Source: an uncultured Anaeroplasmataceae bacterium (GTDB taxonomy: Bacteria; Bacillota_I; Bacilli_A; Acholeplasmatales; Anaeroplasmataceae). Taken from it: 64,000 nt of DNA. The notes beneath the pieces were generated by a model. The model searched no databases and was not told where the DNA came from. It was given only the letters and a program-made list of their open reading frames with translations. Where the stretch lies: the NCBI GenBank assembly GCA_944325695.1, contig CALVBA010000003.1, positions 1 to 64,000 of the forward strand, written 5' to 3'. The translations under genes were made by a program, and so were the position numbers. Shown here piece by piece: positions 1 to 64,000 of this stretch (its first letter is position 1; the number at the start of each line of letters is the position of its first letter).

Positions 1-77
1 TGTTTGGTCACTTACATTTTAACATGATAGTAATCTCATGAGTTTTTTTGTTGCACTTGTTATGATAAATCACCTAA

Positions 78-119
78 ATAAAAAAGCATGATTTTCCATA
101 AATCGGAATATCATGCTTA
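78..119 (-). terminator. Terminator of the ABC-F / DUF4011 helicase operon
   Basis: On the minus strand a stem of AAGCATGAT and ATCATGCTT, extended by an inner TTCC/GGAA pair, is followed by TTTTTTATTT. It begins 7 nt after the helicase stop codon. Bases 1-77 to its left show no gene; a weak CATGA/TCATG hairpin with a T run near 24-51 could end a plus-strand gene outside the window. Confidence 0.8.
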
Positions 120-125
120 TTTAAA

Positions 126-3100
126 TTATTGATTATCTTCAATTACTTCTTCATCAATAACTTTTACACCTTCATTGATAAAATATACTTCATCTTCAAT
201 ATATAAAAGTGATGATGTTACTAGATCGTTTAATGCTTTTAGAATTCTTCCTTTAAACTTATCTGTTGGTTTATTATATCCAAAAACATTTGCAGACATA
301 TTTGTTAAGTCATTTAAAGTTTGAGCTTTTCCGTAATTTACTAGTGTATAAAGACACAATCTTATTTCATCATCACAAACCGTTTCTAATTTTTTAAGAG
401 AATTAATCGTGTTTTCTCTGTTTCTTACGACAATATTCGCTTCTTTAATATAAAAGAATCCATCTTTATATTGATATTTTTCATTCCATTTTAATTCTTG
501 ATAGATTTGTTCAAGCATTTCTTTGTTATTTACGCTTAATTTAGTTAATTTAGTTATCGTCATTAAACGACGTTGAATCTCCTTATAATAAATTGGAGCC
601 TCAACATTGATAATTTTACAAGCTAACTCTACAATTGTATTTTTCTCATTCCAAATTGATTGTCTACGCATTGGACCACTATACAACTGATAATCAACAA
701 ATTTTAAGTCTTTATTAATTTCTTGGCTAGCTTTACGTTTAATTACAACTTCTGTTTGTTTTTCTTCATTAACAACAAGTGTTTGCTTCATTGACTGATT
801 AATAAAATCTAATAATTTTTCAAATTCATATTTCGCATTTTGATAAAAATCAGTACTCCATACACGATAAATATGCCATTTAAATTGATTTAACATGCTA
901 TCTTGTAAAATATCACGATCAACAGTATCCTGTTTTTTATAATAAGATGTTCCGTCACATAAAATACCAACTAAATATTTATTTGGATTATTTGGATCTT
1001 TCACCGCTAAATCAATAACTTGGTTTTTTGAACCAACATATTTATCAACATTAAATCCATGTCGTAAAAGACGTTCATATAAATAACTAACAAAGGAATC
1101 TTGATTTTCTTCTTTAAATTCAATATTATCATTTCTAAATTCGGCATATTCCAAGAAGTGTTTTAAGGCTTTAACCCCTTTAGCATTTGTCTTTGATAAG
1201 TTAATATCATAACAATTAATATTAGCAAAAACTTCACATCGTAATTTAGCACGCGTGATAATAACATTCAACCGTCTTTCTCCACCATCTTTGTTAAGAG
1301 GTCCAAAATCCATCGTTAAATTTCCCTCTTTATCACGCCCATAACCAATTGATATAAAAATAACATCGCGTTCATCACCTTGAACGTTTTCTAGATTCTT
1401 AATAAAAAATGGTTCATAAGGGTGCATATTTAAAAAAGATTTTAAAACTTCATCATTAGTTTGTTTAATTCGTTTTCCTAATCTTTTATAAATTTCTTCT
1501 GTTTGAGCAGTTGAGAAAGCGACAACTCCTAATGTTAAATCACTATTTTCATGCGCATGTTTAACGATCGCATCAATAATTTGTTCAGCTTCAAGTGGAT
1601 TTGTTCTTGTCGTTCCACGATTATAATAATTTGTTGGATTATAATTAAAAATTAATCCTTTTGTTTGATCTTTATAATCTACAGATGGGAAAATCTCTAA
1701 TTTATTATCATAAAATTCTTCATTTGATGTTTCAATTAACGAATGATGTTTAGAACGATAGTGAATTGATAAAACAGTTTCTTTAGCCTTTTTCGCTAAA
1801 AATAAACTTAAAATAGATTCTAAGCTGACAAAATCGTCATTTTCTAAATCATCATTTTTTTCTGTTATATTTTCAAAGAAATTAGTTGGTGGAAGTTGTT
1901 TACTATCTCCAACAACAATAGCCTTCTTACATCTTAATAAGGCACCGAAAGCTTCAACTGGCCGAACTTGACTAGCCTCATCAAAAATAACTAAATCAAA
2001 TTCAATTTCTCCTGGTTCTAAAAAAGTGGCAATAGAAATTGGACTCATCATGAATACCGGTTTAATTTTTAATAAGCTTTCTTTCGTTTGCGAAATTAAT
2101 TTACGTAGTGGCATATGGTTTTTCTTCTTTAATAATTCTCGACGTAAAATATTCATACTATAATTTGATTCGTTAAATTTAGGCATTAAATCAAAATGTT
2201 TCTTTAAAATTTGTTTAATATTTTCTAACATTAACTTATTATTTAAATCTTTAAAGATTTCACGTTGACGTTCATGTTTAAAGCTCTTAAAGTCTTTTAA
2301 TTCTGCATTTTGTTCAAATGAATTATTTACTAATGTTTCATAACGCATATAAACAAAAATATCAATTATATAATCTAGGTCTTCTTTAAAATCTTGTGCA
2401 AAATCAACTAATTGTGTTAAATTTAGTTTATGCATTTGTTCTTCTAAATTATTATATCGTGCTAAATTATAAACTGATGAGGCATTATTTTTAAATGAAT
2501 AAAAAATTCTTTTCAAATCATTAAACGATAAATCTAAATACCATTTAGAATACCCAAAACGTTTTACCGAATCAAATTCAATAATTTCACAAAAATCTAA
2601 AAGCGTTGCTTCAAATAATGCAATATCTTCTTCAACTTTTTTAGCTAATTCAACTAAATTTTGTAAAACTTCATAATCCATACAAGCAAATTTCATTTGA
2701 GCGATAACAGTATAATCATTAATTAAATCATGAAGATCAAATAAAAATGGCACTGCATCTTTTAAGCTTGCCCAATCAGTATCATATGGATTTGTATAAG
2801 CCATATTAAATACTTCTTTAATTTGTTTACGATTTTTCTTAAAATGAGAAAGTTCTTTTTTTAAATTATAAAGTTTTTTAGCTAATTTTAATTTGGTATT
2901 ACGGCTTAAATCATCTTTAAAATAACTTAAAATTTTTGTTTCTTTTTGCTTATCTTTAATGAAAAAAACACCACTAGATAAATAATTTTGATAATTTGTT
3001 TCAAATTTATTATCTAATAAAAATGCTTTTGATTCAATAACATCTTTATACTCGTTATAAAACTCTTGGGCTTTTAAACCTGTTTCAATTGTATTCAAAA

Positions 3101-4712
3101 TAAACTTACGATCTTCACTAAAACGATAATCGGCACTATTCATTCCTTGTGAACCTTTAAAATCTTTACAGTACATAATAGAATCATAAAAGTGTTTAAA
3201 ATCAAAAATATTATAAATACTTCGACCGTTAAACATACTAGATAACTCTTGTGTATGAGTTATTAAGGTATTAAAACTATCTAATAAATCATCTAATTTT
3301 TCTTTTAATTGAGCTTCTTGAAACGGTAAAAATTCATTTAATGATAAACCATAATATGGATTTTTAGTAACTTTTCCGACAATTTTTAGAGTATCGATAT
3401 ATTCTTTTAAAAGTTCATAACGTTCTAAAAAATCATCTTCAGAGTAATCTTCTATTCCATCAATTTCTAGTTTAGGTATTTTAATATTATTTTTAGTAAG
3501 TTTATCTTCTAATTCTAATTTTAAACCATAAATTGAAATCAGCGGTAGACTCGAATTTTTGACATCAGTATTAATAATTTGCGCGTAACGATCTAAATAT
3601 TTACCAATATTATCATATTTTTCCAAAGTTTGATTAATATCAGAAATACGTGGTTCCCCCAATCGAAGTGTTTTTTCAATAGCTTGTAAAACATCCTTTT
3701 TATTAGCTTTTTGGCTGTGCAACTCTAATACTAAATCACTTAATCCTGTAGAATCAAGACGTCTTTTTACAACATCTAAAGCTGCTTTTTTCTCTGAAAC
3801 AAATAACACCTTTTTATCATTGTAAACCGCATTAGCGATGATATTAGTAATTGTCTGTGATTTACCCGTTCCAGGAGGTCCTTGTATAACTAAATCATTG
3901 TCACTTAAAACCTCTTTAATCGCAATATTTTGCGAATAATCAGCTCCTACAGCGTTAACTAATCGAATATCATTTCTTAATGGGTTAGTCGTAAAACCGT
4001 CATTAAAAATTTTATATAAAACACTGTCATTAAATGTTTTAACATTTTCAATTGATTCTAAATCCATATACATTAAAAATTTAGCATAACTGAAAAAATC
4101 AATAGCTCCAATATCATCAATTAATTCAAAATTAACATTTGTTTTATCTTGTAAGATATTGTTGACGTGATAAAAATAGTTTTCAATACTAAAGTTGTCT
4201 AAATCATAGTTTAAATCAATATTAAAATCTTGTTTAAACTTCGTAATTAAACTTATATTTAATTTAATATCTTCTTCAGTATACACCACACTGTATTTTT
4301 CCATATCAAAAGCTTTTTTCAAAGCAATCGGGATCAATACTAATGGAGCATAGATAAAATCAGATGTATTATTTTTTTCATACCACTTAACAAAACCTAG
4401 GGCCAAAAATAAAACATTACATCCTTTTTCTTCCATAATTAATTTAGCTTCTCGTGATGTTTTAGACAAGCGACGAATTAATTCATCATGGGGAATATCA
4501 CATAAAATTTTATTAACACGGTTTACTTCTAATTTATTCGTAAATGATAATAATTTCCCTTCATTAAGTAAATGAAATACTTCAATTGAATTAACATTTT
4601 TTAATTCTAAACCAATATTCTTTCGTAATTTAAAATTCAAAAGTGGATTTTTTAACGATAAATCTAACAATTCTTGACATGCTTGTTTAATATTTTCATT
4701 AATTGTTGGCAT
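126..4712 (-). CDS. DUF4011 / SF1 helicase / endonuclease-fold / DUF3320 protein (Hhe-like)
   Basis: A 1528-residue multidomain ATPase. In order: an N-terminal DUF4011-like region (about 1-260), a superfamily 1 helicase core with Walker A GPPGTGKSQT near residue 277, a long inserted helical region, Walker B DLVIFDEASQ near 904, VVGDSKQLPP near 929, VQGDERDVIFIS near 1109 and RRLNVIITRAK near 1146, then an REase-fold domain of the MTES_1575/Vsr type (about 1200-1295, with VIDLAV and LVGILCDG) and a DUF3320-like tail. This domain order matches proteins reported as the single-gene Hhe anti-phage type; the defence role here is inference. The start is ATG 4712: GGGGG lies 7 nt upstream inside the previous gene, whose TAA is 1 nt before the ATG, so translation is coupled. 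The Walker motifs look intact; nuclease activity cannot be judged by eye. Confidence 0.85.
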   Translation of the reverse strand: MPTINENIKQACQELLDLSLKNPLLNFKLRKNIGLELKNVNSIEVFHLLNEGKLLSFTNKLEVNRVNKILCDIPHDELIRRLSKTSREAKLIMEEKGCNVLFLALGFVKWYEKNNTSDFIYAPLVLIPIALKKAFDMEKYSVVYTEEDIKLNISLITKFKQDFNIDLNYDLDNFSIENYFYHVNNILQDKTNVNFELIDDIGAIDFFSYAKFLMYMDLESIENVKTFNDSVLYKIFNDGFTTNPLRNDIRLVNAVGADYSQNIAIKEVLSDNDLVIQGPPGTGKSQTITNIIANAVYNDKKVLFVSEKKAALDVVKRRLDSTGLSDLVLELHSQKANKKDVLQAIEKTLRLGEPRISDINQTLEKYDNIGKYLDRYAQIINTDVKNSSLPLISIYGLKLELEDKLTKNNIKIPKLEIDGIEDYSEDDFLERYELLKEYIDTLKIVGKVTKNPYYGLSLNEFLPFQEAQLKEKLDDLLDSFNTLITHTQELSSMFNGRSIYNIFDFKHFYDSIMYCKDFKGSQGMNSADYRFSEDRKFILNTIETGLKAQEFYNEYKDVIESKAFLLDNKFETNYQNYLSSGVFFIKDKQKETKILSYFKDDLSRNTKLKLAKKLYNLKKELSHFKKNRKQIKEVFNMAYTNPYDTDWASLKDAVPFLFDLHDLINDYTVIAQMKFACMDYEVLQNLVELAKKVEEDIALFEATLLDFCEIIEFDSVKRFGYSKWYLDLSFNDLKRIFYSFKNNASSVYNLARYNNLEEQMHKLNLTQLVDFAQDFKEDLDYIIDIFVYMRYETLVNNSFEQNAELKDFKSFKHERQREIFKDLNNKLMLENIKQILKKHFDLMPKFNESNYSMNILRRELLKKKNHMPLRKLISQTKESLLKIKPVFMMSPISIATFLEPGEIEFDLVIFDEASQVRPVEAFGALLRCKKAIVVGDSKQLPPTNFFENITEKNDDLENDDFVSLESILSLFLAKKAKETVLSIHYRSKHHSLIETSNEEFYDNKLEIFPSVDYKDQTKGLIFNYNPTNYYNRGTTRTNPLEAEQIIDAIVKHAHENSDLTLGVVAFSTAQTEEIYKRLGKRIKQTNDEVLKSFLNMHPYEPFFIKNLENVQGDERDVIFISIGYGRDKEGNLTMDFGPLNKDGGERRLNVIITRAKLRCEVFANINCYDINLSKTNAKGVKALKHFLEYAEFRNDNIEFKEENQDSFVSYLYERLLRHGFNVDKYVGSKNQVIDLAVKDPNNPNKYLVGILCDGTSYYKKQDTVDRDILQDSMLNQFKWHIYRVWSTDFYQNAKYEFEKLLDFINQSMKQTLVVNEEKQTEVVIKRKASQEINKDLKFVDYQLYSGPMRRQSIWNEKNTIVELACKIINVEAPIYYKEIQRRLMTITKLTKLSVNNKEMLEQIYQELKWNEKYQYKDGFFYIKEANIVVRNRENTINSLKKLETVCDDEIRLCLYTLVNYGKAQTLNDLTNMSANVFGYNKPTDKFKGRILKALNDLVTSSLLYIEDEVYFINEGVKVIDEEVIEDNQ

Positions 4713-4713
4713 C

Positions 4714-6462
4714 TTATCCCCCTTGTTTAACAATATATTCTAAATACTCATACCGCTCTAATTTAGCTTCGAGTAACTTATCTAACTTCATTTTTTCATC
4801 GTGTAATTCCATAACTTTAACATAATTACTGCTATTTAAAGCAATATTTTCATCTATTTGTGCTATTTTATTAGTTAAATCTTCTAACTCTTCTTCAATA
4901 TTATCCCACTCTTGTTTTTCAAAATACGATAATTTTATTTTCTTTACTTCTTTTTTAAAAGTATTTTTAACTTCTTTTACTTCATTTTTTTGATTAATTA
5001 GCTCTAATACTTGGTGAATATCTAAAATTGATTCAACAATTTTTTGATCTTTAAAGTACATAATTCGCGTATTAACCTTATCAATAAAATAACGATCATG
5101 ACTTATAATTATACACGCTCCAGCAAACTCATCTAAAAAATTTTCCAAAATTTCTAATGTATAAATATCTAAATCATTTGTAGGTTCATCAAGTAATAAA
5201 ACATTCGGAGCTGACATTAAAACACGTAATAATTCTAATCTACGACGCTCTCCTCCTGATAAGGTATTAATTTTTGAATATTGCGCATTACTATCAAATA
5301 AAAACCGTTCTAAAAGTTCGCTTGCAGTGATATATCCATTAACAGTTTTTAAAGTCGAAGCCACTTCTTTAATATAATCGATTACAAGCATATTTTCATC
5401 AGCTTTTGGAATAACTTGTTTAAAATATCCGATTTTAACCGTTGGACCGATAATAATTTCACCTGAAAGTGGCTTAAGATTATTTAAAATTAAATTAAAA
5501 AGCGTTGATTTACCACATCCATTATCACCAACTAAGCATAAGCGGTCAAATCTATTTAAATAGAAACTACATTCACTAGCTAAAATTCGATTATTATACC
5601 CATATGTCACATTTTTGAATTCAATTGTTTGTTTTCCTAAATATGACTTCATATTAATTAAATCTAACTTTTCATCGGTTTCTTTTAAATTCATGCTTGC
5701 TAAGGCTTGAAAACGTTCAATACGATCTTTTTTCTTTGTTCTTCGAGCTTCAACACCTTTACGCATCCATTCTAGTTCTTGTTTATAAAGTTGTCTTAAT
5801 TTATGTAATCTATTTTTTTCTAGCTCTAGATTAAGAGCTTTTTGTTCTAAATAATCTTGATAGTTTCCTTTATAAACCGTTATCTTACCTCTATCTAATT
5901 CGTACATCACATTTGTAATACGTTCTAAAAAATATCTATCATGTGTTACCATTAAGATACTTCCTTTATATCTTATTAAATACTTTTCAAGCCATAAAAT
6001 CATTTCATTATCAAGGTGATTTGTTGGCTCATCTAACAGTAAACAATCGCTTTTACCCGAAAAAGAAACAGCCATAGATAGACATTTTTGCATTCCGCCG
6101 CTTAACTCATCAATAAAAAGATTATGATCTTTCAATGAAAATTTATTTAAAAGACCGATAATTTCAAAGTCCTTTAAAGCTTTATTTTCTCTACAAACTT
6201 TTTTTATGTATTCATCAATGGTAATATGCTCACTAAAATTAGGAATTTGCGGTAAATAAGCTATTTTAATATCTTGTGGTTTAGTGATAAATCCCGAATC
6301 AGGAACTTCAATTTCGGCAATAACTTTTAGTAAACTGCTTTTTCCTTGACCATTTAACCCAATTATACCTATTTTTGATTCTTCTGTAAAAGAAAATGAA
6401 ACATTATCTAAAACCTTTTTTAACCCGTATGATAAATGTAAATTATGCACTGAGACAATCAT
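4714..6462 (-). CDS. ABC-F family ATPase, Uup-like
   Basis: A 582-residue soluble protein with two ABC cassettes and no membrane segments, as in the ABC-F family that acts on ribosomes. Cassette 1 has GLNGQGKSS, LSGGMQK and LLLDEPTNHLD; cassette 2 has GDNGCGKST, LSGGERRR and LLLDEPTNDLD. Between them is the basic helical linker (MRKGVEARRTKKKDR) typical of the family. A C-terminal coiled coil (about 510-580, rich in E, K, L) resembles the Uup extension. The start is ATG 6462, preceded by AAGGTGAT; longer in-frame starts lack a ribosome site. It is first in a two-gene operon with the helicase. Both catalytic glutamates are present. A target-protection resistance role is possible but not indicated. 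Confidence 0.88.
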   Translation of the reverse strand: MIVSVHNLHLSYGLKKVLDNVSFSFTEESKIGIIGLNGQGKSSLLKVIAEIEVPDSGFITKPQDIKIAYLPQIPNFSEHITIDEYIKKVCRENKALKDFEIIGLLNKFSLKDHNLFIDELSGGMQKCLSMAVSFSGKSDCLLLDEPTNHLDNEMILWLEKYLIRYKGSILMVTHDRYFLERITNVMYELDRGKITVYKGNYQDYLEQKALNLELEKNRLHKLRQLYKQELEWMRKGVEARRTKKKDRIERFQALASMNLKETDEKLDLINMKSYLGKQTIEFKNVTYGYNNRILASECSFYLNRFDRLCLVGDNGCGKSTLFNLILNNLKPLSGEIIIGPTVKIGYFKQVIPKADENMLVIDYIKEVASTLKTVNGYITASELLERFLFDSNAQYSKINTLSGGERRRLELLRVLMSAPNVLLLDEPTNDLDIYTLEILENFLDEFAGACIIISHDRYFIDKVNTRIMYFKDQKIVESILDIHQVLELINQKNEVKEVKNTFKKEVKKIKLSYFEKQEWDNIEEELEDLTNKIAQIDENIALNSSNYVKVMELHDEKMKLDKLLEAKLERYEYLEYIVKQGG

Positions 6463-6498
6463 TTTTATCACCTTTTTTTTAAAAATTTGCACTCTTAT

Positions 6499-6527
6499 AT
6501 CATATCACATTTATCCATTTTTGGAAA
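6499..6527 (-). promoter_or_regulatory. Promoter for the ABC-F / helicase operon
   Basis: TTTCCA, 17-nt spacer, TATGAT, with TGA before the -10 (extended -10). It sits between the terminator of the exporter operon and the ABC-F start. Confidence 0.55.
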
Positions 6528-6528
6528 T

Positions 6529-6560
6529 GAAAAAATCCCTAAAAATTAATTTAGGGATTC
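6529..6560 (-). terminator. Terminator of the ABC exporter operon
   Basis: AATCCCTAAA and TTTAGGGATT form a stem followed by TTTTTT on the minus strand. It overlaps the stop codon of the 597-aa exporter subunit. Confidence 0.8.
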
Positions 6561-8339
6561 CTCATTATGTTCAATATTTTTATATTGAATTTCATACAAA
6601 CTATAGTATAGTCCTTTTTTATTTATTAATTCCATATGGTTTCCTTCTTCAACGATTTCACCTTTGTGAAGAACAATGATTTTATCAGCATTTTGAACAG
6701 TTGATAAACGATGAGCTACAATTAACATAGTCCCAACATTCATCATTTTTTCTAAACTATCTTGAATCAACATTTCAGTTTCTGTATCAATATTGGCTGT
6801 TGCTTCATCTAAAATCATAATTTTAGGTTTGTGTACAATCGTTCTTGCAAAGCTTAATAATTGTCTTTGCCCACTTGAAAAGTTAGAACCACGCTCTTTA
6901 ACAACATAATTATATTCACCATCTAAATTTTCAATGAAGTCACAAGCATTGACATACTTACACGCTTTTTTAACTTCTGGTAAGGAAATTGAATCATCGC
7001 GCATTGTGATATTAGAATAAATTGTTCCACTAAATAAGAAAACATCTTGTAACATTTGCCCAATATTTTTACGTAACGATTCAATTTTAATCCTACGAAT
7101 ATCAATTCCATCAATTAAAATCTGTCCTCTTTGAATTTCGTAATTACGAACTATCAAAGCTAAAATCGTCGTTTTTCCAGCCCCTGTGGCTCCAACAAAA
7201 GCTGCCGTTTGCCCTGCATTAACTGTAAATGAAACATCTTTTAAAATCCAATTTTCATCATTATAGGCAAACCATACATTTCTAAATTCAATATCACCTT
7301 TTAAATCGTTAAGCTCAATAGCATCATCTGAATCTAAAATATTAACCTTAATATCTAAAACGTCAAATATACGTTCAGCTGATGCAAAAGACGATTGAAT
7401 AGTATTAAATTGATCGGCAAGCTGTTGAATAGGATCAAAAAATTTTACTATATAACCGTAAAAAACAATAAATAAGGCTAAATCAATTGTATTAGGATTA
7501 ATCGTGATATTAAATATATTTCCCCCAATAACGAAAATTATCCCAACATAGATGATAATTATACACGATAAGACATATAAAGAATAAATTAGTGGTCTAA
7601 AGATTGAGAAAATTATAATTTGGCGAATATCATCACGCATTAATTTATTATTTTTAACTTGAAACTCCGCAAATTTCTTTTTTTCTTGATTAAAAACTTG
7701 TGTTAGTTTAATACCAGATAAATTTTCACTTAAAAAGGCATTAACGTCACTAATTCCTTTCCTAACATTACGATAAGCTCTTCTAGAATATTTTTTAAAA
7801 TAAACTGTTGAAATTACAATAATCGGTGTTAAAGTTAAAATAATTAATGTCAACCACGTATTTATTATAAACATAATGATTAATACAAAAATAAGCGTTA
7901 AAAGATTTTTTAATAAATTAACAATCACATTTGTAAAAAAGTTATTTAAATTATTCGTATCTGAGGTAACAGCACTAACATAACGTCCGATAGGTTGACT
8001 ATTGATTTGTGCAATTGTTAAATTTTCTAAATTATTTAATAAATCTGCACGCATTTTATACATAATAGATTGACAGGCAACTTGTAGTTTCATCGCTTCA
8101 AAATATGTTAAAATCGAACTTAATATAAGGGATATAAAATAAATTACTAAAACAAAAACGATTTGTGAATAAACAATCACATCATCTCTTAAGATACTAA
8201 CAATAATTCCTTGTAAGAAAGGACCTAATAAATCAAGTAAAACAATTAAAATAACCATTAAAAAACAGATAATAAAAGTTAAAAGATGTGGTTTTATATA
8301 AACATATAAACGTCTTAAAATCGAATCATTTTTAGGCAT
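6546..8339 (-). CDS. ABC exporter subunit, BmrD/YheH-like half of a heterodimer
   Basis: A 597-residue half-transporter: six membrane helices (about 15-310), then an ATPase domain with Walker A GATGAGKTT, signature FSSGQRQ, Walker B IMILDEATANID and AHRLSTVQ. The catalytic Glu after Walker B is present, but the signature is SSGQ rather than the canonical SGGQ. That is what is expected of the subunit that completes the degenerate site in BmrCD/LmrCD-type exporters. ATG 8339 is chosen because GGAGG lies 9 nt upstream; it overlaps the end of the partner gene by 8 nt. Likely multidrug or lipid/peptide export; the substrate is not predictable. Confidence 0.88.
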   Translation of the reverse strand: MPKNDSILRRLYVYIKPHLLTFIICFLMVILIVLLDLLGPFLQGIIVSILRDDVIVYSQIVFVLVIYFISLILSSILTYFEAMKLQVACQSIMYKMRADLLNNLENLTIAQINSQPIGRYVSAVTSDTNNLNNFFTNVIVNLLKNLLTLIFVLIIMFIINTWLTLIILTLTPIIVISTVYFKKYSRRAYRNVRKGISDVNAFLSENLSGIKLTQVFNQEKKKFAEFQVKNNKLMRDDIRQIIIFSIFRPLIYSLYVLSCIIIIYVGIIFVIGGNIFNITINPNTIDLALFIVFYGYIVKFFDPIQQLADQFNTIQSSFASAERIFDVLDIKVNILDSDDAIELNDLKGDIEFRNVWFAYNDENWILKDVSFTVNAGQTAAFVGATGAGKTTILALIVRNYEIQRGQILIDGIDIRRIKIESLRKNIGQMLQDVFLFSGTIYSNITMRDDSISLPEVKKACKYVNACDFIENLDGEYNYVVKERGSNFSSGQRQLLSFARTIVHKPKIMILDEATANIDTETEMLIQDSLEKMMNVGTMLIVAHRLSTVQNADKIIVLHKGEIVEEGNHMELINKKGLYYSLYEIQYKNIEHNEESLN

Positions 8340-10101
8340 TGTCATCACCCTCCACATCCTCTTTTAATGTTTGTTTTTTAACCATTTGTTGATACATTTG
8401 ACATCTTTGTAATAATTCTTCATGACTTCCCACATCAACAATACTACCATGATCCATTAAAATAATTTTATCTAAATTACGCACCGTCGAAATACGATGA
8501 GCAATTAAGATCGTCGTTTTAGATTTACGCGTTTGTCTAAGGTTTTGTAAGATACTTTCTTCTGTTTTAGTATCAACAGCACTAACAGAATCATCTAAAA
8601 TCAAAATAGCCGGGTTTTTAATTAAAGCTCGAGCAATAGAAACACGTTGTTTCTGTCCACCACTCAAACTTGCTCCACGTTCACCCAAGAAAGTATCATA
8701 TTGTTTTTCAAAATCAATAATATTATTATGAAGACAACTAAACTTAGCTGCATTAACAACATCTTCATCATCGATATCATCAAAAGCAAAAGCGATATTA
8801 TTGCGAATAGTGTCACTATATAAAAAGTTATCTTGTGGAACATATCCAATTGTATCACGAACTTTTTTAAATGGTATTTTCATAATATCTGTTCCATCTA
8901 AAAAAATTGTATTTTCTTCAACATTATAAATTCTAAGCAATAAATCAACAAGCGTTGTTTTTCCGCATCCAGTCCTTCCGATAATTCCTACCGTTTCCCC
9001 GCAGTTAATTTTAAAAGAAATATTATTTAAAACATTAATATTTCCATCGGGATACTTAAACGATAAATTTTTAAATTCAATAAAACCAGCAATCTCATCA
9101 TTAAATACAACATCTTCATCTTTGATTTCAATTGATGCATTTAATAATTTATTAATACGTTTTAAAGATGCTTTTGCTTGACTTGTTAAGCTAATAAATT
9201 GATTTACTGCCTGCATTGGCCATGTCAAAGTAGTAAAATAAGAAATAAATACCTGGAGCATTCCGATTGTAAAACCGACTTTTAACCCACTTTTATCTAA
9301 GTAGACTAAATATCCACCATATCCTAAAATGACAATTATAACACTTGTAATTAATGCAAGTAAAATTATGTTAAAAATAACTGATAATCGAGCAAATTCA
9401 ATATTTTTATCACTATTCAACTTATTTATACGCGCAAATTCACGTAATTCTAACGTTTCTTTTACAAATGCTTTAATAACAAAAATTCCTGATAAATTTT
9501 CATTAACAAATTCTGACATCTTAGAATAAGCTTCTTGTCGATTTTTAAATTTTATTTCCATCATTTTACCAATCACTGCCCCTAAAACACAAATTAATAA
9601 AAGCGGAAAAATAGAAAAAATTGATAACCAAATATCTATTTTTAACATTTCACTAAAAGTTAAAATGATTAAAAAAATAGCATCAAAAAAAGTTAAAATA
9701 CCGTATGCAAAAGATTCTTTAACTGCATCTAAATCATTAGTGTACAAAGCCATTAATTCCCCAACTCGATGTTCTGCATAAAAACTTTGTGACAATGACT
9801 CGCATTTTTTAAACATTTTAAGTCGTAAATCTGCTTGAATTTTAATAGCATTACCAAAAAGTAAATATCGCCATAAAAACCGTCCAATAAACATCACAAT
9901 TAAACAAATAAATATCTTTCCAACTTCTTCTTTTAAAATAGCCATTGTTATGGCATTATTATCCACTAAATCAATAATTTTTCCGTATATTTTAGGAATA
10001 AAAAGTTGAACCCAATCAACCGCAATTAACGAAATAATTGCGATTATAAAACTGAGTGCATATTTCTTATAATAATTATTAATATGTCTCCCAAAAATCA
10101 T
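8332..10101 (-). CDS. ABC exporter subunit, BmrC/YheI-like half with degenerate Walker B
   Basis: A 589-residue half-transporter with six N-terminal membrane helices and an ATPase domain: Walker A GRTGCGKTT, consensus signature LSGGQKQ, H-loop AHRISTV. Walker B reads ILILDDSVSAVD, so the catalytic Glu is replaced by Asp, the hallmark of the non-hydrolysing half of heterodimeric exporters (BmrC, LmrC, TM287). Its N-terminal membrane region also resembles BmrC. The start ATG has AGGAGAT upstream. It is first in a two-gene operon with the adjacent half-transporter, with an 8-nt overlap, consistent with a fixed 1:1 pair. Confidence 0.9.
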   Translation of the reverse strand: MIFGRHINNYYKKYALSFIIAIISLIAVDWVQLFIPKIYGKIIDLVDNNAITMAILKEEVGKIFICLIVMFIGRFLWRYLLFGNAIKIQADLRLKMFKKCESLSQSFYAEHRVGELMALYTNDLDAVKESFAYGILTFFDAIFLIILTFSEMLKIDIWLSIFSIFPLLLICVLGAVIGKMMEIKFKNRQEAYSKMSEFVNENLSGIFVIKAFVKETLELREFARINKLNSDKNIEFARLSVIFNIILLALITSVIIVILGYGGYLVYLDKSGLKVGFTIGMLQVFISYFTTLTWPMQAVNQFISLTSQAKASLKRINKLLNASIEIKDEDVVFNDEIAGFIEFKNLSFKYPDGNINVLNNISFKINCGETVGIIGRTGCGKTTLVDLLLRIYNVEENTIFLDGTDIMKIPFKKVRDTIGYVPQDNFLYSDTIRNNIAFAFDDIDDEDVVNAAKFSCLHNNIIDFEKQYDTFLGERGASLSGGQKQRVSIARALIKNPAILILDDSVSAVDTKTEESILQNLRQTRKSKTTILIAHRISTVRNLDKIILMDHGSIVDVGSHEELLQRCQMYQQMVKKQTLKEDVEGDDNA

Positions 10102-10131
10102 TTTTTTATCTCCTATGTAAATAGTTTAATT

Positions 10132-10160
10132 ATTCTAATTAATCATTTTTTGTGATGCAA
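10132..10160 (-). promoter_or_regulatory. Promoter for the heterodimeric ABC exporter
   Basis: TTGCAT, 17-nt spacer, TAGAAT, about 30 nt upstream of the ATG at 10101. Confidence 0.6.
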
Positions 10161-10238
10161 TTAATCAAACTTTAAACAAAAATTACTATATTTTATTTAA
10201 TTGTGATTCCAAGCATCATAGCTATAATTAAAGCTTGA

Positions 10239-10757
10239 TTATAATTTTGTTTTACCAGAACCTTGTATATTTTGTATTTCTAAATTAATTTTGTCAAAGT
10301 AACTACTTGAAAAATCTAGGTTATTCAATTTAATTAAACGCCATGTTGTATTATCTAACTTACAATTATTAAATACTATATTATGGTGTTTAATATCCAT
10401 AAAATGGCTCTCTATAAAATTAACATCTTCAAATATAACATTACGCCATTTTAAACTATAAAAGTTAGCCATTTTTATACTTGATGAAGTAACTTTACAA
10501 AAATCAAAATTGGAATCATAAATATTTATTCCATCTAATTTGGAGTTATTAAAACTTACTTTATGCAATCCACAATTTTTAAAAGCTACACCAATAAATA
10601 AACAATTTTCAAATACACATCTATTAAAATTACAAAAATTAAATTCTTTAGTATCTAAAATCAAATCTTTAAAAATAACATCTTCATAACTTGTACTAAC
10701 ATTATAATCTTTTATTTCATTAGACGAAATAATTTGATTTATGATTTTATTTTCCAT
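10239..10757 (-). CDS. Pentapeptide-repeat protein
   Basis: A 172-residue protein built of five-residue repeats with hydrophobic or aromatic central positions (FNFCNFNRC, FENCLF, FKNCGL, FNNSKL, FNNCKL), which predicts a right-handed quadrilateral beta-helix. Related folds include the Qnr/MfpA gyrase-protecting proteins, but this one is shorter than Qnr (about 215 aa) and the family is functionally diverse, so no target is assigned. ATG 10757 overlaps the upstream pseudouridine synthase by 11 nt, with AAAGGA 10 nt upstream; a TTG three codons earlier has poorer spacing. It is last in the 15.6-10.2 kb gene run. No clear terminator was seen below it. Confidence 0.75.
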   Translation of the reverse strand: MENKIINQIISSNEIKDYNVSTSYEDVIFKDLILDTKEFNFCNFNRCVFENCLFIGVAFKNCGLHKVSFNNSKLDGINIYDSNFDFCKVTSSSIKMANFYSLKWRNVIFEDVNFIESHFMDIKHHNIVFNNCKLDNTTWRLIKLNNLDFSSSYFDKINLEIQNIQGSGKTKL

Positions 10758-11634
10758 TATCAACAATCCTTTGCATATCCTTTGGTAATGGACAAGTTAT
10801 TTGTATCTTTTTTCTTGTAATAGGATGAATAAAACTTACTTGATAAGAGTGTAGAGCAGTTCTTTTAATTAATTTACAATCTCCAAAGTATAATTCATCA
10901 CCTAAAAGTGGGTGATTAATACTTGACAAATGTACTCTAATTTGATGTGTACGTCCAGTTTCTAATTGTAATTTAACTAAATTAATTCCTCGTGATAGCT
11001 TTTTAATAACTTCGTAATGTGTAATTGCTTCTTGTCCTGTTTTAGAAATTCTTCTACGACTTTTATGGTGTCGATCCTCACCAATTTTAGCGTTTATAAC
11101 CCCTTTTGTTTCCTTAAATTTATTACTACATAAGGCTAAATATATACGAGTAATTTCATGCTTTTCAATAAAGTGATTCATATAGGCATTAGTAAACATA
11201 TCCTTAGCAAAGATAATAATTCCTGTTGTATCACGATCAATTCTATGCACATAACGAACCGACTTATCTAAATTTTTCTTAGCATAATAATTACTTATAC
11301 GATTGACTAAAGTTCCTGTTTTATTTTTATCATCTGGATGAACGATTAAATGAGCCTCTTTATTTATAACAAGTAAATAATCATCTTCGTATAAAATGTC
11401 AATTGGGATATTTTCACATGGAAAATCGCGTTTCTCAAATATTGATGTATCAATTATAACTTCATCATTTTCTTGTAAAATTGTTTTATATGAAGCCAAA
11501 ATACCATTAACATAGATGATTTTCCCCGATAAAACTTGATGTTTTTTTGCTTTTCCTAAATGAAAGTAATCTAATAACGCATCAAGTGTCGTTCCATTAA
11601 AGAATTTATTAACTTGCATTTTAAATTGATCCAT
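10747..11634 (-). CDS. RluA-family pseudouridine synthase (RluD-like)
   Basis: A 295-residue RNA pseudouridine synthase of the RluA/RluC/RluD family. An N-terminal S4-like RNA-binding segment (about 10-60) precedes the catalytic domain with HRIDRDTTG (Asp is the nucleophile) near 130, and the RTHQIRVH motif near 228. Length is typical for Firmicute RluD paralogues. The S4 domain suggests RluD/RluC-type rRNA modification, but the exact uridine cannot be read from sequence. ATG 11634 follows GAGGTGA and overlaps the upstream stop as TAATG, so it is translationally coupled to the metallophosphoesterase. Confidence 0.88.
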   Translation of the reverse strand: MDQFKMQVNKFFNGTTLDALLDYFHLGKAKKHQVLSGKIIYVNGILASYKTILQENDEVIIDTSIFEKRDFPCENIPIDILYEDDYLLVINKEAHLIVHPDDKNKTGTLVNRISNYYAKKNLDKSVRYVHRIDRDTTGIIIFAKDMFTNAYMNHFIEKHEITRIYLALCSNKFKETKGVINAKIGEDRHHKSRRRISKTGQEAITHYEVIKKLSRGINLVKLQLETGRTHQIRVHLSSINHPLLGDELYFGDCKLIKRTALHSYQVSFIHPITRKKIQITCPLPKDMQRIVDNGK

Positions 11635-12713
11635 TAAATCACCTCATAAAATTTATTTTCAATTATTCCCATAATACCGTTTTTAAAAACTAAACTGTAC
11701 TTTTCTCCTTTAAGAAAAATATCAATTATATCCCCTTTATTTCCTGTAATCAAATTATTTGTAACCTCATAAATAGTATTTTTACCTTGTTCTGAATAAA
11801 TAAGTTTTTTAGGAAAATAAAAATGATGTCCATGGCAATAAATTAAATAAAAATCACTTTCTTTTTTTATTATTTTTACATCTTTAATGTCTCTAAATCC
11901 TTTCGCAAAACTATGCCGTTTAAATATTAGTTTTTTCTTAATTAAACCCTTAGGATATAAAGAAACTAACATATTATTAAATCCCATCGTATCTAAACTA
12001 TCAATTATAAAAACATTTAAAAATTTAAATGGTGTTACATTACATCCAGCATCAATAGAAATAATCTTACGTTTTTGATCAATTAAAGAACTAATTTTAA
12101 ATTTAGTACTATTATAATTATGAACTGGAAAATGCCCAACAATTTGATAATGTGGCCCTCCTAAGTACTTTTCAAAGAACGCATAGTTTTTACAAACGTC
12201 ATTACTACCAATATGGTTTAAATCATCAATCCCAGCGTGTGAAAGGTAAAGTTTTTCATTAACAACAATAACATGTGGCAAATTTTTGATAAAATTTATT
12301 TCTTTTTGATAATTATTTTTAATTGTTTTGCAAAATAAATCGATATCCATCTCAGGGGTTATGACGAATTTTTGTTCTAAAGCCATTTCTAATAAAATGG
12401 TTTTTTGTTTAACAAATAAATAATACTTTAATAAATCATGGTCGATTTTATCAAATTGATACATAATTTGATCATTATTTCCTTGAATTAAAAAGATGTT
12501 TTCTTTCTTGGATAACATCATCATATAACGCAACATTTCTAGGTTGTAATCACCTTTTTCAATCATATCACCTAAAATGAATAAATAATCATCATCATTA
12601 AAAGCTACATCAACTAATAATTTTTTAAATAATGGTAAATTTCCATGGATATCTGATACAAATAATAACCTTCTTTTATCGTTAATACTTATTTTATCGA
12701 TCTTTAAAGTCAT
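11634..12713 (-). CDS. Metallophosphoesterase (calcineurin-like)
   Basis: A 359-residue protein with the binuclear metal motifs of the calcineurin-like superfamily: DIHGN (D-x-H) near residue 20, GDMIEKG near 47, GNNDQ near 78 (GNND where GNHD is usual), SHAG near 175 and VGHFP near 198. The layout resembles PrpE/Ser-Thr phosphatases or symmetrical Ap4A hydrolases. A C-terminal region of about 110 residues has no motif I recognise. The start ATG has AAGGGG 10 nt upstream and overlaps the patatin gene by 20 nt. Whether the substrate is protein or nucleotide is unknown. Confidence 0.8.
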   Translation of the reverse strand: MTLKIDKISINDKRRLLFVSDIHGNLPLFKKLLVDVAFNDDDYLFILGDMIEKGDYNLEMLRYMMMLSKKENIFLIQGNNDQIMYQFDKIDHDLLKYYLFVKQKTILLEMALEQKFVITPEMDIDLFCKTIKNNYQKEINFIKNLPHVIVVNEKLYLSHAGIDDLNHIGSNDVCKNYAFFEKYLGGPHYQIVGHFPVHNYNSTKFKISSLIDQKRKIISIDAGCNVTPFKFLNVFIIDSLDTMGFNNMLVSLYPKGLIKKKLIFKRHSFAKGFRDIKDVKIIKKESDFYLIYCHGHHFYFPKKLIYSEQGKNTIYEVTNNLITGNKGDIIDIFLKGEKYSLVFKNGIMGIIENKFYEVI

Positions 12714-14019
12714 CTAAATCATCCCCTTGGAAATCATAATCTTTAAAATGTTTTAAAAAGATATAAGTAATAAATGCTTGTGGTTTACTAAGCATTAAAT
12801 TGATTAAGATTTCATTTGTAGCTAAATTATCATTTTGAATTAATAGCGCTGCTAAATAAGCATCCTCATATCCTAAAAAATAATTTTTTAATTTATTTTT
12901 ATTACTAATTTGATCAATATCATTTTTAAATGCCTCTACGTCAACTGACTTAGTAAAGACCTTTAATAATAACCTTTTTCCTAAAGTTAATGGATGATAA
13001 ATAACAATATATTCCATAGAAAAGATTTCACAACCTATCTCTAATGCACGAATAACATATTCTTCATCAGTTAATGGATGTAATGTACTATTTTCTAATA
13101 AATTAAATATATTGCCGTCTTTTTCCGGACGAACTAATGTTTTTATACGTCTTTTTTTAATTTCATTAGTCATTTTAATAAAATCTTCAATAACTAATTT
13201 ATAAAAATCTTCAGCAAAATAGTATGGTTCAAATGTGTATTTAAAACCTCTTTTAAGCTTATATGCCTTTAAACAATCATTATATCCTAATACTTGGTTT
13301 CGGTGAATAATTTCGCGTTCAAAATGTAGAAAGCTTCCTAATGGCCATGATGGAACGATATATTTAATTTTATCATTATTTAAATGCTCTTTATGTGTAA
13401 TATTAACATTTAAATCAACTGCCAAAACAAAATCAGCTCCTAATTCAAAAGCTAAATTAATCGGCAAATTATCTGAATAACCACCGTCAACATATGATCT
13501 TCCATCAATTTTACATACCGGAAAAGCTGGAAAACATGATGATGAAGCTAATAAATATTTTTTTATATTTCGATAATTTTCATCATCGATAATAAAGTTG
13601 ATTTGTTTCATTGTTGGAAATGATGCAGCAACAATACCTAGTTTTTTTGGATTATTTTTTGCTTTTTCAACAATTATATATTCATCTAACAATTTATAAA
13701 AGGGCGTAATATCTGCTCCTAAGTTTTTAATATATGTTTTTAAGAATGGTAGGATATCATTTTTTTTCTTAAACATTGTTTGAACCAATGGTCCATCGAT
13801 ATTAAATCCATTAACAACAATATGATTGATGGTTACTTCATTCCATAATGATAAACATCTATCATATTCTCCTAAAAACATCATCGCTCCATTTAAAGCT
13901 CCAATTGATGTTCCTGTTATAATATCAAAATCTTCCCCTAATTCCTTTAAGCATGTCCAAACACCCATTTGATATGCTCCTTTAGAGCCACCACCACATA
14001 AACTAATTGCCTTTTTCAT
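12694..14019 (-). CDS. Patatin-like phospholipase
   Basis: A 441-residue protein with the patatin Ser-Asp dyad: oxyanion loop GGGSKGAYQ at residues 9-17, nucleophile GTSIG near 40 and DGGYSDN near 170. It is a predicted cytoplasmic or membrane-associated lipid acyl hydrolase; there is no signal peptide. The C-terminal 200 residues are not part of the patatin core and have no recognised domain. The start ATG has AAGGGG upstream and overlaps queH by 17 nt. Substrate unknown; bacterial members can be RssA/YlbK-like or phospholipases. Confidence 0.85.
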   Translation of the reverse strand: MKKAISLCGGGSKGAYQMGVWTCLKELGEDFDIITGTSIGALNGAMMFLGEYDRCLSLWNEVTINHIVVNGFNIDGPLVQTMFKKKNDILPFLKTYIKNLGADITPFYKLLDEYIIVEKAKNNPKKLGIVAASFPTMKQINFIIDDENYRNIKKYLLASSSCFPAFPVCKIDGRSYVDGGYSDNLPINLAFELGADFVLAVDLNVNITHKEHLNNDKIKYIVPSWPLGSFLHFEREIIHRNQVLGYNDCLKAYKLKRGFKYTFEPYYFAEDFYKLVIEDFIKMTNEIKKRRIKTLVRPEKDGNIFNLLENSTLHPLTDEEYVIRALEIGCEIFSMEYIVIYHPLTLGKRLLLKVFTKSVDVEAFKNDIDQISNKNKLKNYFLGYEDAYLAALLIQNDNLATNEILINLMLSKPQAFITYIFLKHFKDYDFQGDDLDDFKDR

Positions 14020-14638
14020 CTTTATTACCCCTTTTTAATAAACTATCTCTTTTAGAAAATGGACAACCACAATAATCTTGTCGATATAATTGATATTCTT
14101 TTGAATACTCGATAGATTTTAAATACCCCTGTTCTTTTTTAAAGTTGCTATATAAATATTTTACTTGATATTCTTCTTCTAATTGATAGCCAATTTCATT
14201 GATTTTATCAGAATTTTTATAAGGACTAATCGATAAAACCGTTGAAAAGTAGTCATAATGATGTTCTTTTGCATAAATACACGCTTCACGCATACGCATT
14301 TCATAGCATAAAAAACATCTTTTCCCCCCTTCTTTTTCATTTTCTAAACCTTTAGACATCTTTAAAAAATCTTCAAAGCGATAATCTAATTGATAAACTT
14401 GAATATCTAAATGTGCTTCTTTTAAGAAAGTTTTTAATTCTTCTAAGCGATGATCATATTCTGTTTTCGGATAAATATTGGGATTATAAAATAAAATATC
14501 GATCTCAAAATATTGCTTTAAATTAAATAATACGTGCGTTGCACAAGGAGCACAACATGAATGAATTAATAACCGCGGTTTATTATTTTGATCAATTGTC
14601 GATAAAAACTTCGTAAAATCTTTGTAATTAGTAATCAT
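14003..14638 (-). CDS. queH: Epoxyqueuosine reductase QueH
   Basis: A 211-residue protein of the DUF208/QueH family, which reduces epoxyqueuosine to queuosine in tRNA without the cobalamin used by QueG. The vicinal cysteines SCCAPC (about 27-32), the CFLC pair (about 108-111) and CGCPF near the C-terminus supply ligands for the iron-sulfur and metal sites. QueH is common in anaerobes. The start ATG has AGGTAGGTG upstream. No other queuosine gene lies in the window. Confidence 0.9.
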   Translation of the reverse strand: MITNYKDFTKFLSTIDQNNKPRLLIHSCCAPCATHVLFNLKQYFEIDILFYNPNIYPKTEYDHRLEELKTFLKEAHLDIQVYQLDYRFEDFLKMSKGLENEKEGGKRCFLCYEMRMREACIYAKEHHYDYFSTVLSISPYKNSDKINEIGYQLEEEYQVKYLYSNFKKEQGYLKSIEYSKEYQLYRQDYCGCPFSKRDSLLKRGNKDEKGN

Positions 14639-14646
14639 ATTAACAC

Positions 14647-15570
14647 CTACCTCAAAACACTCTTTAAAAATCTTAATGCATTTTTATACATTATTTTTTC
14701 AATCATTTGCGTTTTATAGCCCGCCTTATAAAGTTCAGATACTAAATCATCCATCATTGATGCATCTTTAATAAAAGTTTCTTCACTAAAACCATCAAAA
14801 TCTGTCCCAATTGATATTACATCTAATAAGTCATTTTTAACTAAAAAATTAATGTGAATTATTAAGTCACTAATCGCTAGTTCTTTATTGATTGATACAA
14901 AAGGGGGATAAAAATTTAGACCGATAATTCCCTTTTTAGCATTAATTTTTTTTATAATATCGAGTGGTAAATTACGTGAATGATAACATATCTCACGGAC
15001 ATTAGAATGACTTGCCATAATTGGTTTATCACTTAATTTTAAAACATCTAAAACTCCTTTATCAGATAAATGGGATACATCGATAGCTATTCCCAAAGAG
15101 TTAAGTTTAGAAATTAATTTCTTTCCATAACATTTTAGTGGTTCATTTATTAAATGGCTATATCCAATACTATTTTCTTCATTCCATGTTAATGTTAAAA
15201 TTCTAATTCCTAAATCATATAAAACATCTAACATTGTATTAGAATGATACAAAATCAATCCCGATTCAAGGGATAAAAGAGCAGAAATTTTATTTAGTTT
15301 CATATTTTTTATTATATCACGGTATTGATAAATTGGGGCAATTAATTTCGAATTTTTTTGTATTTCCTGATGAAATAACTGAATCATTTTTAAAACTTTA
15401 GAAGCATAATTTTCATCTTGTGGATTTACAAAAACCGCAAAAACCTGCATTAAATAATCTGCTTTTTTAAGTTTATATAAATCAATTTTAAAATCATTTG
15501 TTAATAATGATGAATCTCTTTGTTCTGACAATAACATTAACGTATCGACATGTAAATCGATTTTTTTCAT
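14647..15570 (-). CDS. Membrane dipeptidase, peptidase M19 family
   Basis: A 307-residue zinc dipeptidase-like protein. It shows the metal motif HVDT near the N-terminus (DLHVDT), ESG near 115, SHL and SHSN in the middle (DVSHLSDKG, MASHSNVR) and GTDFDG near 255, all family hallmarks. M19 enzymes cleave L-Xaa-D-Xaa or L,L dipeptides. The start is ATG 15570 because AGGGGGAT is directly upstream; a longer in-frame start would overlap the upstream terminator. Its stop is 8 nt before queH. Confidence 0.88.
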   Translation of the reverse strand: MKKIDLHVDTLMLLSEQRDSSLLTNDFKIDLYKLKKADYLMQVFAVFVNPQDENYASKVLKMIQLFHQEIQKNSKLIAPIYQYRDIIKNMKLNKISALLSLESGLILYHSNTMLDVLYDLGIRILTLTWNEENSIGYSHLINEPLKCYGKKLISKLNSLGIAIDVSHLSDKGVLDVLKLSDKPIMASHSNVREICYHSRNLPLDIIKKINAKKGIIGLNFYPPFVSINKELAISDLIIHINFLVKNDLLDVISIGTDFDGFSEETFIKDASMMDDLVSELYKAGYKTQMIEKIMYKNALRFLKSVLR

Positions 15571-15581
15571 ATATCCCCCTA

Positions 15582-15616
15582 AAATTAAAAAATGCATCAT
15601 TTTATACTGATGCATC
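15582..15616 (-). terminator. Terminator after the EamA transporter
   Basis: ATGCATCA and TGATGCAT form an eight-base-pair stem, followed on the minus strand by TTTTTTAATTTT. It overlaps the EamA stop codon and lies just above the M19 gene, so the M19 run likely depends on readthrough or a promoter inside eamA. Confidence 0.75.
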
Positions 15617-16549
15617 TATTTTTTCATACTGATTAATAATAACTTTTTGCTTTTTAGAAAATTTAATTTCGACTATTAAAACTGCTAAAATCATTAACAT
15701 TAATCCTAACACTTCTAAAAAATTCATCGCATCATGCAAAATTAAAACAGAAGCAATACAAGCGATTATCGTTTCCTGACATAAAATAATCGATGTTGTT
15801 GTCGGTTTAACTTTTTTTTGCGCATATATTTGTAATACTGATGCTATGGCACTGCTAAAAATAGCAACAAAAATAACACCCATCCACCCATTTGAATGCA
15901 TTATATTGGTTTGCCCAAATAATGGCATAAAGATAAGTGAAATTAAGGCCATAGTAAATAATTGAATTGTCGTGATTGATAATGGATTGTCGCATTTAGC
16001 ACAATATCCACAAAAAATAATTTGAATTGCAAAACCAAGTCCACATAATATAAGCAAAATATCGCTAAATTTTAAACTTGAAGCAATATTTTGTAAAACA
16101 ATAAAAAGATTAAACTTATTAGCAATCAGTGATTCATTAAAAGTGATTATAAATGTCCCTATAAAAGCGATTATAGCCGCAATGATAACTTTTTTTTCTA
16201 GTTTTTTTCTAAAAATTACCCGCATAATAAATGGAATAAAAATAATGTTAAGACTTGTAAAAATAGCGGAATTTTGAACACCAGATGAGGCTTGCCCAAT
16301 TGTTTGTAGTGCATAGGGAATAAATGTTAAAATACCACAAATAAAGCCTAAAATGAGTGTTTTTTTGTTTTTATACCATTTATATTTCAATGAAAAAAAT
16401 GATAAGAAAACAGCCCCAACCAATCCACGTGAAAATAGAATTTCAAATGGCTTCCATCCACTTCCTAAAGCACTATCTACTCCAATAAAAGCAAACCCCC
16501 AAATCATTGCTGTTAAAACTAAAGCAAGAGTTGGGAGTTGTTTTTTCAT
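15602..16549 (-). CDS. EamA/DMT family transporter
   Basis: A 315-residue hydrophobic protein with about ten membrane helices in two EamA repeats (about 8-140 and 160-300). The opening TAMIWGFAFIG matches the DMT signature start. Family members export amino acids or metabolites; substrate unknown. The start ATG is 1 nt after the isomerase stop. AAGGAG is about 13 nt upstream, which is long, so expression may rely on coupling to the previous gene. Confidence 0.85.
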   Translation of the reverse strand: MKKQLPTLALVLTAMIWGFAFIGVDSALGSGWKPFEILFSRGLVGAVFLSFFSLKYKWYKNKKTLILGFICGILTFIPYALQTIGQASSGVQNSAIFTSLNIIFIPFIMRVIFRKKLEKKVIIAAIIAFIGTFIITFNESLIANKFNLFIVLQNIASSLKFSDILLILCGLGFAIQIIFCGYCAKCDNPLSITTIQLFTMALISLIFMPLFGQTNIMHSNGWMGVIFVAIFSSAIASVLQIYAQKKVKPTTTSIILCQETIIACIASVLILHDAMNFLEVLGLMLMILAVLIVEIKFSKKQKVIINQYEKIDASV

Positions 16550-16550
16550 A

Positions 16551-17189
16551 TTATTTTAATAACTCCTTAATGTAATTTGCAATTTCTTCATCTTGGCAGT
16601 TAGCGAAGAAATATTCTTGGAATTTTGGTCCGCTTACAGTTTGTTTTAAGAAGTCTTGATCAATATTTTTTAGGATTTCAATCATTGGATAATGTGTAAC
16701 TTTTTTAACGTCATCTAAAATACGTTTGTTTCTTTGTTCAGGAATAGCACGTTCACGTGGATATCCTAATCCTCTTTCACCGCTGAATATTTTTTCAAAG
16801 CAATATTCTAAGTTTAATTCTGCTCCCCATCCAAATCCTTTAGCAAATGGGAAAGAAATGGCATTTCCGTCGTTGATTTGCCCAAACATATAGGCATCAC
16901 TTGGGTCAACAATTAAACCACAAAGAACATTTGGGAATGAATTACATGCAAGCATTGCTCCACTTCCTGTTCCACATCCAGTAACAACAAAATCGCAAGC
17001 TTTTGAATTAATTAAAATAGCTGCAAGTAATCCCACTTGAACATAAGTTAATTGATTTTCGTCATTAGCTGTATACATTCCATAGTTATAAATTTCATGA
17101 CCTAATGGTTCGCATACTTTTTTTAAACTATTAAAAATTAATTCATTTTTACTAGCTTGAGAATTTTCGTTAATTAAAGCAATTTTCAT
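16551..17189 (-). CDS. RpiB/LacA/LacB family sugar-phosphate isomerase
   Basis: A 212-residue protein with the RpiB catalytic-cysteine motif TGCGTGSGAM near residue 72 and an N-terminal nucleotide-like fold (MKIALINENSQ). It is longer than classical RpiB (about 150 aa), with an extra C-terminal segment, so it belongs to a distinct RpiB-like subgroup. Ribose-5-P or another aldose/ketose phosphate isomerisation is the likely reaction; the substrate cannot be set. It sits 14 nt downstream of nrdG in the same apparent operon. Confidence 0.82.
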   Translation of the reverse strand: MKIALINENSQASKNELIFNSLKKVCEPLGHEIYNYGMYTANDENQLTYVQVGLLAAILINSKACDFVVTGCGTGSGAMLACNSFPNVLCGLIVDPSDAYMFGQINDGNAISFPFAKGFGWGAELNLEYCFEKIFSGERGLGYPRERAIPEQRNKRILDDVKKVTHYPMIEILKNIDQDFLKQTVSGPKFQEYFFANCQDEEIANYIKELLK

Positions 17190-17203
17190 TTTTTATACCA
17201 TCC

Positions 17204-17701
17204 TTATCTAATTTCATCGATTAATACAATCTCATTTTTTTCTCTTGTTTTATTCAAATCAATAATTCTTTGATTTGTAGAACCACGCCAATTAATCTTT
17301 GTATCGGCTTGTTCTTTAACAAATTTTCCATCGACTAAAACATCAATGTATTTAATTATTTCTAGAGATTGAATTTCCTCATATAAGTAACCTGTATATA
17401 ACCAGATATCCTTATTATTATACTTTGTTTTAATTTTTTTAGCAAGATTTAAAATAACATCAATGTTATTTTTGTGTAGCGGATCTCCTCCACTAAATGT
17501 AATTCCTTTGATATAATCGCATTCTAAAGCATTAAATAGTTCTTCTTCTGCTTCGTTATCAAAGGCAATTCCACTTAAATAATCCCAAGTCTCTGGATTA
17601 TGACATCCATTACAATGATGACTACATCCAGAAACCCATAAAACAACACGTAAACCTGCGCCATTTAACATATCGCATTTGGTAATATTATGATAATTCA
17701 T
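17204..17701 (-). CDS. nrdG: Anaerobic ribonucleotide reductase activating enzyme NrdG
   Basis: A 165-residue radical-SAM activase that installs the glycyl radical on NrdD. The cluster motif CSHHCNGC (CxxxCxxC, about 26-33) is followed by HNPETWDY, typical of NrdG, and FSGGDPL (about 69-75). Length is normal. It begins 5 nt after the nrdD stop. The ribosome site is weak, which suggests coupling to nrdD. Confidence 0.95.
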   Translation of the reverse strand: MNYHNITKCDMLNGAGLRVVLWVSGCSHHCNGCHNPETWDYLSGIAFDNEAEEELFNALECDYIKGITFSGGDPLHKNNIDVILNLAKKIKTKYNNKDIWLYTGYLYEEIQSLEIIKYIDVLVDGKFVKEQADTKINWRGSTNQRIIDLNKTREKNEIVLIDEIR

Positions 17702-17706
17702 TTTAT

Positions 17707-19818
17707 CTACATCGACTTTCTATCTTTTATTTCAGCCATTTTAGCATCGTTTAAACGCGTATCACCATTGACACGAGAATATGATAAATATCCATTCATG
17801 CGTTCAATTTTTGTTAAGTTTGAACTTCCACATTTTGGGCATACTTCCATTGACAATTCTTCATAACCACAATCATCACAATAGCTTAAAGAAAGATTAA
17901 CTCCTTCATAAAATCCCATTTTCATTGCTCGACGAATTAAAGTTTTTAAAGCATCGATATTGTAGTCAATTGGATATTTTACATATTGAATCTTACCACC
18001 ATTAAAGTAGTCCCAGAAACGTTTTTCTAAATCTTGTTTTAAAATTGGGGTAATATCTTCTGAAACATGACAATGAAAAGAATTAGAAACATAGCTTCTA
18101 TCAGATACATTTTTGATAATACCATATAAATTTCTAAACTGTTCAACTTGTTTACCACATAAACTTTCAGCTGGTGTTCCATAAATAGCGTATAAAATGT
18201 GATCTTCTTTTTTAATTCGTTCAACATAGTCGTTGATAAACTGCATAACTTCTAAACTAAATGAACCATCTTCAACAAGCGATTTTTGGTGATGAAGTTG
18301 TTCTAACTCGTTTAATGCTGTAATTCCAAATGACATTGTTGCCGATTCTAAAAGCGGTCTAATGCGATCATTGGCTTTTAAATGTCCACGATATAATCCA
18401 CCTTCCATAAAAGCAACCGGATTAGATGAAGCTTTTAAATCTCCAATATAATCATATGTTTTTTTATGTAATTTACGAATAATTTCTAAATAATAAGTTA
18501 AAGTTTCATAAAAATCTAAACCTTCAACTTTCGCCTTTTGGTAAATCAATGGTAAATTTAAACTAATTACTCCTAAATTAAAACGCCCTTCAAAAATTGG
18601 ATAATCTGTATCATCAAGTGGCATAAAACCACCTTTTTCATAATAAGGACTTAAAAAAGCACGACACCCCATCGGACTAATTACTTTTTTATATTTCTTA
18701 TATATATCAGCAACATATCCTTCCCCAGATAAACTTAAAAAGTCCGGATACATCGACTTACGACTACAATCGACAGCTAAATCAAATAAAGAAGCTAGTT
18801 TTTTACCTTCGCCGTGTAATTCTTCATCATATAAAAAGATTAATTTTGGAAATAAAACCGGTTTTTTATTACCTTTTTTACCTTGACCATTTTTTCTTGT
18901 TTCTAAAATATATTTTGTTGCCATTTGTGCGAAAGTTCCCTCGCCAACTCCAAATGTCGCTGAAATAAACGGATAATCACCACGTGAGCAACCAACAGTA
19001 TTAAATTTATATTCTAATCCTTGAAAACCTTTTTTAAAATCCGTTATAACATCTTCTAACGCATATGATTTTGCTTTTTGTTCATCATTAGTAATCTTTA
19101 AATATTTATCAAAATACATTTGATATGATTTTTCCGCATATGGTTCTAATAAAAGATCAATTTGTGGAATAGTAAAACCACCATACTGTTGACTAGCAGT
19201 ATTTAAGACAACATCGCCAATAACATCAAATACAACATCTAATGTTTTTGGTTCATTATACCAAATATTTCCCATTTCAAATCCGTCTTTTAAAAGATTT
19301 TTTAAATCATATAAACAACAATTAAAAGTATCTAATCTTGATCCAATATCGTGAATGTAAATATATCCATCATTATTAACTTGTAATTCTTCTTCATTTA
19401 AAAAAAACTTCATGTAAAATTGTCTTGATACTTCATTTAAAGTTAAAGTTCTTTTAGTACATACAAGAAGTGAATCTGAGTTAGAATTAGATTTATCACC
19501 TTTAGCAATAACTTGTTGGTTCTTGCGATAAATTCCATCAAGCATATGAACAAAATCAACTTTATAATTTCGATAATCTTTATATGATTTTGCTACCTTA
19601 GGAATTCTTTTTTCTAATGCATTTTCTACTAATACATGAACCGTAACAATTGGCGTTTTTTCTTCGATTAAACCATTTAAAACATAATCAACAACAAAAT
19701 TTTTGTCATCATCTGTTAAATTATATAAAACGCGTTCAGCAGATTTTGAAATTGCCTTAATGATTTTGTCTCGATTAAATGCTTCGATTTTACCATCTTT
19801 TTTAATAATATATTTCAT
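17707..19818 (-). CDS. nrdD: Anaerobic ribonucleoside-triphosphate reductase NrdD
   Basis: A 703-residue class III ribonucleotide reductase. An N-terminal ATP-cone (about 1-90, KRDGK-like KKDGKIEAFNRDKI) precedes the catalytic barrel. A C-terminal zinc site has CDDC and CPKC (about 646-660), and the glycyl-radical loop RMNGYLS places the radical at Gly676. All expected parts are present in one chain, unlike the split PFL in this window. The start ATG has AAAGGGG upstream. It is first in nrdD-nrdG-rpiB-type-eamA and supplies dNTPs without oxygen. Confidence 0.96.
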   Translation of the reverse strand: MKYIIKKDGKIEAFNRDKIIKAISKSAERVLYNLTDDDKNFVVDYVLNGLIEEKTPIVTVHVLVENALEKRIPKVAKSYKDYRNYKVDFVHMLDGIYRKNQQVIAKGDKSNSNSDSLLVCTKRTLTLNEVSRQFYMKFFLNEEELQVNNDGYIYIHDIGSRLDTFNCCLYDLKNLLKDGFEMGNIWYNEPKTLDVVFDVIGDVVLNTASQQYGGFTIPQIDLLLEPYAEKSYQMYFDKYLKITNDEQKAKSYALEDVITDFKKGFQGLEYKFNTVGCSRGDYPFISATFGVGEGTFAQMATKYILETRKNGQGKKGNKKPVLFPKLIFLYDEELHGEGKKLASLFDLAVDCSRKSMYPDFLSLSGEGYVADIYKKYKKVISPMGCRAFLSPYYEKGGFMPLDDTDYPIFEGRFNLGVISLNLPLIYQKAKVEGLDFYETLTYYLEIIRKLHKKTYDYIGDLKASSNPVAFMEGGLYRGHLKANDRIRPLLESATMSFGITALNELEQLHHQKSLVEDGSFSLEVMQFINDYVERIKKEDHILYAIYGTPAESLCGKQVEQFRNLYGIIKNVSDRSYVSNSFHCHVSEDITPILKQDLEKRFWDYFNGGKIQYVKYPIDYNIDALKTLIRRAMKMGFYEGVNLSLSYCDDCGYEELSMEVCPKCGSSNLTKIERMNGYLSYSRVNGDTRLNDAKMAEIKDRKSM

Positions 19819-19844
19819 CTTAATACCCCTTTCTTTTTATTTTA

Positions 19845-19853
19845 ATTATAGCA
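19845..19853 (-). promoter_or_regulatory. Extended -10 promoter of nrdD
   Basis: TGCTATAAT (TGnTATAAT) about 27 nt upstream of the nrdD ATG; no convincing -35 was found and no NrdR box was seen. Confidence 0.5.
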
Positions 19854-19877
19854 CAGTTTCCAATTTATTCTATTTTA

Positions 19878-20420
19878 TTACTCTTGATTTTTTATTACTT
19901 CATCAAAGTATTTTTCATCGACACAGAATTGTTTAATTTCACACACATAAACAAAATGATTATCTTTAGCTAATCCAAACTTTTCGATAATCGTTTTATC
20001 TTGAATATTATTTAAATCAATTTTTGTTTCATATATTTTTTTAGCCTTTAACACTAAAAAAGCCTCTTTAACATAAGTATATGGTGTATCAATATCAGAA
20101 ACACTGTTTAAATTACAAGCTTTAAATTTATCAATACCACGACCTGTAATACTTCCACAAAGTGCTAGTTCTTTTTTATATTTTTCATGATCTAAAAAAG
20201 AAACCGTAACAGTGTCATATTTTTCTAATAGTTCTTTTGTATAACGTGATTCACGAATATAAAGTGTCACAACTTTTTTATGCCATAAAATTCCCATTTG
20301 CCCCCACGATATAGTCATAATATTAGCATCTTCTTTTTTTCCTACACCTACAATACCATAATAATCATCGAATAATGTAAAAGGATTTAAGTGTAATTCA
20401 TCATAATTAATTCTTTTCAT
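19878..20420 (-). CDS. Flavin reductase-like (FMN-binding split barrel) protein
   Basis: A 180-residue protein resembling the flavin reductase/DIM6-NTAB family: an N-terminal LNPF/VGVGKKEDANIMTISWG stretch matches the FMN-binding split-barrel opening, followed by TLYIRESRYTKELL and a FLDHEKYKKELALCGSITGRG segment like that of Firmicute homologues. It probably binds FMN and may reduce flavins or act on an unknown substrate. ATG 20420 and ATG 20429 are both possible; GAAGG sits 12 and 3 nt upstream respectively, so the start is uncertain. It has its own consensus promoter. Confidence 0.78.
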   Translation of the reverse strand: MKRINYDELHLNPFTLFDDYYGIVGVGKKEDANIMTISWGQMGILWHKKVVTLYIRESRYTKELLEKYDTVTVSFLDHEKYKKELALCGSITGRGIDKFKACNLNSVSDIDTPYTYVKEAFLVLKAKKIYETKIDLNNIQDKTIIEKFGLAKDNHFVYVCEIKQFCVDEKYFDEVIKNQE

Positions 20421-20451
20421 AGCTATCATCTTCCTTCTATTTACTTCTTTG

Positions 20452-20480
20452 ATTATAACAACTAAAAATAATATTGTCAA
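20452..20480 (-). promoter_or_regulatory. Consensus promoter of the flavin reductase-like gene
   Basis: TTGACA, 17-nt spacer, TATAAT: a perfect sigma-A match about 30 nt upstream of the ORF. The remaining 20481-20667 holds only a short GGCT/AGCC inverted repeat near 20510-20525. Confidence 0.85.
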
Positions 20481-20667
20481 ACACCTACAAAATCACTTCT
20501 TTTTGGCTTAATTTAGCCTTAATGATGTTTTTTTGCTAAATTTTTCTTATAAATTAATAAATTTTTTTAAAAAACATTTATAAAAAAATAAAGTAGTCAA
20601 TCTGGCAATCCACAAAACCATATACTGCATGAACAACCGAAATATAAACTGACATCTTATATTTTAA

Positions 20668-20696
20668 TTGTAACCTATATATGAAAATGTTATAAT
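20668..20696 (+). promoter_or_regulatory. Promoter of the CPBP protease pseudogene
   Basis: TTGTAA, 17-nt spacer, TATAAT, about 48 nt upstream of the ATG at 20744. Confidence 0.7.
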
Positions 20697-20743
20697 GTGA
20701 ATATGAAAAACGGAGAAATTAGAATTTGAAAGTGAGATATTAT

Positions 20744-21504
20744 ATGAAAAAAGAACTAATTATAATTGGTGTTCTAACGACATTATTAGCATTTATGGAA
20801 ATAAGTGGGTTACCTAGTGCCTTATTTATAAATATTGAAGTTTTAGATATTACACCATTTTATTGGACTTTAATGTTTAACTTCATAATTATTTTAGTAA
20901 TTGCATTTTTAACATTAAATTATTTTTGTTCTAATTGGAAGTTAGGACTTAATAAAAAAAATTTAAAAAATGGACTAAATAAATATGGAATAGTGGGAAT
21001 TATTGTTGGTTTAATAACTTTCATTGCTTTCTATATAGGATTAAAACCATTTAATTATAGTCCAACAATATTAAAAGTTTTAATTGAAGGAATTATATAT
21101 TATATAGGAGTTGCAATAGTTGAAGAATTATATGTTAGAGGTTTATTATTAAATCTTATTGAAAAAATATGCCATAAAAAGAAAACGATACCCTTATAGC
21201 AATTATTGTATCATCTGTTATTTTTGGGTTAGGATATATATTTGGTGTTTTAGGTCAACCTTTAATTATTATAATTACAAAAGTAGTATGGACTATTACT
21301 ATGGGGATCTATTTTGGAACAATATATAAGAAAACAAATAATTTATGGTTACCAATTATTTTACATTTTATTATAAATGTATGTGCCTTACCATATTGTT
21401 TTACAACGATAACAACTTATCCAAATATAAGTTTATATATTATTTTACCAACATATATATTACTAGGAATATATAGTTTATATATCATGAAAAACGAAAG
21501 ATAA
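20744..21504 (+). pseudogene. CPBP-family intramembrane metalloprotease, frameshifted
   Basis: A membrane protein of the CPBP (CAAX protease / bacteriocin-processing) family split by a frameshift. Frame 1 from ATG 20744 gives four or five helices and the motif EELYVRG (EExxxR), then stops at 21199. A second frame continues without stop from about 21180: NDTLIAIIVSSVIFGLGY, then FGTIYKKTNNLWLPIILHF with the HxxxN-type third motif, to 21504. The shift lies in the A-rich stretch near 21173-21186 and equals one lost base. The second motif FxxxH reads FGLGY, so the usual His is Tyr. Either a recent pseudogene or a sequencing indel. AGTGAG is 8 nt before the ATG. Confidence 0.75.
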
Positions 21505-21538
21505 ATTCCATTTTGACAATTTCATATAAAGTATTACA

Positions 21539-21573
21539 CAAAGCGGTTAGTCTTCATGATTGACCGCTTTTTT
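21539..21573 (+). terminator. Terminator after the CPBP pseudogene
   Basis: AAGCGGTTA and TGACCGCTT form a stem with one mismatch, followed by TTTTTT on the plus strand. Confidence 0.8.
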
Positions 21574-21649
21574 CATATTCATAAATGGTGTTTATGAACT
21601 TAACCAAATGTTTCCTAAAATCTATTATCAAATGAATATATGACTCTAT

Positions 21650-22095
21650 ATATCAGCTATAAAATTTCTTTAGGAAAGTATCAAGACCAACTTTTACAAC
21701 TAAAAGATAATCTAGAAAACGGTCTTTAATGTAATCTAATCGACAAGAACCTCCAATAAAGTACCAAAATACTAATCGCATTACCATTGATGAATTAAGG
21801 CAGAAAACGGCTGTCTTTGGCTTTTGAAAAACCTTGTCTGGTAATATGACGTAGTACATCATGTTATGATTATCGTAGGAATAAATATTTATAAAACCTA
21901 TTTCCTACTGACAATCAATGAAACTCTCTTGTATACTAACACCTTGCTTTACACCTTAGACCACTGAACTTACGTAATTACGTGTACCACACCAAAGAAG
22001 ATATGATTGATTGTCTCAATTTGTTCTATGAGATCATGGCTGCAAGAATCAAGGAAGTGTATCAGACCTTTATGAACATACTAAAAAATGCATAA
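21650..22095 (+). mobile_element. Degenerate transposase-like remnant
   Basis: No intact gene lies between 21574 and 22356. Short plus-strand coding-like pieces in different frames read as a decayed protein: ITIDELRQKTAVFGF (about 21782-21826), then after several stops LRNYVYHTKEDMIDCLNLF and IMAARIKEVYQTFMNILKNA ending in TAA at about 22095. The later part uses codons such as CTG, ATC, GTG and CAC that are rarer in the neighbours. The string of stops and frame changes suggests an old transposase C-terminus, perhaps IS4/IS1634-like, but the family is a guess. Opposite-strand and 22104-22307 open frames here look like chance. From 22096 to 22356 I see nothing. Confidence 0.35.
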
Positions 22096-22356
22096 AGCAA
22101 ATTTTGTTCGTAATAGAAAGGTACAGCAATTTAATGTTTATCAATCGTAAATGTGTCTTTAAAGAGGCAAGTAATTATGAATCTATGTTTTGTAATCACA
22201 TCATGTATCATACTTTATGCATAAGACTTGTTAATGCGAGAATGTACCCAAAATCATTACTTTATATTAATATCACAATTACTTTGACTCTTGATGCTTA
22301 CGTTTAGCTTAAAACATTAAAATTTGAAATAAAGCGTATATCGACCGATTAAAAAA

Positions 22357-22402
22357 TTAAAAAAAGTCCGTAAATACAGGATATTCCAGCATTTGCGGAC
22401 TT
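22357..22402 (-). terminator. Terminator of the Fe-ADH / CMD-cupin unit
   Basis: AAGTCCG(C)AAATGC pairs with GTATTT(A)CGGACTT around a short loop, followed by TTTTTTT on the minus strand, about 90 nt below the cupin gene stop. Confidence 0.75.
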
Positions 22403-22491
22403 ATAGATGGATAATTTAAAAACAGATTAAAGGAAATATCAAGTTTTTTAAAATAATATAAAATATATTTTAAAATTATAATAAATTAAGA

Positions 22492-23226
22492 TTATTCTAG
22501 ATTATCATATGTAATATCATCAACTTTTTCTAACCATTCATTTTGCGTATCAATTCCTGGAACCTCTAAGGCAATATGAGAAAACCAACTATCTTTTGCT
22601 GCTCCATGCCAATGTTTAACATTATTTTTAATAACAACTACATCACCTGGATTTAATTCTTGAGCTTCTTTTCCCCATTCTTGATACCATCCACGACCAG
22701 ATGTACAAAGTAAAATTTGTCCTCCACCTTCTTTAGCATGGTGAATATGCCAATTATTACGACATTTTGGTTCAAATGTAACATTAGCCATAAATACTGT
22801 TTGAGTAGGATTTGTAAGTGGTTTTAAATATGATTTTCCTGTAAACCATTGTGAAAATTGTGTATTAAGTTCTCCTAATCCAAACATCCCACCATAATTT
22901 CCGTCATCTTCTTTATATATATCTTTTGCAATTCTAAAAGCAGCCCAAGCATTAGGCCATCCAGCATAAAATGCTAAATGTGTCAAAATTGCAGCCATTT
23001 CTTGCTTAGAAACACCATTTTTCTTTGCTGTTTCAATATGATAAGTAAACGAAGAATCAATCATCCCTTTACTTACTAATGCACAAATTGTAATAATAGA
23101 ACGCGTCTTTAAATCTAAAGAACTATCTTGCCACACTTCACCAAATAAAACATCATCATTTAAAGCGGCAAATTTAGGAGCAAAAACACCTAAAGTATTT
23201 CTCCCAGCATCTTGTTTAACTTTCAT
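22492..23226 (-). CDS. Carboxymuconolactone decarboxylase-like / cupin fusion
   Basis: A 244-residue two-domain protein. Residues about 15-110 form an AhpD/CMD-like helical domain (LDLKTRSIITICALVSKG, YHIETAKKNGVSKQEM) but lack the CxxC of AhpD peroxidases. Residues about 140-230 form a cupin with the metal-type motif HIHHAKEGGGQ and a second motif PGDVVVIKNNVKHWHG. Such fusions are common in Firmicutes but their reaction is unclear. GAGGAGTGAG precedes the ATG. It lies 57 nt after the iron alcohol dehydrogenase and probably shares its transcript and the LysR regulator upstream. Confidence 0.82.
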   Translation of the reverse strand: MKVKQDAGRNTLGVFAPKFAALNDDVLFGEVWQDSSLDLKTRSIITICALVSKGMIDSSFTYHIETAKKNGVSKQEMAAILTHLAFYAGWPNAWAAFRIAKDIYKEDDGNYGGMFGLGELNTQFSQWFTGKSYLKPLTNPTQTVFMANVTFEPKCRNNWHIHHAKEGGGQILLCTSGRGWYQEWGKEAQELNPGDVVVIKNNVKHWHGAAKDSWFSHIALEVPGIDTQNEWLEKVDDITYDNLE

Positions 23227-23283
23227 TTTTAATACTCACTCCTCATATAGCAACGTTAAATATCAATCCTATTTAAAATATAT

Positions 23284-24453
23284 TTAATTCAACGCCTTTT
23301 TTAAAATTTCTACAATGTCATCATTTGATAACTTTTTATATCCACCGTCTAAAATAAAACAACTCTTAGCAATATCATTAATCATTTGTTCTTCAACACC
23401 AAGTTCAAAAATATTCATAACTAAACCGATATCTTTCATCCATTGTTCCATACATTTTAATCCTTCTAAAGCAACTTCTTCATCCGTTTTATGATTTGGA
23501 TTAACATCCCATACATTAATTGCATAACGTTTGAATTTTTGTAGTCCGTAAGGGCAAATAAAACGATAATATGGGATGGAAACTGCTGAAAGAGTCATAC
23601 CATGTGTGGCATCAGTATAAGCGCCAATTGCTTGTCCAATCATATGAACCATCCAGTCGGTTGATTTTCCTTTGGAAATTAATGTATTAAGTGCCCATGT
23701 TGAAGTCCACATGATGTTACTACGAGCTTCATAATCATTTGAATTTTGTACAGCTATTTTAGATGAATGAATTAAAGAGCGCATTAATCCTTCAGCAATA
23801 TAATCTGATGTATTATCATCATCACCTGAAAAATATTGTTCTGTAATATGGTTAAAAATATCATAAATACCTGCTACCATTTGATATTTAGGTACTGTAT
23901 ATGTAAATTCAGGGTTTAAAATAGCAAACTTTGGAAAAACGTTGTCCCCAAAAACATGACCTATTTTTAATTTTTGTTCATGATTAGTGATAACCGCCCC
24001 ACCATTCATCTCTGAACCTGTTCCAACCATAGTTAAAACGCAACCTACTGGAATAATTTTATTATCAACATCTTCCATTTTAAGGTAATATTTCTCCCAT
24101 GGATCAGTTTTACAATATGCTGAAACAGAAACAGCTTTGGCATAATCACATACCGATCCACCACCAACTGCTAAAATTAGATCAATTTTATTATCGAAAG
24201 CTAACTTACAACCTTCATATAATTTTTCAACTGTAGGGTTAGGCATAACTTTTGCATCTTCAATAACAGTTTTACCACAATCCTTTAAAATCGTTATAAC
24301 TTGATCATAAATGCCATTTTTCTTTATCGAACCTCCGCCATAACATAATAATACCTTATCTCCATATTTAGAAAGTTCAAAAGACAAATTACTTAAAGCA
24401 TCTTTTCCAAAATAAAGTTTTGTTGGGTTAGAATATTCAAAATTTCCAATCAT
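23284..24453 (-). CDS. Iron-containing alcohol dehydrogenase (BdhA/YqhD-like)
   Basis: A 389-residue group III alcohol dehydrogenase. The nucleotide-binding GGGS (AVGGGSVCDYAKA, about 96-108) and the metal-binding stretches FNHITEQYF (about 196) and HGMTLSAV (about 268) are present. The start FEYSNPTKLYFGKDAL matches NAD(P)H-dependent butanol dehydrogenases. It likely reduces aldehydes to alcohols in fermentation. AAGGAGGAATAAAG precedes the ATG. It is divergent from a LysR regulator 154 bp away. Confidence 0.92.
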   Translation of the reverse strand: MIGNFEYSNPTKLYFGKDALSNLSFELSKYGDKVLLCYGGGSIKKNGIYDQVITILKDCGKTVIEDAKVMPNPTVEKLYEGCKLAFDNKIDLILAVGGGSVCDYAKAVSVSAYCKTDPWEKYYLKMEDVDNKIIPVGCVLTMVGTGSEMNGGAVITNHEQKLKIGHVFGDNVFPKFAILNPEFTYTVPKYQMVAGIYDIFNHITEQYFSGDDDNTSDYIAEGLMRSLIHSSKIAVQNSNDYEARSNIMWTSTWALNTLISKGKSTDWMVHMIGQAIGAYTDATHGMTLSAVSIPYYRFICPYGLQKFKRYAINVWDVNPNHKTDEEVALEGLKCMEQWMKDIGLVMNIFELGVEEQMINDIAKSCFILDGGYKKLSNDDIVEILKKALN

Positions 24454-24501
24454 CTTTATTCCTCCTTATTTATTTAAAATTTTAATATCTTCTTCAATTC
24501 A

Positions 24502-24531
24502 ATTATAACAATATTTAAATTATATATCCAA
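24502..24531 (-). promoter_or_regulatory. Promoter of the alcohol dehydrogenase operon
   Basis: TTGGAT, 18-nt spacer, TATAAT on the minus strand, in the intergenic region shared with the LysR gene; a plausible target of that regulator. Confidence 0.65.
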
Positions 24532-24557
24532 TAGTGTTTATTTATCGTTTTCTATAA

Positions 24558-24586
24558 TTGTTTTTTATGAATAAAAGCAATATAAT
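24558..24586 (+). promoter_or_regulatory. Promoter of the LysR regulator
   Basis: TTGTTT, 17-nt spacer, TATAAT on the plus strand, 22 nt from the LysR ATG and back-to-back with the alcohol dehydrogenase promoter. Confidence 0.65.
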
Positions 24587-24607
24587 ATATAAAAAAGAGG
24601 TGTTTAT

Positions 24608-25501
24608 ATGGAAATTAAAATGTTAGAATCTTTTTTAGCAGTCGCAAGAGAAGAAAATATAACAGCTGCAGCCGAATTTTTACATATCTCACAACCAGCC
24701 CTATCTATTCAACTTAAAAAATTAGAAGACGAGTTTGGAAAAAAATTATTAATACGTGGGACAAAAGGATCACGTAAAATCACCCTTACTGAAGAAGGTC
24801 ATATTTTATGTAAACGAGCTGAAGAAATTTTAGCTCTTTTTGATAGAGCCAAAGAAGAAATTATAAGTTCCGATGAAACAATTATTGGTAATATATTTAT
24901 TGGTACTGGTGAAACTGAAACAGTTCGTATTTTTGCCAAGGTAGCTAAAAAAATTCAAATTAAACACCCCCATATTAAATATAATATATCTAGTGGTAAT
25001 GCTGAGCATGTCTTAAATCATCTAGATAAAGGACTTATCGATTTCGGTTTAATTTTTACTGAGGTTGATAGAAACAAATACGAAGTTTTTCCTGTGCCAA
25101 TTTATGATGATTGGGGAGTATTAATGCGAAAAGACTCCCCACTAGCTCAAAAAGATAGTATTACACCAGATGATTTATGGGATAAACCATTAATTGTCTC
25201 TAGCCAAAAAGGTGATGATAATTATTTAAAAAGATGGCTTAAACGTCAAGAAAAAGATTTAAACATTATTGCTTCATACAATCTAGTTTTTAATGCTTCT
25301 CTTTTAGTAGATGAAGGTTTAGGATATGCTTTATGTCTAGATAAAATTATTAATACCACAGGGACCAACCTTTGCTTTAAACCCCTTTCTCCACCACTTA
25401 AAGCTAACTGTTATATCATTTGGAAAAAATATCAAGTATTTTCAAAAGCAACTGCCGTTTTTTTAAAATGTTTACAAGAAATATTTCCACCCACTTTTTA
25501 A
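24608..25501 (+). CDS. LysR-family transcriptional regulator
   Basis: A 297-residue LysR regulator. The N-terminal winged helix-turn-helix (about 1-60) has LESFLAVAREENITAAAEFL and HISQPALSIQLKKLEDEFG, followed by a linker and a periplasmic-binding-protein-like effector domain (about 90-290). Length is typical. GAGGTG precedes the ATG. It is divergent from the Fe-ADH / CMD-cupin pair, the usual LysR arrangement, so regulation of that pair in response to an unknown small molecule is a fair inference. Confidence 0.93.
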   Translation: MEIKMLESFLAVAREENITAAAEFLHISQPALSIQLKKLEDEFGKKLLIRGTKGSRKITLTEEGHILCKRAEEILALFDRAKEEIISSDETIIGNIFIGTGETETVRIFAKVAKKIQIKHPHIKYNISSGNAEHVLNHLDKGLIDFGLIFTEVDRNKYEVFPVPIYDDWGVLMRKDSPLAQKDSITPDDLWDKPLIVSSQKGDDNYLKRWLKRQEKDLNIIASYNLVFNASLLVDEGLGYALCLDKIINTTGTNLCFKPLSPPLKANCYIIWKKYQVFSKATAVFLKCLQEIFPPTF

Positions 25502-25514
25502 AACTTATAATAAA

Positions 25515-25549
25515 ATAAAAAAGACATGATATAAAATCATGCCTTTTTT
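25515..25549. terminator. Bidirectional terminator after lysR
   Basis: ACATGAT and ATCATGC form a stem flanked by AAAAAA on one side and TTTTTT on the other. Between 25550 and 25777 there is only a weak minus-strand coding-like patch (KIKEIQSNGDYEVAFHILG near 25555-25635) interrupted by stops upstream, too poor to name. Confidence 0.75.
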
Positions 25550-25777
25550 AATAATCTCTTTACATAAAATATTACCTAATATATGAAAAGCAACTTCATA
25601 ATCTCCATTGCTTTGTATTTCTTTTATTTTTTTAAAGTAATATCGTATATCTTTTTAAGGTTGTAAAATTTAATTCACTTTAATATTTAATCCTTTAAGA
25701 TAACGTTATTAAATTTTGATATAATCGTTTGAATATTTTAAAATAGTTTTATATTTCTCTTTATTATCTTTTTTAAT

Positions 25778-26629
25778 TTAATGTTTTACTTTTTGATAAA
25801 TTTTACATTTAGACGTAAATTTACTATCCGCAGTATAAATTAATTCATTTATTTTATCTGCAGTAATACTTCCTGATTTTGGATTTTTAACCGATAAAAT
25901 TTCACCATTAATAGAAGCTTCTACATCCGATATTCAAATGCTAAATCCGTTTTTTCCATCTCACAATTAATTAATTTTAAACCCTTACAATAACAAAAAG
26001 GTTGACTTCCAATAATTTTGCATTTAATAAAAGTAATATTTTCAGAATACCAAGCAAGATATTATCCTTTTAATATACAATTTTTTACTGTAACATTTTT
26101 AGCATGCCAAAAAGCATCTTTTGTATCCAAAACACTATCCTCAATAGTTAAATTTTCAACATATTGAAATACATATTTTCCTTTCAGATTGATATTTTCT
26201 AGCTTAATATCATTAGCTAATAAAAATAAATATTCACTTTCAATTTGCGTATTTTTTAATGATATATGATGTGTTTTCCATCCAAATTCCAAAGACTTAA
26301 TTTATGAATTTTCAATTTGGACAAAATGGCATTCACGTAATGCTTTAATTCCTAATAATTTAGAGTTTTTAATAATAATATTGTCGGTATACCAAAGAGC
26401 TGCTCGGCATTTATCTGTCATCGTTACATTGATTAGCTCTATTTTATTATCATGCCAAAGAGGATATAAGTAAATTCATATAACAGGATTCAAGTTTTAT
26501 ATTATGTGCTTCTTTTAATGCCGATTCTCCATCTTCTACTCCATCAAAACAGCAATTTTTAAGATAAATGTTATTTACTCCATATAGATCTCTTTCGTTT
26601 GGAAAATTTTTATTTTCTATCACTTTCAT
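25778..26629 (-). pseudogene. DUF3737 family beta-helix protein, multiply broken
   Basis: Starts at ATG 26629 (GAGGTG upstream, MKVIENKNFPNERDLYGV). It is recognisable over its whole length as a DUF3737 protein: KALKEAHN-like KEAHNIKLESCYMN, YPLWHDNKIELINVTMTDKC, AALWYTDNIIIKNSKLLG, LEFGWKTHHISLKNT, DAFWHAKNVTVKNCILKG, and the C-terminal SVKNPKSGSITADKINELIY. The frame is broken near 26465-26472 (one base), by TAA at 26302-26304, by TAA at 26062-26064, and by a further shift near 25930. The intact family is about 280 aa. Decay by many lesions rules out a single sequencing error. The function of the family is not known to me. Confidence 0.85.
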
Positions 26630-26670
26630 AAAAATACACCTCGAAATATAAATTAATACTCTTCAAAGAC

Positions 26671-26699
26671 AATATAACACCATTTTTTAATTTTGTCTA
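26671..26699 (-). promoter_or_regulatory. Surviving promoter of the DUF3737 pseudogene
   Basis: TAGACA, 17-nt spacer, TATATT, with TGT before the -10, about 40 nt upstream of the pseudogene ATG. Confidence 0.5.
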
Positions 26700-26791
26700 A
26701 TATTTGTTTTTTATTATTTTTCATAATATTTAATTATATAATTTAAAATAAAAAAAGTCGCCTAATAAGATAACTATTTAATATAAAATAA

Positions 26792-26832
26792 TGGCTTTGA
26801 CGAGAAGATTTTAACTTCCGTCCTTACGATTA
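26792..26832 (-). pseudogene. Truncated copy of the tRNA-Arg(CCU) 3-prime half
   Basis: This stretch matches 28414-28454, the 3-prime half of the intact tRNA-Arg, at 35 of 41 positions in the same orientation, including the encoded CCA and the T arm. Similarity stops in the anticodon loop. It cannot form a tRNA. The rest of 26630-27018 holds two promoters and no gene. Confidence 0.85.
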
Positions 26833-26952
26833 AATACAATAAAAAAATGTTTTGTATCTAAAACAAGTTTTTTTACAAAACATTTTAAATAAATTAGTTG
26901 TTAATTTTGCTAGACGATAATCATATTATATAGTAAAATACAATCTAAGTAG

Positions 26953-26981
26953 TTGAAAAATTCAAATATATGAGATATAAT
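26953..26981 (+). promoter_or_regulatory. Promoter of the lipoprotein esterase
   Basis: TTGAAA, 17-nt spacer, TATAAT, 37 nt upstream of the chosen start. Confidence 0.7.
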
Positions 26982-27018
26982 GCTTAAAAAATAAAAAAGA
27001 TAGAATGTGAGGAAAATT

Positions 27019-27795
27019 GTGAAAAAAATTTTATTTATTTTAATATTGATTTCAGTTATTTCCTGTGTTGGTTTTAATAATTCAAAAAAAGATACTTATA
27101 ATTCATCGTTAATTGAATCAACTAAGGAACCCGAAAATAATAACATTCCTTCAAAAATGGAATTGCATAAACTTAGAGATTTGAATTATTATTTGTATTC
27201 TCCCAGCAATCCTACTGAAAATATGCCTTTAATCATTTACCTTCACGGTGGCACAAATAAGAATTTAGATGTATCCAAATTACTAACAACTGATGGTTTC
27301 CCAAAGTATTTATATGATGGATATTACGGAGATTTAAAAGCGTATGTTGCGATTCCAAAACTAGAAAACAATTATAAGGGTTGGTCGGATATATATGATC
27401 AAATGATACTTTTAATCAAAAGCCTTAATGAAGACTATAAAATTGATATAAAAAAAATAGCTTTAACGGGGCATTCAATGGGTGGAACAGGAACCTATCA
27501 ATTACAGGTAAAATTACCAAACACATTTGCTTGCATTGCTCCTATGAGTGGTAGTATAAGTAATACCGAAACAAATGTATCTGCATTAATTAAAACAAAA
27601 ATATGGGCATTTGTTGGTACGCATGACACCATTGTAAATCCAGAATCAAGTCAAACAATAATAAGAGTATTAAAAGAAAAAGGAGCAAATGCTAAAATTA
27701 CTGAATTGAATGAAGCAACACACTTTGACGTTCCTTCAATGGCATATAAAAACAAAGATTTAATTAATTGGTTAATTAACTGCGGAGAATTATAA
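27019..27795 (+). CDS. Lipoprotein alpha/beta hydrolase (esterase, PHB-depolymerase/S9-like)
   Basis: A 258-residue surface lipoprotein. It starts at GTG 27019 with GAGGA 5-6 nt upstream; an earlier GTG at 27007 lies on the ribosome site. The signal peptide MKKILFILILISVISC ends in lipobox VISC. A polar linker precedes an alpha/beta hydrolase: oxyanion region YLHGGTN, nucleophile elbow GHSMGG, Asp in GTHDTIV and His in ATHFDV. The fold resembles dienelactone hydrolase or polyhydroxybutyrate depolymerase-type esterases. It stands alone with its own promoter, between the tRNA-Arg fragment and the intact tRNA, so it may be cargo of a lost element. Confidence 0.82.
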   Translation: MKKILFILILISVISCVGFNNSKKDTYNSSLIESTKEPENNNIPSKMELHKLRDLNYYLYSPSNPTENMPLIIYLHGGTNKNLDVSKLLTTDGFPKYLYDGYYGDLKAYVAIPKLENNYKGWSDIYDQMILLIKSLNEDYKIDIKKIALTGHSMGGTGTYQLQVKLPNTFACIAPMSGSISNTETNVSALIKTKIWAFVGTHDTIVNPESSQTIIRVLKEKGANAKITELNEATHFDVPSMAYKNKDLINWLINCGEL

Positions 27796-27937
27796 ATCTT
27801 TTTTTGTTTGAAAATCTAAAAATTAAATTTATAGTATACAAAATAAACAGAATATATTAAATATCAAAAACACCGTATTTTATGCTTAAACCTATAAATT
27901 CGACTACGTAATATTAACTTAATATTAATTTATTATT

Positions 27938-27985
27938 GGATTGATGTCTATACATTATAGGTATCAATCCTTTTAATTTTTTAAA
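27938..27985 (+). terminator. Terminator-like hairpin below the esterase
   Basis: GGATTGATGTCTATA pairs with TATAGGTATCAATCC at 13 of 15 positions, followed by TTTTAATTTTTT. It is about 140 nt below the esterase stop; the space between holds nothing recognisable. Confidence 0.6.
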
Positions 27986-27991
27986 ATTCTT

Positions 27992-28110
27992 TTATTGCGT
28001 TCTTTGTTGAACCAAGGTTTTCAATTTGTTTAATAGATCATTTTCCATTTCTAACTTTAGCATTTCTTTCTTCAAGTTATTTAATACGTCTATCTTTATC
28101 ATCTAAAATA
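27992..28110 (-). pseudogene. IS3-family OrfA remnant (C-terminal coiled coil)
   Basis: Read on the minus strand this encodes the end of an IS3-type OrfA: DDKDRRIK, a stop, LEERNAK, then after one extra G LEMENDLLNKLKTLVQQRTQ and TAA at 27992-27994. The leucine-zipper segment (ELEERNAKLEMENDLLKKL in intact relatives) is characteristic. Only this fragment is left; no OrfB or terminal repeats were seen. Confidence 0.6.
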
Positions 28111-28158
28111 AAACCCCATAAGTCTTTCTAGTATGTTCTACTAGTCCAACTTATGGGG
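28105..28158 (-). terminator. Long hairpin with T run, minus strand
   Basis: CCCCATAAGT and ACTTATGGGG form a perfect 10-bp outer stem with an inner CTAGTA/TACTAG pairing; on the minus strand it is followed by TTTTATTTT. It may terminate transcription coming from the tRNA-Arg/ndpA side, or be part of the decayed IS. From 28159 to 28413 nothing else is recognisable. Confidence 0.5.
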
Positions 28159-28413
28159 GAAAGTATATTTCTACGGAGCTTTTTTTATATAGAAGAAAGT
28201 AGAAATATTATATAAATACATGTTTAATTTTTAGATAAATGAAAAAGCTAAAGCACACAAATACCGAATACTATTAGTTGCATGGTTTAAGAAAAAAAGC
28301 ATATAAATAACATAATTTTTTCATAACAGTAAAAAACAAAAAAATAAGAAAAATTTTGAATTTAATATATAAAAACACTTATTTTTTTAAATTAAATTTT
28401 TTAAAAGGTTATT

Positions 28414-28490
28414 TGGCGTCCACGAGAAGATTTGAACTTCCGACCTTACGCTTAGGAGGCATATGCTCTATCCAACTGAGCTACGTGGAC
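28414..28490 (-). tRNA. tRNA-Arg(CCU)
   Basis: A 77-nt cloverleaf with CCA encoded. The acceptor stem pairs GTCCACG with CGTGGAC, the D arm is GCTCAGTTGGATAGAGC, the anticodon stem pairs TATGC with GCGTA around loop CTCCTAA (anticodon CCT at 28456-28454, reading AGG), and the T loop is TTCAAAT. It starts 14 nt after the ndpA stop codon. Its 3-prime half is duplicated at 26792-26832. Confidence 0.95.
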
Positions 28491-28496
28491 ACATTA

Positions 28497-28518
28497 AAAG
28501 AAGATTATCTTCTTTTTA
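28497..28518 (-). terminator. Weak hairpin at the ndpA stop
   Basis: AAAAGAAGAT and ATCTTCTTTT form a perfect stem over the ndpA stop codon, but the T run is only four long and tRNA-Arg begins 7 nt further; it may allow cotranscription. Confidence 0.4.
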
Positions 28519-29494
28519 AATGTTCAATATTTTTAATCAAAATTGATGTTGTTCCATCAGTATTTTTGATAAATTCAACAGCATTTTTGTTTTGATATAA
28601 AGCAATAGGAATTTTAATTTCAATTCCTGTATTAGTTTTAATTTGATGTTTGTCATAACTTTCAATTGCATTCACATCATTAAAATAGATTACTGGATTA
28701 AGATTTAATTCTTCAATGTTAGCTAACATTTCTTCTTTTGCAAGATCATTATCGTTAAAACAAATCGTTGCTAATCGCGGTATATCAATTTTTTTATCAT
28801 CAAGAGACTTATAAATTTCTTCTTTTACATTAGATAACACTTCTAAATCATCATCATAATGTTTTTTAACAACATCATAAGCTAAATTATCAATTTTTTT
28901 AATTGTATCTTTTAAAGACTCCTTGCATGAAACTTGTAAGAATAATTGCGAAAAATAAAAAACATAATCTTCTAATAAAACACGATTTTCGCGAATCATC
29001 ACATTTTTTGTTTCTAAATTAATAAAAGCAATATCATCTTTTTGATTTAATCCACTATTAAAAAGTTCTTTTTGTTTTGTGATACTAGTGCTAATTTTAT
29101 CATCGTTATAATTAATACTATGGGTTAATTCTTCTTTATATCCCATTTTGCAAATAAGTAAATGCGGAACAGTTTCAATATCTACTAAAATAATTAAAAT
29201 ATTTCCTGCAGGAATTTCGACATATTGATTAAGAATTTGAAATAACTTTTCAGCAATATTTTTTGATGAATCTAAAAAATTATCATAAATATTAGTTAAA
29301 AATGGCATAATTGGAGAATTATCATTAATTTCTCCAGATTTATTTTTCATTATATCTAACATTTTATCAATTTTTTTATTTAAAAAATTGTAAACCGTAT
29401 CATTTTCTAAATCAAGTAATTCATCTGATAAAACTAGATTTTGACTATTTTTATCTACAATATGTAAAATAGCTTTTTTTATTAATATATTCAT
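28505..29494 (-). CDS. Nucleoid-associated protein NdpA family
   Basis: A 329-residue protein of the 37-kDa nucleoid-associated (NdpA/YejK) family. Visible hallmarks are the N-terminal KKAILHIVDK and a conserved core with NQKDDIAFINL and DNLAYDVVKKHYDDD. The family binds DNA in proteobacteria; in Firmicutes it is scattered and its role is unclear. AAGGTGATAAA precedes the ATG. It is a single gene followed by tRNA-Arg. Confidence 0.8.
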   Translation of the reverse strand: MNILIKKAILHIVDKNSQNLVLSDELLDLENDTVYNFLNKKIDKMLDIMKNKSGEINDNSPIMPFLTNIYDNFLDSSKNIAEKLFQILNQYVEIPAGNILIILVDIETVPHLLICKMGYKEELTHSINYNDDKISTSITKQKELFNSGLNQKDDIAFINLETKNVMIRENRVLLEDYVFYFSQLFLQVSCKESLKDTIKKIDNLAYDVVKKHYDDDLEVLSNVKEEIYKSLDDKKIDIPRLATICFNDNDLAKEEMLANIEELNLNPVIYFNDVNAIESYDKHQIKTNTGIEIKIPIALYQNKNAVEFIKNTDGTTSILIKNIEHLKRR

Positions 29495-29535
29495 TTTATC
29501 ACCTTTTTAGATTATACCAAAAAAAAGACAATCAA

Positions 29536-29567
29536 TCAATAAAAAGGTGATGAAGACATCACCCTTT
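29536..29567 (-). terminator. Terminator of cysK-cysE
   Basis: GGTGATG and CATCACC stem with TCTT loop, then TTTTTATT on the minus strand; it overlaps the cysE TGA stop. Confidence 0.8.
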
Positions 29568-30056
29568 AATAACTGCTTTATAACCAATGACTGTTTTATT
29601 ATCACTAACACTTTCAACAACAGTAGCATTTGCTCCAATTTTTACATTGTTGCCAATTGTAATATCACCTAAAACTTGAGCATGGGCTCCAACTATGACA
29701 TTATTAAGTAAAGTAGGATGACGTTTTACTGTTTTCTTTCCTGTACTTCCTAATGTTACACCGTGGTAGATAGTGCAATTATCACCAATGACTGCTGTTT
29801 CTCCAATCACTACCGAACTACCATGGTCAATAAAAAAATTTTTCCCAATTTTAGCTCCAGGATGGATTTCAATATTATAAATTATTCGAACTAGAAATGT
29901 TATTAAATAAGCGATAAATGCTAATTTAATCTTGTAAAAAATACGGGCAATGCGATAGAAGAAAATCGCATGCACTCCCGGATAAAATAAAATCATTTGT
30001 AAAATATTTTTTAAAGCTGGATCACGTTTTTTAATACTTTTATAATAATTAAACAT
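29559..30056 (-). CDS. cysE: Serine O-acetyltransferase CysE
   Basis: A 165-residue short CysE that makes O-acetylserine from serine and acetyl-CoA. A hydrophobic N-terminal helical part (about 1-60) precedes left-handed beta-helix hexapeptide repeats: IHPGAKIGKNFFIDHG, VVIGETAVIGDN, IYHGVTLGSTG, and IGANATVV. The catalytic His of IDHG is visible. It lacks the long N-terminal domain of enteric CysE, as in other Firmicute short forms. Its ATG overlaps the cysK stop by 8 nt and has no strong ribosome site, so coupling is likely. Confidence 0.93.
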   Translation of the reverse strand: MFNYYKSIKKRDPALKNILQMILFYPGVHAIFFYRIARIFYKIKLAFIAYLITFLVRIIYNIEIHPGAKIGKNFFIDHGSSVVIGETAVIGDNCTIYHGVTLGSTGKKTVKRHPTLLNNVIVGAHAQVLGDITIGNNVKIGANATVVESVSDNKTVIGYKAVIKG

Positions 30057-30921
30057 TTATGACACTTAAATATTTTAATCCGCTATCTGGTGAAATTGTT
30101 ACAACAACTTTTCCAGGGTTTTGACGCAAAATCTCTTCACTTGCTAAAATATTACAAGCAGAAGAAATTCCTAAAAATAAACCTTCACTTGCTAAACTAT
30201 TTACTTTCGATAATGCATCATCAGATTTAACACGCATCACTTCATCGACTAAAGATAAATCTAACGTTTTAGGAATAAATCCTGTTCCAATTCCTTGAAT
30301 TTTATGTGGTCCAGCAATATTTTTCGTAATTATTGGTGATTCCTCTGGTTCAACACCAACAATTTTAATATCTTTAAAATGTTCTTTTAATACCTTAGCA
30401 ACTCCACTTATTGTTCCACCTGTACCAATTCCTGCTACAAAATAATCAATATGTTTGAAATCCTTAACAATCTCTAATGCTGTTTTTTCATGAGCCAATG
30501 GATTATATTTATTTGAAAATTGATCTAATACAATATATCCTTTTTCTTGTGCTAGTTTATTGGCATATGCGATAGCACCCTTTATACCATCTTTTTTGTC
30601 AGTTAAAATAATTTCTGCATTGTAAGCTTTAATCGCTTTAATTCTTTCTTCAGACATATTTTCTGGCATAACAATTACACAACGCATTTTTAAATATGCA
30701 CAAACCATCGCAATTCCTATTCCCGTATTTCCACTGGTTGGTTCACAAATTGTATCAGTTAATTTAATTTCATTATTTTTTAACATTGAGGTTATCATAT
30801 TTAAAGCAATTCGATCTTTAATACTACCTCCAGGATTATATCCTTCTAATTTAACATATACACCATTATGTTTTAAAACTGGTGTATTACCAATTAACTG
30901 TTCTAAATTCTCATAAATCAT
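30049..30921 (-). CDS. cysK: Cysteine synthase CysK
   Basis: A 290-residue PLP enzyme that makes cysteine from O-acetylserine and sulfide. The PLP lysine is in GGSIKDR (about 33-39), the substrate loop TSGNTGIG near 64, and the phosphate-binding GTGGT near 170. ATG 30921 follows GAGGTGAT; an upstream GTG is not needed. It pairs with cysE in a two-gene cysteine operon. Confidence 0.94.
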   Translation of the reverse strand: MIYENLEQLIGNTPVLKHNGVYVKLEGYNPGGSIKDRIALNMITSMLKNNEIKLTDTICEPTSGNTGIGIAMVCAYLKMRCVIVMPENMSEERIKAIKAYNAEIILTDKKDGIKGAIAYANKLAQEKGYIVLDQFSNKYNPLAHEKTALEIVKDFKHIDYFVAGIGTGGTISGVAKVLKEHFKDIKIVGVEPEESPIITKNIAGPHKIQGIGTGFIPKTLDLSLVDEVMRVKSDDALSKVNSLASEGLFLGISSACNILASEEILRQNPGKVVVTISPDSGLKYLSVINV

Positions 30922-30937
30922 TTTTATCACCTCTTTT

Positions 30938-30966
30938 ATTATAATAAAATTTTAATATAAAGTGAA
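30938..30966 (-). promoter_or_regulatory. Promoter of cysK-cysE
   Basis: TTCACT, 17-nt spacer, TATAAT. The leader that follows is too short for a T-box or S-box. Confidence 0.55.
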
Positions 30967-31002
30967 CTAAAAAGCATTTTAAATTTTCATATAGTGTATT
31001 TT

Positions 31003-31452
31003 TTATTGATATATTAAAAAAAGAATCTCACAACCATTTTCATCTACAGTTTTATCATAATATTTAAACCCACATTTACGGTATACTTTAAGTGCTCTTT
31101 CATTAAAACTTTCAACACATACAAATAGCACCTCATAATTGTAGTTTTCTTTTATATAAGCGATAATATCATTAATGAAAATCGTACCAAGTTTTTTAGA
31201 ACACATACTAGGTTTTAACCCAAGACTCAATTCTAAAATTTTATCCATTTTTGTTACAGCAAAAAAACCTACAAAACAATCATTTAATTCAGCTTCAAAA
31301 TAATCGCTTAAATTTCTTATATCTTCATTAGTAAAGTCAGCATAATCTTCTTTTCTATCTTTTAAATTATAACATGAGTATAAATCATCATAGTACCATT
31401 CATCAGCAATAATCATAGCTTTATTTTGAGTTAATTTTTTAAATTTAAACAT
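31003..31452 (-). CDS. GNAT family N-acetyltransferase
   Basis: A 149-residue GNAT-fold protein. The acetyl-CoA-binding region shows LSLGLKPSMCSKKLGTIF (the R/QxxGxG/A loop in degenerate form KKLG) and the C-terminal NERALKVYRKCGF, typical of the family. Substrate unknown. GAAGGATG precedes the ATG. It stands between cysK and a hemolysin III gene. Confidence 0.8.
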   Translation of the reverse strand: MFKFKKLTQNKAMIIADEWYYDDLYSCYNLKDRKEDYADFTNEDIRNLSDYFEAELNDCFVGFFAVTKMDKILELSLGLKPSMCSKKLGTIFINDIIAYIKENYNYEVLFVCVESFNERALKVYRKCGFKYYDKTVDENGCEILFLIYQ

Positions 31453-31480
31453 CTAAAAACATCCTTCTATCTTTAAAATA

Positions 31481-31500
31481 TAAAAAAGCCATAAGGCTTT
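31481..31500 (-). terminator. Terminator of the hemolysin III gene
   Basis: AAAGCC TTAT GGCTTT followed by TTTATATT on the minus strand, overlapping the gene stop. The stem is only six base pairs. Confidence 0.6.
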
Positions 31501-32137
31501 AAATAACATATAAATATATGCCTAAAAACTGAAAAAAAGTTCCAAAAAAGACAAAGAAATGCCAAATTACATGCATATACTTAACATTGCGCATTTTATA
31601 AAATAAAATACCTATCGAATATACTATTCCACCTAAGGCAATATAAAATACTAACGATGGATTGATCTTAAAAAGTGTAGGCACAAATAAAATTCCACTC
31701 CACCCTAACAAGATATAGAAAAACATTTGTAATTTAGTATATTTTTTTACACCATATTTTATTGTTAAATAAATACCAACTGCAATAATAATCCATTGAC
31801 AAGCTAAAAAGATATAGCCGGTAACACTGTTAATAGTCACTAATAAAATAGGGGCAAAAGTTCCACCAATTAGTAAATAAATCGATAAATGGTCCATTTT
31901 TTGAAATAAAATTTTTTTCTTTTCATTACTAATTCCATGGTACAAACTACTTCCCAAATATAAAGCAAACATTCCTGCAAAAAAAATGCTTGAGCCAATA
32001 TATTCTAAAATACTATTGCATTTAACTAGCATTAAAATAAATAAAACGATGTATATGATTCCCCCAATTGCATGGGTTAGCATGTTTAGTTTTTCTTCTA
32101 ATTCTGTTTGTTTTCGTCTTAAAAAAAGATTTTTCAT
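31499..32137 (-). CDS. Hemolysin III family (PAQR-like) membrane protein
   Basis: A 212-residue seven-helix membrane protein. The conserved zinc-site residues are visible: SSLYHG near residue 60, KMDHL near 75 and HVIWHFF near 193. NMLTHAIGG is the usual family opening. Bacterial members (YqfA, HlyIII) are probable hydrolases; the hemolysin name is historical. ATG 32137 follows GAGGTGA. Confidence 0.9.
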   Translation of the reverse strand: MKNLFLRRKQTELEEKLNMLTHAIGGIIYIVLFILMLVKCNSILEYIGSSIFFAGMFALYLGSSLYHGISNEKKKILFQKMDHLSIYLLIGGTFAPILLVTINSVTGYIFLACQWIIIAVGIYLTIKYGVKKYTKLQMFFYILLGWSGILFVPTLFKINPSLVFYIALGGIVYSIGILFYKMRNVKYMHVIWHFFVFFGTFFQFLGIYLYVI

Positions 32138-32213
32138 TAATTTCACCTCATAAAAACATTTCAACTATATTATATCACCACTTAATCTAGTTTTCAATAC
32201 TATTTTATAAGGT

Positions 32214-32238
32214 TTTAAAAAAGCACTACTGTGCTTTT
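32214..32238 (-). terminator. Terminator of the yfhO-yaaA unit
   Basis: AAAGCAC AGTA GTGCTTTTTT on the minus strand, overlapping the yaaA stop. Confidence 0.8.
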
Positions 32239-32936
32239 CTAATAAAAATGATATTGTATTTATTTTCTTTAAAGAATGTAAAGCCATTGAAATTAACCTT
32301 ATATAAATCCTCCATAGAATTGATATGGTTTTGTGCAATATAACGGATAAATTCTCCACGTACTTTTTTTATCCCATAAACAGTTCTTATTTTACCATCG
32401 ATTTCTTCTTTAAAAACGACATTTTTGTAATTAATGACATCTCGATCAATAACACGACGATATTCATCACTAGATAAATTAATAATTAAATCCTCATCTT
32501 TTAACTTATTAATCATGTAATCATGCCAAAATTGATAAAGTGTTTCATTTTCAAAAAGTTTCGTTTCCATAGGAAGACGGTATTCTTTAACATTATCGAA
32601 CGGTTTAACTAACCCAAATAATCCACTAAGAATTCTAACATGTTCATTTAAAAACGATAATTCTTCTTCAGTCATGCTTTGAGGATTAATAGAGCGATAT
32701 TGTTCTCCTGTATATGAAAAAATAGCTTTAGAAACTGGATTAGAATCAAATTTAAAAAACATATCAAACGCTTCTTTAGCTATAACATCATTAACAGCTA
32801 ACTTTGTTTTTAATTGATCAAAATTTAAACGATTAATTTCCTCTAAAATTTGGGCTGTATATTCATTAATACGCACATTTTCTAATATAGGATTACTAAT
32901 ATTCATCTTTTTTGATGGAGATATTAAATAAATCAT
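32226..32936 (-). CDS. yaaA: Peroxide stress protein YaaA (DUF328)
   Basis: A 236-residue YaaA-family protein. The opening MIYLISPSKKM, the middle YTGEQYRSI, LSGLFGLVKPFD, YRLPMETKL and INLSSDEYRRV are family signatures. In E. coli YaaA limits intracellular iron during peroxide stress and binds DNA; the role here is by homology. Its ATG overlaps the yfhO stop as ATGA, with GAGGTGATAAA in front. Confidence 0.93.
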   Translation of the reverse strand: MIYLISPSKKMNISNPILENVRINEYTAQILEEINRLNFDQLKTKLAVNDVIAKEAFDMFFKFDSNPVSKAIFSYTGEQYRSINPQSMTEEELSFLNEHVRILSGLFGLVKPFDNVKEYRLPMETKLFENETLYQFWHDYMINKLKDEDLIINLSSDEYRRVIDRDVINYKNVVFKEEIDGKIRTVYGIKKVRGEFIRYIAQNHINSMEDLYKVNFNGFTFFKENKYNIIFIRKAQ

Positions 32937-35692
32937 TTTATCACCTCATTTCGATAGTACTTTTTAAATAACTTCTTATATCCTAAAAAATAAATAATAA
33001 GAATAAATGCGAAAACACCAATTCCAATAGAACTAATTATTATACCTGAATTTAATCCTTTTGGTATAAACTCTAAGTCCAAATTGACATTCATCGTATT
33101 TTCAGGAACAACAATTCCCAAAAAACCACAGCTAACATTAATAACTTCATATCCATTTTGTGCAATTACCCAGTTATCAGAATATGTGTATGGTAATTTA
33201 ATAATTGTCTTATACGGCTTAGCTTCCGTTTCATATGATAAATGCAACTTATTGCCATTTAATTCCATAATTTTATTTTGATAATTGCTTTGTTCTTCTA
33301 AAAATATATCATATCCTGAATATGAAATAGAATATAAATCCAGACCTTTAAATAATGTTGTATCATCAACGCGAATGTATAATTTATCAGGAATATAATT
33401 ATCTAGATATGCAACATTACAGTGCATTTCATGTTGGTTTCCTTCTTTATCAAGAATAAAGTATTCTTCAAAAGCCATAGAACGAATACTAGAGCTTAGA
33501 GAATAAGCCATTAACATATCACTTTGTTGAAAAGTATAAGGTATATTATATACGAAGTAATTATTACCGTCAATATTTTCGACTGTTACATCTGAATACA
33601 TATAATTTACTCGTGCCTTACATTTTAAATTTAACTCATTTGTCAAAGCAACGTTAAATTTATCTATATCAACATTAAGACTTTTGGCATCTAAATATCC
33701 GTAACGCATCACCGTTTCGATTAATCGAGCCATATTACCAATGCTTTCTAAACTCGTAATAACTTTATCATAGACGATAAAAGGATTATCATCTTTAAGT
33801 TCATAAATAACATAAGTATTAGTTTCATTATATTTACTATGTGTACCTGTATAAACTTTTTCATAATATTCTGTAGGAAAATAGGGCTCTTCTTTCGCAT
33901 TAACAACAATATACTTATTATTAAACAAACTACCTGTATACAAATTATAAATGTCATTAGCTTTACGATTCCATGAAGAAGATTCACTTCTTAAAACATT
34001 GGTAAATAGATCATTTAAATCAGCATCGTAAAAAGAATGGAAATATGACCCAATATTAAATCCTTTGGCTATTTTACTAGTATTTGTAATCCTTTTTGAC
34101 GACCAATCATCTAAGTGAACACGATAAACACCATCACCTTTATAATCTGTATTTCTAATTAACATCTCATTAACGGCTGTAATACGGTCTTCTGCAATGT
34201 AATAATATTTATTAACTTCAATTGAAAAGCCAAAAATTAAAATAATTGATGCAATAATTTCAATCGATAATAATCCATAACGCAATAATTTAAATCGATC
34301 TTTGTTGATAATATCAAATAAAACGATATATAATCCTAATAAAATCATTGGAATTAATAAAATTAAAAAGATTTCATCATTTTTTTTCATATGAATGGAT
34401 AGTGAATCATCAAAAAAGAATACATAAATAAATGACGACAGTGCAGTTATTAAAACTAATCGAATAATCACATTAGTGATAATACCACATTTAATCTTTA
34501 AATCATCTTTATCCATCGCATAACACATTGCTAAAAAATTAAATGTAAACACGATAAAAAACCAACGAACATAAGGAACTTTATTGCCAGAAAAAATCAT
34601 TGAGAAAATTGGAAACAATGATAAGATATTTAATACAATTACGACAAGTTGTAAACGACGATATTTACTTTCTTTAAATGAGAAAAAATAACATAAAAAG
34701 ATAAATCCTAAAATGGTTTGATAAAAACTAATATGTTCTTTTACGTAATCCCCCGGTCCTATCAACATCAATCGATGGGGTTCATTTGGAAGAAAATAAT
34801 TTAGAAAAATCGTAAAGTAATGATCTTTATCAAATTTAAACAAATCATATGTTCCTGTTTGACGAAATGTATCATTAATAATATAGTTAAAACTTGGTAG
34901 AAAAACTACCATTGAAATCATTAATCCAATTAAGATTAAGATAATGGATGTTATTAGATAAGAGTAAAATTTTTTATTGATTATAAAAGTATTTTTTTTA
35001 AAAAGGGAAAAATCATCTTGCATATAAACACTTGTAAGTAGATAAATCATTAAAAAAGCTAATAACATATATGACAAATAAAAATCATAGAAAATAACGA
35101 TAATAGTAAAGATAGTTATTAAGAAAAAATAGTTTTTATCTTCTAAAAATTTATCAACAAAGAGCATTGCTAAAGGGATGTAAAAGTTTATTCCCAAATA
35201 TACAGGAAAAACAAAATAGCATTGCGTTATTCCTGATGAGAAGTAAATTAGTGAAGCAAAAAAGGCTGTTTTATTGCTTAATCCTTTCCTTAATAGGACA
35301 TAAAACATTAAATAAGATGCTAAAATTGGCTTTAAGATATTGACAATTGAATATGCTGTTTCTGTTTTAAATATAAAACTTAACACTAAAGTTAAAAAAG
35401 TAAAAATATCTAATGGTATATAATAAGCATCAGCAAAAATAGATGAACCCGCAAAATTAGATAAATCAAATAACGATAGATCACCTGATTTTAATGACTC
35501 AATAAAATTCGCCATGAAAGGATAATATTGGAGGATATCATCTGTTGAATAATTAAAAAATCCTCCCCTACGATATGAGTAAAAAGTAACAAATAGTAAA
35601 ACGCACATAAAAATGAGCGTTAAAACATAAATTGTATCACTTCTTTTATTAAATATTGACTTGCCAAAAATACCTTTTAATTCTTTAACCAT
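32933..35692 (-). CDS. YfhO family membrane protein
   Basis: A 919-residue protein with about 12-13 membrane helices in the first 500 residues, an extracellular region of about 380 residues and one C-terminal helix followed by a basic tail. The early TDDILQYYPFMANFIESLKSG stretch, cut here to its idea (an acidic D-D-x-x-Q loop after helix 1), is typical of YfhO, which in Bacillus and Listeria supports glycosylation of lipoteichoic acid through a GT-C-like fold. ATG 35692 has GGGGAG 7 nt upstream; an earlier ATG at 35707 has no ribosome site. It is coupled to yaaA. Confidence 0.87.
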   Translation of the reverse strand: MVKELKGIFGKSIFNKRSDTIYVLTLIFMCVLLFVTFYSYRRGGFFNYSTDDILQYYPFMANFIESLKSGDLSLFDLSNFAGSSIFADAYYIPLDIFTFLTLVLSFIFKTETAYSIVNILKPILASYLMFYVLLRKGLSNKTAFFASLIYFSSGITQCYFVFPVYLGINFYIPLAMLFVDKFLEDKNYFFLITIFTIIVIFYDFYLSYMLLAFLMIYLLTSVYMQDDFSLFKKNTFIINKKFYSYLITSIILILIGLMISMVVFLPSFNYIINDTFRQTGTYDLFKFDKDHYFTIFLNYFLPNEPHRLMLIGPGDYVKEHISFYQTILGFIFLCYFFSFKESKYRRLQLVVIVLNILSLFPIFSMIFSGNKVPYVRWFFIVFTFNFLAMCYAMDKDDLKIKCGIITNVIIRLVLITALSSFIYVFFFDDSLSIHMKKNDEIFLILLIPMILLGLYIVLFDIINKDRFKLLRYGLLSIEIIASIILIFGFSIEVNKYYYIAEDRITAVNEMLIRNTDYKGDGVYRVHLDDWSSKRITNTSKIAKGFNIGSYFHSFYDADLNDLFTNVLRSESSSWNRKANDIYNLYTGSLFNNKYIVVNAKEEPYFPTEYYEKVYTGTHSKYNETNTYVIYELKDDNPFIVYDKVITSLESIGNMARLIETVMRYGYLDAKSLNVDIDKFNVALTNELNLKCKARVNYMYSDVTVENIDGNNYFVYNIPYTFQQSDMLMAYSLSSSIRSMAFEEYFILDKEGNQHEMHCNVAYLDNYIPDKLYIRVDDTTLFKGLDLYSISYSGYDIFLEEQSNYQNKIMELNGNKLHLSYETEAKPYKTIIKLPYTYSDNWVIAQNGYEVINVSCGFLGIVVPENTMNVNLDLEFIPKGLNSGIIISSIGIGVFAFILIIYFLGYKKLFKKYYRNEVIK

Positions 35693-35749
35693 AAATATAC
35701 TCCCCATTTTTTAACTTTAACTTTATTTTACCATAAGTTTAGTTATATG

Positions 35750-35776
35750 AAAAGAAAAAAGAAGCTAGAAGCTTCT
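35750..35776 (-). terminator. Terminator of the pectinesterase-like gene
   Basis: AGAAGCT TCT AGCTTCT followed by TTTTTCTTTT on the minus strand, overlapping the TAG stop. Confidence 0.75.
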
Positions 35777-36712
35777 CTTTACAGGAATTCGTGCTATTTT
35801 TAAGTCATTTAAGGCTAATTTTAAGTAATGTTTAGCCTCAATTTGACTAATATTAGAATATCTACGTTTATTAATACGAATATCTTGGAAATACATCATA
35901 TTATCTTCTGGCTTATCATTATGCATGATTGTATATTTTGATACTTTAGAGAAATTACACTCTAAAAATAATACTTTACTAATCATCTCTTCTTTACAAC
36001 CAGAAGGATGCCACGGTCTTCCTAAATAATAAGTTGATTTACCGTTATAATTAGAAAAACAGTTATAAAAGATAAATCCATAATCTTTATTAGCTAAAGT
36101 CGATGGTGCTGTAATATAACCAGTAAAATCACTTCCATGATCAATTAATTCTAATTCACAATCTAAAAATAATCCTTGTCCAGCTCCAAAAATGAAATCG
36201 ACATCACCTGTAATAAAACATTTTTCAAATACATTAAAACCTTTATCAACATATAATGTATCTTGATACGAAATGAATTTACAATCATAGTAATATCCAT
36301 TATTAGCACTCGTTTTCAAAGCAACTGCTTGTGTTTTACTTCCATTAACTTCACGTTTAAAAGTATTTTTAAAGACAATTTTTTCACAACGAAAATTAAT
36401 TGCTTCTTCTAATAAAGTAACACTTGCACTACCTGTAGTACCGTATAATTTAATTCCATCCCCACCATCAACTTCGCGGATGATATCCCCATGTGAAACA
36501 TCATAATAAATAATAGAAGAGTGATTTGGACTACCTACTAACGTAATATTAGGCTTATTAATAACAAGTTTTTCATAATAATAACCTGGTAATAAATATA
36601 TTTGTGTTTTTCCTTTGGCATGGTTAATAGCAGATTGAATTGTTTGGAAACATAAATGTCCTGCAATCACATCATTTTCAATTAAATTATGCCCTACTAA
36701 ATATTTTTTCAT
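35765..36712 (-). CDS. Pectinesterase-like protein, no signal peptide
   Basis: A 315-residue carbohydrate-esterase family 8 protein that would demethylate pectin. Catalytic motifs are intact: QAVALKT (Gln), YQDTLYVD (Asp), GDVDFIFGAG (Asp) and YLGRPWHP (Arg, Trp). Neither a signal peptide nor a lipobox is present, although most PMEs are secreted, so it likely acts in the cytoplasm on imported methylated oligogalacturonides. ATG 36712 follows GGAGTGATTAGG. It is alone on its transcript; an LplD-type galacturonidase lies at 53-54.5 kb. Confidence 0.88.
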   Translation of the reverse strand: MKKYLVGHNLIENDVIAGHLCFQTIQSAINHAKGKTQIYLLPGYYYEKLVINKPNITLVGSPNHSSIIYYDVSHGDIIREVDGGDGIKLYGTTGSASVTLLEEAINFRCEKIVFKNTFKREVNGSKTQAVALKTSANNGYYYDCKFISYQDTLYVDKGFNVFEKCFITGDVDFIFGAGQGLFLDCELELIDHGSDFTGYITAPSTLANKDYGFIFYNCFSNYNGKSTYYLGRPWHPSGCKEEMISKVLFLECNFSKVSKYTIMHNDKPEDNMMYFQDIRINKRRYSNISQIEAKHYLKLALNDLKIARIPVKRSF

Positions 36713-36864
36713 CCTAATCACTCCATTTCTCCATAACTTTTCCTACTTATATTATACCTATATTTTATTTTTTCTTCAATTAGAAAAAGAAAATTTTCAC
36801 AGTTTTTACTCACGCCGATTTTTGTATATAGTTTTCAAAACTATATGACATATTAATTAATATC

Positions 36865-36893
36865 TTGAATTATATTTTTCTTTTTGATATAAT
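36865..36893 (+). promoter_or_regulatory. Promoter of the degV-family gene
   Basis: TTGAAT, 17-nt spacer, TGATATAAT (extended -10), 23 nt before the ATG. Confidence 0.75.
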
Positions 36894-36915
36894 ATACTTA
36901 TAAGAGGTGATATCA

Positions 36916-37752
36916 ATGAAATTTCAAATTGTTGTAGACAGCAGTTCTGATTTAACTAAAGAATATATAAATAGAAGTGATATTAAATTTAATATTGCAC
37001 CATTATCAATCAATATTGATAAACAAACATACATCGATGATGAAAAATTAGATATTAAACAAATGCTTGATGCGATGAATCAATTTAAACAAAAATCTAC
37101 ATCTTCGTGTCCTGCAGTTGGATTATATGAAGATTATTTTCGTCAAGCAGAATACACTTTCTGTGTTACTATTTCATCTAAATTAAGTGGATCATTTAAT
37201 AGTGCTTCTTCTGCTAAACAAATCGTCATGGAGGAAGGAAAAAATCATATCCATGTTATTGATTCGAAAGCCGTGAGTGGTGTTGAGATTTTAATTGTCG
37301 ATGAATTAGTTCAATTAATCGATTTAGGACTAAGTTTTGAAGAAATATGTCAAAAAATTGATGCTTATGTCGAATCGACTAATTTATTATTCGTCCTTTC
37401 TAAATTTGATAATCTAATCAAGAATGGACGAATGAATAAATTTGTTGGAATGGCGGCTTCATTGTTCTCTATTAAACCATTATGTGTTGCTGATGATGGA
37501 GAAATAAAAATCTTTAAAAAGATACGAACTTTACGCCATGCTCATTCGTCATTAATTGAAGAGATTGGTACAAGATGTCCAAATCAAAAAGGTCGAAAAC
37601 TAATTATCACGCATGTTTTTGCTGAAGAATTGGCAAATAAAATGAAAAAAACGATTGAAGATCTATATAATTTCGATGAGGTTGTAGTAATTAATGCTCG
37701 TGGTTTATGTTCATTTTACGCCCTTGAAGAAGGAATTATCGTTTGTTTTTAA
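36916..37752 (+). CDS. DegV family fatty-acid-binding protein
   Basis: A 278-residue DegV-family protein. The opening VDSSSDLT, the middle TCVTISSKLSGSFNSA-like TFCVTISSKLSGSFNSA and the NGRMNKF motif are diagnostic. Members bind fatty acids (FakB-like) and can hand them to the kinase FakA for lipid synthesis; no fakA is in the window. ATG 36916 follows AGAGGTGAT. Confidence 0.92.
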   Translation: MKFQIVVDSSSDLTKEYINRSDIKFNIAPLSINIDKQTYIDDEKLDIKQMLDAMNQFKQKSTSSCPAVGLYEDYFRQAEYTFCVTISSKLSGSFNSASSAKQIVMEEGKNHIHVIDSKAVSGVEILIVDELVQLIDLGLSFEEICQKIDAYVESTNLLFVLSKFDNLIKNGRMNKFVGMAASLFSIKPLCVADDGEIKIFKKIRTLRHAHSSLIEEIGTRCPNQKGRKLIITHVFAEELANKMKKTIEDLYNFDEVVVINARGLCSFYALEEGIIVCF

Positions 37753-37758
37753 TTAATC

Positions 37759-37790
37759 AAAAGCTGGTTTGAGTTAAATCAGCTTTTTAT
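37759..37790 (+). terminator. Terminator of the degV-family gene
   Basis: AAAGCTGGTTT and AAATCAGCTTT stem, then TTATTTTATTT. It overlaps the 3-prime end of the convergent asd gene. Confidence 0.7.
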
Positions 37791-38717
37791 TTTATTTAAA
37801 ATGTTACATGCATTACTTGCTGCTCCAACTAGCAAATTATCAGCCACGCAAAAAAGAGTTATTTTATTTAACGAATCCATATTTTGTCTTATTCTTCCTA
37901 CGTATACTTGCATTTCATTTTGACACATTAAAACGGTTGGGTAAGAATCAACAATAACAACCTGTGGATTTTTTGATAGGCTCGCAATAATTTCATCGAC
38001 ATTTACATCAGTTTCAAATTCGCATTCAATACTAATACTATGGCCATTATAAATCGGTACTCTTATGCAAGTTGCACTGATTTCCCAATTTTGATGAAAA
38101 ATTTTATTAATTTCATGATGCATTTTTATTTCTTCTTCAGTATAACCGTTTTCTAAAAAATTGCCTATTTTTGCAATGCATGTTTTTCTAATGTCATCAC
38201 CATAAAACAAGTTTTTGCCATCTAAAGCATCAACTCCTCTACTCCCACTTCCAGAAACGGCTTGTAAAGTAACAATTGTTAATCTTTTAATGGCAAATTC
38301 CTGTAGTGATTTTAAAACAATTGATGCCTGAATCGTAGAACAATTCGGATTAGCAATCAAATTAGAATTTTTAATATCATCTACATTCACATCATAACTA
38401 ATTAATGGTACATCATTATAAAGACGAAAATAACTTGAATTATCGATTACTATACACCCTTTTTTTATAGCTATTGGTACGTAATAAGCTGCTAATTGAC
38501 TTTCTAACGCAAATAATACAATATCCATGTCATCAAAAGAATTTTCATTTAATTCATTTACAGTATGATCTTGTTTTTTAAACCGAATTATTTTACCAGC
38601 ACTTCGACTTGATGCAAGTAATGTAATTTTATTTATTTTTAATTCACTTTCTTCTAAGACCTCTAACATTTTCATACCAACTAAACCCGTTGCACCACAG
38701 ATACAAAGGTTATACAT
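37779..38717 (-). CDS. asd: Aspartate-semialdehyde dehydrogenase
   Basis: A 312-residue Asd that reduces aspartyl phosphate to aspartate semialdehyde for lysine, threonine and methionine. The Rossmann GATGLVG (about 8-14), the catalytic Cys in NPNCSTIQ (about 125-132), and the substrate motifs GSGSRGVD and HHEINKI are present. It ends in TGA, evidence that TGA is a stop here. ATG 38717 has GGTGA 6 nt upstream; ATG 38720 is the alternative. It is a single gene. Confidence 0.92.
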   Translation of the reverse strand: MYNLCICGATGLVGMKMLEVLEESELKINKITLLASSRSAGKIIRFKKQDHTVNELNENSFDDMDIVLFALESQLAAYYVPIAIKKGCIVIDNSSYFRLYNDVPLISYDVNVDDIKNSNLIANPNCSTIQASIVLKSLQEFAIKRLTIVTLQAVSGSGSRGVDALDGKNLFYGDDIRKTCIAKIGNFLENGYTEEEIKMHHEINKIFHQNWEISATCIRVPIYNGHSISIECEFETDVNVDEIIASLSKNPQVVIVDSYPTVLMCQNEMQVYVGRIRQNMDSLNKITLFCVADNLLVGAASNACNILNKIKS

Positions 38718-38802
38718 CATATATCACCACTTTTAGTATATTAAAAATTAGATAAAAAGTCACAAAAAGATAGATATATAATAAAATTGATAAAGATCTT
38801 AA

Positions 38803-38838
38803 ATAATAAAAAAAGATGTTGATTATTCAACATCTTTT
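38803..38838 (-). terminator. Terminator of the pfl operon
   Basis: AAGATGTTGA ATAA TCAACATCTT stem followed by TTTTTATT on the minus strand, 9 nt below the glycyl-radical gene. Confidence 0.88.
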
Positions 38839-38846
38839 CTTTTATA

Positions 38847-39080
38847 TTACATTGATTCGTGAATAGTACGGCTGATAACGTCATCTTGTTGTTCTTTACT
38901 TAATTTGTTGAAGTTAACAGCATATCCAGATACACGAATTGTTAATTGTGGATATTTTTCTGGGTGAGCTTGCGCATCTAATAATGTTTCACGATCGAAA
39001 ACATTAACATTTAAGTGGTGTCCACCTTCTGAAACATATGCATCAAGCATTTGTACTAAGTTATCTACTCTATTTGACAT
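38847..39080 (-). CDS. Separate glycyl-radical subunit of pyruvate formate-lyase (GrcA-like)
   Basis: A 77-residue protein that is precisely the C-terminal glycyl-radical domain of PFL. It carries [28 protein letters not shown] and the radical loop RVSGYAV with Gly52 as the predicted radical site. It looks like E. coli GrcA (YfiD, 127 aa), which rescues oxygen-cleaved PFL, but here the neighbouring pflB lacks this domain, so it should be an obligate subunit rather than a spare part. AAAGGAGG lies 8 nt before the ATG. The gap to pflB is 18 nt and the pflB end (SLGKDE) continues naturally into this start (NRVDNLV). Confidence 0.92.
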
Positions 39081-39088
39081 TGAAATTG

Positions 39089-39096
39089 CCTCCTTT
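39089..39096 (-). promoter_or_regulatory. Strong ribosome site of the glycyl-radical subunit
   Basis: AAAGGAGG, a perfect anti-SD complement, placed in the 18-nt gap between the pflB TAA (39101-39099) and ATG 39080. It shows the second cistron is translated on its own. Confidence 0.9.
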
Positions 39097-39098
39097 AA

Positions 39099-41126
39099 TT
39101 ATTCATCTTTACCTAAAGATGCAGGTGTAATTGAGAATGTATTAGAAATACCATCTCTTGAGAATTCATAAGGTAATTTAGAAACAGATTTTAATGATGA
39201 TAAAGCACCATTGCTATCTCTACCATGCATTGGGTTTGCTCCTGGAGCTAAAGGTTCTCCAGCTCTACGTCCGTCAGGAGTATTTCCTGTTTTCTTACCA
39301 TATACTACGTTTGAAGTAATTGTTAAGATTGACATTGTTGGAACAGATTCACGGTATGTGAAATGAGTTTTGATCATGTTCATGAAATCTTCTACTAATT
39401 GTGCTGCAATTGAGTCAACGCGGTCATCATCGTTACCATATTTAGGGAAATCTCCTTCAATACGGAAGTCAGTTACGATTCCATGTTCATTTCTAATTGG
39501 ATATACTTTAGCATATTTGATAGCTGATAATGAGTCAGCAGCACATGATAATCCAGCGATTCCTGTTGCAAAGAATCTTCTTACTTTTGTATCATGTAAA
39601 GCCATTTCGATTGCTTCATATGCATATTTATCATGCATATAGTGGATTGTATTTAATGTATTAACATATAATCCAGCTAACCAAGTTAACATTGTTTTAT
39701 ATTTTTCCATTACTTCATCAAAATCTAAAGCATCATCTGATAAAATTGGTGCAAATTTTGGTGAAACTTGGAATGGTTTTCCAGTTTTCTTATCTAACAT
39801 TAATTCATCTGCTCCACCGTTGATAGCATATAATAATGCTTTCGCTAAGTTAGCACGAGCACCGAAGAATTGCATATCTTTACCAACACGCATACAAGAA
39901 ACGCAGCAAGCAATTGCATAGTCATCTCCCATTTCAGGACGCATTAAGTCGTCTGATTCGTATTGAATTGAAGATGTTTTAATTGAGATTTCAGCACAGA
40001 ATTTTTTGAAGTTAGATGGTAAATTTTTTGACCATAAAACTGTTAAGTTAGGTTCTGGTGCTGCTCCTAAGTTAATTAATGTATGTAAAACACGGAAAGA
40101 TGTTTTAGTTACTAATGTACGTCCGTCAACACCCATACCTCCGATTGATTCAGTTACCCAAGTTGGATCTCCTGAGAAAAGTTCATTGTATGATTGAATA
40201 CGCATGAATTTAACTAAACGTAATTTCATAACGAAATGGTCAATTAATTCTTGAGCTTCTAATTCAGTTAAAATTCCTTTTGCGATATCTCTTTCAATAT
40301 AAATATCTAAGAAAGTAGAGTTACGTCCAATTGACATTGCCGCACCATTTTGGTCTTTGATAGCTCCTAAGTATCCAAAATATAATGCTTGAATTGCTTC
40401 TTGAGCAGTTGTAGCAGGTTCTGAAATATCAAAACCATAGATAGCAGCCATTTCTTTTAAAGCTTTTAATGCTTTAATTTGTTCAGAAATTTCTTCTCTA
40501 TCTCTGATTTTATCTGGAGTCATTTCACCACAGATTAATGATTTATCGAATTCTTTTTCTTTAATTAAGTAATCAACACCGTATAACGCAACACGTCTGT
40601 AATCTCCGATAATACGTCCGCGTCCATAAGTATCAGGTAACCCTGTTAAGATGTGAGCAGATCTTGCTGCACGCATTTCAGGTGTATAAGCATCATATAC
40701 TCCATCATTATGAGTTTTGCGGTATTTAGTGAAAATTTCTTTAATTTTAGAATCTAATTTATATCCGTACATTTCTAATGCTTGTTCAGACATTTTAATT
40801 CCACCAAATGGTTGTAATCCACGTTTGAATGGTTCATCTGTTTGGAATCCAACGATTTTTTCTAAATTTTTGTTTAAATAAGCAGCTCCATGGCTTGTTA
40901 ATGTTGAAACAACACTTGTATCAGCATTTAAAACACCACCAGCAGCTCTTTCTTTAGCGTTTAATTCCATTACTTGTTTCCATAATTCTTTAGTTGCTTC
41001 TGTAGCAGGTGCTAAGAATTTTGAATCACCTTCATATGGCGTGTAGTTACGTTGAATGAAGTCTCTTACGTCTACACCGCTATTGCTCCATTTACCTAAG
41101 TTGAAGCCTTCCCAACCTTTGTACAT
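39099..41126 (-). CDS. pflB: Pyruvate formate-lyase catalytic core, lacking the glycyl-radical domain
   Basis: A 675-residue PFL core that would split pyruvate and CoA into acetyl-CoA and formate. The vicinal catalytic cysteines are Cys407-Cys408 in [11 protein letters not shown], followed by [19 protein letters not shown] as in E. coli Pfl[21 protein letters not shown] and [15 protein letters not shown] end the chain. E. coli PflB has about 760 residues; the missing 80 carry the radical glycine and are encoded by the next gene. AAAGAGGTATATC precedes the ATG. A 71-nt gap separates it from the thioredoxin-like gene upstream. Confidence 0.95.
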
Positions 41127-41197
41127 TTGATATACCTCTTTCCATTCATTAAATTATTTAAATATATATAAAATGACTATTGCCACTTTATATCAAA

Positions 41198-41524
41198 CTA
41201 ATTATTTTGAGCTTCAAATTCTTCAATTTTGGCATCAATCCAGATTTCTAGAATTTCTTCTGGTTGAAATCCACGAACTTTACCAATTAGCTCATCATTG
41301 TAAGTCAATAAAATTGTCGGAACAGCCTCTACTTCATAGCGTTCAACAATTTCTTGGCATTCAAAACCAACCTCACAGCGATGTAATGTTAGTTTTGGAC
41401 GATTGTTTACAATTTTATTTAAAACCGGAAGTAGTGAAATACAATTTGCACAACTATCTCCACCAACTTCAGTCAAACATAAACCTTTTAAAACTTCTTT
41501 ATAATTTTTATCAGTAATTAACAT
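41198..41524 (-). CDS. Thioredoxin-fold protein in the pfl operon
   Basis: A 108-residue thioredoxin-like protein with active site CANC (about 25-28) in GDSCANCISLLPVL and the cis-Pro motif AVPTI. It has further cysteines (RCEVGFECQ). It is cytoplasmic. Its ATG overlaps the pflA stop by 7 nt, and pflB follows, so it is firmly inside the operon. A redox role for PFL activation or repair is inference; it might also be an unrelated reductant. Confidence 0.82.
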   Translation of the reverse strand: MLITDKNYKEVLKGLCLTEVGGDSCANCISLLPVLNKIVNNRPKLTLHRCEVGFECQEIVERYEVEAVPTILLTYNDELIGKVRGFQPEEILEIWIDAKIEEFEAQNN

Positions 41525-42255
41525 TTTTTCTCAACTCCTAAAATTTCTTTAGCTAAACTAATTTGTTCTTTTGATGGTGGTTCTACACCTTCTAATGGAT
41601 ACTTTATTCCTAACTTATCATACTTAACTTTACCCATTGTATGATATGGCAGAACTTCAACTTTTTCAACTGTTTTTAAAGTATCGATAAACGCTTTAGT
41701 TTCTCTTAAATCTGCTTCATCAGTTGTAATATTAGGTACTAAAACATGTCTAATCCACATTTTTTTACCATTATCAGATAAAAACTTCGCAAATGATCTT
41801 GGATTTTTTCCTGAAACATTAGTTAATTCAATATGTTTTTCTTCGACGATATGTTTAATATCCAATAAGAATAAATCACAATACTTAATCAACTCTAAAT
41901 GCTTTTCTACAACTTTTTCATTGTTTGGATTAAATGTAATTCCTGATGTGTCAACACAAGTATGAACACCTAATTCTTTAAATTTCTTCAGTAATTCAAT
42001 TACAAAATCAATTTGAACAAGAGGTTCTCCACCCGTTATAGTAATTCCACCATTATTTTGAAAATATGTTTTAAATCTCATGGCTTTATTAACAACTTCA
42101 TCAACTGTATATTCCGTACCAGCATTTACTTCCCAAGTATCTGGGTTATGGCAATATTTACAGCGGAGAGGGCATCCTTGTGTAAAAATAACATATCTTA
42201 TTCCCGGTCCATCAACGGTTCCGAAACTTTCAAAAGAATGTATTCTTCCTGTCAT
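41518..42255 (-). CDS. pflA: Pyruvate formate-lyase activating enzyme PflA
   Basis: A 245-residue radical-SAM enzyme that abstracts H from the PFL glycine. It starts GRIHSFESFGTVDGPGIR, a PflA signature, then the cluster motif CPLRCKYC (about 29-36), ITGGEPL and late HTMGKVKYDKLG. ATG 42255 has GGGTGA 5 nt upstream; an upstream GTG is unlikely. It is the first gene of pflA-trx-pflB-radical subunit. In this system it must activate a glycine on a separate small protein. Confidence 0.95.
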   Translation of the reverse strand: MTGRIHSFESFGTVDGPGIRYVIFTQGCPLRCKYCHNPDTWEVNAGTEYTVDEVVNKAMRFKTYFQNNGGITITGGEPLVQIDFVIELLKKFKELGVHTCVDTSGITFNPNNEKVVEKHLELIKYCDLFLLDIKHIVEEKHIELTNVSGKNPRSFAKFLSDNGKKMWIRHVLVPNITTDEADLRETKAFIDTLKTVEKVEVLPYHTMGKVKYDKLGIKYPLEGVEPPSKEQISLAKEILGVEKKC

Positions 42256-42325
42256 CCTTATCACCCGATTTCTTCTATTTTCATAAAAAGTTGTTTAAAA
42301 AAGGCGGTTTAACCATCCTTTTGTT

Positions 42326-42354
42326 ATTATATATCTTTTTAACAAAATATGCAA
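42326..42354 (-). promoter_or_regulatory. Promoter of the pfl operon
   Basis: TTGCAT, 17-nt spacer, TATAAT, about 70 nt upstream of pflA. The leader has a GGTTAAACC near-palindrome at about 42306-42314, too short to call an operator. Confidence 0.75.
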
Positions 42355-42474
42355 GGATTTTTATATATTAGTCAAACCTTTTTATAATCGATTTTTAAAT
42401 CATAAATTATTTTAAAATTGTTGTAATTTTTTTTAATATCGCGCATATACTTTTAATAAGGATGGTACAACGAC

Positions 42475-42963
42475 ATGAAAAAAACACTCTTAATAACTTT
42501 TTTAGCAACATTCGCTTTAGGATTTATAAGTCATTATGCTTATGATTTTATTCCGATTAAGCTTTTATTTCCTACCAATGAATCTATTTTTGAGCATTTG
42601 AAATTGATTTTTTATCCGCTTTTGGTAGTATTGACATTTGAAGCTTTAAAAAACAACTATAACATTAACTATCTTTTATATAAGATTAATGTCGCTATTA
42701 TTATATCAACATTTATTTTATTAATCATGTTTTTTGCATTTTATTTTATTTTTAACGATATTAATCATTTCTATAACATCGTAATTTATGGAATTAGTAT
42801 TTTTATTGGATTAAAAATGGAGACGATTAAAATTGATTATCCCGTATTTTCAAGTAACATTACTGTTTTTATCATATTACTTTATACAATCATATTTTTA
42901 ACCTATTCGCCATTTAATATACCTTTATTTTTTGATGAGCTTAATTTCATTAACCACTTTTAA
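42475..42963 (+). CDS. DUF6512 family membrane protein
   Basis: A 162-residue protein with five membrane helices. The opening FISHYAYDFIP and the conserved FPTNESIFEHLKLIFYP, with its ESxxEHxK core, place it in DUF6512, a small family of unknown function. AAGGATG lies about 10 nt before the ATG. It is divergent from pflA and its last 39 nt overlap the convergent HAD-PHP gene. Confidence 0.75.
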   Translation: MKKTLLITFLATFALGFISHYAYDFIPIKLLFPTNESIFEHLKLIFYPLLVVLTFEALKNNYNINYLLYKINVAIIISTFILLIMFFAFYFIFNDINHFYNIVIYGISIFIGLKMETIKIDYPVFSSNITVFIILLYTIIFLTYSPFNIPLFFDELNFINHF

Positions 42964-44397
42964 ACCTAAACTTCTAGCCAGTTTATTGGCATCAATAAAT
43001 GCATTATCGTATAATTCACAATTATTATGAGAATCGCTATTCACAATAACTTTACACTTATATTCTTTAACCAGTTTGAAAAAGGCTAGTTTAGGATATT
43101 GATACATAAGTTGTCCTTTATATTCAACTTTTCTTTTACGCATTCCATTAGCGTTAAATTCTAAAGGAATATCATACATTTTAGCGGTTAAAATAATTTC
43201 TTTAGCCGCTTTTAAATATTCTTCTTCTAAAGATTCTTCCATATTTGCCATAAATAAATCAGGATGACAAATAAAAGAAAACAATCCCGATTTAATCGCA
43301 TTAATTATTTTATTTTTATAAATTGTTATTGCTTCTAATGTTTTTATTCTTGGAACTACATAATCATATAATTTATAATCATCATATTGATAGAAGTGAA
43401 CACTTGCACACAAATAATCAACTTCTTGTAGATAATTTTTATATTGTTGTAAATCTTCATCAAAATAATCCATTTCTAAGCCAATTAAAATTTTTAATTT
43501 ATCTTGATATCTATCTTTATAATTTCGAAGTCTTTCTAAATAAGGCTTGAAATCACAAGAATCCATATTATTAATAACTTTATCTTCAAGATAACCATGT
43601 TCTGAAAAACCTAAAACATCAAAATCATATTTTAAAGCATCCTGAATATAGTCTTCGATATTAGCACTAGCATGTCCACATAAATATGTGTGCATATGAT
43701 AATTAGTTAACTTATCATCTTCTAAAATCCAATATAAATCTAATAAACTTGATATTTGATATGTAGGAATAATTTCTCCATATTCTTTATCAAAACGATT
43801 AACCCAACACGTATCAATACCTGCATTATTTCCACCTAAAATATCACTTGTTAAAGAATCACCAATCATTAAAATACGACTTTTATCTTTAGGATTAACA
43901 ACCTTTAATACATGATCAAAAAAAGCTTTTGATGGCTTTTGCGCTCCTACTTCTTCTGAGATAAAAAGGTGCTTAAAATATTTTTTTAAATTCAAAAGAT
44001 CTAATCTTGAATGTTGAGTTGTTGATACACCATTAGTTAAAATATACAAATCATATTTTGTTGATAAATCTTTAATCACATCTAATGCATGTTCGATAAA
44101 ATGCGCTTCTAAAGCTAAATTGTTTTGGTAGCTTTTTTCTAGTTCTTCGCCATCACAATCGATTCCTAAAGAATTAAAAAAAATTTTAAAACGCGTATTA
44201 ACAACCTCTTTTTGGCTTATTAATCCTTTTTCGTGTTTTTCCCATAATCCATGATTAAAATAGCTATATTTTTTATATAATTCTTCGCTAAAAGTTAAAT
44301 TCATTTGTTTTAGAAGTTTTGTAAAAGCAATTTTTTCAGCTTTTTTAAAATCTAAAATGGTTTCATCTACATCAAAAAATAAAATATCATATTTCAT
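42925..44397 (-). CDS. HAD phosphatase (YjjG/YfnB-like) fused to PHP histidinol-phosphatase-like domain
   Basis: A 490-residue fusion. Residues 1-226 are a HAD hydrolase of the YjjG/YfnB group: motif I DVDETILDF, motif II LTNG near 120, Lys in AQKPSK and motif IV GDSLTSD. Residues 230-490 are a PHP phosphoesterase of the HisK type: NYHMHTYLCGH, FSEHGYL, GLEMDYF, ASVHF, FICHPDLF and VNSDSHN, all metal ligands intact. Each part is the length of the free-standing enzyme. YjjG-type HADs act on non-canonical nucleotides; HisK dephosphorylates histidinol-P; the joint substrate is unknown, and no his gene is nearby. AGGAT precedes the ATG, 11 nt after the upstream lipoprotein gene. Confidence 0.88.
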   Translation of the reverse strand: MKYDILFFDVDETILDFKKAEKIAFTKLLKQMNLTFSEELYKKYSYFNHGLWEKHEKGLISQKEVVNTRFKIFFNSLGIDCDGEELEKSYQNNLALEAHFIEHALDVIKDLSTKYDLYILTNGVSTTQHSRLDLLNLKKYFKHLFISEEVGAQKPSKAFFDHVLKVVNPKDKSRILMIGDSLTSDILGGNNAGIDTCWVNRFDKEYGEIIPTYQISSLLDLYWILEDDKLTNYHMHTYLCGHASANIEDYIQDALKYDFDVLGFSEHGYLEDKVINNMDSCDFKPYLERLRNYKDRYQDKLKILIGLEMDYFDEDLQQYKNYLQEVDYLCASVHFYQYDDYKLYDYVVPRIKTLEAITIYKNKIINAIKSGLFSFICHPDLFMANMEESLEEEYLKAAKEIILTAKMYDIPLEFNANGMRKRKVEYKGQLMYQYPKLAFFKLVKEYKCKVIVNSDSHNNCELYDNAFIDANKLARSLGLKVVNEIKLIKK

Positions 44398-44408
44398 ATT
44401 ATCTAATC

Positions 44409-45194
44409 CTATTCTAAACTATTTCCTAAAATAATTAATTCAACTACATCTAAAAAATTAATATCATTTAGCATCTTTTGTTGCGTTTCTGTTAAATCAA
44501 CATTAGAAGCTTTTTTAATAACATCTTCTTTTAAAGCTTGATATGGTATTAATATATCCTTAGATGTTTCAGTAAATAATAAAAAGCCATCTAAATCAAT
44601 AGAGCACGTCTGTTCTTCTTTGTTTAAATAAAGGACTGAATAATCAAATTTAAAACGCAATTTACGTAAATCAATAGAAAAAGAAGCTTGTTTTACACTA
44701 CGTTCAGATCTAGATATATTTTGATTACCAATATTTTTATAATACTCTTGTGCTTCATTATAAATTAAATAATCTTCATCACTTGAAACAGTAAATTTAT
44801 CATAATTAAAAGGTAATAAAACATTTAATCCATAGTTATTTATTGTTTTAGATGTAATATTATAATCAACATCTTCATCCATAAAAATAACTTCATATGT
44901 TACATCATCTTGATAAATCGTAATTTCTACGTTAGGAATATTATCGATTGTTTTATCTATTCGTGTAACGACACATTCATCAGTTGTTTTAATTTGATAA
45001 TTACTTACCTCAGAAAAATATTTTTCTTCTCCTTGATAAACTTCTTTATATCCATAATTTATCGATGCTGTGTAGTTGCCTCTTGTAAAAATTCCTTCAA
45101 TTTCTTTTATATTATTAGCGACATTTTCATATTTACAACCTGTAAGTAAGAATAAAATGCATGACAATAAAACGAAGATAAAACTTTTTCGCAT
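44409..45194 (-). CDS. Predicted lipoprotein of unknown function
   Basis: A 261-residue protein beginning MRKSFIFVLLSCILFLLTGC, a lipoprotein signal peptide with lipobox LTGC. The mature part is acidic, beta-rich and has no motif I recognise. GAGGAG precedes the ATG. It is 11 nt upstream of the HAD-PHP fusion, so the two are likely cotranscribed. Confidence 0.75.
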   Translation of the reverse strand: MRKSFIFVLLSCILFLLTGCKYENVANNIKEIEGIFTRGNYTASINYGYKEVYQGEEKYFSEVSNYQIKTTDECVVTRIDKTIDNIPNVEITIYQDDVTYEVIFMDEDVDYNITSKTINNYGLNVLLPFNYDKFTVSSDEDYLIYNEAQEYYKNIGNQNISRSERSVKQASFSIDLRKLRFKFDYSVLYLNKEEQTCSIDLDGFLLFTETSKDILIPYQALKEDVIKKASNVDLTETQQKMLNDINFLDVVELIILGNSLE

Positions 45195-45276
45195 ACAAAA
45201 ACTCCTCTCTATAATAATTTAGATTATACTTTTTTATTATAAAACTTTTATCAAAAAATTATGTGAAATTTTGAAT

Positions 45277-45840
45277 TTAGTGTAAAATTCCCTTTAAAAA
45301 GATTTCAATTCCAATAATAATTAAAATCAATCCTCCAACTATTTCAGCTTTTGACTTAAATAAATCGCCAAATTTTCTTCCCACATAAAAACCAATAAAT
45401 GGCAGAATTACCGTTACTATTCCAATTAAAAAAACCGTTAATAGTGCTTCATTGAATGAATAAGGAACAAGTAATATTCCAATAGAAAAAGCATCAATTG
45501 ATGTCGCAATAGACTGCATGATAACTTTTTTTATTGTTATTTTTGGGTTATTTTCTTCTTCATCATCTTTTTTAAAAGCTTCATAAAGCATTTTTCCCCC
45601 TAAAAAGCCTAATAAAATCAAAGCGATATAAGGGATTGCTTTATTAACATATTGTGCAAAAAACGAATTAGCTAATGCATAACCCATTAAAGGCATAACA
45701 AACTGAAAAAAACCAAAACTAAACGATATCGCTAAAACTTGTCTAGCTTGTAATTTTTGTTGCATTCCATTACTAATATTTACTGTTGCAGCATCTGTTG
45801 CCATTCCAATTGCTAAAAATAACTTTTCAATGATACTCAT
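45277..45840 (-). CDS. mntP: Manganese efflux pump MntP family
   Basis: A 187-residue six-helix protein of the MntP/YebN family, exporting Mn2+. The two repeats carry TDAATVNI (about 15-22; MDAFAVSI in classical MntP) and SIDAFSIG (about 113-120), with the metal-binding Asp in each. GGLILIIIGIEI closes the protein. The first motif is unusual, so metal specificity may differ. AAGGAG precedes the ATG. No Mn riboswitch fits in the 50-bp leader. Confidence 0.87.
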   Translation of the reverse strand: MSIIEKLFLAIGMATDAATVNISNGMQQKLQARQVLAISFSFGFFQFVMPLMGYALANSFFAQYVNKAIPYIALILLGFLGGKMLYEAFKKDDEEENNPKITIKKVIMQSIATSIDAFSIGILLVPYSFNEALLTVFLIGIVTVILPFIGFYVGRKFGDLFKSKAEIVGGLILIIIGIEIFLKGILH

Positions 45841-45851
45841 CTTTTAACTCC

Positions 45852-45889
45852 TTATAAAAGAGGAATACTTCATTGTATTCCTCTTATTT
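45852..45889. terminator. Terminator between corC-like gene and mntP
   Basis: AAGAGGAATAC and GTATTCCTCTT form an 11-bp perfect stem, with T-rich flanks on both strands (TTTTAT below the corC-like gene; ATTTTTT the other way). Confidence 0.8.
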
Positions 45890-45890
45890 T

Positions 45891-47258
45891 TTATTCTTCA
45901 ATTACATTCGTTGTCACTTTTACAGTCGTTGAAATTATTCTTCTTTCATCAACATCTTTAATAGTAAATTCTAAAATTGATTCATAATCATAATATGTAT
46001 CTTCAACATCACTATAACTTGAATAAGAACATGTATAATTAATTTGTGCACCAATCTCAGGAATACCTTCGCTCATTTCATATAACCATCCGCCAACTTT
46101 ATTATAAGCTGTTTCGGGATATTTTCCTATTCCAAAGCGATCAAATAAATCTTCAACTTCCATCTCAGCATCTACTAAATAACTACCATCTTCTAATTCT
46201 TCAAAAATTACAGCTTGTGAATCGTCGTGTTCATCATAAATTTCACCAACGATTTCTTCTAAAGCATCTTCTAATGTTACAAGACCATCTGTCCCACCAT
46301 ATTCATCTGAAACAATAGCCATGTGCATATTAGCTTGCTGTAAGGTATGAATTAATACATCTACTTTCATACTCTTAGAAACATATTTAACTTCGCGTAA
46401 AAGTTCACGAATATAAATTTTTTCATTTTTTATTAATTTAGTAAAAAAATCACGTTCGTATAATACACCAATGATGTTATCTTTATCATCTTCGTAAACC
46501 GGAATTCTAGAATATTTTGAAGTGAAAAATAATTCTTTAATAGCTTCAATATCCTCTTTAACTTCAAAAGCAATTATATCAACACGATGAGTCATAATAT
46601 CAGAAACTGTAATATCGTTTAAATTTAAAACATTTTCAATTAAATCAACTTCATCTTCGTGAATAACTCCACGTTCTTCCATATTATCTAAAATGACTTC
46701 TAATTCATCTTCGGTTGTAACATCATCTATTTCAGCTTTATCCTTAAATAAAGCATGTTTCATTTTTTGGAAAATAAAACTTAATGGGATAAAGACGATA
46801 TTCAAGAAATAAACGATTCCAGAAATCTTTAAAATAACGGCTTCAGGATTCGCTTTAGCAAATGATTTTGGTAAAATCTCCCCGCATATTAAAACAATAA
46901 TTGTAATCAACAAAGTCGATAATAATGAAGCTAAATCTTCACTTTCGACAAACAATTTAACAATTAAAAGTCCCAAAGTACCGCTGGCAATATTAACTAA
47001 GTTATTACCAATTAAAATAGTCGATAGCGTTTTATCAAATTTATCAATTATATTTAAAGCCTTTCTAGCACCTTTGACCTTATCATCAGCAAGAAGCTTA
47101 AGTCGAACTTTATTAGCAGTAGAAACAGCTGTTTCACTCGCACTAAAAAAAGAAGACAATGCAATTAAAATAAATAATACCACGCAATAAGTAATAGCTT
47201 TTGTTGAATCTGCTTGGTTTAAAAAAATTATTCCTCTTAAACTCTCGAGATAATCCAT
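45891..47258 (-). CDS. CorC/HlyC family protein (DUF21-CBS-CorC_HlyC)
   Basis: A 455-residue membrane protein of the CNNM/CorC family. A DUF21 domain with about four helices (1-190; SSFFSASETAVSTANKVRL is the hallmark) is followed by two CBS domains (about 210-335; DIMTHRVDIIAFE, SDEYGGTDGLVTLEDALEEIVGEI in part) and a CorC_HlyC C-terminal domain (about 350-445). Members move Mg2+ or other divalent cations. A TGCTATAAT extended -10 lies about 30 nt upstream of GAGGTG. It is a single gene. Confidence 0.92.
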   Translation of the reverse strand: MDYLESLRGIIFLNQADSTKAITYCVVLFILIALSSFFSASETAVSTANKVRLKLLADDKVKGARKALNIIDKFDKTLSTILIGNNLVNIASGTLGLLIVKLFVESEDLASLLSTLLITIIVLICGEILPKSFAKANPEAVILKISGIVYFLNIVFIPLSFIFQKMKHALFKDKAEIDDVTTEDELEVILDNMEERGVIHEDEVDLIENVLNLNDITVSDIMTHRVDIIAFEVKEDIEAIKELFFTSKYSRIPVYEDDKDNIIGVLYERDFFTKLIKNEKIYIRELLREVKYVSKSMKVDVLIHTLQQANMHMAIVSDEYGGTDGLVTLEDALEEIVGEIYDEHDDSQAVIFEELEDGSYLVDAEMEVEDLFDRFGIGKYPETAYNKVGGWLYEMSEGIPEIGAQINYTCSYSSYSDVEDTYYDYESILEFTIKDVDERRIISTTVKVTTNVIEE

Positions 47259-47337
47259 ATTAAAATAACACCTCTATTAAAAATTTATAAGATTATTATA
47301 GCATATTTTTTTTATAAATAATAGTATTTTTAAGTTT

Positions 47338-48819
47338 TTATTTAAAACTTCTTGTAGCATTGACAGCCTTTAACCATCTTGAATAAAGTTTTTCACACTT
47401 GTTTGAATCAATAATCGGATAATATAGTTTGTCGGTTTGATTAATTTTCTTTAATTCATTTAAGTCTTTAAAAAACTTCGTATATAATCCTGCTAAAAAG
47501 CATGCGCCTAAAGCTGTCGTTTCAATTTGTTTTGGACGTTTTATCACCTTTTGCATGATATCAGCTTGAAATTGTAATAGAAAGTCATTAGCACTAGCTC
47601 CACCATCAACACTAATGGAAATATCATCAAAATTAGCCTCTTTTTTCATAACTTCTAAAACATCTTTACTTTGATATGCAATCCCTTGGAGAGTAGCTTT
47701 GATTAAATGTTCTTGTGTAGTTTGTAGACTCATCCCAAAAATAGCTCCTCTAGCGTCATTTTCCCAGTATGGTGTCCCCATCCCAACGAAAGAAGGCACT
47801 AAAATCACATCATCTTCACTAACTTTATAGGCTCTGTCAGATGTTTCCTTAGACGACTCAATTATTTTAATACCATCTTTTAACCAATTAACGGCAGCTC
47901 CTGCGATAAAAACAGATCCTTCTAATGCATAGTTGACTTCATTATTGATTACATATCCAATTGTTGTTAAAAGTCCATGTTTGGAACGAATATTTTTATC
48001 TTTCATATTCAAAAGCATAAAACAACCTGTTCCATAAGTATTTTTAATGTCACCTTCATTAAAAGCACAATGCCCAAAAAGAGAAGCTTGTTGGTCCCCA
48101 ACTAAAGCACATACAGGAACTTTTTCTCCTAAAATTTCAACTTTCCCAAAATAATCAGATGTATTTAAAATTTCAGGTAAAATACTACGTTTAATATTAA
48201 AAATTTGCAAAAGTTCATCATCGTATGTATGCGTATTAATGTTGTATAATAATGTTCTTGAAGCATTAGTGTGATCAGTATAAAATGATTTTCCACTTGA
48301 AAGGCGATATAAAAGATATGTATCAATTGTTCCAAACAAGATTTCATCATTTTGATATTTTTCATATACTTTTGGATTATTATCTAACATATAGCGAATT
48401 TTACTGGCACTAAAATAGGGATTGATATGTAATCCTGTTTTTGCAAAAATAACTTCCTCATATCCTTTTGCAATTAAATCATCACAAATACTTTTTGACT
48501 GTCTTGATTGCCAACAAATTGCATCACAAACAGGCAGTCCTGTTTTCTTATCAAATAAAACTGCTGTTTCTCTCTGATTTGTTATCGCTAAACAATCGAT
48601 TTCGCTTACCTTTATCCCGCTATTATTAATTACATTACGAATACACTCTAAAACTGATTCATAAATTTCATTAGCATTATGTTCAACAAATCCGCTTTGT
48701 CTACGAATTTGAGTAAATTCCATTTGATATTTTCCAACCGTATTTCCCTTTTTATCAAATAAAATGGCTCGTGATGATGTTGTTCCTTGATCAATTGTTA
48801 AAATATATTTAGTTTGCAT
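47338..48819 (-). CDS. glpK: Glycerol kinase
   Basis: A 493-residue FGGY kinase that phosphorylates glycerol. DQGTTSSRAILFD (phosphate-1 loop, residues 10-22), the substrate-recognition NQRETAV and the C-terminal DGGASANDFLLQFQAD are diagnostic of GlpK. Its ATG overlaps the lipase stop by 11 nt. No glpF, glpD or glpO lies beside it. It is last in a five-gene operon. Confidence 0.95.
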   Translation of the reverse strand: MQTKYILTIDQGTTSSRAILFDKKGNTVGKYQMEFTQIRRQSGFVEHNANEIYESVLECIRNVINNSGIKVSEIDCLAITNQRETAVLFDKKTGLPVCDAICWQSRQSKSICDDLIAKGYEEVIFAKTGLHINPYFSASKIRYMLDNNPKVYEKYQNDEILFGTIDTYLLYRLSSGKSFYTDHTNASRTLLYNINTHTYDDELLQIFNIKRSILPEILNTSDYFGKVEILGEKVPVCALVGDQQASLFGHCAFNEGDIKNTYGTGCFMLLNMKDKNIRSKHGLLTTIGYVINNEVNYALEGSVFIAGAAVNWLKDGIKIIESSKETSDRAYKVSEDDVILVPSFVGMGTPYWENDARGAIFGMSLQTTQEHLIKATLQGIAYQSKDVLEVMKKEANFDDISISVDGGASANDFLLQFQADIMQKVIKRPKQIETTALGACFLAGLYTKFFKDLNELKKINQTDKLYYPIIDSNKCEKLYSRWLKAVNATRSFK

Positions 48820-49618
48820 GTTCAGTTAACCATTCTAAAATATCATTATAAACTTGTTTTTTATCGATTTCATTTAATATTTCATGATACATTTCTTCAT
48901 AAATAATTATTTTCTTATCTTTTGATCCAACATGTTCATATAAATATTGGCTTGACTCTTTTGGAACAATTTGATCATCTGATCCATGTAAATATAAAAT
49001 TGGAACTGTCAGATTCGTGATATTTTTTTGTAAATATTTTATCCCATTTATAAAAACTTCTCCAAACAACTGAAGTTTATTTGTTTTACAAATCAATGGA
49101 TCTGAAATATAATTTTGTACAACTTCTTCATCATGAGTTAAACATTTTGCAAGATTATTTTTAATGTTAATATTTTTAAATAACTTGTATGGTAAAAATT
49201 TTAACAATTTAACTTGTTTTAAAAAGATACCAACTGCACCACTGCTAACTATTCCATCGACATCATTATATTTTGCACCATAAGCGTTAACGATAAATCC
49301 CCCTAGACTATGTCCAATTAAAAAAACACGTGAAAAGTTTTTTCCATAATGCATTTTAATTGCATGTACATCATCTAAGAAGTCATTAAAATTCTCACAG
49401 TCTCCTTTTTTTCCGCCACTTCGAGCATTTCCTCGATTATCAAAAGTAATAACACTAAAACCGTTTTGATTTAATAAACGGCTAATATTTTGATAACGTG
49501 ATCCATGTTCTGATAATCCATGTACTATAATACATAAATTAGAACTATTTTCGACAAATGATTTTTCAATGTGTAATCGCGTATTATCAAATGAGATAAA
49601 TTCTTCTACTTCAATCAT
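48809..49618 (-). CDS. Monoacylglycerol lipase-like alpha/beta hydrolase
   Basis: A 269-residue hydrolase_4 family protein with no signal peptide. Motifs: HGLSEHGSRY (oxyanion loop), FDNRGNARSGG, nucleophile GHSLGG near 96, Asp in GSDDQIVP and His in MYHEILNE. This set is characteristic of monoglyceride lipases and lysophospholipases. GGAGGATAAAA precedes the ATG. Overlap with glpK suggests it frees glycerol for the kinase. Confidence 0.88.
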   Translation of the reverse strand: MIEVEEFISFDNTRLHIEKSFVENSSNLCIIVHGLSEHGSRYQNISRLLNQNGFSVITFDNRGNARSGGKKGDCENFNDFLDDVHAIKMHYGKNFSRVFLIGHSLGGFIVNAYGAKYNDVDGIVSSGAVGIFLKQVKLLKFLPYKLFKNINIKNNLAKCLTHDEEVVQNYISDPLICKTNKLQLFGEVFINGIKYLQKNITNLTVPILYLHGSDDQIVPKESSQYLYEHVGSKDKKIIIYEEMYHEILNEIDKKQVYNDILEWLTEHAN

Positions 49619-49628
49619 TTTTATCCTC

Positions 49629-50300
49629 CTATCTATTATTTAAGAAATTAACTAATTTATTGGCACCTTTTTCATTACCTAAAACAAAAATTAAATCATT
49701 TGCTTGAACTAAATCTGTTGGTCTTGGTGTAAACATTTTTCCATCACGTTTAATTAATAAAATGTTAATCCCAAATTTTTTAGTTGCATCTAAATCAATT
49801 AGATTAATGGCTTGCATCGTTTCAGGAATCATTATTTCATAAACCGAATAATTATCTGTTAATTTAAAATAATCAACAAAGTTTGTCGCCGCAATTTTCG
49901 TTGCAAGACGTTCACTAGCAATCTTTAAAGGCGATATAACTGTTGTTGCACCAATTTTCTTTAAAGTATCTTCATATAAATTATCATCTAGTCTAACCGT
50001 TATTTCTTTAATACCTAAATTTTTTAATAAGATTGTAGCCACAATAGAAGACACTAAAGTATTTTCCTCATTTTGCCCCATTGCTACAACAGCATGTTCA
50101 ACATTTTTAATTCCAACCTCTTTTAAAGCTGCTTCATTTGTACAATCACAAATAAAAGCATGATTTGTATATTGTGCCGCTTTAACGACATTTTTTTCAT
50201 TGACGTCTAATGCAATAACATCAACATTTAATTCTGATAAACTTTTAACTAATTCCAACCCAAAACGTCCTAATCCAATAACTGCGATCGTTTTTCTCAT
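49629..50300 (-). CDS. ktrA: Potassium uptake regulator KtrA/TrkA
   Basis: A 223-residue cytoplasmic RCK protein. The NAD/ATP-binding Rossmann VIGLGRFGLELVKSL (about 6-20), then a TrkA-C domain (about 140-220), gates the KtrB pore. ATG 50300 has AGGTGA 6 nt upstream. The ktrB stop is 9 nt before it. Confidence 0.92.
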   Translation of the reverse strand: MRKTIAVIGLGRFGLELVKSLSELNVDVIALDVNEKNVVKAAQYTNHAFICDCTNEAALKEVGIKNVEHAVVAMGQNEENTLVSSIVATILLKNLGIKEITVRLDDNLYEDTLKKIGATTVISPLKIASERLATKIAATNFVDYFKLTDNYSVYEIMIPETMQAINLIDLDATKKFGINILLIKRDGKMFTPRPTDLVQANDLIFVLGNEKGANKLVNFLNNR

Positions 50301-50309
50301 TTTATTCAC

Positions 50310-51629
50310 CTATCCAATAATAATTTTTTCTTCAATATAGTCTAATTGATCTTCTGTAACTGTAATAGCCCAATTTTTCTTCCATAATCCTATTATAGTA
50401 AGTGGTCCTAACCGTCCTAAAAACATCAAAAAACATAGTAAAATTTTCGATAATGGACATAATATCGGTGTAATCCCAACTGAAAGTCCAACAGTTGCAA
50501 TCGCACTTACAGTTTCAAATAACATGTTTTCTACTGTTATTCCTAGAGAATTATTTTTTTCTAACATTAAAATAATTAGTGTCACAGCAAGTGCACTCAT
50601 GAAAGCTAAAACTGTTAATGTAAAAGCTTTTAATTTCGTTTCCTCACTAATTTTTCGATTGTATACGATTGTTTTTTTACCTTTAGCAAATGATGTAATA
50701 GATTTTATCATTGTATAAAAAGTTGTTGTTTTAATTCCTCCACCTGTCGAACAAGGTGATGCTCCAATAAACATCAATAAAATCATAATTAGAATAGTTG
50801 ATGAATGAACAGAAGCATAGCTTATCGTTGAAAAACCAGCTGTACGTGCTGTTACACTTTGAAAATAAGCCTGTAACCATGTAATATTATCACCTTCACT
50901 TAACTTTAAAAAAAGTGTTCCAGTAATAATTAGTCCAATAGTCATCTTAATTACTATTTTAGAATGAATCGATAATTTCGTAAAACTTCTATGTTCTATA
51001 ACATCTCTAATTACGACAAATCCAATTCCTCCTAAAATAATCAACGATGTTGTTGTAATATTTAATAAAACATTATCAGAATAAGTAATCAAACTAGTTG
51101 ACCCTAAAATATCAAAACCAGCGTTATTAAAACTTGAAACACTATGAAAAATACTTATTCCTAATGCTTTAAAAAAATCAAAGTCTTGAATAAAAACCAT
51201 AAAGTTAAATACACAACCAATAGCTTCAATTATTAAAGTTGTAAAAACAATTGATTTAACTAATTTGATTAATTCTGTAGCTTTGTTTTGGTTTAAAGCT
51301 TCTTTAATTAAATATCGTTCGCTTAAACCAATTTTAGCACCGATGATTGTTAAGACAAATACTCCGATCGTTACAAATCCTAATCCACCGATTTGTACTA
51401 ATAAACATAAAATGATTTTCCCAAAAACACTAAGTGTTTCTCCTATATTAGGAATCGGTACTAATCCAGTTACACAAACAGCTGATGTTGCTAAGAATAA
51501 AGAATCAACCCAACGTAAATATTGTCCATCATTAACAGCAAAAGGCAGTTTCAAAAGCAACATTCCAATTAAAATAATTAATGCAAAACTTAAAACAATT
51601 ACCACAAGCGGTGGTATTCTCTTTTTCAT
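50310..51629 (-). CDS. ktrB: Potassium uptake channel protein KtrB/TrkH family
   Basis: A 439-residue channel with about ten helices and four pore loops: FLATSAVCVTGL, SSFNNAGFDI, ARTAGFST and VSAIATVGLSVG, each with the selectivity glycine. It imports K+ with KtrA. ATG 51629 has GGAGGATTATT in front. It lies 21 nt below an unknown membrane protein gene in the same operon. Confidence 0.93.
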   Translation of the reverse strand: MKKRIPPLVVIVLSFALIILIGMLLLKLPFAVNDGQYLRWVDSLFLATSAVCVTGLVPIPNIGETLSVFGKIILCLLVQIGGLGFVTIGVFVLTIIGAKIGLSERYLIKEALNQNKATELIKLVKSIVFTTLIIEAIGCVFNFMVFIQDFDFFKALGISIFHSVSSFNNAGFDILGSTSLITYSDNVLLNITTTSLIILGGIGFVVIRDVIEHRSFTKLSIHSKIVIKMTIGLIITGTLFLKLSEGDNITWLQAYFQSVTARTAGFSTISYASVHSSTILIMILLMFIGASPCSTGGGIKTTTFYTMIKSITSFAKGKKTIVYNRKISEETKLKAFTLTVLAFMSALAVTLIILMLEKNNSLGITVENMLFETVSAIATVGLSVGITPILCPLSKILLCFLMFLGRLGPLTIIGLWKKNWAITVTEDQLDYIEEKIIIG

Positions 51630-51650
51630 AATAATCCTCCGCAATAAAAA

Positions 51651-52967
51651 CTACTTTCCTAAAACAGCATAACTGATATTTTCATATTTATCGATAAATT
51701 CTTTTGGCTCATAACGTTTTCCGCCATAAATAACACTTTGAGGATAGTAATATCCGTATTGTGTTTTAATTATAATATTTCCTCCAAATAAACTTTGAAT
51801 TCCACCATTTGGAACATATTGCATTGTAACAGGACCAACATATTTTTGAAGTCCTTCTAAAATCAAAGAATGTCCTTGGAATGTTGTTTTATAATATTTT
51901 TTAGTTATATCGATATCTAAATCAAAATTAATTTTTTCAGCATCAAGCATCATCTCTAAATACAATTGTAATACCTCTTTCTCTATATTTTTCATTTTAA
52001 GAACTTTTTTTGTATATTCATCTTTTCTATTTTCGCTTAAAATGCGATCATTTTTAATAAAACGATTAAATAAATACGATAATTTAAGATAATCAGGAAT
52101 ACTAATTTGTTCAATAGCATTTTTCAATCTTGGTGTAAACTGTCCATAAATATTAAATGCTTCTTGGGGATTATCTTTAATAAAACCTAAAAAGCTTACA
52201 TATTCAACACATACATAATTATAATCTTTTTGAATTAATAAAGATCGATTTTGATATAAATATCTAATTATTTTTTCTGCAACATCTAATTTATTATTTA
52301 CTAAGGCTACTTGATACATTGTTTTTAAGTATTCATAAGAATAAAAATTAATAGGAAGTTTTTCAAACTGTGCATCAATATTCTTATAAGATCCGTTTTT
52401 AATAATCACTAATTTTAAAACTGTTTTTTTTGTAATAATTTCAGGATTATTTTTAATTAAATGATATTTTGTTAAATCACTATTATATTGTGTATCAATA
52501 GGATAAAGATTTAATATTAAAAAATATGTCGCATAAAATAAAATACTTCCTAAAAAAGCAAATAAATATGGATTAATATTTAAAAACATTAATATTAATA
52601 TCCCGATAAATAAAATAAAATTGATTAATATGGGTAAAAAATGAATTAAAAAAACTTTATCATTTTGCAAGCTAATTCCTGTTTCAATTAAAGAAAATCC
52701 TTTAAATTGACATAGTTTATATCTATTATTATCCATATATAAGCATATATTACCTATTTTTAAATATGAAACTTTATTTTTAGAAATTAAAACAGCTATT
52801 ATTTTAATAAGTTCATTAAATATAACAAAAATAAATCCCCATAAAATAATAAATAAAATAAATAATGCTACTCCTAAAAAGTTAGTTTTGGTAAATAGAT
52901 AATCACCAATTACAAAAAGCATTAATCCTAAAACAAACGCAATAATTGTATCTTTATATTTTTTCAA
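51651..52967 (-). CDS. Membrane protein of unknown function upstream of ktrB
   Basis: A 438-residue protein with four predicted helices (about 10-75 in two pairs, 120-165) followed by a soluble helical region of about 230 residues that looks repeat-like (tetratricopeptide-type helical pairs, VALVNNKLDVAEKIIRYLYQ) and a glycine-rich tail. I do not recognise a family. TTG 52967 is chosen as start: GGAGG lies 8 nt before it. The ATG at 52982 has no ribosome site and lies only about 10 nt from the expected transcript start. It is first in the operon with ktrB, ktrA, lipase and glpK. Confidence 0.7.
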   Translation of the reverse strand: MKKYKDTIIAFVLGLMLFVIGDYLFTKTNFLGVALFILFIILWGFIFVIFNELIKIIAVLISKNKVSYLKIGNICLYMDNNRYKLCQFKGFSLIETGISLQNDKVFLIHFLPILINFILFIGILILMFLNINPYLFAFLGSILFYATYFLILNLYPIDTQYNSDLTKYHLIKNNPEIITKKTVLKLVIIKNGSYKNIDAQFEKLPINFYSYEYLKTMYQVALVNNKLDVAEKIIRYLYQNRSLLIQKDYNYVCVEYVSFLGFIKDNPQEAFNIYGQFTPRLKNAIEQISIPDYLKLSYLFNRFIKNDRILSENRKDEYTKKVLKMKNIEKEVLQLYLEMMLDAEKINFDLDIDITKKYYKTTFQGHSLILEGLQKYVGPVTMQYVPNGGIQSLFGGNIIIKTQYGYYYPQSVIYGGKRYEPKEFIDKYENISYAVLGK

Positions 52968-52996
52968 ATTTAAAACCTCCATAATAATCTTCGTTA

Positions 52997-53025
52997 ATTA
53001 TAACATATCAATATATGAAATGCAA
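52997..53025 (-). promoter_or_regulatory. Promoter of the ktrB/ktrA/lipase/glpK operon
   Basis: TTGCAT, 17-nt spacer, TATAAT. The expected start near 52990 supports the TTG start codon of the first gene. Confidence 0.75.
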
Positions 53026-53103
53026 AAATATAAACAAAATAACTAAAGTAATTTATTTTACACAAAATTGAATTTTAAACTTTATATCTTTACGCTTTAT
53101 CAA

Positions 53104-53131
53104 TAAGAAAAAGGACATTTTTATGTCCTTT
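53104..53131 (-). terminator. Terminator of the GH4 gene
   Basis: AAAGGACAT AAAA ATGTCCTTT followed by TTCTTATT on the minus strand. Confidence 0.8.
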
Positions 53132-53144
53132 ATTTTAAGTTTAA

Positions 53145-54545
53145 TTATTTTTTAAAAAAATGATCTAAGTCAAAGAAATCCTTTAAATATTCATATGTAT
53201 TATAACACATTTCTTTAAATAAATTATATCCATTGTCATATGATAATCCTTCACATAAAGGTTGATTTAAAAAGGCTTCTAAAATCATTTTTAAATCACG
53301 TTTTTTAATTCCTTCATATGTTAAATCAATATTAACTAAATTACGATAAACCATATTTTTTACAGCTAATGGTAATGGTTTAGCAGTTACCGGTTTTACA
53401 CAATCATTAGAAAAAACACAATTTGTTTCAACAATTGAACCTAAAGGCATATCTGGCATTTGTCCTAAATTAGGCATATTAACATTTGAAACAATTGTTT
53501 TATATCCTAAAATTGCCTTCATTAACTCAACAGCTTCTTCACTTGATTTAACTAATTCAACCTCTTTTTTACCACTTGCTAAATCAATTGACTCCAAAAT
53601 ACGTTCTTCTTGTTGTTTTATACGAAAATCAACTGTTGTTAGTTTGTATGCCCATTTTTCTGCATCCTCTGGATTTTTTAAATACCATGAGTTATTCATA
53701 AACTCAACTAAATGACGATCCCCCGCCGCTGCTAAAGCGCCAAAACGGCGATATGTATCCATTTTTACTTTATTACCGTAAGCAAAGCAGTCTTCTTTAA
53801 AAGCAAAACGTGAAGCTCCTATTTGTTCATAATATCCTTCATCAAAATATTTTTCTGCAAATTTATCAATTAATTGTAGAATATCAATATCTTTATACTT
53901 TGCTTCTGTAATCCATGTAAAATGATTTACTCCTGATGCATCAGTATAAATTTCATGACGGTCAGGACGTTTAATGTTTAGAATATCACTTAAAACTAAA
54001 CATAAAAACTCTTGAGCATGAAATACCTCATGACAACATCCAAATGCTTTAATTTCAGGAAAAACATCATATAATGTCTTAGTACAAATAGACATTGGAT
54101 TTGTAAAGTTAATAACCCATGCATTCGGACATATTTGTTTAATCTTAAGCGCAAACTCCTCATAAATAGGTACCGTACGCATCGCTCTTAAAATTCCACC
54201 TGGTCCAACTGTATCCCCAACAGCCTGATAAATACCATATTTTTCAGGAGCATGAACATCACTATACATTTCTTTAAATGTTGCCGGTAAAATCGAAATA
54301 ACAACAAACGTAGCATTTTTTAATGCTTCATCAATTGTATCATAAACTTTATAATCCCATTTAGAAATACAATCTTTTGATTCATTTATTTTCTTCCCTA
54401 TTTGTTGATTTCTTATAGCTGCTTCTTTATCAATATCATATAACGCTATTTCTCCAGATAAATCTGGAGTTAACGCCAAATCATTCATAAATACGCGTGC
54501 CCATTGTTTAGAACCTCCACCGATATAAGCAATTTTTATATTCAT
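53145..54545 (-). CDS. GH4 family alpha-galacturonidase (LplD-like)
   Basis: A 466-residue family 4 glycosidase, which hydrolyses via NAD+ and a divalent metal. The Rossmann start IAYIGGGSKQWAR, VGDTVGPGG, NFTNPMS, the metal-site GCCHEVF and GDRHLVEF are close to Bacillus LplD and Thermotoga TM0752, proven alpha-galacturonidases. It has no signal peptide, as expected. AGGAGG-like AGGATTGTAAA precedes the ATG. It is a single gene with its own terminator. Action on oligogalacturonides is inference from the LplD-like motif set. Confidence 0.88.
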   Translation of the reverse strand: MNIKIAYIGGGSKQWARVFMNDLALTPDLSGEIALYDIDKEAAIRNQQIGKKINESKDCISKWDYKVYDTIDEALKNATFVVISILPATFKEMYSDVHAPEKYGIYQAVGDTVGPGGILRAMRTVPIYEEFALKIKQICPNAWVINFTNPMSICTKTLYDVFPEIKAFGCCHEVFHAQEFLCLVLSDILNIKRPDRHEIYTDASGVNHFTWITEAKYKDIDILQLIDKFAEKYFDEGYYEQIGASRFAFKEDCFAYGNKVKMDTYRRFGALAAAGDRHLVEFMNNSWYLKNPEDAEKWAYKLTTVDFRIKQQEERILESIDLASGKKEVELVKSSEEAVELMKAILGYKTIVSNVNMPNLGQMPDMPLGSIVETNCVFSNDCVKPVTAKPLPLAVKNMVYRNLVNIDLTYEGIKKRDLKMILEAFLNQPLCEGLSYDNGYNLFKEMCYNTYEYLKDFFDLDHFFKK

Positions 54546-54639
54546 TTTACAATCCTCCTATTTACTATATAATATATAATATCATAAAAAAGCAAAACGT
54601 TTTCATTCCAATTTATAATATTAATAATGATATTTATGA

Positions 54640-54672
54640 ATTATAAAAAAACACAGCAAAAGCTGTGTTAAA
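54640..54672 (-). terminator. Terminator of the MATE-yybS-AI2E operon
   Basis: AACACAGC TTTT GCTGTGTT followed by TTTTTATAA on the minus strand. Confidence 0.85.
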
Positions 54673-54673
54673 A

Positions 54674-55789
54674 CTATTCTGTTTTTATAACTTCTTCTAA
54701 TTTTTGATCTATTTTAATATTTTTTAGCCGTTCTTCTTTAAAATATTCAAAAATAACTTTAATAATTCCGCACAACGGAATTGCCAATATAATCCCCCAA
54801 ATACCTAATATTTCTCCAAAAAATAACATCGAAAGTAAAATTAATAATGCATTAATATGCATTTCCTTTCCAATTAAGACTGGCACAATAATATTGTTTT
54901 GTAACCATTGACCAATCGCATTAACAATAAAAATAACAACTGGCATCCAAATACCAAAAAATAAAGTATCTTTAATTATCAAAGAATATAACATTGGAAC
55001 GACGATTCCAAAAAATGGTCCAACATATGGTATTAAATCTAAAACAGTTAAGATTAGCGAAAATAACAAGGCATATTTTTGTAAACCAATTAAACTAAAT
55101 GCTACACTGAAGTAAATAAAAATGAAGAGCATTGAAATTAATTTACCTCTAAAATATGAGTGTACTACCGTATTACTTCTTTTTCCAATTACGTATAAAT
55201 GAGTCCTAAATTTTGTAGGAACAACGCTAATAACACCTTTAGCAATTTTACTACGATCAGATAAAAAGAAAAATAAAAATACAGGAATTAATACAATATT
55301 AATTACTAATCCGGAAATAAAAGAAATTACATTAATGGTAATAGAAATAGCATCGATAATAATTGGTTGCATTTGTTCAAAATTAAAATACTTTTGTAAT
55401 ATTTCAATTAAATCACTTGTTTTAAGATATTCGATTATCGAATTAATAATGGTTTCTAAATCTTCAGCGATAAACATGACAATTTGAGTATAGATAAAGT
55501 TAAAGAAAAAATAAAAAAATAACCCGAGAAAAACTACCAAAACAAGCATCGTTAATAAAACACATAACCATTTTCGTTTGATTTTAAATTTATCTTTAAA
55601 AATATTTAAAACCGGTTCTAATAAATAACTGATAAATAATGCAATTAAAAGTGGTGTAAATACATTATTAAAAGCTTTAATAAAAGTATCGATTTGTTTT
55701 CCAAAAGTTAATTGTAATAAAAAGATTGTTAGTAAACTTAAAACAATTACACCTAAAATTCGCATCGTTTTTTTGATATCAATATTCAT
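54674..55789 (-). CDS. AI-2E family transporter
   Basis: A 371-residue AI-2E/UPF0118 membrane protein with about eight helices. FTPLLIALFISYLLEPV, VVPTKFRTHLY, DLIPYVGPFFG and GIWGIILAIPLCGI are family hallmarks. Members export autoinducer-2 or act as Na+/H+ antiporters; the role here is open. GGAGGGG precedes the ATG, 12 nt after the yybS-like gene. Confidence 0.9.
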   Translation of the reverse strand: MNIDIKKTMRILGVIVLSLLTIFLLQLTFGKQIDTFIKAFNNVFTPLLIALFISYLLEPVLNIFKDKFKIKRKWLCVLLTMLVLVVFLGLFFYFFFNFIYTQIVMFIAEDLETIINSIIEYLKTSDLIEILQKYFNFEQMQPIIIDAISITINVISFISGLVINIVLIPVFLFFFLSDRSKIAKGVISVVPTKFRTHLYVIGKRSNTVVHSYFRGKLISMLFIFIYFSVAFSLIGLQKYALLFSLILTVLDLIPYVGPFFGIVVPMLYSLIIKDTLFFGIWMPVVIFIVNAIGQWLQNNIIVPVLIGKEMHINALLILLSMLFFGEILGIWGIILAIPLCGIIKVIFEYFKEERLKNIKIDQKLEEVIKTE

Positions 55790-55801
55790 TATTTACCCCT
55801 C

Positions 55802-56689
55802 CTAAATAATAATATAATAATATTTCTTATGTTTAATTATATTTAAAATATTGCCAATTATTATCGCAAGTGGCAATAATATAATAACTAGTAAACTTAT
55901 TATACCACGTAACAGTTTATTATTAAAGTAATTACTAATAATTATATTTACTTGCAATAAAATGTATAACGATAAAAAACTTAATGTCATAATAGTTATA
56001 GAACTTAAAAAATGTGATATAAATGTCGAGAAATTATTTAAAAATAACACTAAAACTAATAATAATAAATACGATAATGATATCCAAAAATTAAATGATA
56101 TTGTTGTTATTTGTCGTTTAAAATCAAAGATATTTAATCGATTAGCTAGAATTTTAAATAAACTTATTATTAAAATAATCTTCAAAAACGAATATAAAAA
56201 TAAAACTGAAGGTATAGCGTTATATAAATTTTTTTGAATCTTATCAAAATTTAAATTAAAAATAATAGAAAGATTTAAAGCAATTTGGTCTAATTCACTT
56301 AAAAAATCAATCCCAAGCAAATTTCCAAATCCAAAAGTTACAATAATATCTAAAAGAAGTGATATCCAAAATAATATAATTGTTATTTTTTTAAAGTTTT
56401 GATTATTTTTAAAAAGTATTCCCAAAATAAATCCTATTATCAAGTGTGGTAAGATTAAAAAAGTCGCACTAATTATATTTAACAATATAACAGCTAAAAT
56501 ATAGTTTACACAAATAATAACAATCCCATCTTTAAAGTGATAGTTAAGGGTGTATAATGCGATAACAGGTGAAATAAAAATTAGTAAAATACTATCTGAA
56601 GTTGTTAATGGACCTTTAAAAAGAATTAAAAAACAACCTATTATAGCACTTATCATTGCTCCATATGTTAAATTTTTACTTTTATACAT
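55802..56689 (-). CDS. DUF2232 (YybS-like) membrane protein
   Basis: A 295-residue protein with about eight helices (TYGAMISAIIGCF start; long hydrophobic stretches to 285) and a short basic tail. It resembles the YybS/DUF2232 family, whose function is not firmly known. Its coding strand is extremely AT-rich. GAGGAAAAAT precedes the ATG, which overlaps the MATE stop by 8 nt. Confidence 0.72.
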   Translation of the reverse strand: MYKSKNLTYGAMISAIIGCFLILFKGPLTTSDSILLIFISPVIALYTLNYHFKDGIVIICVNYILAVILLNIISATFLILPHLIIGFILGILFKNNQNFKKITIILFWISLLLDIIVTFGFGNLLGIDFLSELDQIALNLSIIFNLNFDKIQKNLYNAIPSVLFLYSFLKIILIISLFKILANRLNIFDFKRQITTISFNFWISLSYLLLLVLVLFLNNFSTFISHFLSSITIMTLSFLSLYILLQVNIIISNYFNNKLLRGIISLLVIILLPLAIIIGNILNIIKHKKYYYIII

Positions 56690-57980
56690 ATTTTTCCTCT
56701 TTAAAACTTAGATAAATTAATAATAAAGTTAACAATAAAAGTATTATTTGTGTACATAAAAAAGATAACCAAATTCCTTGAACATGTAAATAATATGATA
56801 AAATAAATAGTGATAATGGTGCTAAGAATAATGGATCAATAATAACTAATAAATTAGCTTTTTTTACATCTTGACAGGCATATAAATAACAACAACCAAC
56901 ACGAATTATTGAAACAAGTAAAAAACCTATTAAATAAAAAATAATTCCTGTTTCATAAAACATTGTAGCAAGATCACTTAAATTATATAAATCTGCTAAT
57001 GCGGGGTGGTATAAATACATTACAATAACCATTAATGAAATTAGTATAAAAGAAAAACTCAACGTTTTAACTAAAATACTTTTCTTTTCTTTAGTCATTT
57101 GTAAAGCATGATAATTACTTATTAGCGGTTGAATTCCATCCCCACAACCACTAGCTGTCATATTGATTATATATAAGATATATGATAATAATGTATAACA
57201 AGCAATAGCTTCATTTCCACCATGCTTCTTGCAAACTAAATTAGTAATAATTAATAAAATAGCATATGAAAAATTTAGAATGTATGGTGCTAAACTCATT
57301 TTAAATAAATTTAAAATAATTTGTAAATTAAAATGATATCGTCTTTTAGAATGCTTTAATAAGACACACAATCCAATTAACATGCTTGCAGCCTGACCTA
57401 AAACACTCGCAAAGGCAACACCTTGCAATCCCATATCAAAGACATAAATAAAAAGATAATCACCAATAAAATTGATTAACGATGAGGTAATCATCGCAAA
57501 GCATGCTATTTTAACATAACCAATATTACGCAGTAAGGGAATTAATCCTAAGCCAAAAATTTGAAAAATCGAACCTAGTAAAATAATTTTAATATAATCA
57601 TAAGCATAGTTATATGTTATATTGTCGGCACCTAAAAGTGGTAATAATATAGGAAGTAAGAAAAAACATAATAATGATAAAAAAATCGATAACACAACAA
57701 AAATAACTAGCGTCATTCCCAAAACATTTTCTTCTTCTTTTATTTTTCCCTTAGCCTTTAAACTGGTGATATATATCCCGCTTGAAATTCCAATTGCTAA
57801 TCCAAATGTTTGAATAAAGGAAGTAATAGGCCATGAAATATTAATTGCAGCTAAGCCATTATCCCCTAAAACTTGTCCGATAAAAAAACCATCAACTATT
57901 ACATAGATTCCAGACAAAATACTTGCGATTACTGATGGAATAATATATTTTAAAAATTTTTGATTCATTTTGATAATCAT
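56682..57980 (-). CDS. MATE family efflux protein
   Basis: A 432-residue protein with twelve membrane helices in two MATE repeats. YVIVDGFFIGQVLGDNGLAA and the SSLINFIGDYLFIY segment are typical. It would export cationic compounds using Na+ or H+. ATG 57980 has a weak AAGAAAG; ATG 57968 is the alternative. It leads a three-gene operon with yybS-like and AI-2E genes. Confidence 0.9.
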   Translation of the reverse strand: MIIKMNQKFLKYIIPSVIASILSGIYVIVDGFFIGQVLGDNGLAAINISWPITSFIQTFGLAIGISSGIYITSLKAKGKIKEEENVLGMTLVIFVVLSIFLSLLCFFLLPILLPLLGADNITYNYAYDYIKIILLGSIFQIFGLGLIPLLRNIGYVKIACFAMITSSLINFIGDYLFIYVFDMGLQGVAFASVLGQAASMLIGLCVLLKHSKRRYHFNLQIILNLFKMSLAPYILNFSYAILLIITNLVCKKHGGNEAIACYTLLSYILYIINMTASGCGDGIQPLISNYHALQMTKEKKSILVKTLSFSFILISLMVIVMYLYHPALADLYNLSDLATMFYETGIIFYLIGFLLVSIIRVGCCYLYACQDVKKANLLVIIDPLFLAPLSLFILSYYLHVQGIWLSFLCTQIILLLLTLLLIYLSFKEEKYV

Positions 57981-58067
57981 CTACTTTCTTTTAAATAATA
58001 TTTTTATTATAACATTTATCTTTTTCGTTGTAAATGAAGTAAAAATAGACCACTTCAAGCAAAAATA

Positions 58068-58076
58068 TGATATAAT
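58068..58076 (+). promoter_or_regulatory. Extended -10 promoter of the U32 gene
   Basis: TGATATAAT about 32 nt before the ATG; no clear -35. Confidence 0.5.
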
Positions 58077-58108
58077 CATAAGATGTGAATATCGAAGGAG
58101 TTGAAAAA

Positions 58109-60364
58109 ATGACAGAATTACTTGCCCCAGCAGGAAATATTGAGGCATTTATGGCCGCTATAAGCAATGGTTGTGATGCTATTTACCTAGGAATGAACCG
58201 TTTTGGTGCCCGTGCTTATGCAAAAAACTTTGATCTTGAAACGTTAAAAGAAGCCGTAAAATATGCTCATCTTCGACATGTTAAGGTTTATGTAACTATG
58301 AACACTATCATTTTCGATGAAGAACTACAAGATGCTTATAAACAAATAGATGATTTATATCTAATAGGAATCGATGGAATTATCGCTCAAGATCTAGCAA
58401 TTATTGAATATATCGTCCAAAATTATCCATTAATGGAAGCTCACGCATCTACACAAATGGGAATTGATGACTTAGATGGTGTTGAATTTTTAGAAAGTAT
58501 TGGTGTTAAACGTGCTGTTTTAGGACGTGAAACGCCAATAAGTAGAATTAAAGAGATTAAAAAAGTTTCTAAAATGCCAATTGAAATTTTTGTTCATGGA
58601 GCATTATGTGTTTCTTATAGTGGAAATTGCTTGATGAGTGGGTTACTTGGTTATCGAAGCGGAAATCGTGGAAGATGTGTTGGTTCATGTCGAAAACCAT
58701 ATGAGTTAATCGATGTTACCAATAATATCTCATATGGTACTTCTTATATTTTAAGTATGAAGGATTTAAATACCATCGAACATATTAATGAATTAAAAAT
58801 TGCCGATTCTTTAAAAATTGAAGGTCGGATGAAAGAACCAGAATATGTCGCTAATATTGTACGTAGTTATCGAGAAGCATTAGATAATCCTCAACCAGAT
58901 TTTAAGAAAATCGATAAAAACTTACGTAAAACATTTAATCGTACATTTACTAAAGGTTATATTTTTAATGAAGATAAGAGAAATGTTATTAATGTTTTAA
59001 AACCAAATCATCATGGATATGAAATTGGATATATCGCTAAAAAAAATAAAAATCGCTATACGATTAACTTAATTGATACCCTAAATCAAAACGATCAGAT
59101 TAGAATTGCTTCTAAAGAGGAAGTTAATTATCCTGTAATTAAAATGTATGATAAAAACATGAATTTAATTAATTCAGCAGATAAAACTTGCATTTTAGAA
59201 ATTAAAGAGCCTGTTTTAGTAGGTGATAAAGTATTTAAAACACGCGATAATAAATTTAATGACGAATTAAATAAAACATATCCTAAACAATTTAAACGTT
59301 TCCCTATTGCTTTATATATCGATGGAAAAGTAGGAACACCTTTGACTTTATCGGTTGCTTTTGAAGATTATTTTGAAAGTATTACCTCTGATTTTATCTT
59401 AGAACAATCACAAAAAAGTAAAACAACTTACGATAGTCTTTTCAAACAATTAAATCGTTTAAATGATACCCCATATATAATCGATCATTTAGAAGTTAAT
59501 GTATCTGAAGATGTTTTTATTCCATCATCTAAATTAAATGAATTACGTCGTAATTTAATCGAAAAATTAAATGATCAACGGCTTAAACCACGCCAAGTAG
59601 AAAAAAAAGTTCTACCTCATCAAAAGATTGCTTTTAACCAACACGAACCACAACTTATTGTATATTGTGAAAATTCGGATCATGTTAAAGCATGCCAAGA
59701 ATTAGGTATTAAAAATTACTATTATGAAAATGTAATTCGACGCAATGACACTATCTTTAATGATAACTTAGATGATGTTTTAGTTTGTGGTTATAACGGA
59801 ATAAAACATTACCAAGGTAAAAATATAACATCTGATTTCTCATTAAATGTTGTAAATCATAAAGCTGTTTATAAACTTCATCAATTAGGTGTTCATAAAA
59901 TTACCTTATCTCATGAAATAAATAAACAACAAATTGACAATTTAGTAGAAAATTATTATGCAGAAAATGATGGTTATCCTAACCTTGAAATGATTATTTA
60001 TGGTCATACACATCTTCTACAAACAAAATATTGTCCATTAAGAGTAAATAATTTATGTGGTAAATGTCGAGAAAACAAATACATTTTAAAAGATGATTAC
60101 TCGTATTTTCCGATTTTAAGTTCAAAAGATTGTATTACTACCTTATTAAATGGAAAAGTATTAAACTTAATCGATGAATTAGATTATATTAAACATATTA
60201 ACTTCTTCCGTGTACAATTGACAATCGAAACTTATGATGAATCTAAAGAAATTTTAAATAATGTTTTAAATAAATTAAATCATAAAACAACACAAAAATT
60301 CTTTAACAATCAAACAGACACTCGTGGACATTTCAACAAAGAAGCAATGTCAAAAATTGAATAA
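58109..60364 (+). CDS. Peptidase U32 family protein (RlhA/YrrO-like)
   Basis: A 751-residue U32 protein. N-terminal LLAPAGNIEAFMAAISNGCDAIYLG in shortened form LLAPAGNIEAF is the family start. A cysteine set in HGALCVSYSGNCLMSG and GRCVGSCRKPY, plus CPLRVNNLCGKC near 650, gives iron-sulfur-type ligands. Length fits RlhA, which hydroxylates 23S rRNA in E. coli, better than short collagenase-like members. ATG 58109 has GAAGGAG 7 nt upstream. It is one of the few plus-strand genes. Confidence 0.88.
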   Translation: MTELLAPAGNIEAFMAAISNGCDAIYLGMNRFGARAYAKNFDLETLKEAVKYAHLRHVKVYVTMNTIIFDEELQDAYKQIDDLYLIGIDGIIAQDLAIIEYIVQNYPLMEAHASTQMGIDDLDGVEFLESIGVKRAVLGRETPISRIKEIKKVSKMPIEIFVHGALCVSYSGNCLMSGLLGYRSGNRGRCVGSCRKPYELIDVTNNISYGTSYILSMKDLNTIEHINELKIADSLKIEGRMKEPEYVANIVRSYREALDNPQPDFKKIDKNLRKTFNRTFTKGYIFNEDKRNVINVLKPNHHGYEIGYIAKKNKNRYTINLIDTLNQNDQIRIASKEEVNYPVIKMYDKNMNLINSADKTCILEIKEPVLVGDKVFKTRDNKFNDELNKTYPKQFKRFPIALYIDGKVGTPLTLSVAFEDYFESITSDFILEQSQKSKTTYDSLFKQLNRLNDTPYIIDHLEVNVSEDVFIPSSKLNELRRNLIEKLNDQRLKPRQVEKKVLPHQKIAFNQHEPQLIVYCENSDHVKACQELGIKNYYYENVIRRNDTIFNDNLDDVLVCGYNGIKHYQGKNITSDFSLNVVNHKAVYKLHQLGVHKITLSHEINKQQIDNLVENYYAENDGYPNLEMIIYGHTHLLQTKYCPLRVNNLCGKCRENKYILKDDYSYFPILSSKDCITTLLNGKVLNLIDELDYIKHINFFRVQLTIETYDESKEILNNVLNKLNHKTTQKFFNNQTDTRGHFNKEAMSKIE

Positions 60365-60375
60365 TTATCTATAAA

Positions 60376-60412
60376 ATAAAAGCGATATATCAAAAATATA
60401 CCGCTTTTTTAC
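60376..60412. terminator. Bidirectional terminator between U32 and NUDIX genes
   Basis: AAAGCGATATAT and ATATACCGCTTT form a stem with one bulge; T runs on both sides serve the convergent genes. Confidence 0.8.
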
Positions 60413-60927
60413 TTTTTTATTGAACCAAATTGATTACGCATATCAAATAATAAATCAATTAAACTATTATAGTAGGGAATAAATTTTTTTTCTTTAATCA
60501 TCGTTTTAATTTCATCTATATTTGCCCATGATACGGCCTTTACTTCTTCATCTTGTAATTTTAAAGTGTCAAGATCTAAGTCCATATTAAGTAAATAGAC
60601 ATCAATAAATCCTTCATTAAAGTTTATTGTCAGTGAAGGACTTTTATTAGCTAAACAAATCTTTAATCCTAATTCCTCATATACTTCTCTTTCTGCAGCC
60701 ATAATGCTTGTTTCTCCAGAAATTGCCGATCCAGCAACAGTTACATCCCACTTATTAGGCCAAGTATCTTTAGAAGATTGTCGCTTTTGAATTAACATTT
60801 TACCTTCACTATTAAAAATACACACATGTATAGCTAAACGATACAATCCGTCTGGTATTTTATCCCCACGAATCATCGTTTGAGATGTTTTTTTTCTATC
60901 AACTGTATATAAATCCCATTTTTCCAT
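60409..60927 (-). CDS. NUDIX hydrolase (isopentenyl-diphosphate isomerase-like group)
   Basis: A 172-residue NUDIX protein. The NUDIX box is GSAISGETSIMAAEREVYEELGL in two parts, with the REVYEEL core and conserved Gly and Glu. The preamble RLAIHVCIFNSEGKMLIQKRQ and DTWPNKWDVTVAG resemble the YfcD/IDI-like subgroup. Substrate unknown. AAGGAGAAC precedes the ATG. It is 24 nt below a small membrane protein gene. Confidence 0.88.
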   Translation of the reverse strand: MEKWDLYTVDRKKTSQTMIRGDKIPDGLYRLAIHVCIFNSEGKMLIQKRQSSKDTWPNKWDVTVAGSAISGETSIMAAEREVYEELGLKICLANKSPSLTINFNEGFIDVYLLNMDLDLDTLKLQDEEVKAVSWANIDEIKTMIKEKKFIPYYNSLIDLLFDMRNQFGSIKK

Positions 60928-60951
60928 CTAAAGTTCTCCTTTGATAATTGT

Positions 60952-61344
60952 TTAAATTCCTTTTATAAATTGTCGTTTATTAATTTCGTAGATTTCATAA
61001 TCACTAAGACGTCTTTTATTATCAAAAAATAACGTTAAATGTGCTCCATCTTTACGAGTAAACATCACTCGATATTCTAATGTATAACGTGTTTTTTTAT
61101 ATATTTTAAGTCCTTTAAAAAATTTTTTAACATCTTTATAACGCATCGTTTTACGTAAATTACAATAACGGTAAAAAATATTTTTACGTCTTTTTGCTTC
61201 TAGGTGTAATAAAATACAGATTAAGATTATAAAAGCGATAATATATAAAAGAACATTTAACTTGTTTATGATAAAAAAATCAGCTTGTTTTTCAAAATTA
61301 AACTCTTTTATTTTCTGTAAAAAGGCTTTAATTAAATGTTCCAT
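60952..61344 (-). CDS. Small single-pass membrane protein, unknown
   Basis: A 130-residue protein with one helix (about 28-50), then a very basic cytoplasmic domain (RRKNIFYRYCNLRKTMRYKD). No family recognised. GAGGAG precedes the ATG. It is probably cotranscribed with the NUDIX gene. Confidence 0.65.
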   Translation of the reverse strand: MEHLIKAFLQKIKEFNFEKQADFFIINKLNVLLYIIAFIILICILLHLEAKRRKNIFYRYCNLRKTMRYKDVKKFFKGLKIYKKTRYTLEYRVMFTRKDGAHLTLFFDNKRRLSDYEIYEINKRQFIKGI

Positions 61345-61447
61345 AATTTACCACTCCTCATTATAATATTTTACATTTTACTAACAAAAAAGCAATAAAA
61401 AATCATTTTTTTAATTATTTGTGTTACTAAAAAATATTGATATATAT

Positions 61448-61478
61448 TATGAAAAAAAGACATGATTTCTCATGTCTT
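61448..61478 (-). terminator. Terminator of the ABC exporter at 61.5-63.2 kb
   Basis: AAGACATGA GAAA TCATGTCTT followed by TTTTTTCAT on the minus strand. Confidence 0.85.
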
Positions 61479-63204
61479 AGATTCCTTCTGTTGTTAATTT
61501 AAATTGTAATTCGTATAATTCTTTATACATTCCATCTAAAGCGATTAATTCATCATGACTTCCATACTCTTTTATTACCCCACCACTAATAACAGCAATC
61601 TTAGAAGCATTTTTAATTGTCGAAAGACGATGTGCAACAACAATAGTTGTTCTTCCTACACATAATTCATCCAACGCTTTTTGAATTAAAATTTCTGTTG
61701 TATTATCCAATGCACTTGTCGCTTCATCTAAAATTAAAATACGAGGGTTTTTAAGGAAAACACGAGCGATCGAAATACGTTGTTTTTGTCCTCCACTTAG
61801 ACGAACACCACGTTCCCCAACTTGTGTGTCATATCCGTTTTCTAATGACATAATGTAATTGTGAATATTAGCTTTTTTAGCAGCCTCGTAAACTTCTTCA
61901 TCTGTTGCATCTAATCGTCCGTACAAGATATTTTCTTTAATCGTACCCGCAAACAAGAAAACATCTTGTTGAACAATCCCAATATTTTGACGTAATGAAT
62001 CTAATTTAATATTCGAAATTGACGTTCCATCAATTAAAATATCACCGCTTGTTAACTGATAGAAATGTGGAATTAAATGACAAATAGTTGTTTTCCCTCC
62101 ACCGGAAGGACCAACCAAAGCCAGTTTTTCTCCGCTTTTAATATCAAGCGATAAACCTTTTAGAATTCCTTTAGATGAGTCATATGAAAAGTATACATTA
62201 TCAATTTTGATATCACCTTTAACAGCATTTAATTCTATAGCATTTGGATTTTCGACTTCTTCTTTTTCATCCATAATATCTAAGAAACGTTTAAATCCTG
62301 TAACCCCATTTTGATATTGTTCATTAAAGTTAATTAGTGTTATAAATGGTGTAATAAATAAGTTAACTGAAATAATAAATGTCGTGTAATCACCTATTAA
62401 AATAAGATTATTGTAAAGAAATACTCCCCCTGCTAATAAAACAATAACATTAAAAATATCAGTTACAAAATTAGTAGATGAATGGAATTGTCCCATTGCT
62501 TTATAAGCTTTACTACGTGATTTAACATAGCTTTTATTATTAACTTCAAACTTTTCTTCTTCTAATTCTTGATTAGTAAAAGCTTTAGTAACACGAATCC
62601 CTGTAATACTACTTTCTAAACTCGCATTAATAGAAGCAGTATCGATTCGTGATTGCATGAAAGAAGCTTTCATCTTCCCCTGAAGTTTTAAAGTAATTAT
62701 TCCTAAAATTGGAACACAAGCAAAAATAATTAACGTTAATAATAAGTTAATCGTTGCTAAGTAAATAAAAGAAGCAATCGCCATAGTCGAACAAATAATA
62801 ATATTTTCTGGTCCATGGTGTGCTAATTCACTTACATCCATTAAATCATTTGTCATTCGTGACATGATTTTTCCAGTTTCATGTTGATCATAAAATGAAT
62901 ATGGTAATCTTTGTAATTTTTTAAACATGTCTAAACGCATAGCTGATTGCATTTTAACACCGATAACATGTCCGTAATATTGAACGAAATAACGTAAAAA
63001 CATTCTAATCACATATAAAACAAATAATGTCACACTGAAAATAACGATTAAACGTATTTTTTGATTTGGAATTAAGTCATTTAACATCTTTCTTGTTATG
63101 ATTGGATAAAGCATCCCGATAACTGAAATGAATAATGATGCCAACATGTCTAAAAAAAACATTTTTTTATGTGGCTTATAATATTTTAAAAATCGTTTTA
63201 ACAT
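61477..63204 (-). CDS. ABC exporter half-transporter, homodimer type
   Basis: A 575-residue exporter: six membrane helices (about 15-310), then an ATPase with Walker A GPSGGGKTT, LSGGQKQ, Walker B ILILDEATSALD and AHRLSTIK. Both catalytic Glu and canonical signature are present, unlike the pair at 6.5-10.1 kb, and there is no partner gene beside it, so it should work as a homodimer (MsbA/BmrA-like). AGGGAG precedes the ATG. It is 11 nt below the gene that runs off the window. Confidence 0.9.
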   Translation of the reverse strand: MLKRFLKYYKPHKKMFFLDMLASLFISVIGMLYPIITRKMLNDLIPNQKIRLIVIFSVTLFVLYVIRMFLRYFVQYYGHVIGVKMQSAMRLDMFKKLQRLPYSFYDQHETGKIMSRMTNDLMDVSELAHHGPENIIICSTMAIASFIYLATINLLLTLIIFACVPILGIITLKLQGKMKASFMQSRIDTASINASLESSITGIRVTKAFTNQELEEEKFEVNNKSYVKSRSKAYKAMGQFHSSTNFVTDIFNVIVLLAGGVFLYNNLILIGDYTTFIISVNLFITPFITLINFNEQYQNGVTGFKRFLDIMDEKEEVENPNAIELNAVKGDIKIDNVYFSYDSSKGILKGLSLDIKSGEKLALVGPSGGGKTTICHLIPHFYQLTSGDILIDGTSISNIKLDSLRQNIGIVQQDVFLFAGTIKENILYGRLDATDEEVYEAAKKANIHNYIMSLENGYDTQVGERGVRLSGGQKQRISIARVFLKNPRILILDEATSALDNTTEILIQKALDELCVGRTTIVVAHRLSTIKNASKIAVISGGVIKEYGSHDELIALDGMYKELYELQFKLTTEGI

Positions 63205-63215
63205 ATAAAAACTCC

Positions 63216-64000
63216 CTATTTTTGATTTAAATCAATAATTTTTTTATTTTCTATTTTAACTAGTGTGTAATATGATGCTTTATTATCAAACGCCGGAATA
63301 ATTGGTTTTTTATCCGTTTTGTTATAAACATTATTTTGTAAGAAAGCATCTGATAATCCAAATAGTTTTTCTAAAACATCTTGATCATGTTTAAAGTATT
63401 TACGACTAATGTTATCTTTTTTATAACAAGCGTAAAAAGGATCGTTAATTGGTCCATCATTAAAGACACGAATATTAGCATATAACATATCTTGTAGATC
63501 ATTTTTTAGTGCTTGAATAATTCTAAAATTATCCTTAGTACCAATAAAACTTCGTGTAAAGAAAATAGCATCAAATTGTTTTAAAAATAACTTATTGGCA
63601 TAAGCGAAATCAAAACGATAGTTACCATTAATACTAACATTATTATTCTTTTTAAATGTTAATTTATGACCCCACTTGCTGTTAGAAATTAATGAAACAT
63701 TAACTTTCTCCTGGCAAATATCATTTAATGCTAATAGCTCAATATGACAACTATCGCCAACAATTAATAAATTTTTTACTTTTTTAGCTGCAAAAATTTT
63801 AGTAAATAACATTTTAGCATCTAAATATGTTTTAGGAAAATTACGGCGCAAATATTCAAATGATCCTTTTTCACTAAATACTTTTAATTCTTTATCATCA
63901 ATTACAGTCGTTAAATCGCATTGACGACTAGCAATAGTATCTAATAAATCACTATAGTATTGGCATACATCGCTTTTTTTACTATCATCATAAACAAGCG
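63216..64000 (-). CDS. Unrecognised protein, 5-prime end outside the window
   Basis: The frame is open from the stop at 63216 to the window edge, at least 260 residues; the initiator is not in view. An in-frame TTG at 63851 is not a needed start, because sensible coding (YYSDLLDTIASRQCDLTTV) continues upstream. A NLLIVGDSCHIELLALND segment suggests a Rossmann or SGNH-like core, and FARS-like FFTRSFIGTKDNFRI follows; no family assigned. It is the gene before the ABC exporter with an 11-nt gap, so its product may be linked to that exporter. Confidence 0.7.
   Translation of the reverse strand, partial: LVYDDSKKSDVCQYYSDLLDTIASRQCDLTTVIDDKELKVFSEKGSFEYLRRNFPKTYLDAKMLFTKIFAAKKVKNLLIVGDSCHIELLALNDICQEKVNVSLISNSKWGHKLTFKKNNNVSINGNYRFDFAYANKLFLKQFDAIFFTRSFIGTKDNFRIIQALKNDLQDMLYANIRVFNDGPINDPFYACYKKDNISRKYFKHDQDVLEKLFGLSDAFLQNNVYNKTDKKPIIPAFDNKASYYTLVKIENKKIIDLNQK

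Follow-up and report, generated by a model that had tools for sequence, protein, structure and literature searches.

A diverged DUF4011 helicase-nuclease directly behind an ABC-F gene in an Anaeroplasmataceae genome is probably a chance operon partner

A DUF4011 helicase-nuclease gene and the ABC-F ATPase gene immediately upstream of it probably form a chance operon, in which the gene for a laterally acquired PDC-S37-group helicase-nuclease, self-sufficient and working alone, stands behind a family-native gene for a translation-type ABC-F ATPase. Both lie near the start of the window, by which we mean the whole analyzed stretch of 64,000 nucleotides from an uncultured Anaeroplasmataceae bacterium (GenBank assembly GCA_944325695.1, contig CALVBA010000003.1; Table 1). 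As a chance partner, the helicase gene would draw on the transcript and ribosome traffic of the ABC-F gene for its expression. Its product would load onto foreign or aberrant DNA, most likely without a partner; the SF1 motor would translocate along the DNA, the attached Vsr-like nuclease would cut, and the C-terminal winged helices would bind DNA. What the analysis shows is the domain order, the intact helicase motifs, the Vsr-like fold, the layout of the operon, the absence of conserved pairing, and the separate histories of the two genes. Lateral transfer as the cause, the role in defense and this mechanism are what we infer, the latter two from what the protein's relatives are taken to do, and cutting by the nuclease is likewise a prediction, one acidic residue being absent from its motif.

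Table 1 Features of the gene pair and its surroundings, in window coordinates.
Feature	Position	Strand	Basis
End of multi-copy IS30-like element, contig breaking there	1..77 (matches to ~base 85)		Recurrence in genome
Terminator-like hairpin with U run, 3' of helicase	77..118	minus	z -4.39; sequence
Helicase-nuclease gene, 1528 aa from ATG	126..4712	minus	ORF calls; PADLOC PDC-S37 1340 bits, nearly whole length
C-terminal winged-helix region, overlapping weak DUF3320 match	171..644	minus	Predicted model
MTES_1575 Vsr-like nuclease domain	801..1094	minus	Pfam 84.7 bits, cut-off 38.2
SF1 helicase motor, AAA_11 + AAA_12	1221..3941	minus	GPPGTGKSQ, DEASQ, RRLNV..TRAK motifs intact
DUF4011 N-terminal domain	4239..4673	minus	119.9 bits, cut-off 22.2
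ABC-F ATPase gene, 582 aa	4714..6462	minus	Two nucleotide-binding domains, linker, C-terminal ABC_tran_CTD
Helicase ribosome site AAGGGGG, within ABC-F gene	4718..4724	minus	Sequence
Candidate promoter TTTCCA-17-TATGAT, TG before -10	6499..6527	minus	Consensus match only
Terminator-like hairpin with U run, end of upstream transporter operon	6518..6565	minus	z -2.82

The junction is as tight as the sequence-only reading had described it: a single base separates the ABC-F stop codon TAA (4716-4714) from the helicase ATG at 4712, with the ribosome site of the 1528-aa frame inside the ABC-F gene. That reading had also given the two genes one promoter and one terminator. Terminators on both sides of the pair are plausible, the hairpin at 6518..6565 sitting between the ABC-F gene and two upstream ABC transporter genes. 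A single promoter for both genes is no more than plausible, because the candidate at 6527-6499 matches the consensus at 9 of 12 positions and this AT-rich DNA holds many promoter-like sites (110 counted against 86.2 expected). Tight gaps are frequent in the window, where 17/39 same-strand neighbor genes are spaced by 10 nt or less, a count in which mechanically assigned ORF starts overstate the overlaps; the one-nucleotide junction by itself therefore carries little weight.

Behind the helicase lie the first ~77–85 bases of the window, of which the genome has eight clear further copies, 93–98% identical and seven of them at contig ends; a ninth, weaker recurrence (81% over 48 bases) was left aside. 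Places of the element end were found on contigs C1, C5, C7, C17, C21, C23, C28, C44, and C38. On C38 a similar end adjoins a fragment of an IS30-type transposase (26 bits, below the model cut-off), directly behind a terminator-like hairpin, and in the window the element end directly follows the helicase terminator. Since this end coincides with the contig break, what looks like a mobile element hides the downstream neighborhood of the helicase. An intrinsic terminator immediately precedes several element copies (clear on C3, C1, C5, and C38), suggesting a preference for terminator-linked insertion. Elsewhere in the window, short ORFs with split matches to an Rce1-like protease (20726-21504, plus strand) and to DUF3737 (26062-26629, minus strand) are likely to be decayed genes.

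The helicase-nuclease is an ordinary, somewhat diverged member of the known DUF4011 helicase family, in its PDC-S37 group. It had been credited with the domain order DUF4011, helicase, nuclease, DUF3320, and the first three stand, with DUF4011, AAA_11/AAA_12, and MTES_1575 exceeding their Pfam cut-offs. DUF3320 falls below its own (17.3 bits vs 25, E 0.0046), and an AlphaFold2 model of residues 1138-1528 (mean pLDDT 85.8, pTM 0.56) predicts winged-helix-like folds in that region. Within the model, VIA-align places a Vsr-like nuclease at about residues 1201-1314, ahead of the winged-helix-like folds, and aligns the nuclease region to I-Bth0305I (Z 12.2, rmsd 2.9, 97 aligned) and to Vsr 1cw0 (Z 10.5, rmsd 3.0, 104 aligned). 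By predicted fold and Pfam match the domain is thus Vsr-like. Foldseek alone returned no match to the C-terminal model at E<=0.001; the fold assignment rests on VIA-align, and families missing from its list are not thereby excluded.

Family profiles place the protein closest to PDC-S37. The PADLOC profile PDLC05009, which carries no stated score cut-off, matches at 1340.2 bits and spans positions 10-1512 of 1535 in the protein and 5-1540 of 1550 in the profile. The earlier label “Hhe-like” is apt as a statement of kinship (PADLOC Hhe, 538.7 bits) and too strong as one of membership, the NCBIfam model for Hhe (NF042953) scoring 748.3 bits against a cut-off of 2000 and that for ProA (NF058533) 1111 bits against 1500. 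Hhe, a DUF4011 anti-phage protein listed as “Gao Hhe” in a survey of defense systems (PMC13249269), shares DUF4011, the SF1 helicase, and the MTES_1575 nuclease with the window protein, although its model runs to 1797 positions against 1528 aa. ProA aligns to residues 73-1488 over model positions 444-1903, and differs in that the best stretch starts only at model position 444; a literature search, judged from its result listing, gave nothing on an anti-phage ProA protein. PDC-S37 is a single-gene phage-defense candidate with which the window helicase shares a full-length profile and the domain order, but it is a candidate family only, its defense role predicted and its name not found in our literature search. 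The order of helicase, Vsr nuclease, and winged helix also matches the description of MTES_1575 by Anantharaman et al. 2013 (PMC3710099), in which an SF1 helicase and a Vsr-type nuclease are joined to two winged helices overlapping DUF3320. The protein as described there has HEPN and transglutaminase domains in addition, neither of which Pfam finds in the window helicase.

At one position the nuclease departs from its closest relatives. Helicases from another family of the class (f21) read IECDG where the window reads ILCDG, a change from Glu to Leu (L1251), and two annotated plasmid relatives also have the Glu; D1234 and D1253 are retained. The nuclease might on this account be dead in the window copy, leaving the protein to function just as a helicase or roadblock, which we hold to be possible though unlikely. 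Loss of the Glu was rejected as proof in itself, both Asp being kept and the Glu often absent among relatives. The motif table holds 132 aligned helicases, five with gaps or X at these columns; in the 127 readable rows the first Asp is present in 123, the second in 125, and the Glu in just 68. Given these counts, the Glu may not be essential to the nuclease. The matching residue in Vsr is not known to be acidic. About half of the aligned DUF4011 helicases have replaced the Glu while keeping both Asp, with mostly Met or Leu in the window’s own family (f1). L079 and L080, two f21 copies at 30% identity, are missing from both the motif table and the tree, apparently lacking the motif spelling that the ORF picker required.

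The tree, a quick one of 59 rows, groups the window helicase with five f21 rows (SH-aLRT 100) and apart from f1 helicases; L025 and L030, though tagged f1, belong to f2 by origin. On this placement we rejected the window helicase as an ortholog of its own family’s. The window helicase is 43% identical to f21 helicases and at most 33% identical to full-length matches in its own family. Across the class the gene occurs in 32 of 395 genomes (E<=1e-120), and in f21 in 8/18 (E<=1e-100). Its G+C of 0.261 is not unusual against the window’s ORFs (mean 0.273, sd 0.032) and gives no compositional sign of recent transfer. The ABC-F protein, 41–47% identical to family orthologs, is native to the window’s family, and 24 sampled order-level relatives yielded no ABC-F match reaching E 1e-60. 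With such separate histories, lateral arrival is the simplest explanation: the helicase gene was most likely acquired laterally and settled behind a resident housekeeping ABC-F gene, a reading that rests on a quick tree computed without bootstrap. In two f21 genomes the gene immediately preceding the nearest helicases has a 57% identical counterpart in the window, a CMD/cupin protein (22492-23226), which here lies about 18 kb from the helicase. Three further DUF4011 helicases (L061, L063, and L065), from small genomes of the same class, contain 8–12 in-frame TGA codons, consistent with TGA encoding Trp.

Defense seems to us more likely than maintenance for the helicase, its defense role deriving from what is predicted for the family. 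It could instead be a chromosomal enzyme of DNA maintenance, acting on crosslinked, branched, or mismatched DNA, which we consider rather improbable. Three f21 genomes, all of one genus, carry the gene at a fixed place, 50/60 relatives carry some relative of it, and in Pseudomonas aeruginosa a DUF4011 gene is reported as core, present in every isolate examined, and flanking a defense hotspot (PMC10250203). By Foldseek the C-terminal model weakly resembles AlkX/YcaQ (E 1.4e-3, TM below 0.15), which points the same way. Such a role sits poorly with the gene’s patchy presence in the class and in f21, with the xenologous position of the window copy in the tree, with PADLOC and NCBIfam kin that are named anti-phage proteins, and with the occurrence of Hhe relatives on plasmids. 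Close to the helicase, two f21 genomes have genes for DNA methylases that differ in kind, which hints mildly at a defense neighborhood; in a third the downstream flank is the same, with no methylase seen by eye in the stretch examined. Beside the window helicase, whose downstream side is truncated where the contig ends, no defense gene was found.

The upstream protein is an ABC-F by its two ABC domains and ABC-F linker. It had been called Uup-like, which holds at the level of the general ABC-F ribosome-protection model NF000355 (423 bits, cut-off 380) and not at that of Uup itself (384.2 bits, cut-off 900); the EttA cut-offs are missed as well (423 vs 599 and 417.6 vs 806.75). Two ABC domains, an ABC_tran_Xtn linker, and a C-terminal domain are common to it and to EttA, Uup, and YfmR, and its best relatives of solved structure are EttA and Uup. 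B. subtilis YfmR and E. coli Uup have been linked to ribosome stalling (PMC11990639). By linker domain, the window’s genome has three further ABC-F genes. PADLOC also matched the ABC-F protein to mad3, AriA, and other profiles, which we discounted as signal common to ABC ATPases.

Relatives bear most directly on the sequence-only proposal that the two genes are a coupled unit. In such a unit the ABC-F would sense stalled ribosomes or branched DNA and work with the helicase, the junction fixing their ratio. The one-nucleotide junction with its internal ribosome site and the flanking terminators would suit this arrangement. So would the first ABC signature, LSGGMQKC here (window 6082-6105, residues 120-127) against SGG[QE]xKR in 33/33 aligned family orthologs, which may place this ABC-F under different constraint. 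Across 55 genomes of the family, one of them from the window’s genus, we found the helicase in 29 (E<=1e-100), the ABC-F in 39 (E<=1e-60), and both in 26. Contig positions, read off the helicase table and the ABC-F table and compared, show adjacency in one of those 26, the window’s own genome; the genes are on different contigs in 24 and ~430 kb apart on one contig in G002. A tblastn search with the ABC-F protein over 137 helicase loci found it adjoining a DUF4011 helicase in 0 of 133 distinct loci, with 17/137 rows showing no upstream ORF where the locus ends. Loci taken from the alignment scan represent the best 80 of 585 relatives. The sole ABC-F near any other helicase locus was in Myroides (L151), ~5 kb downstream. 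Single-protein scans of genome-contig and viral-contig collections found no relative, a phage collection gave four partial matches, and a literature search combining ABC-F, operon, helicase, and phage defense found nothing.

The surroundings of the ABC-F gene in relatives complete the comparison. Neighborhoods were fetched for 34 of 38 orthologs (L033-L053, L170-L182, family f1), and the next gene downstream was readable in 32; in every one of these it is on the same strand, at a gap of 10 nt or less in 16. These partners fall into nine unrelated clusters that change between genera, with a helicase in none of them; this ABC-F thus commonly heads operons of shifting membership. Coupling of ABC-F and helicase as a two-gene system is not supported by these counts, and since the ABC-F and the helicase also differ in phylogenetic origin, we regard the proposed unit as very improbable. 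Least credible of all is that in this genus a PDC-S37 helicase recruited a ribosome-binding, signature-drifted ABC-F as a translationally coupled partner; if true, the recruited ABC-F would link ribosome stalling in phage infection to helicase-nuclease action.

For the DUF4011 family, the frequent absence of the Glu with both Asp kept makes the active site of the nuclease directly testable. For the pair itself, a chance operon remains the reading that we favor. Two genes one base apart suggest coupling when the genome is compact, but relatives show unrelated genes downstream of the ABC-F, and a tempting false lead is thereby removed.
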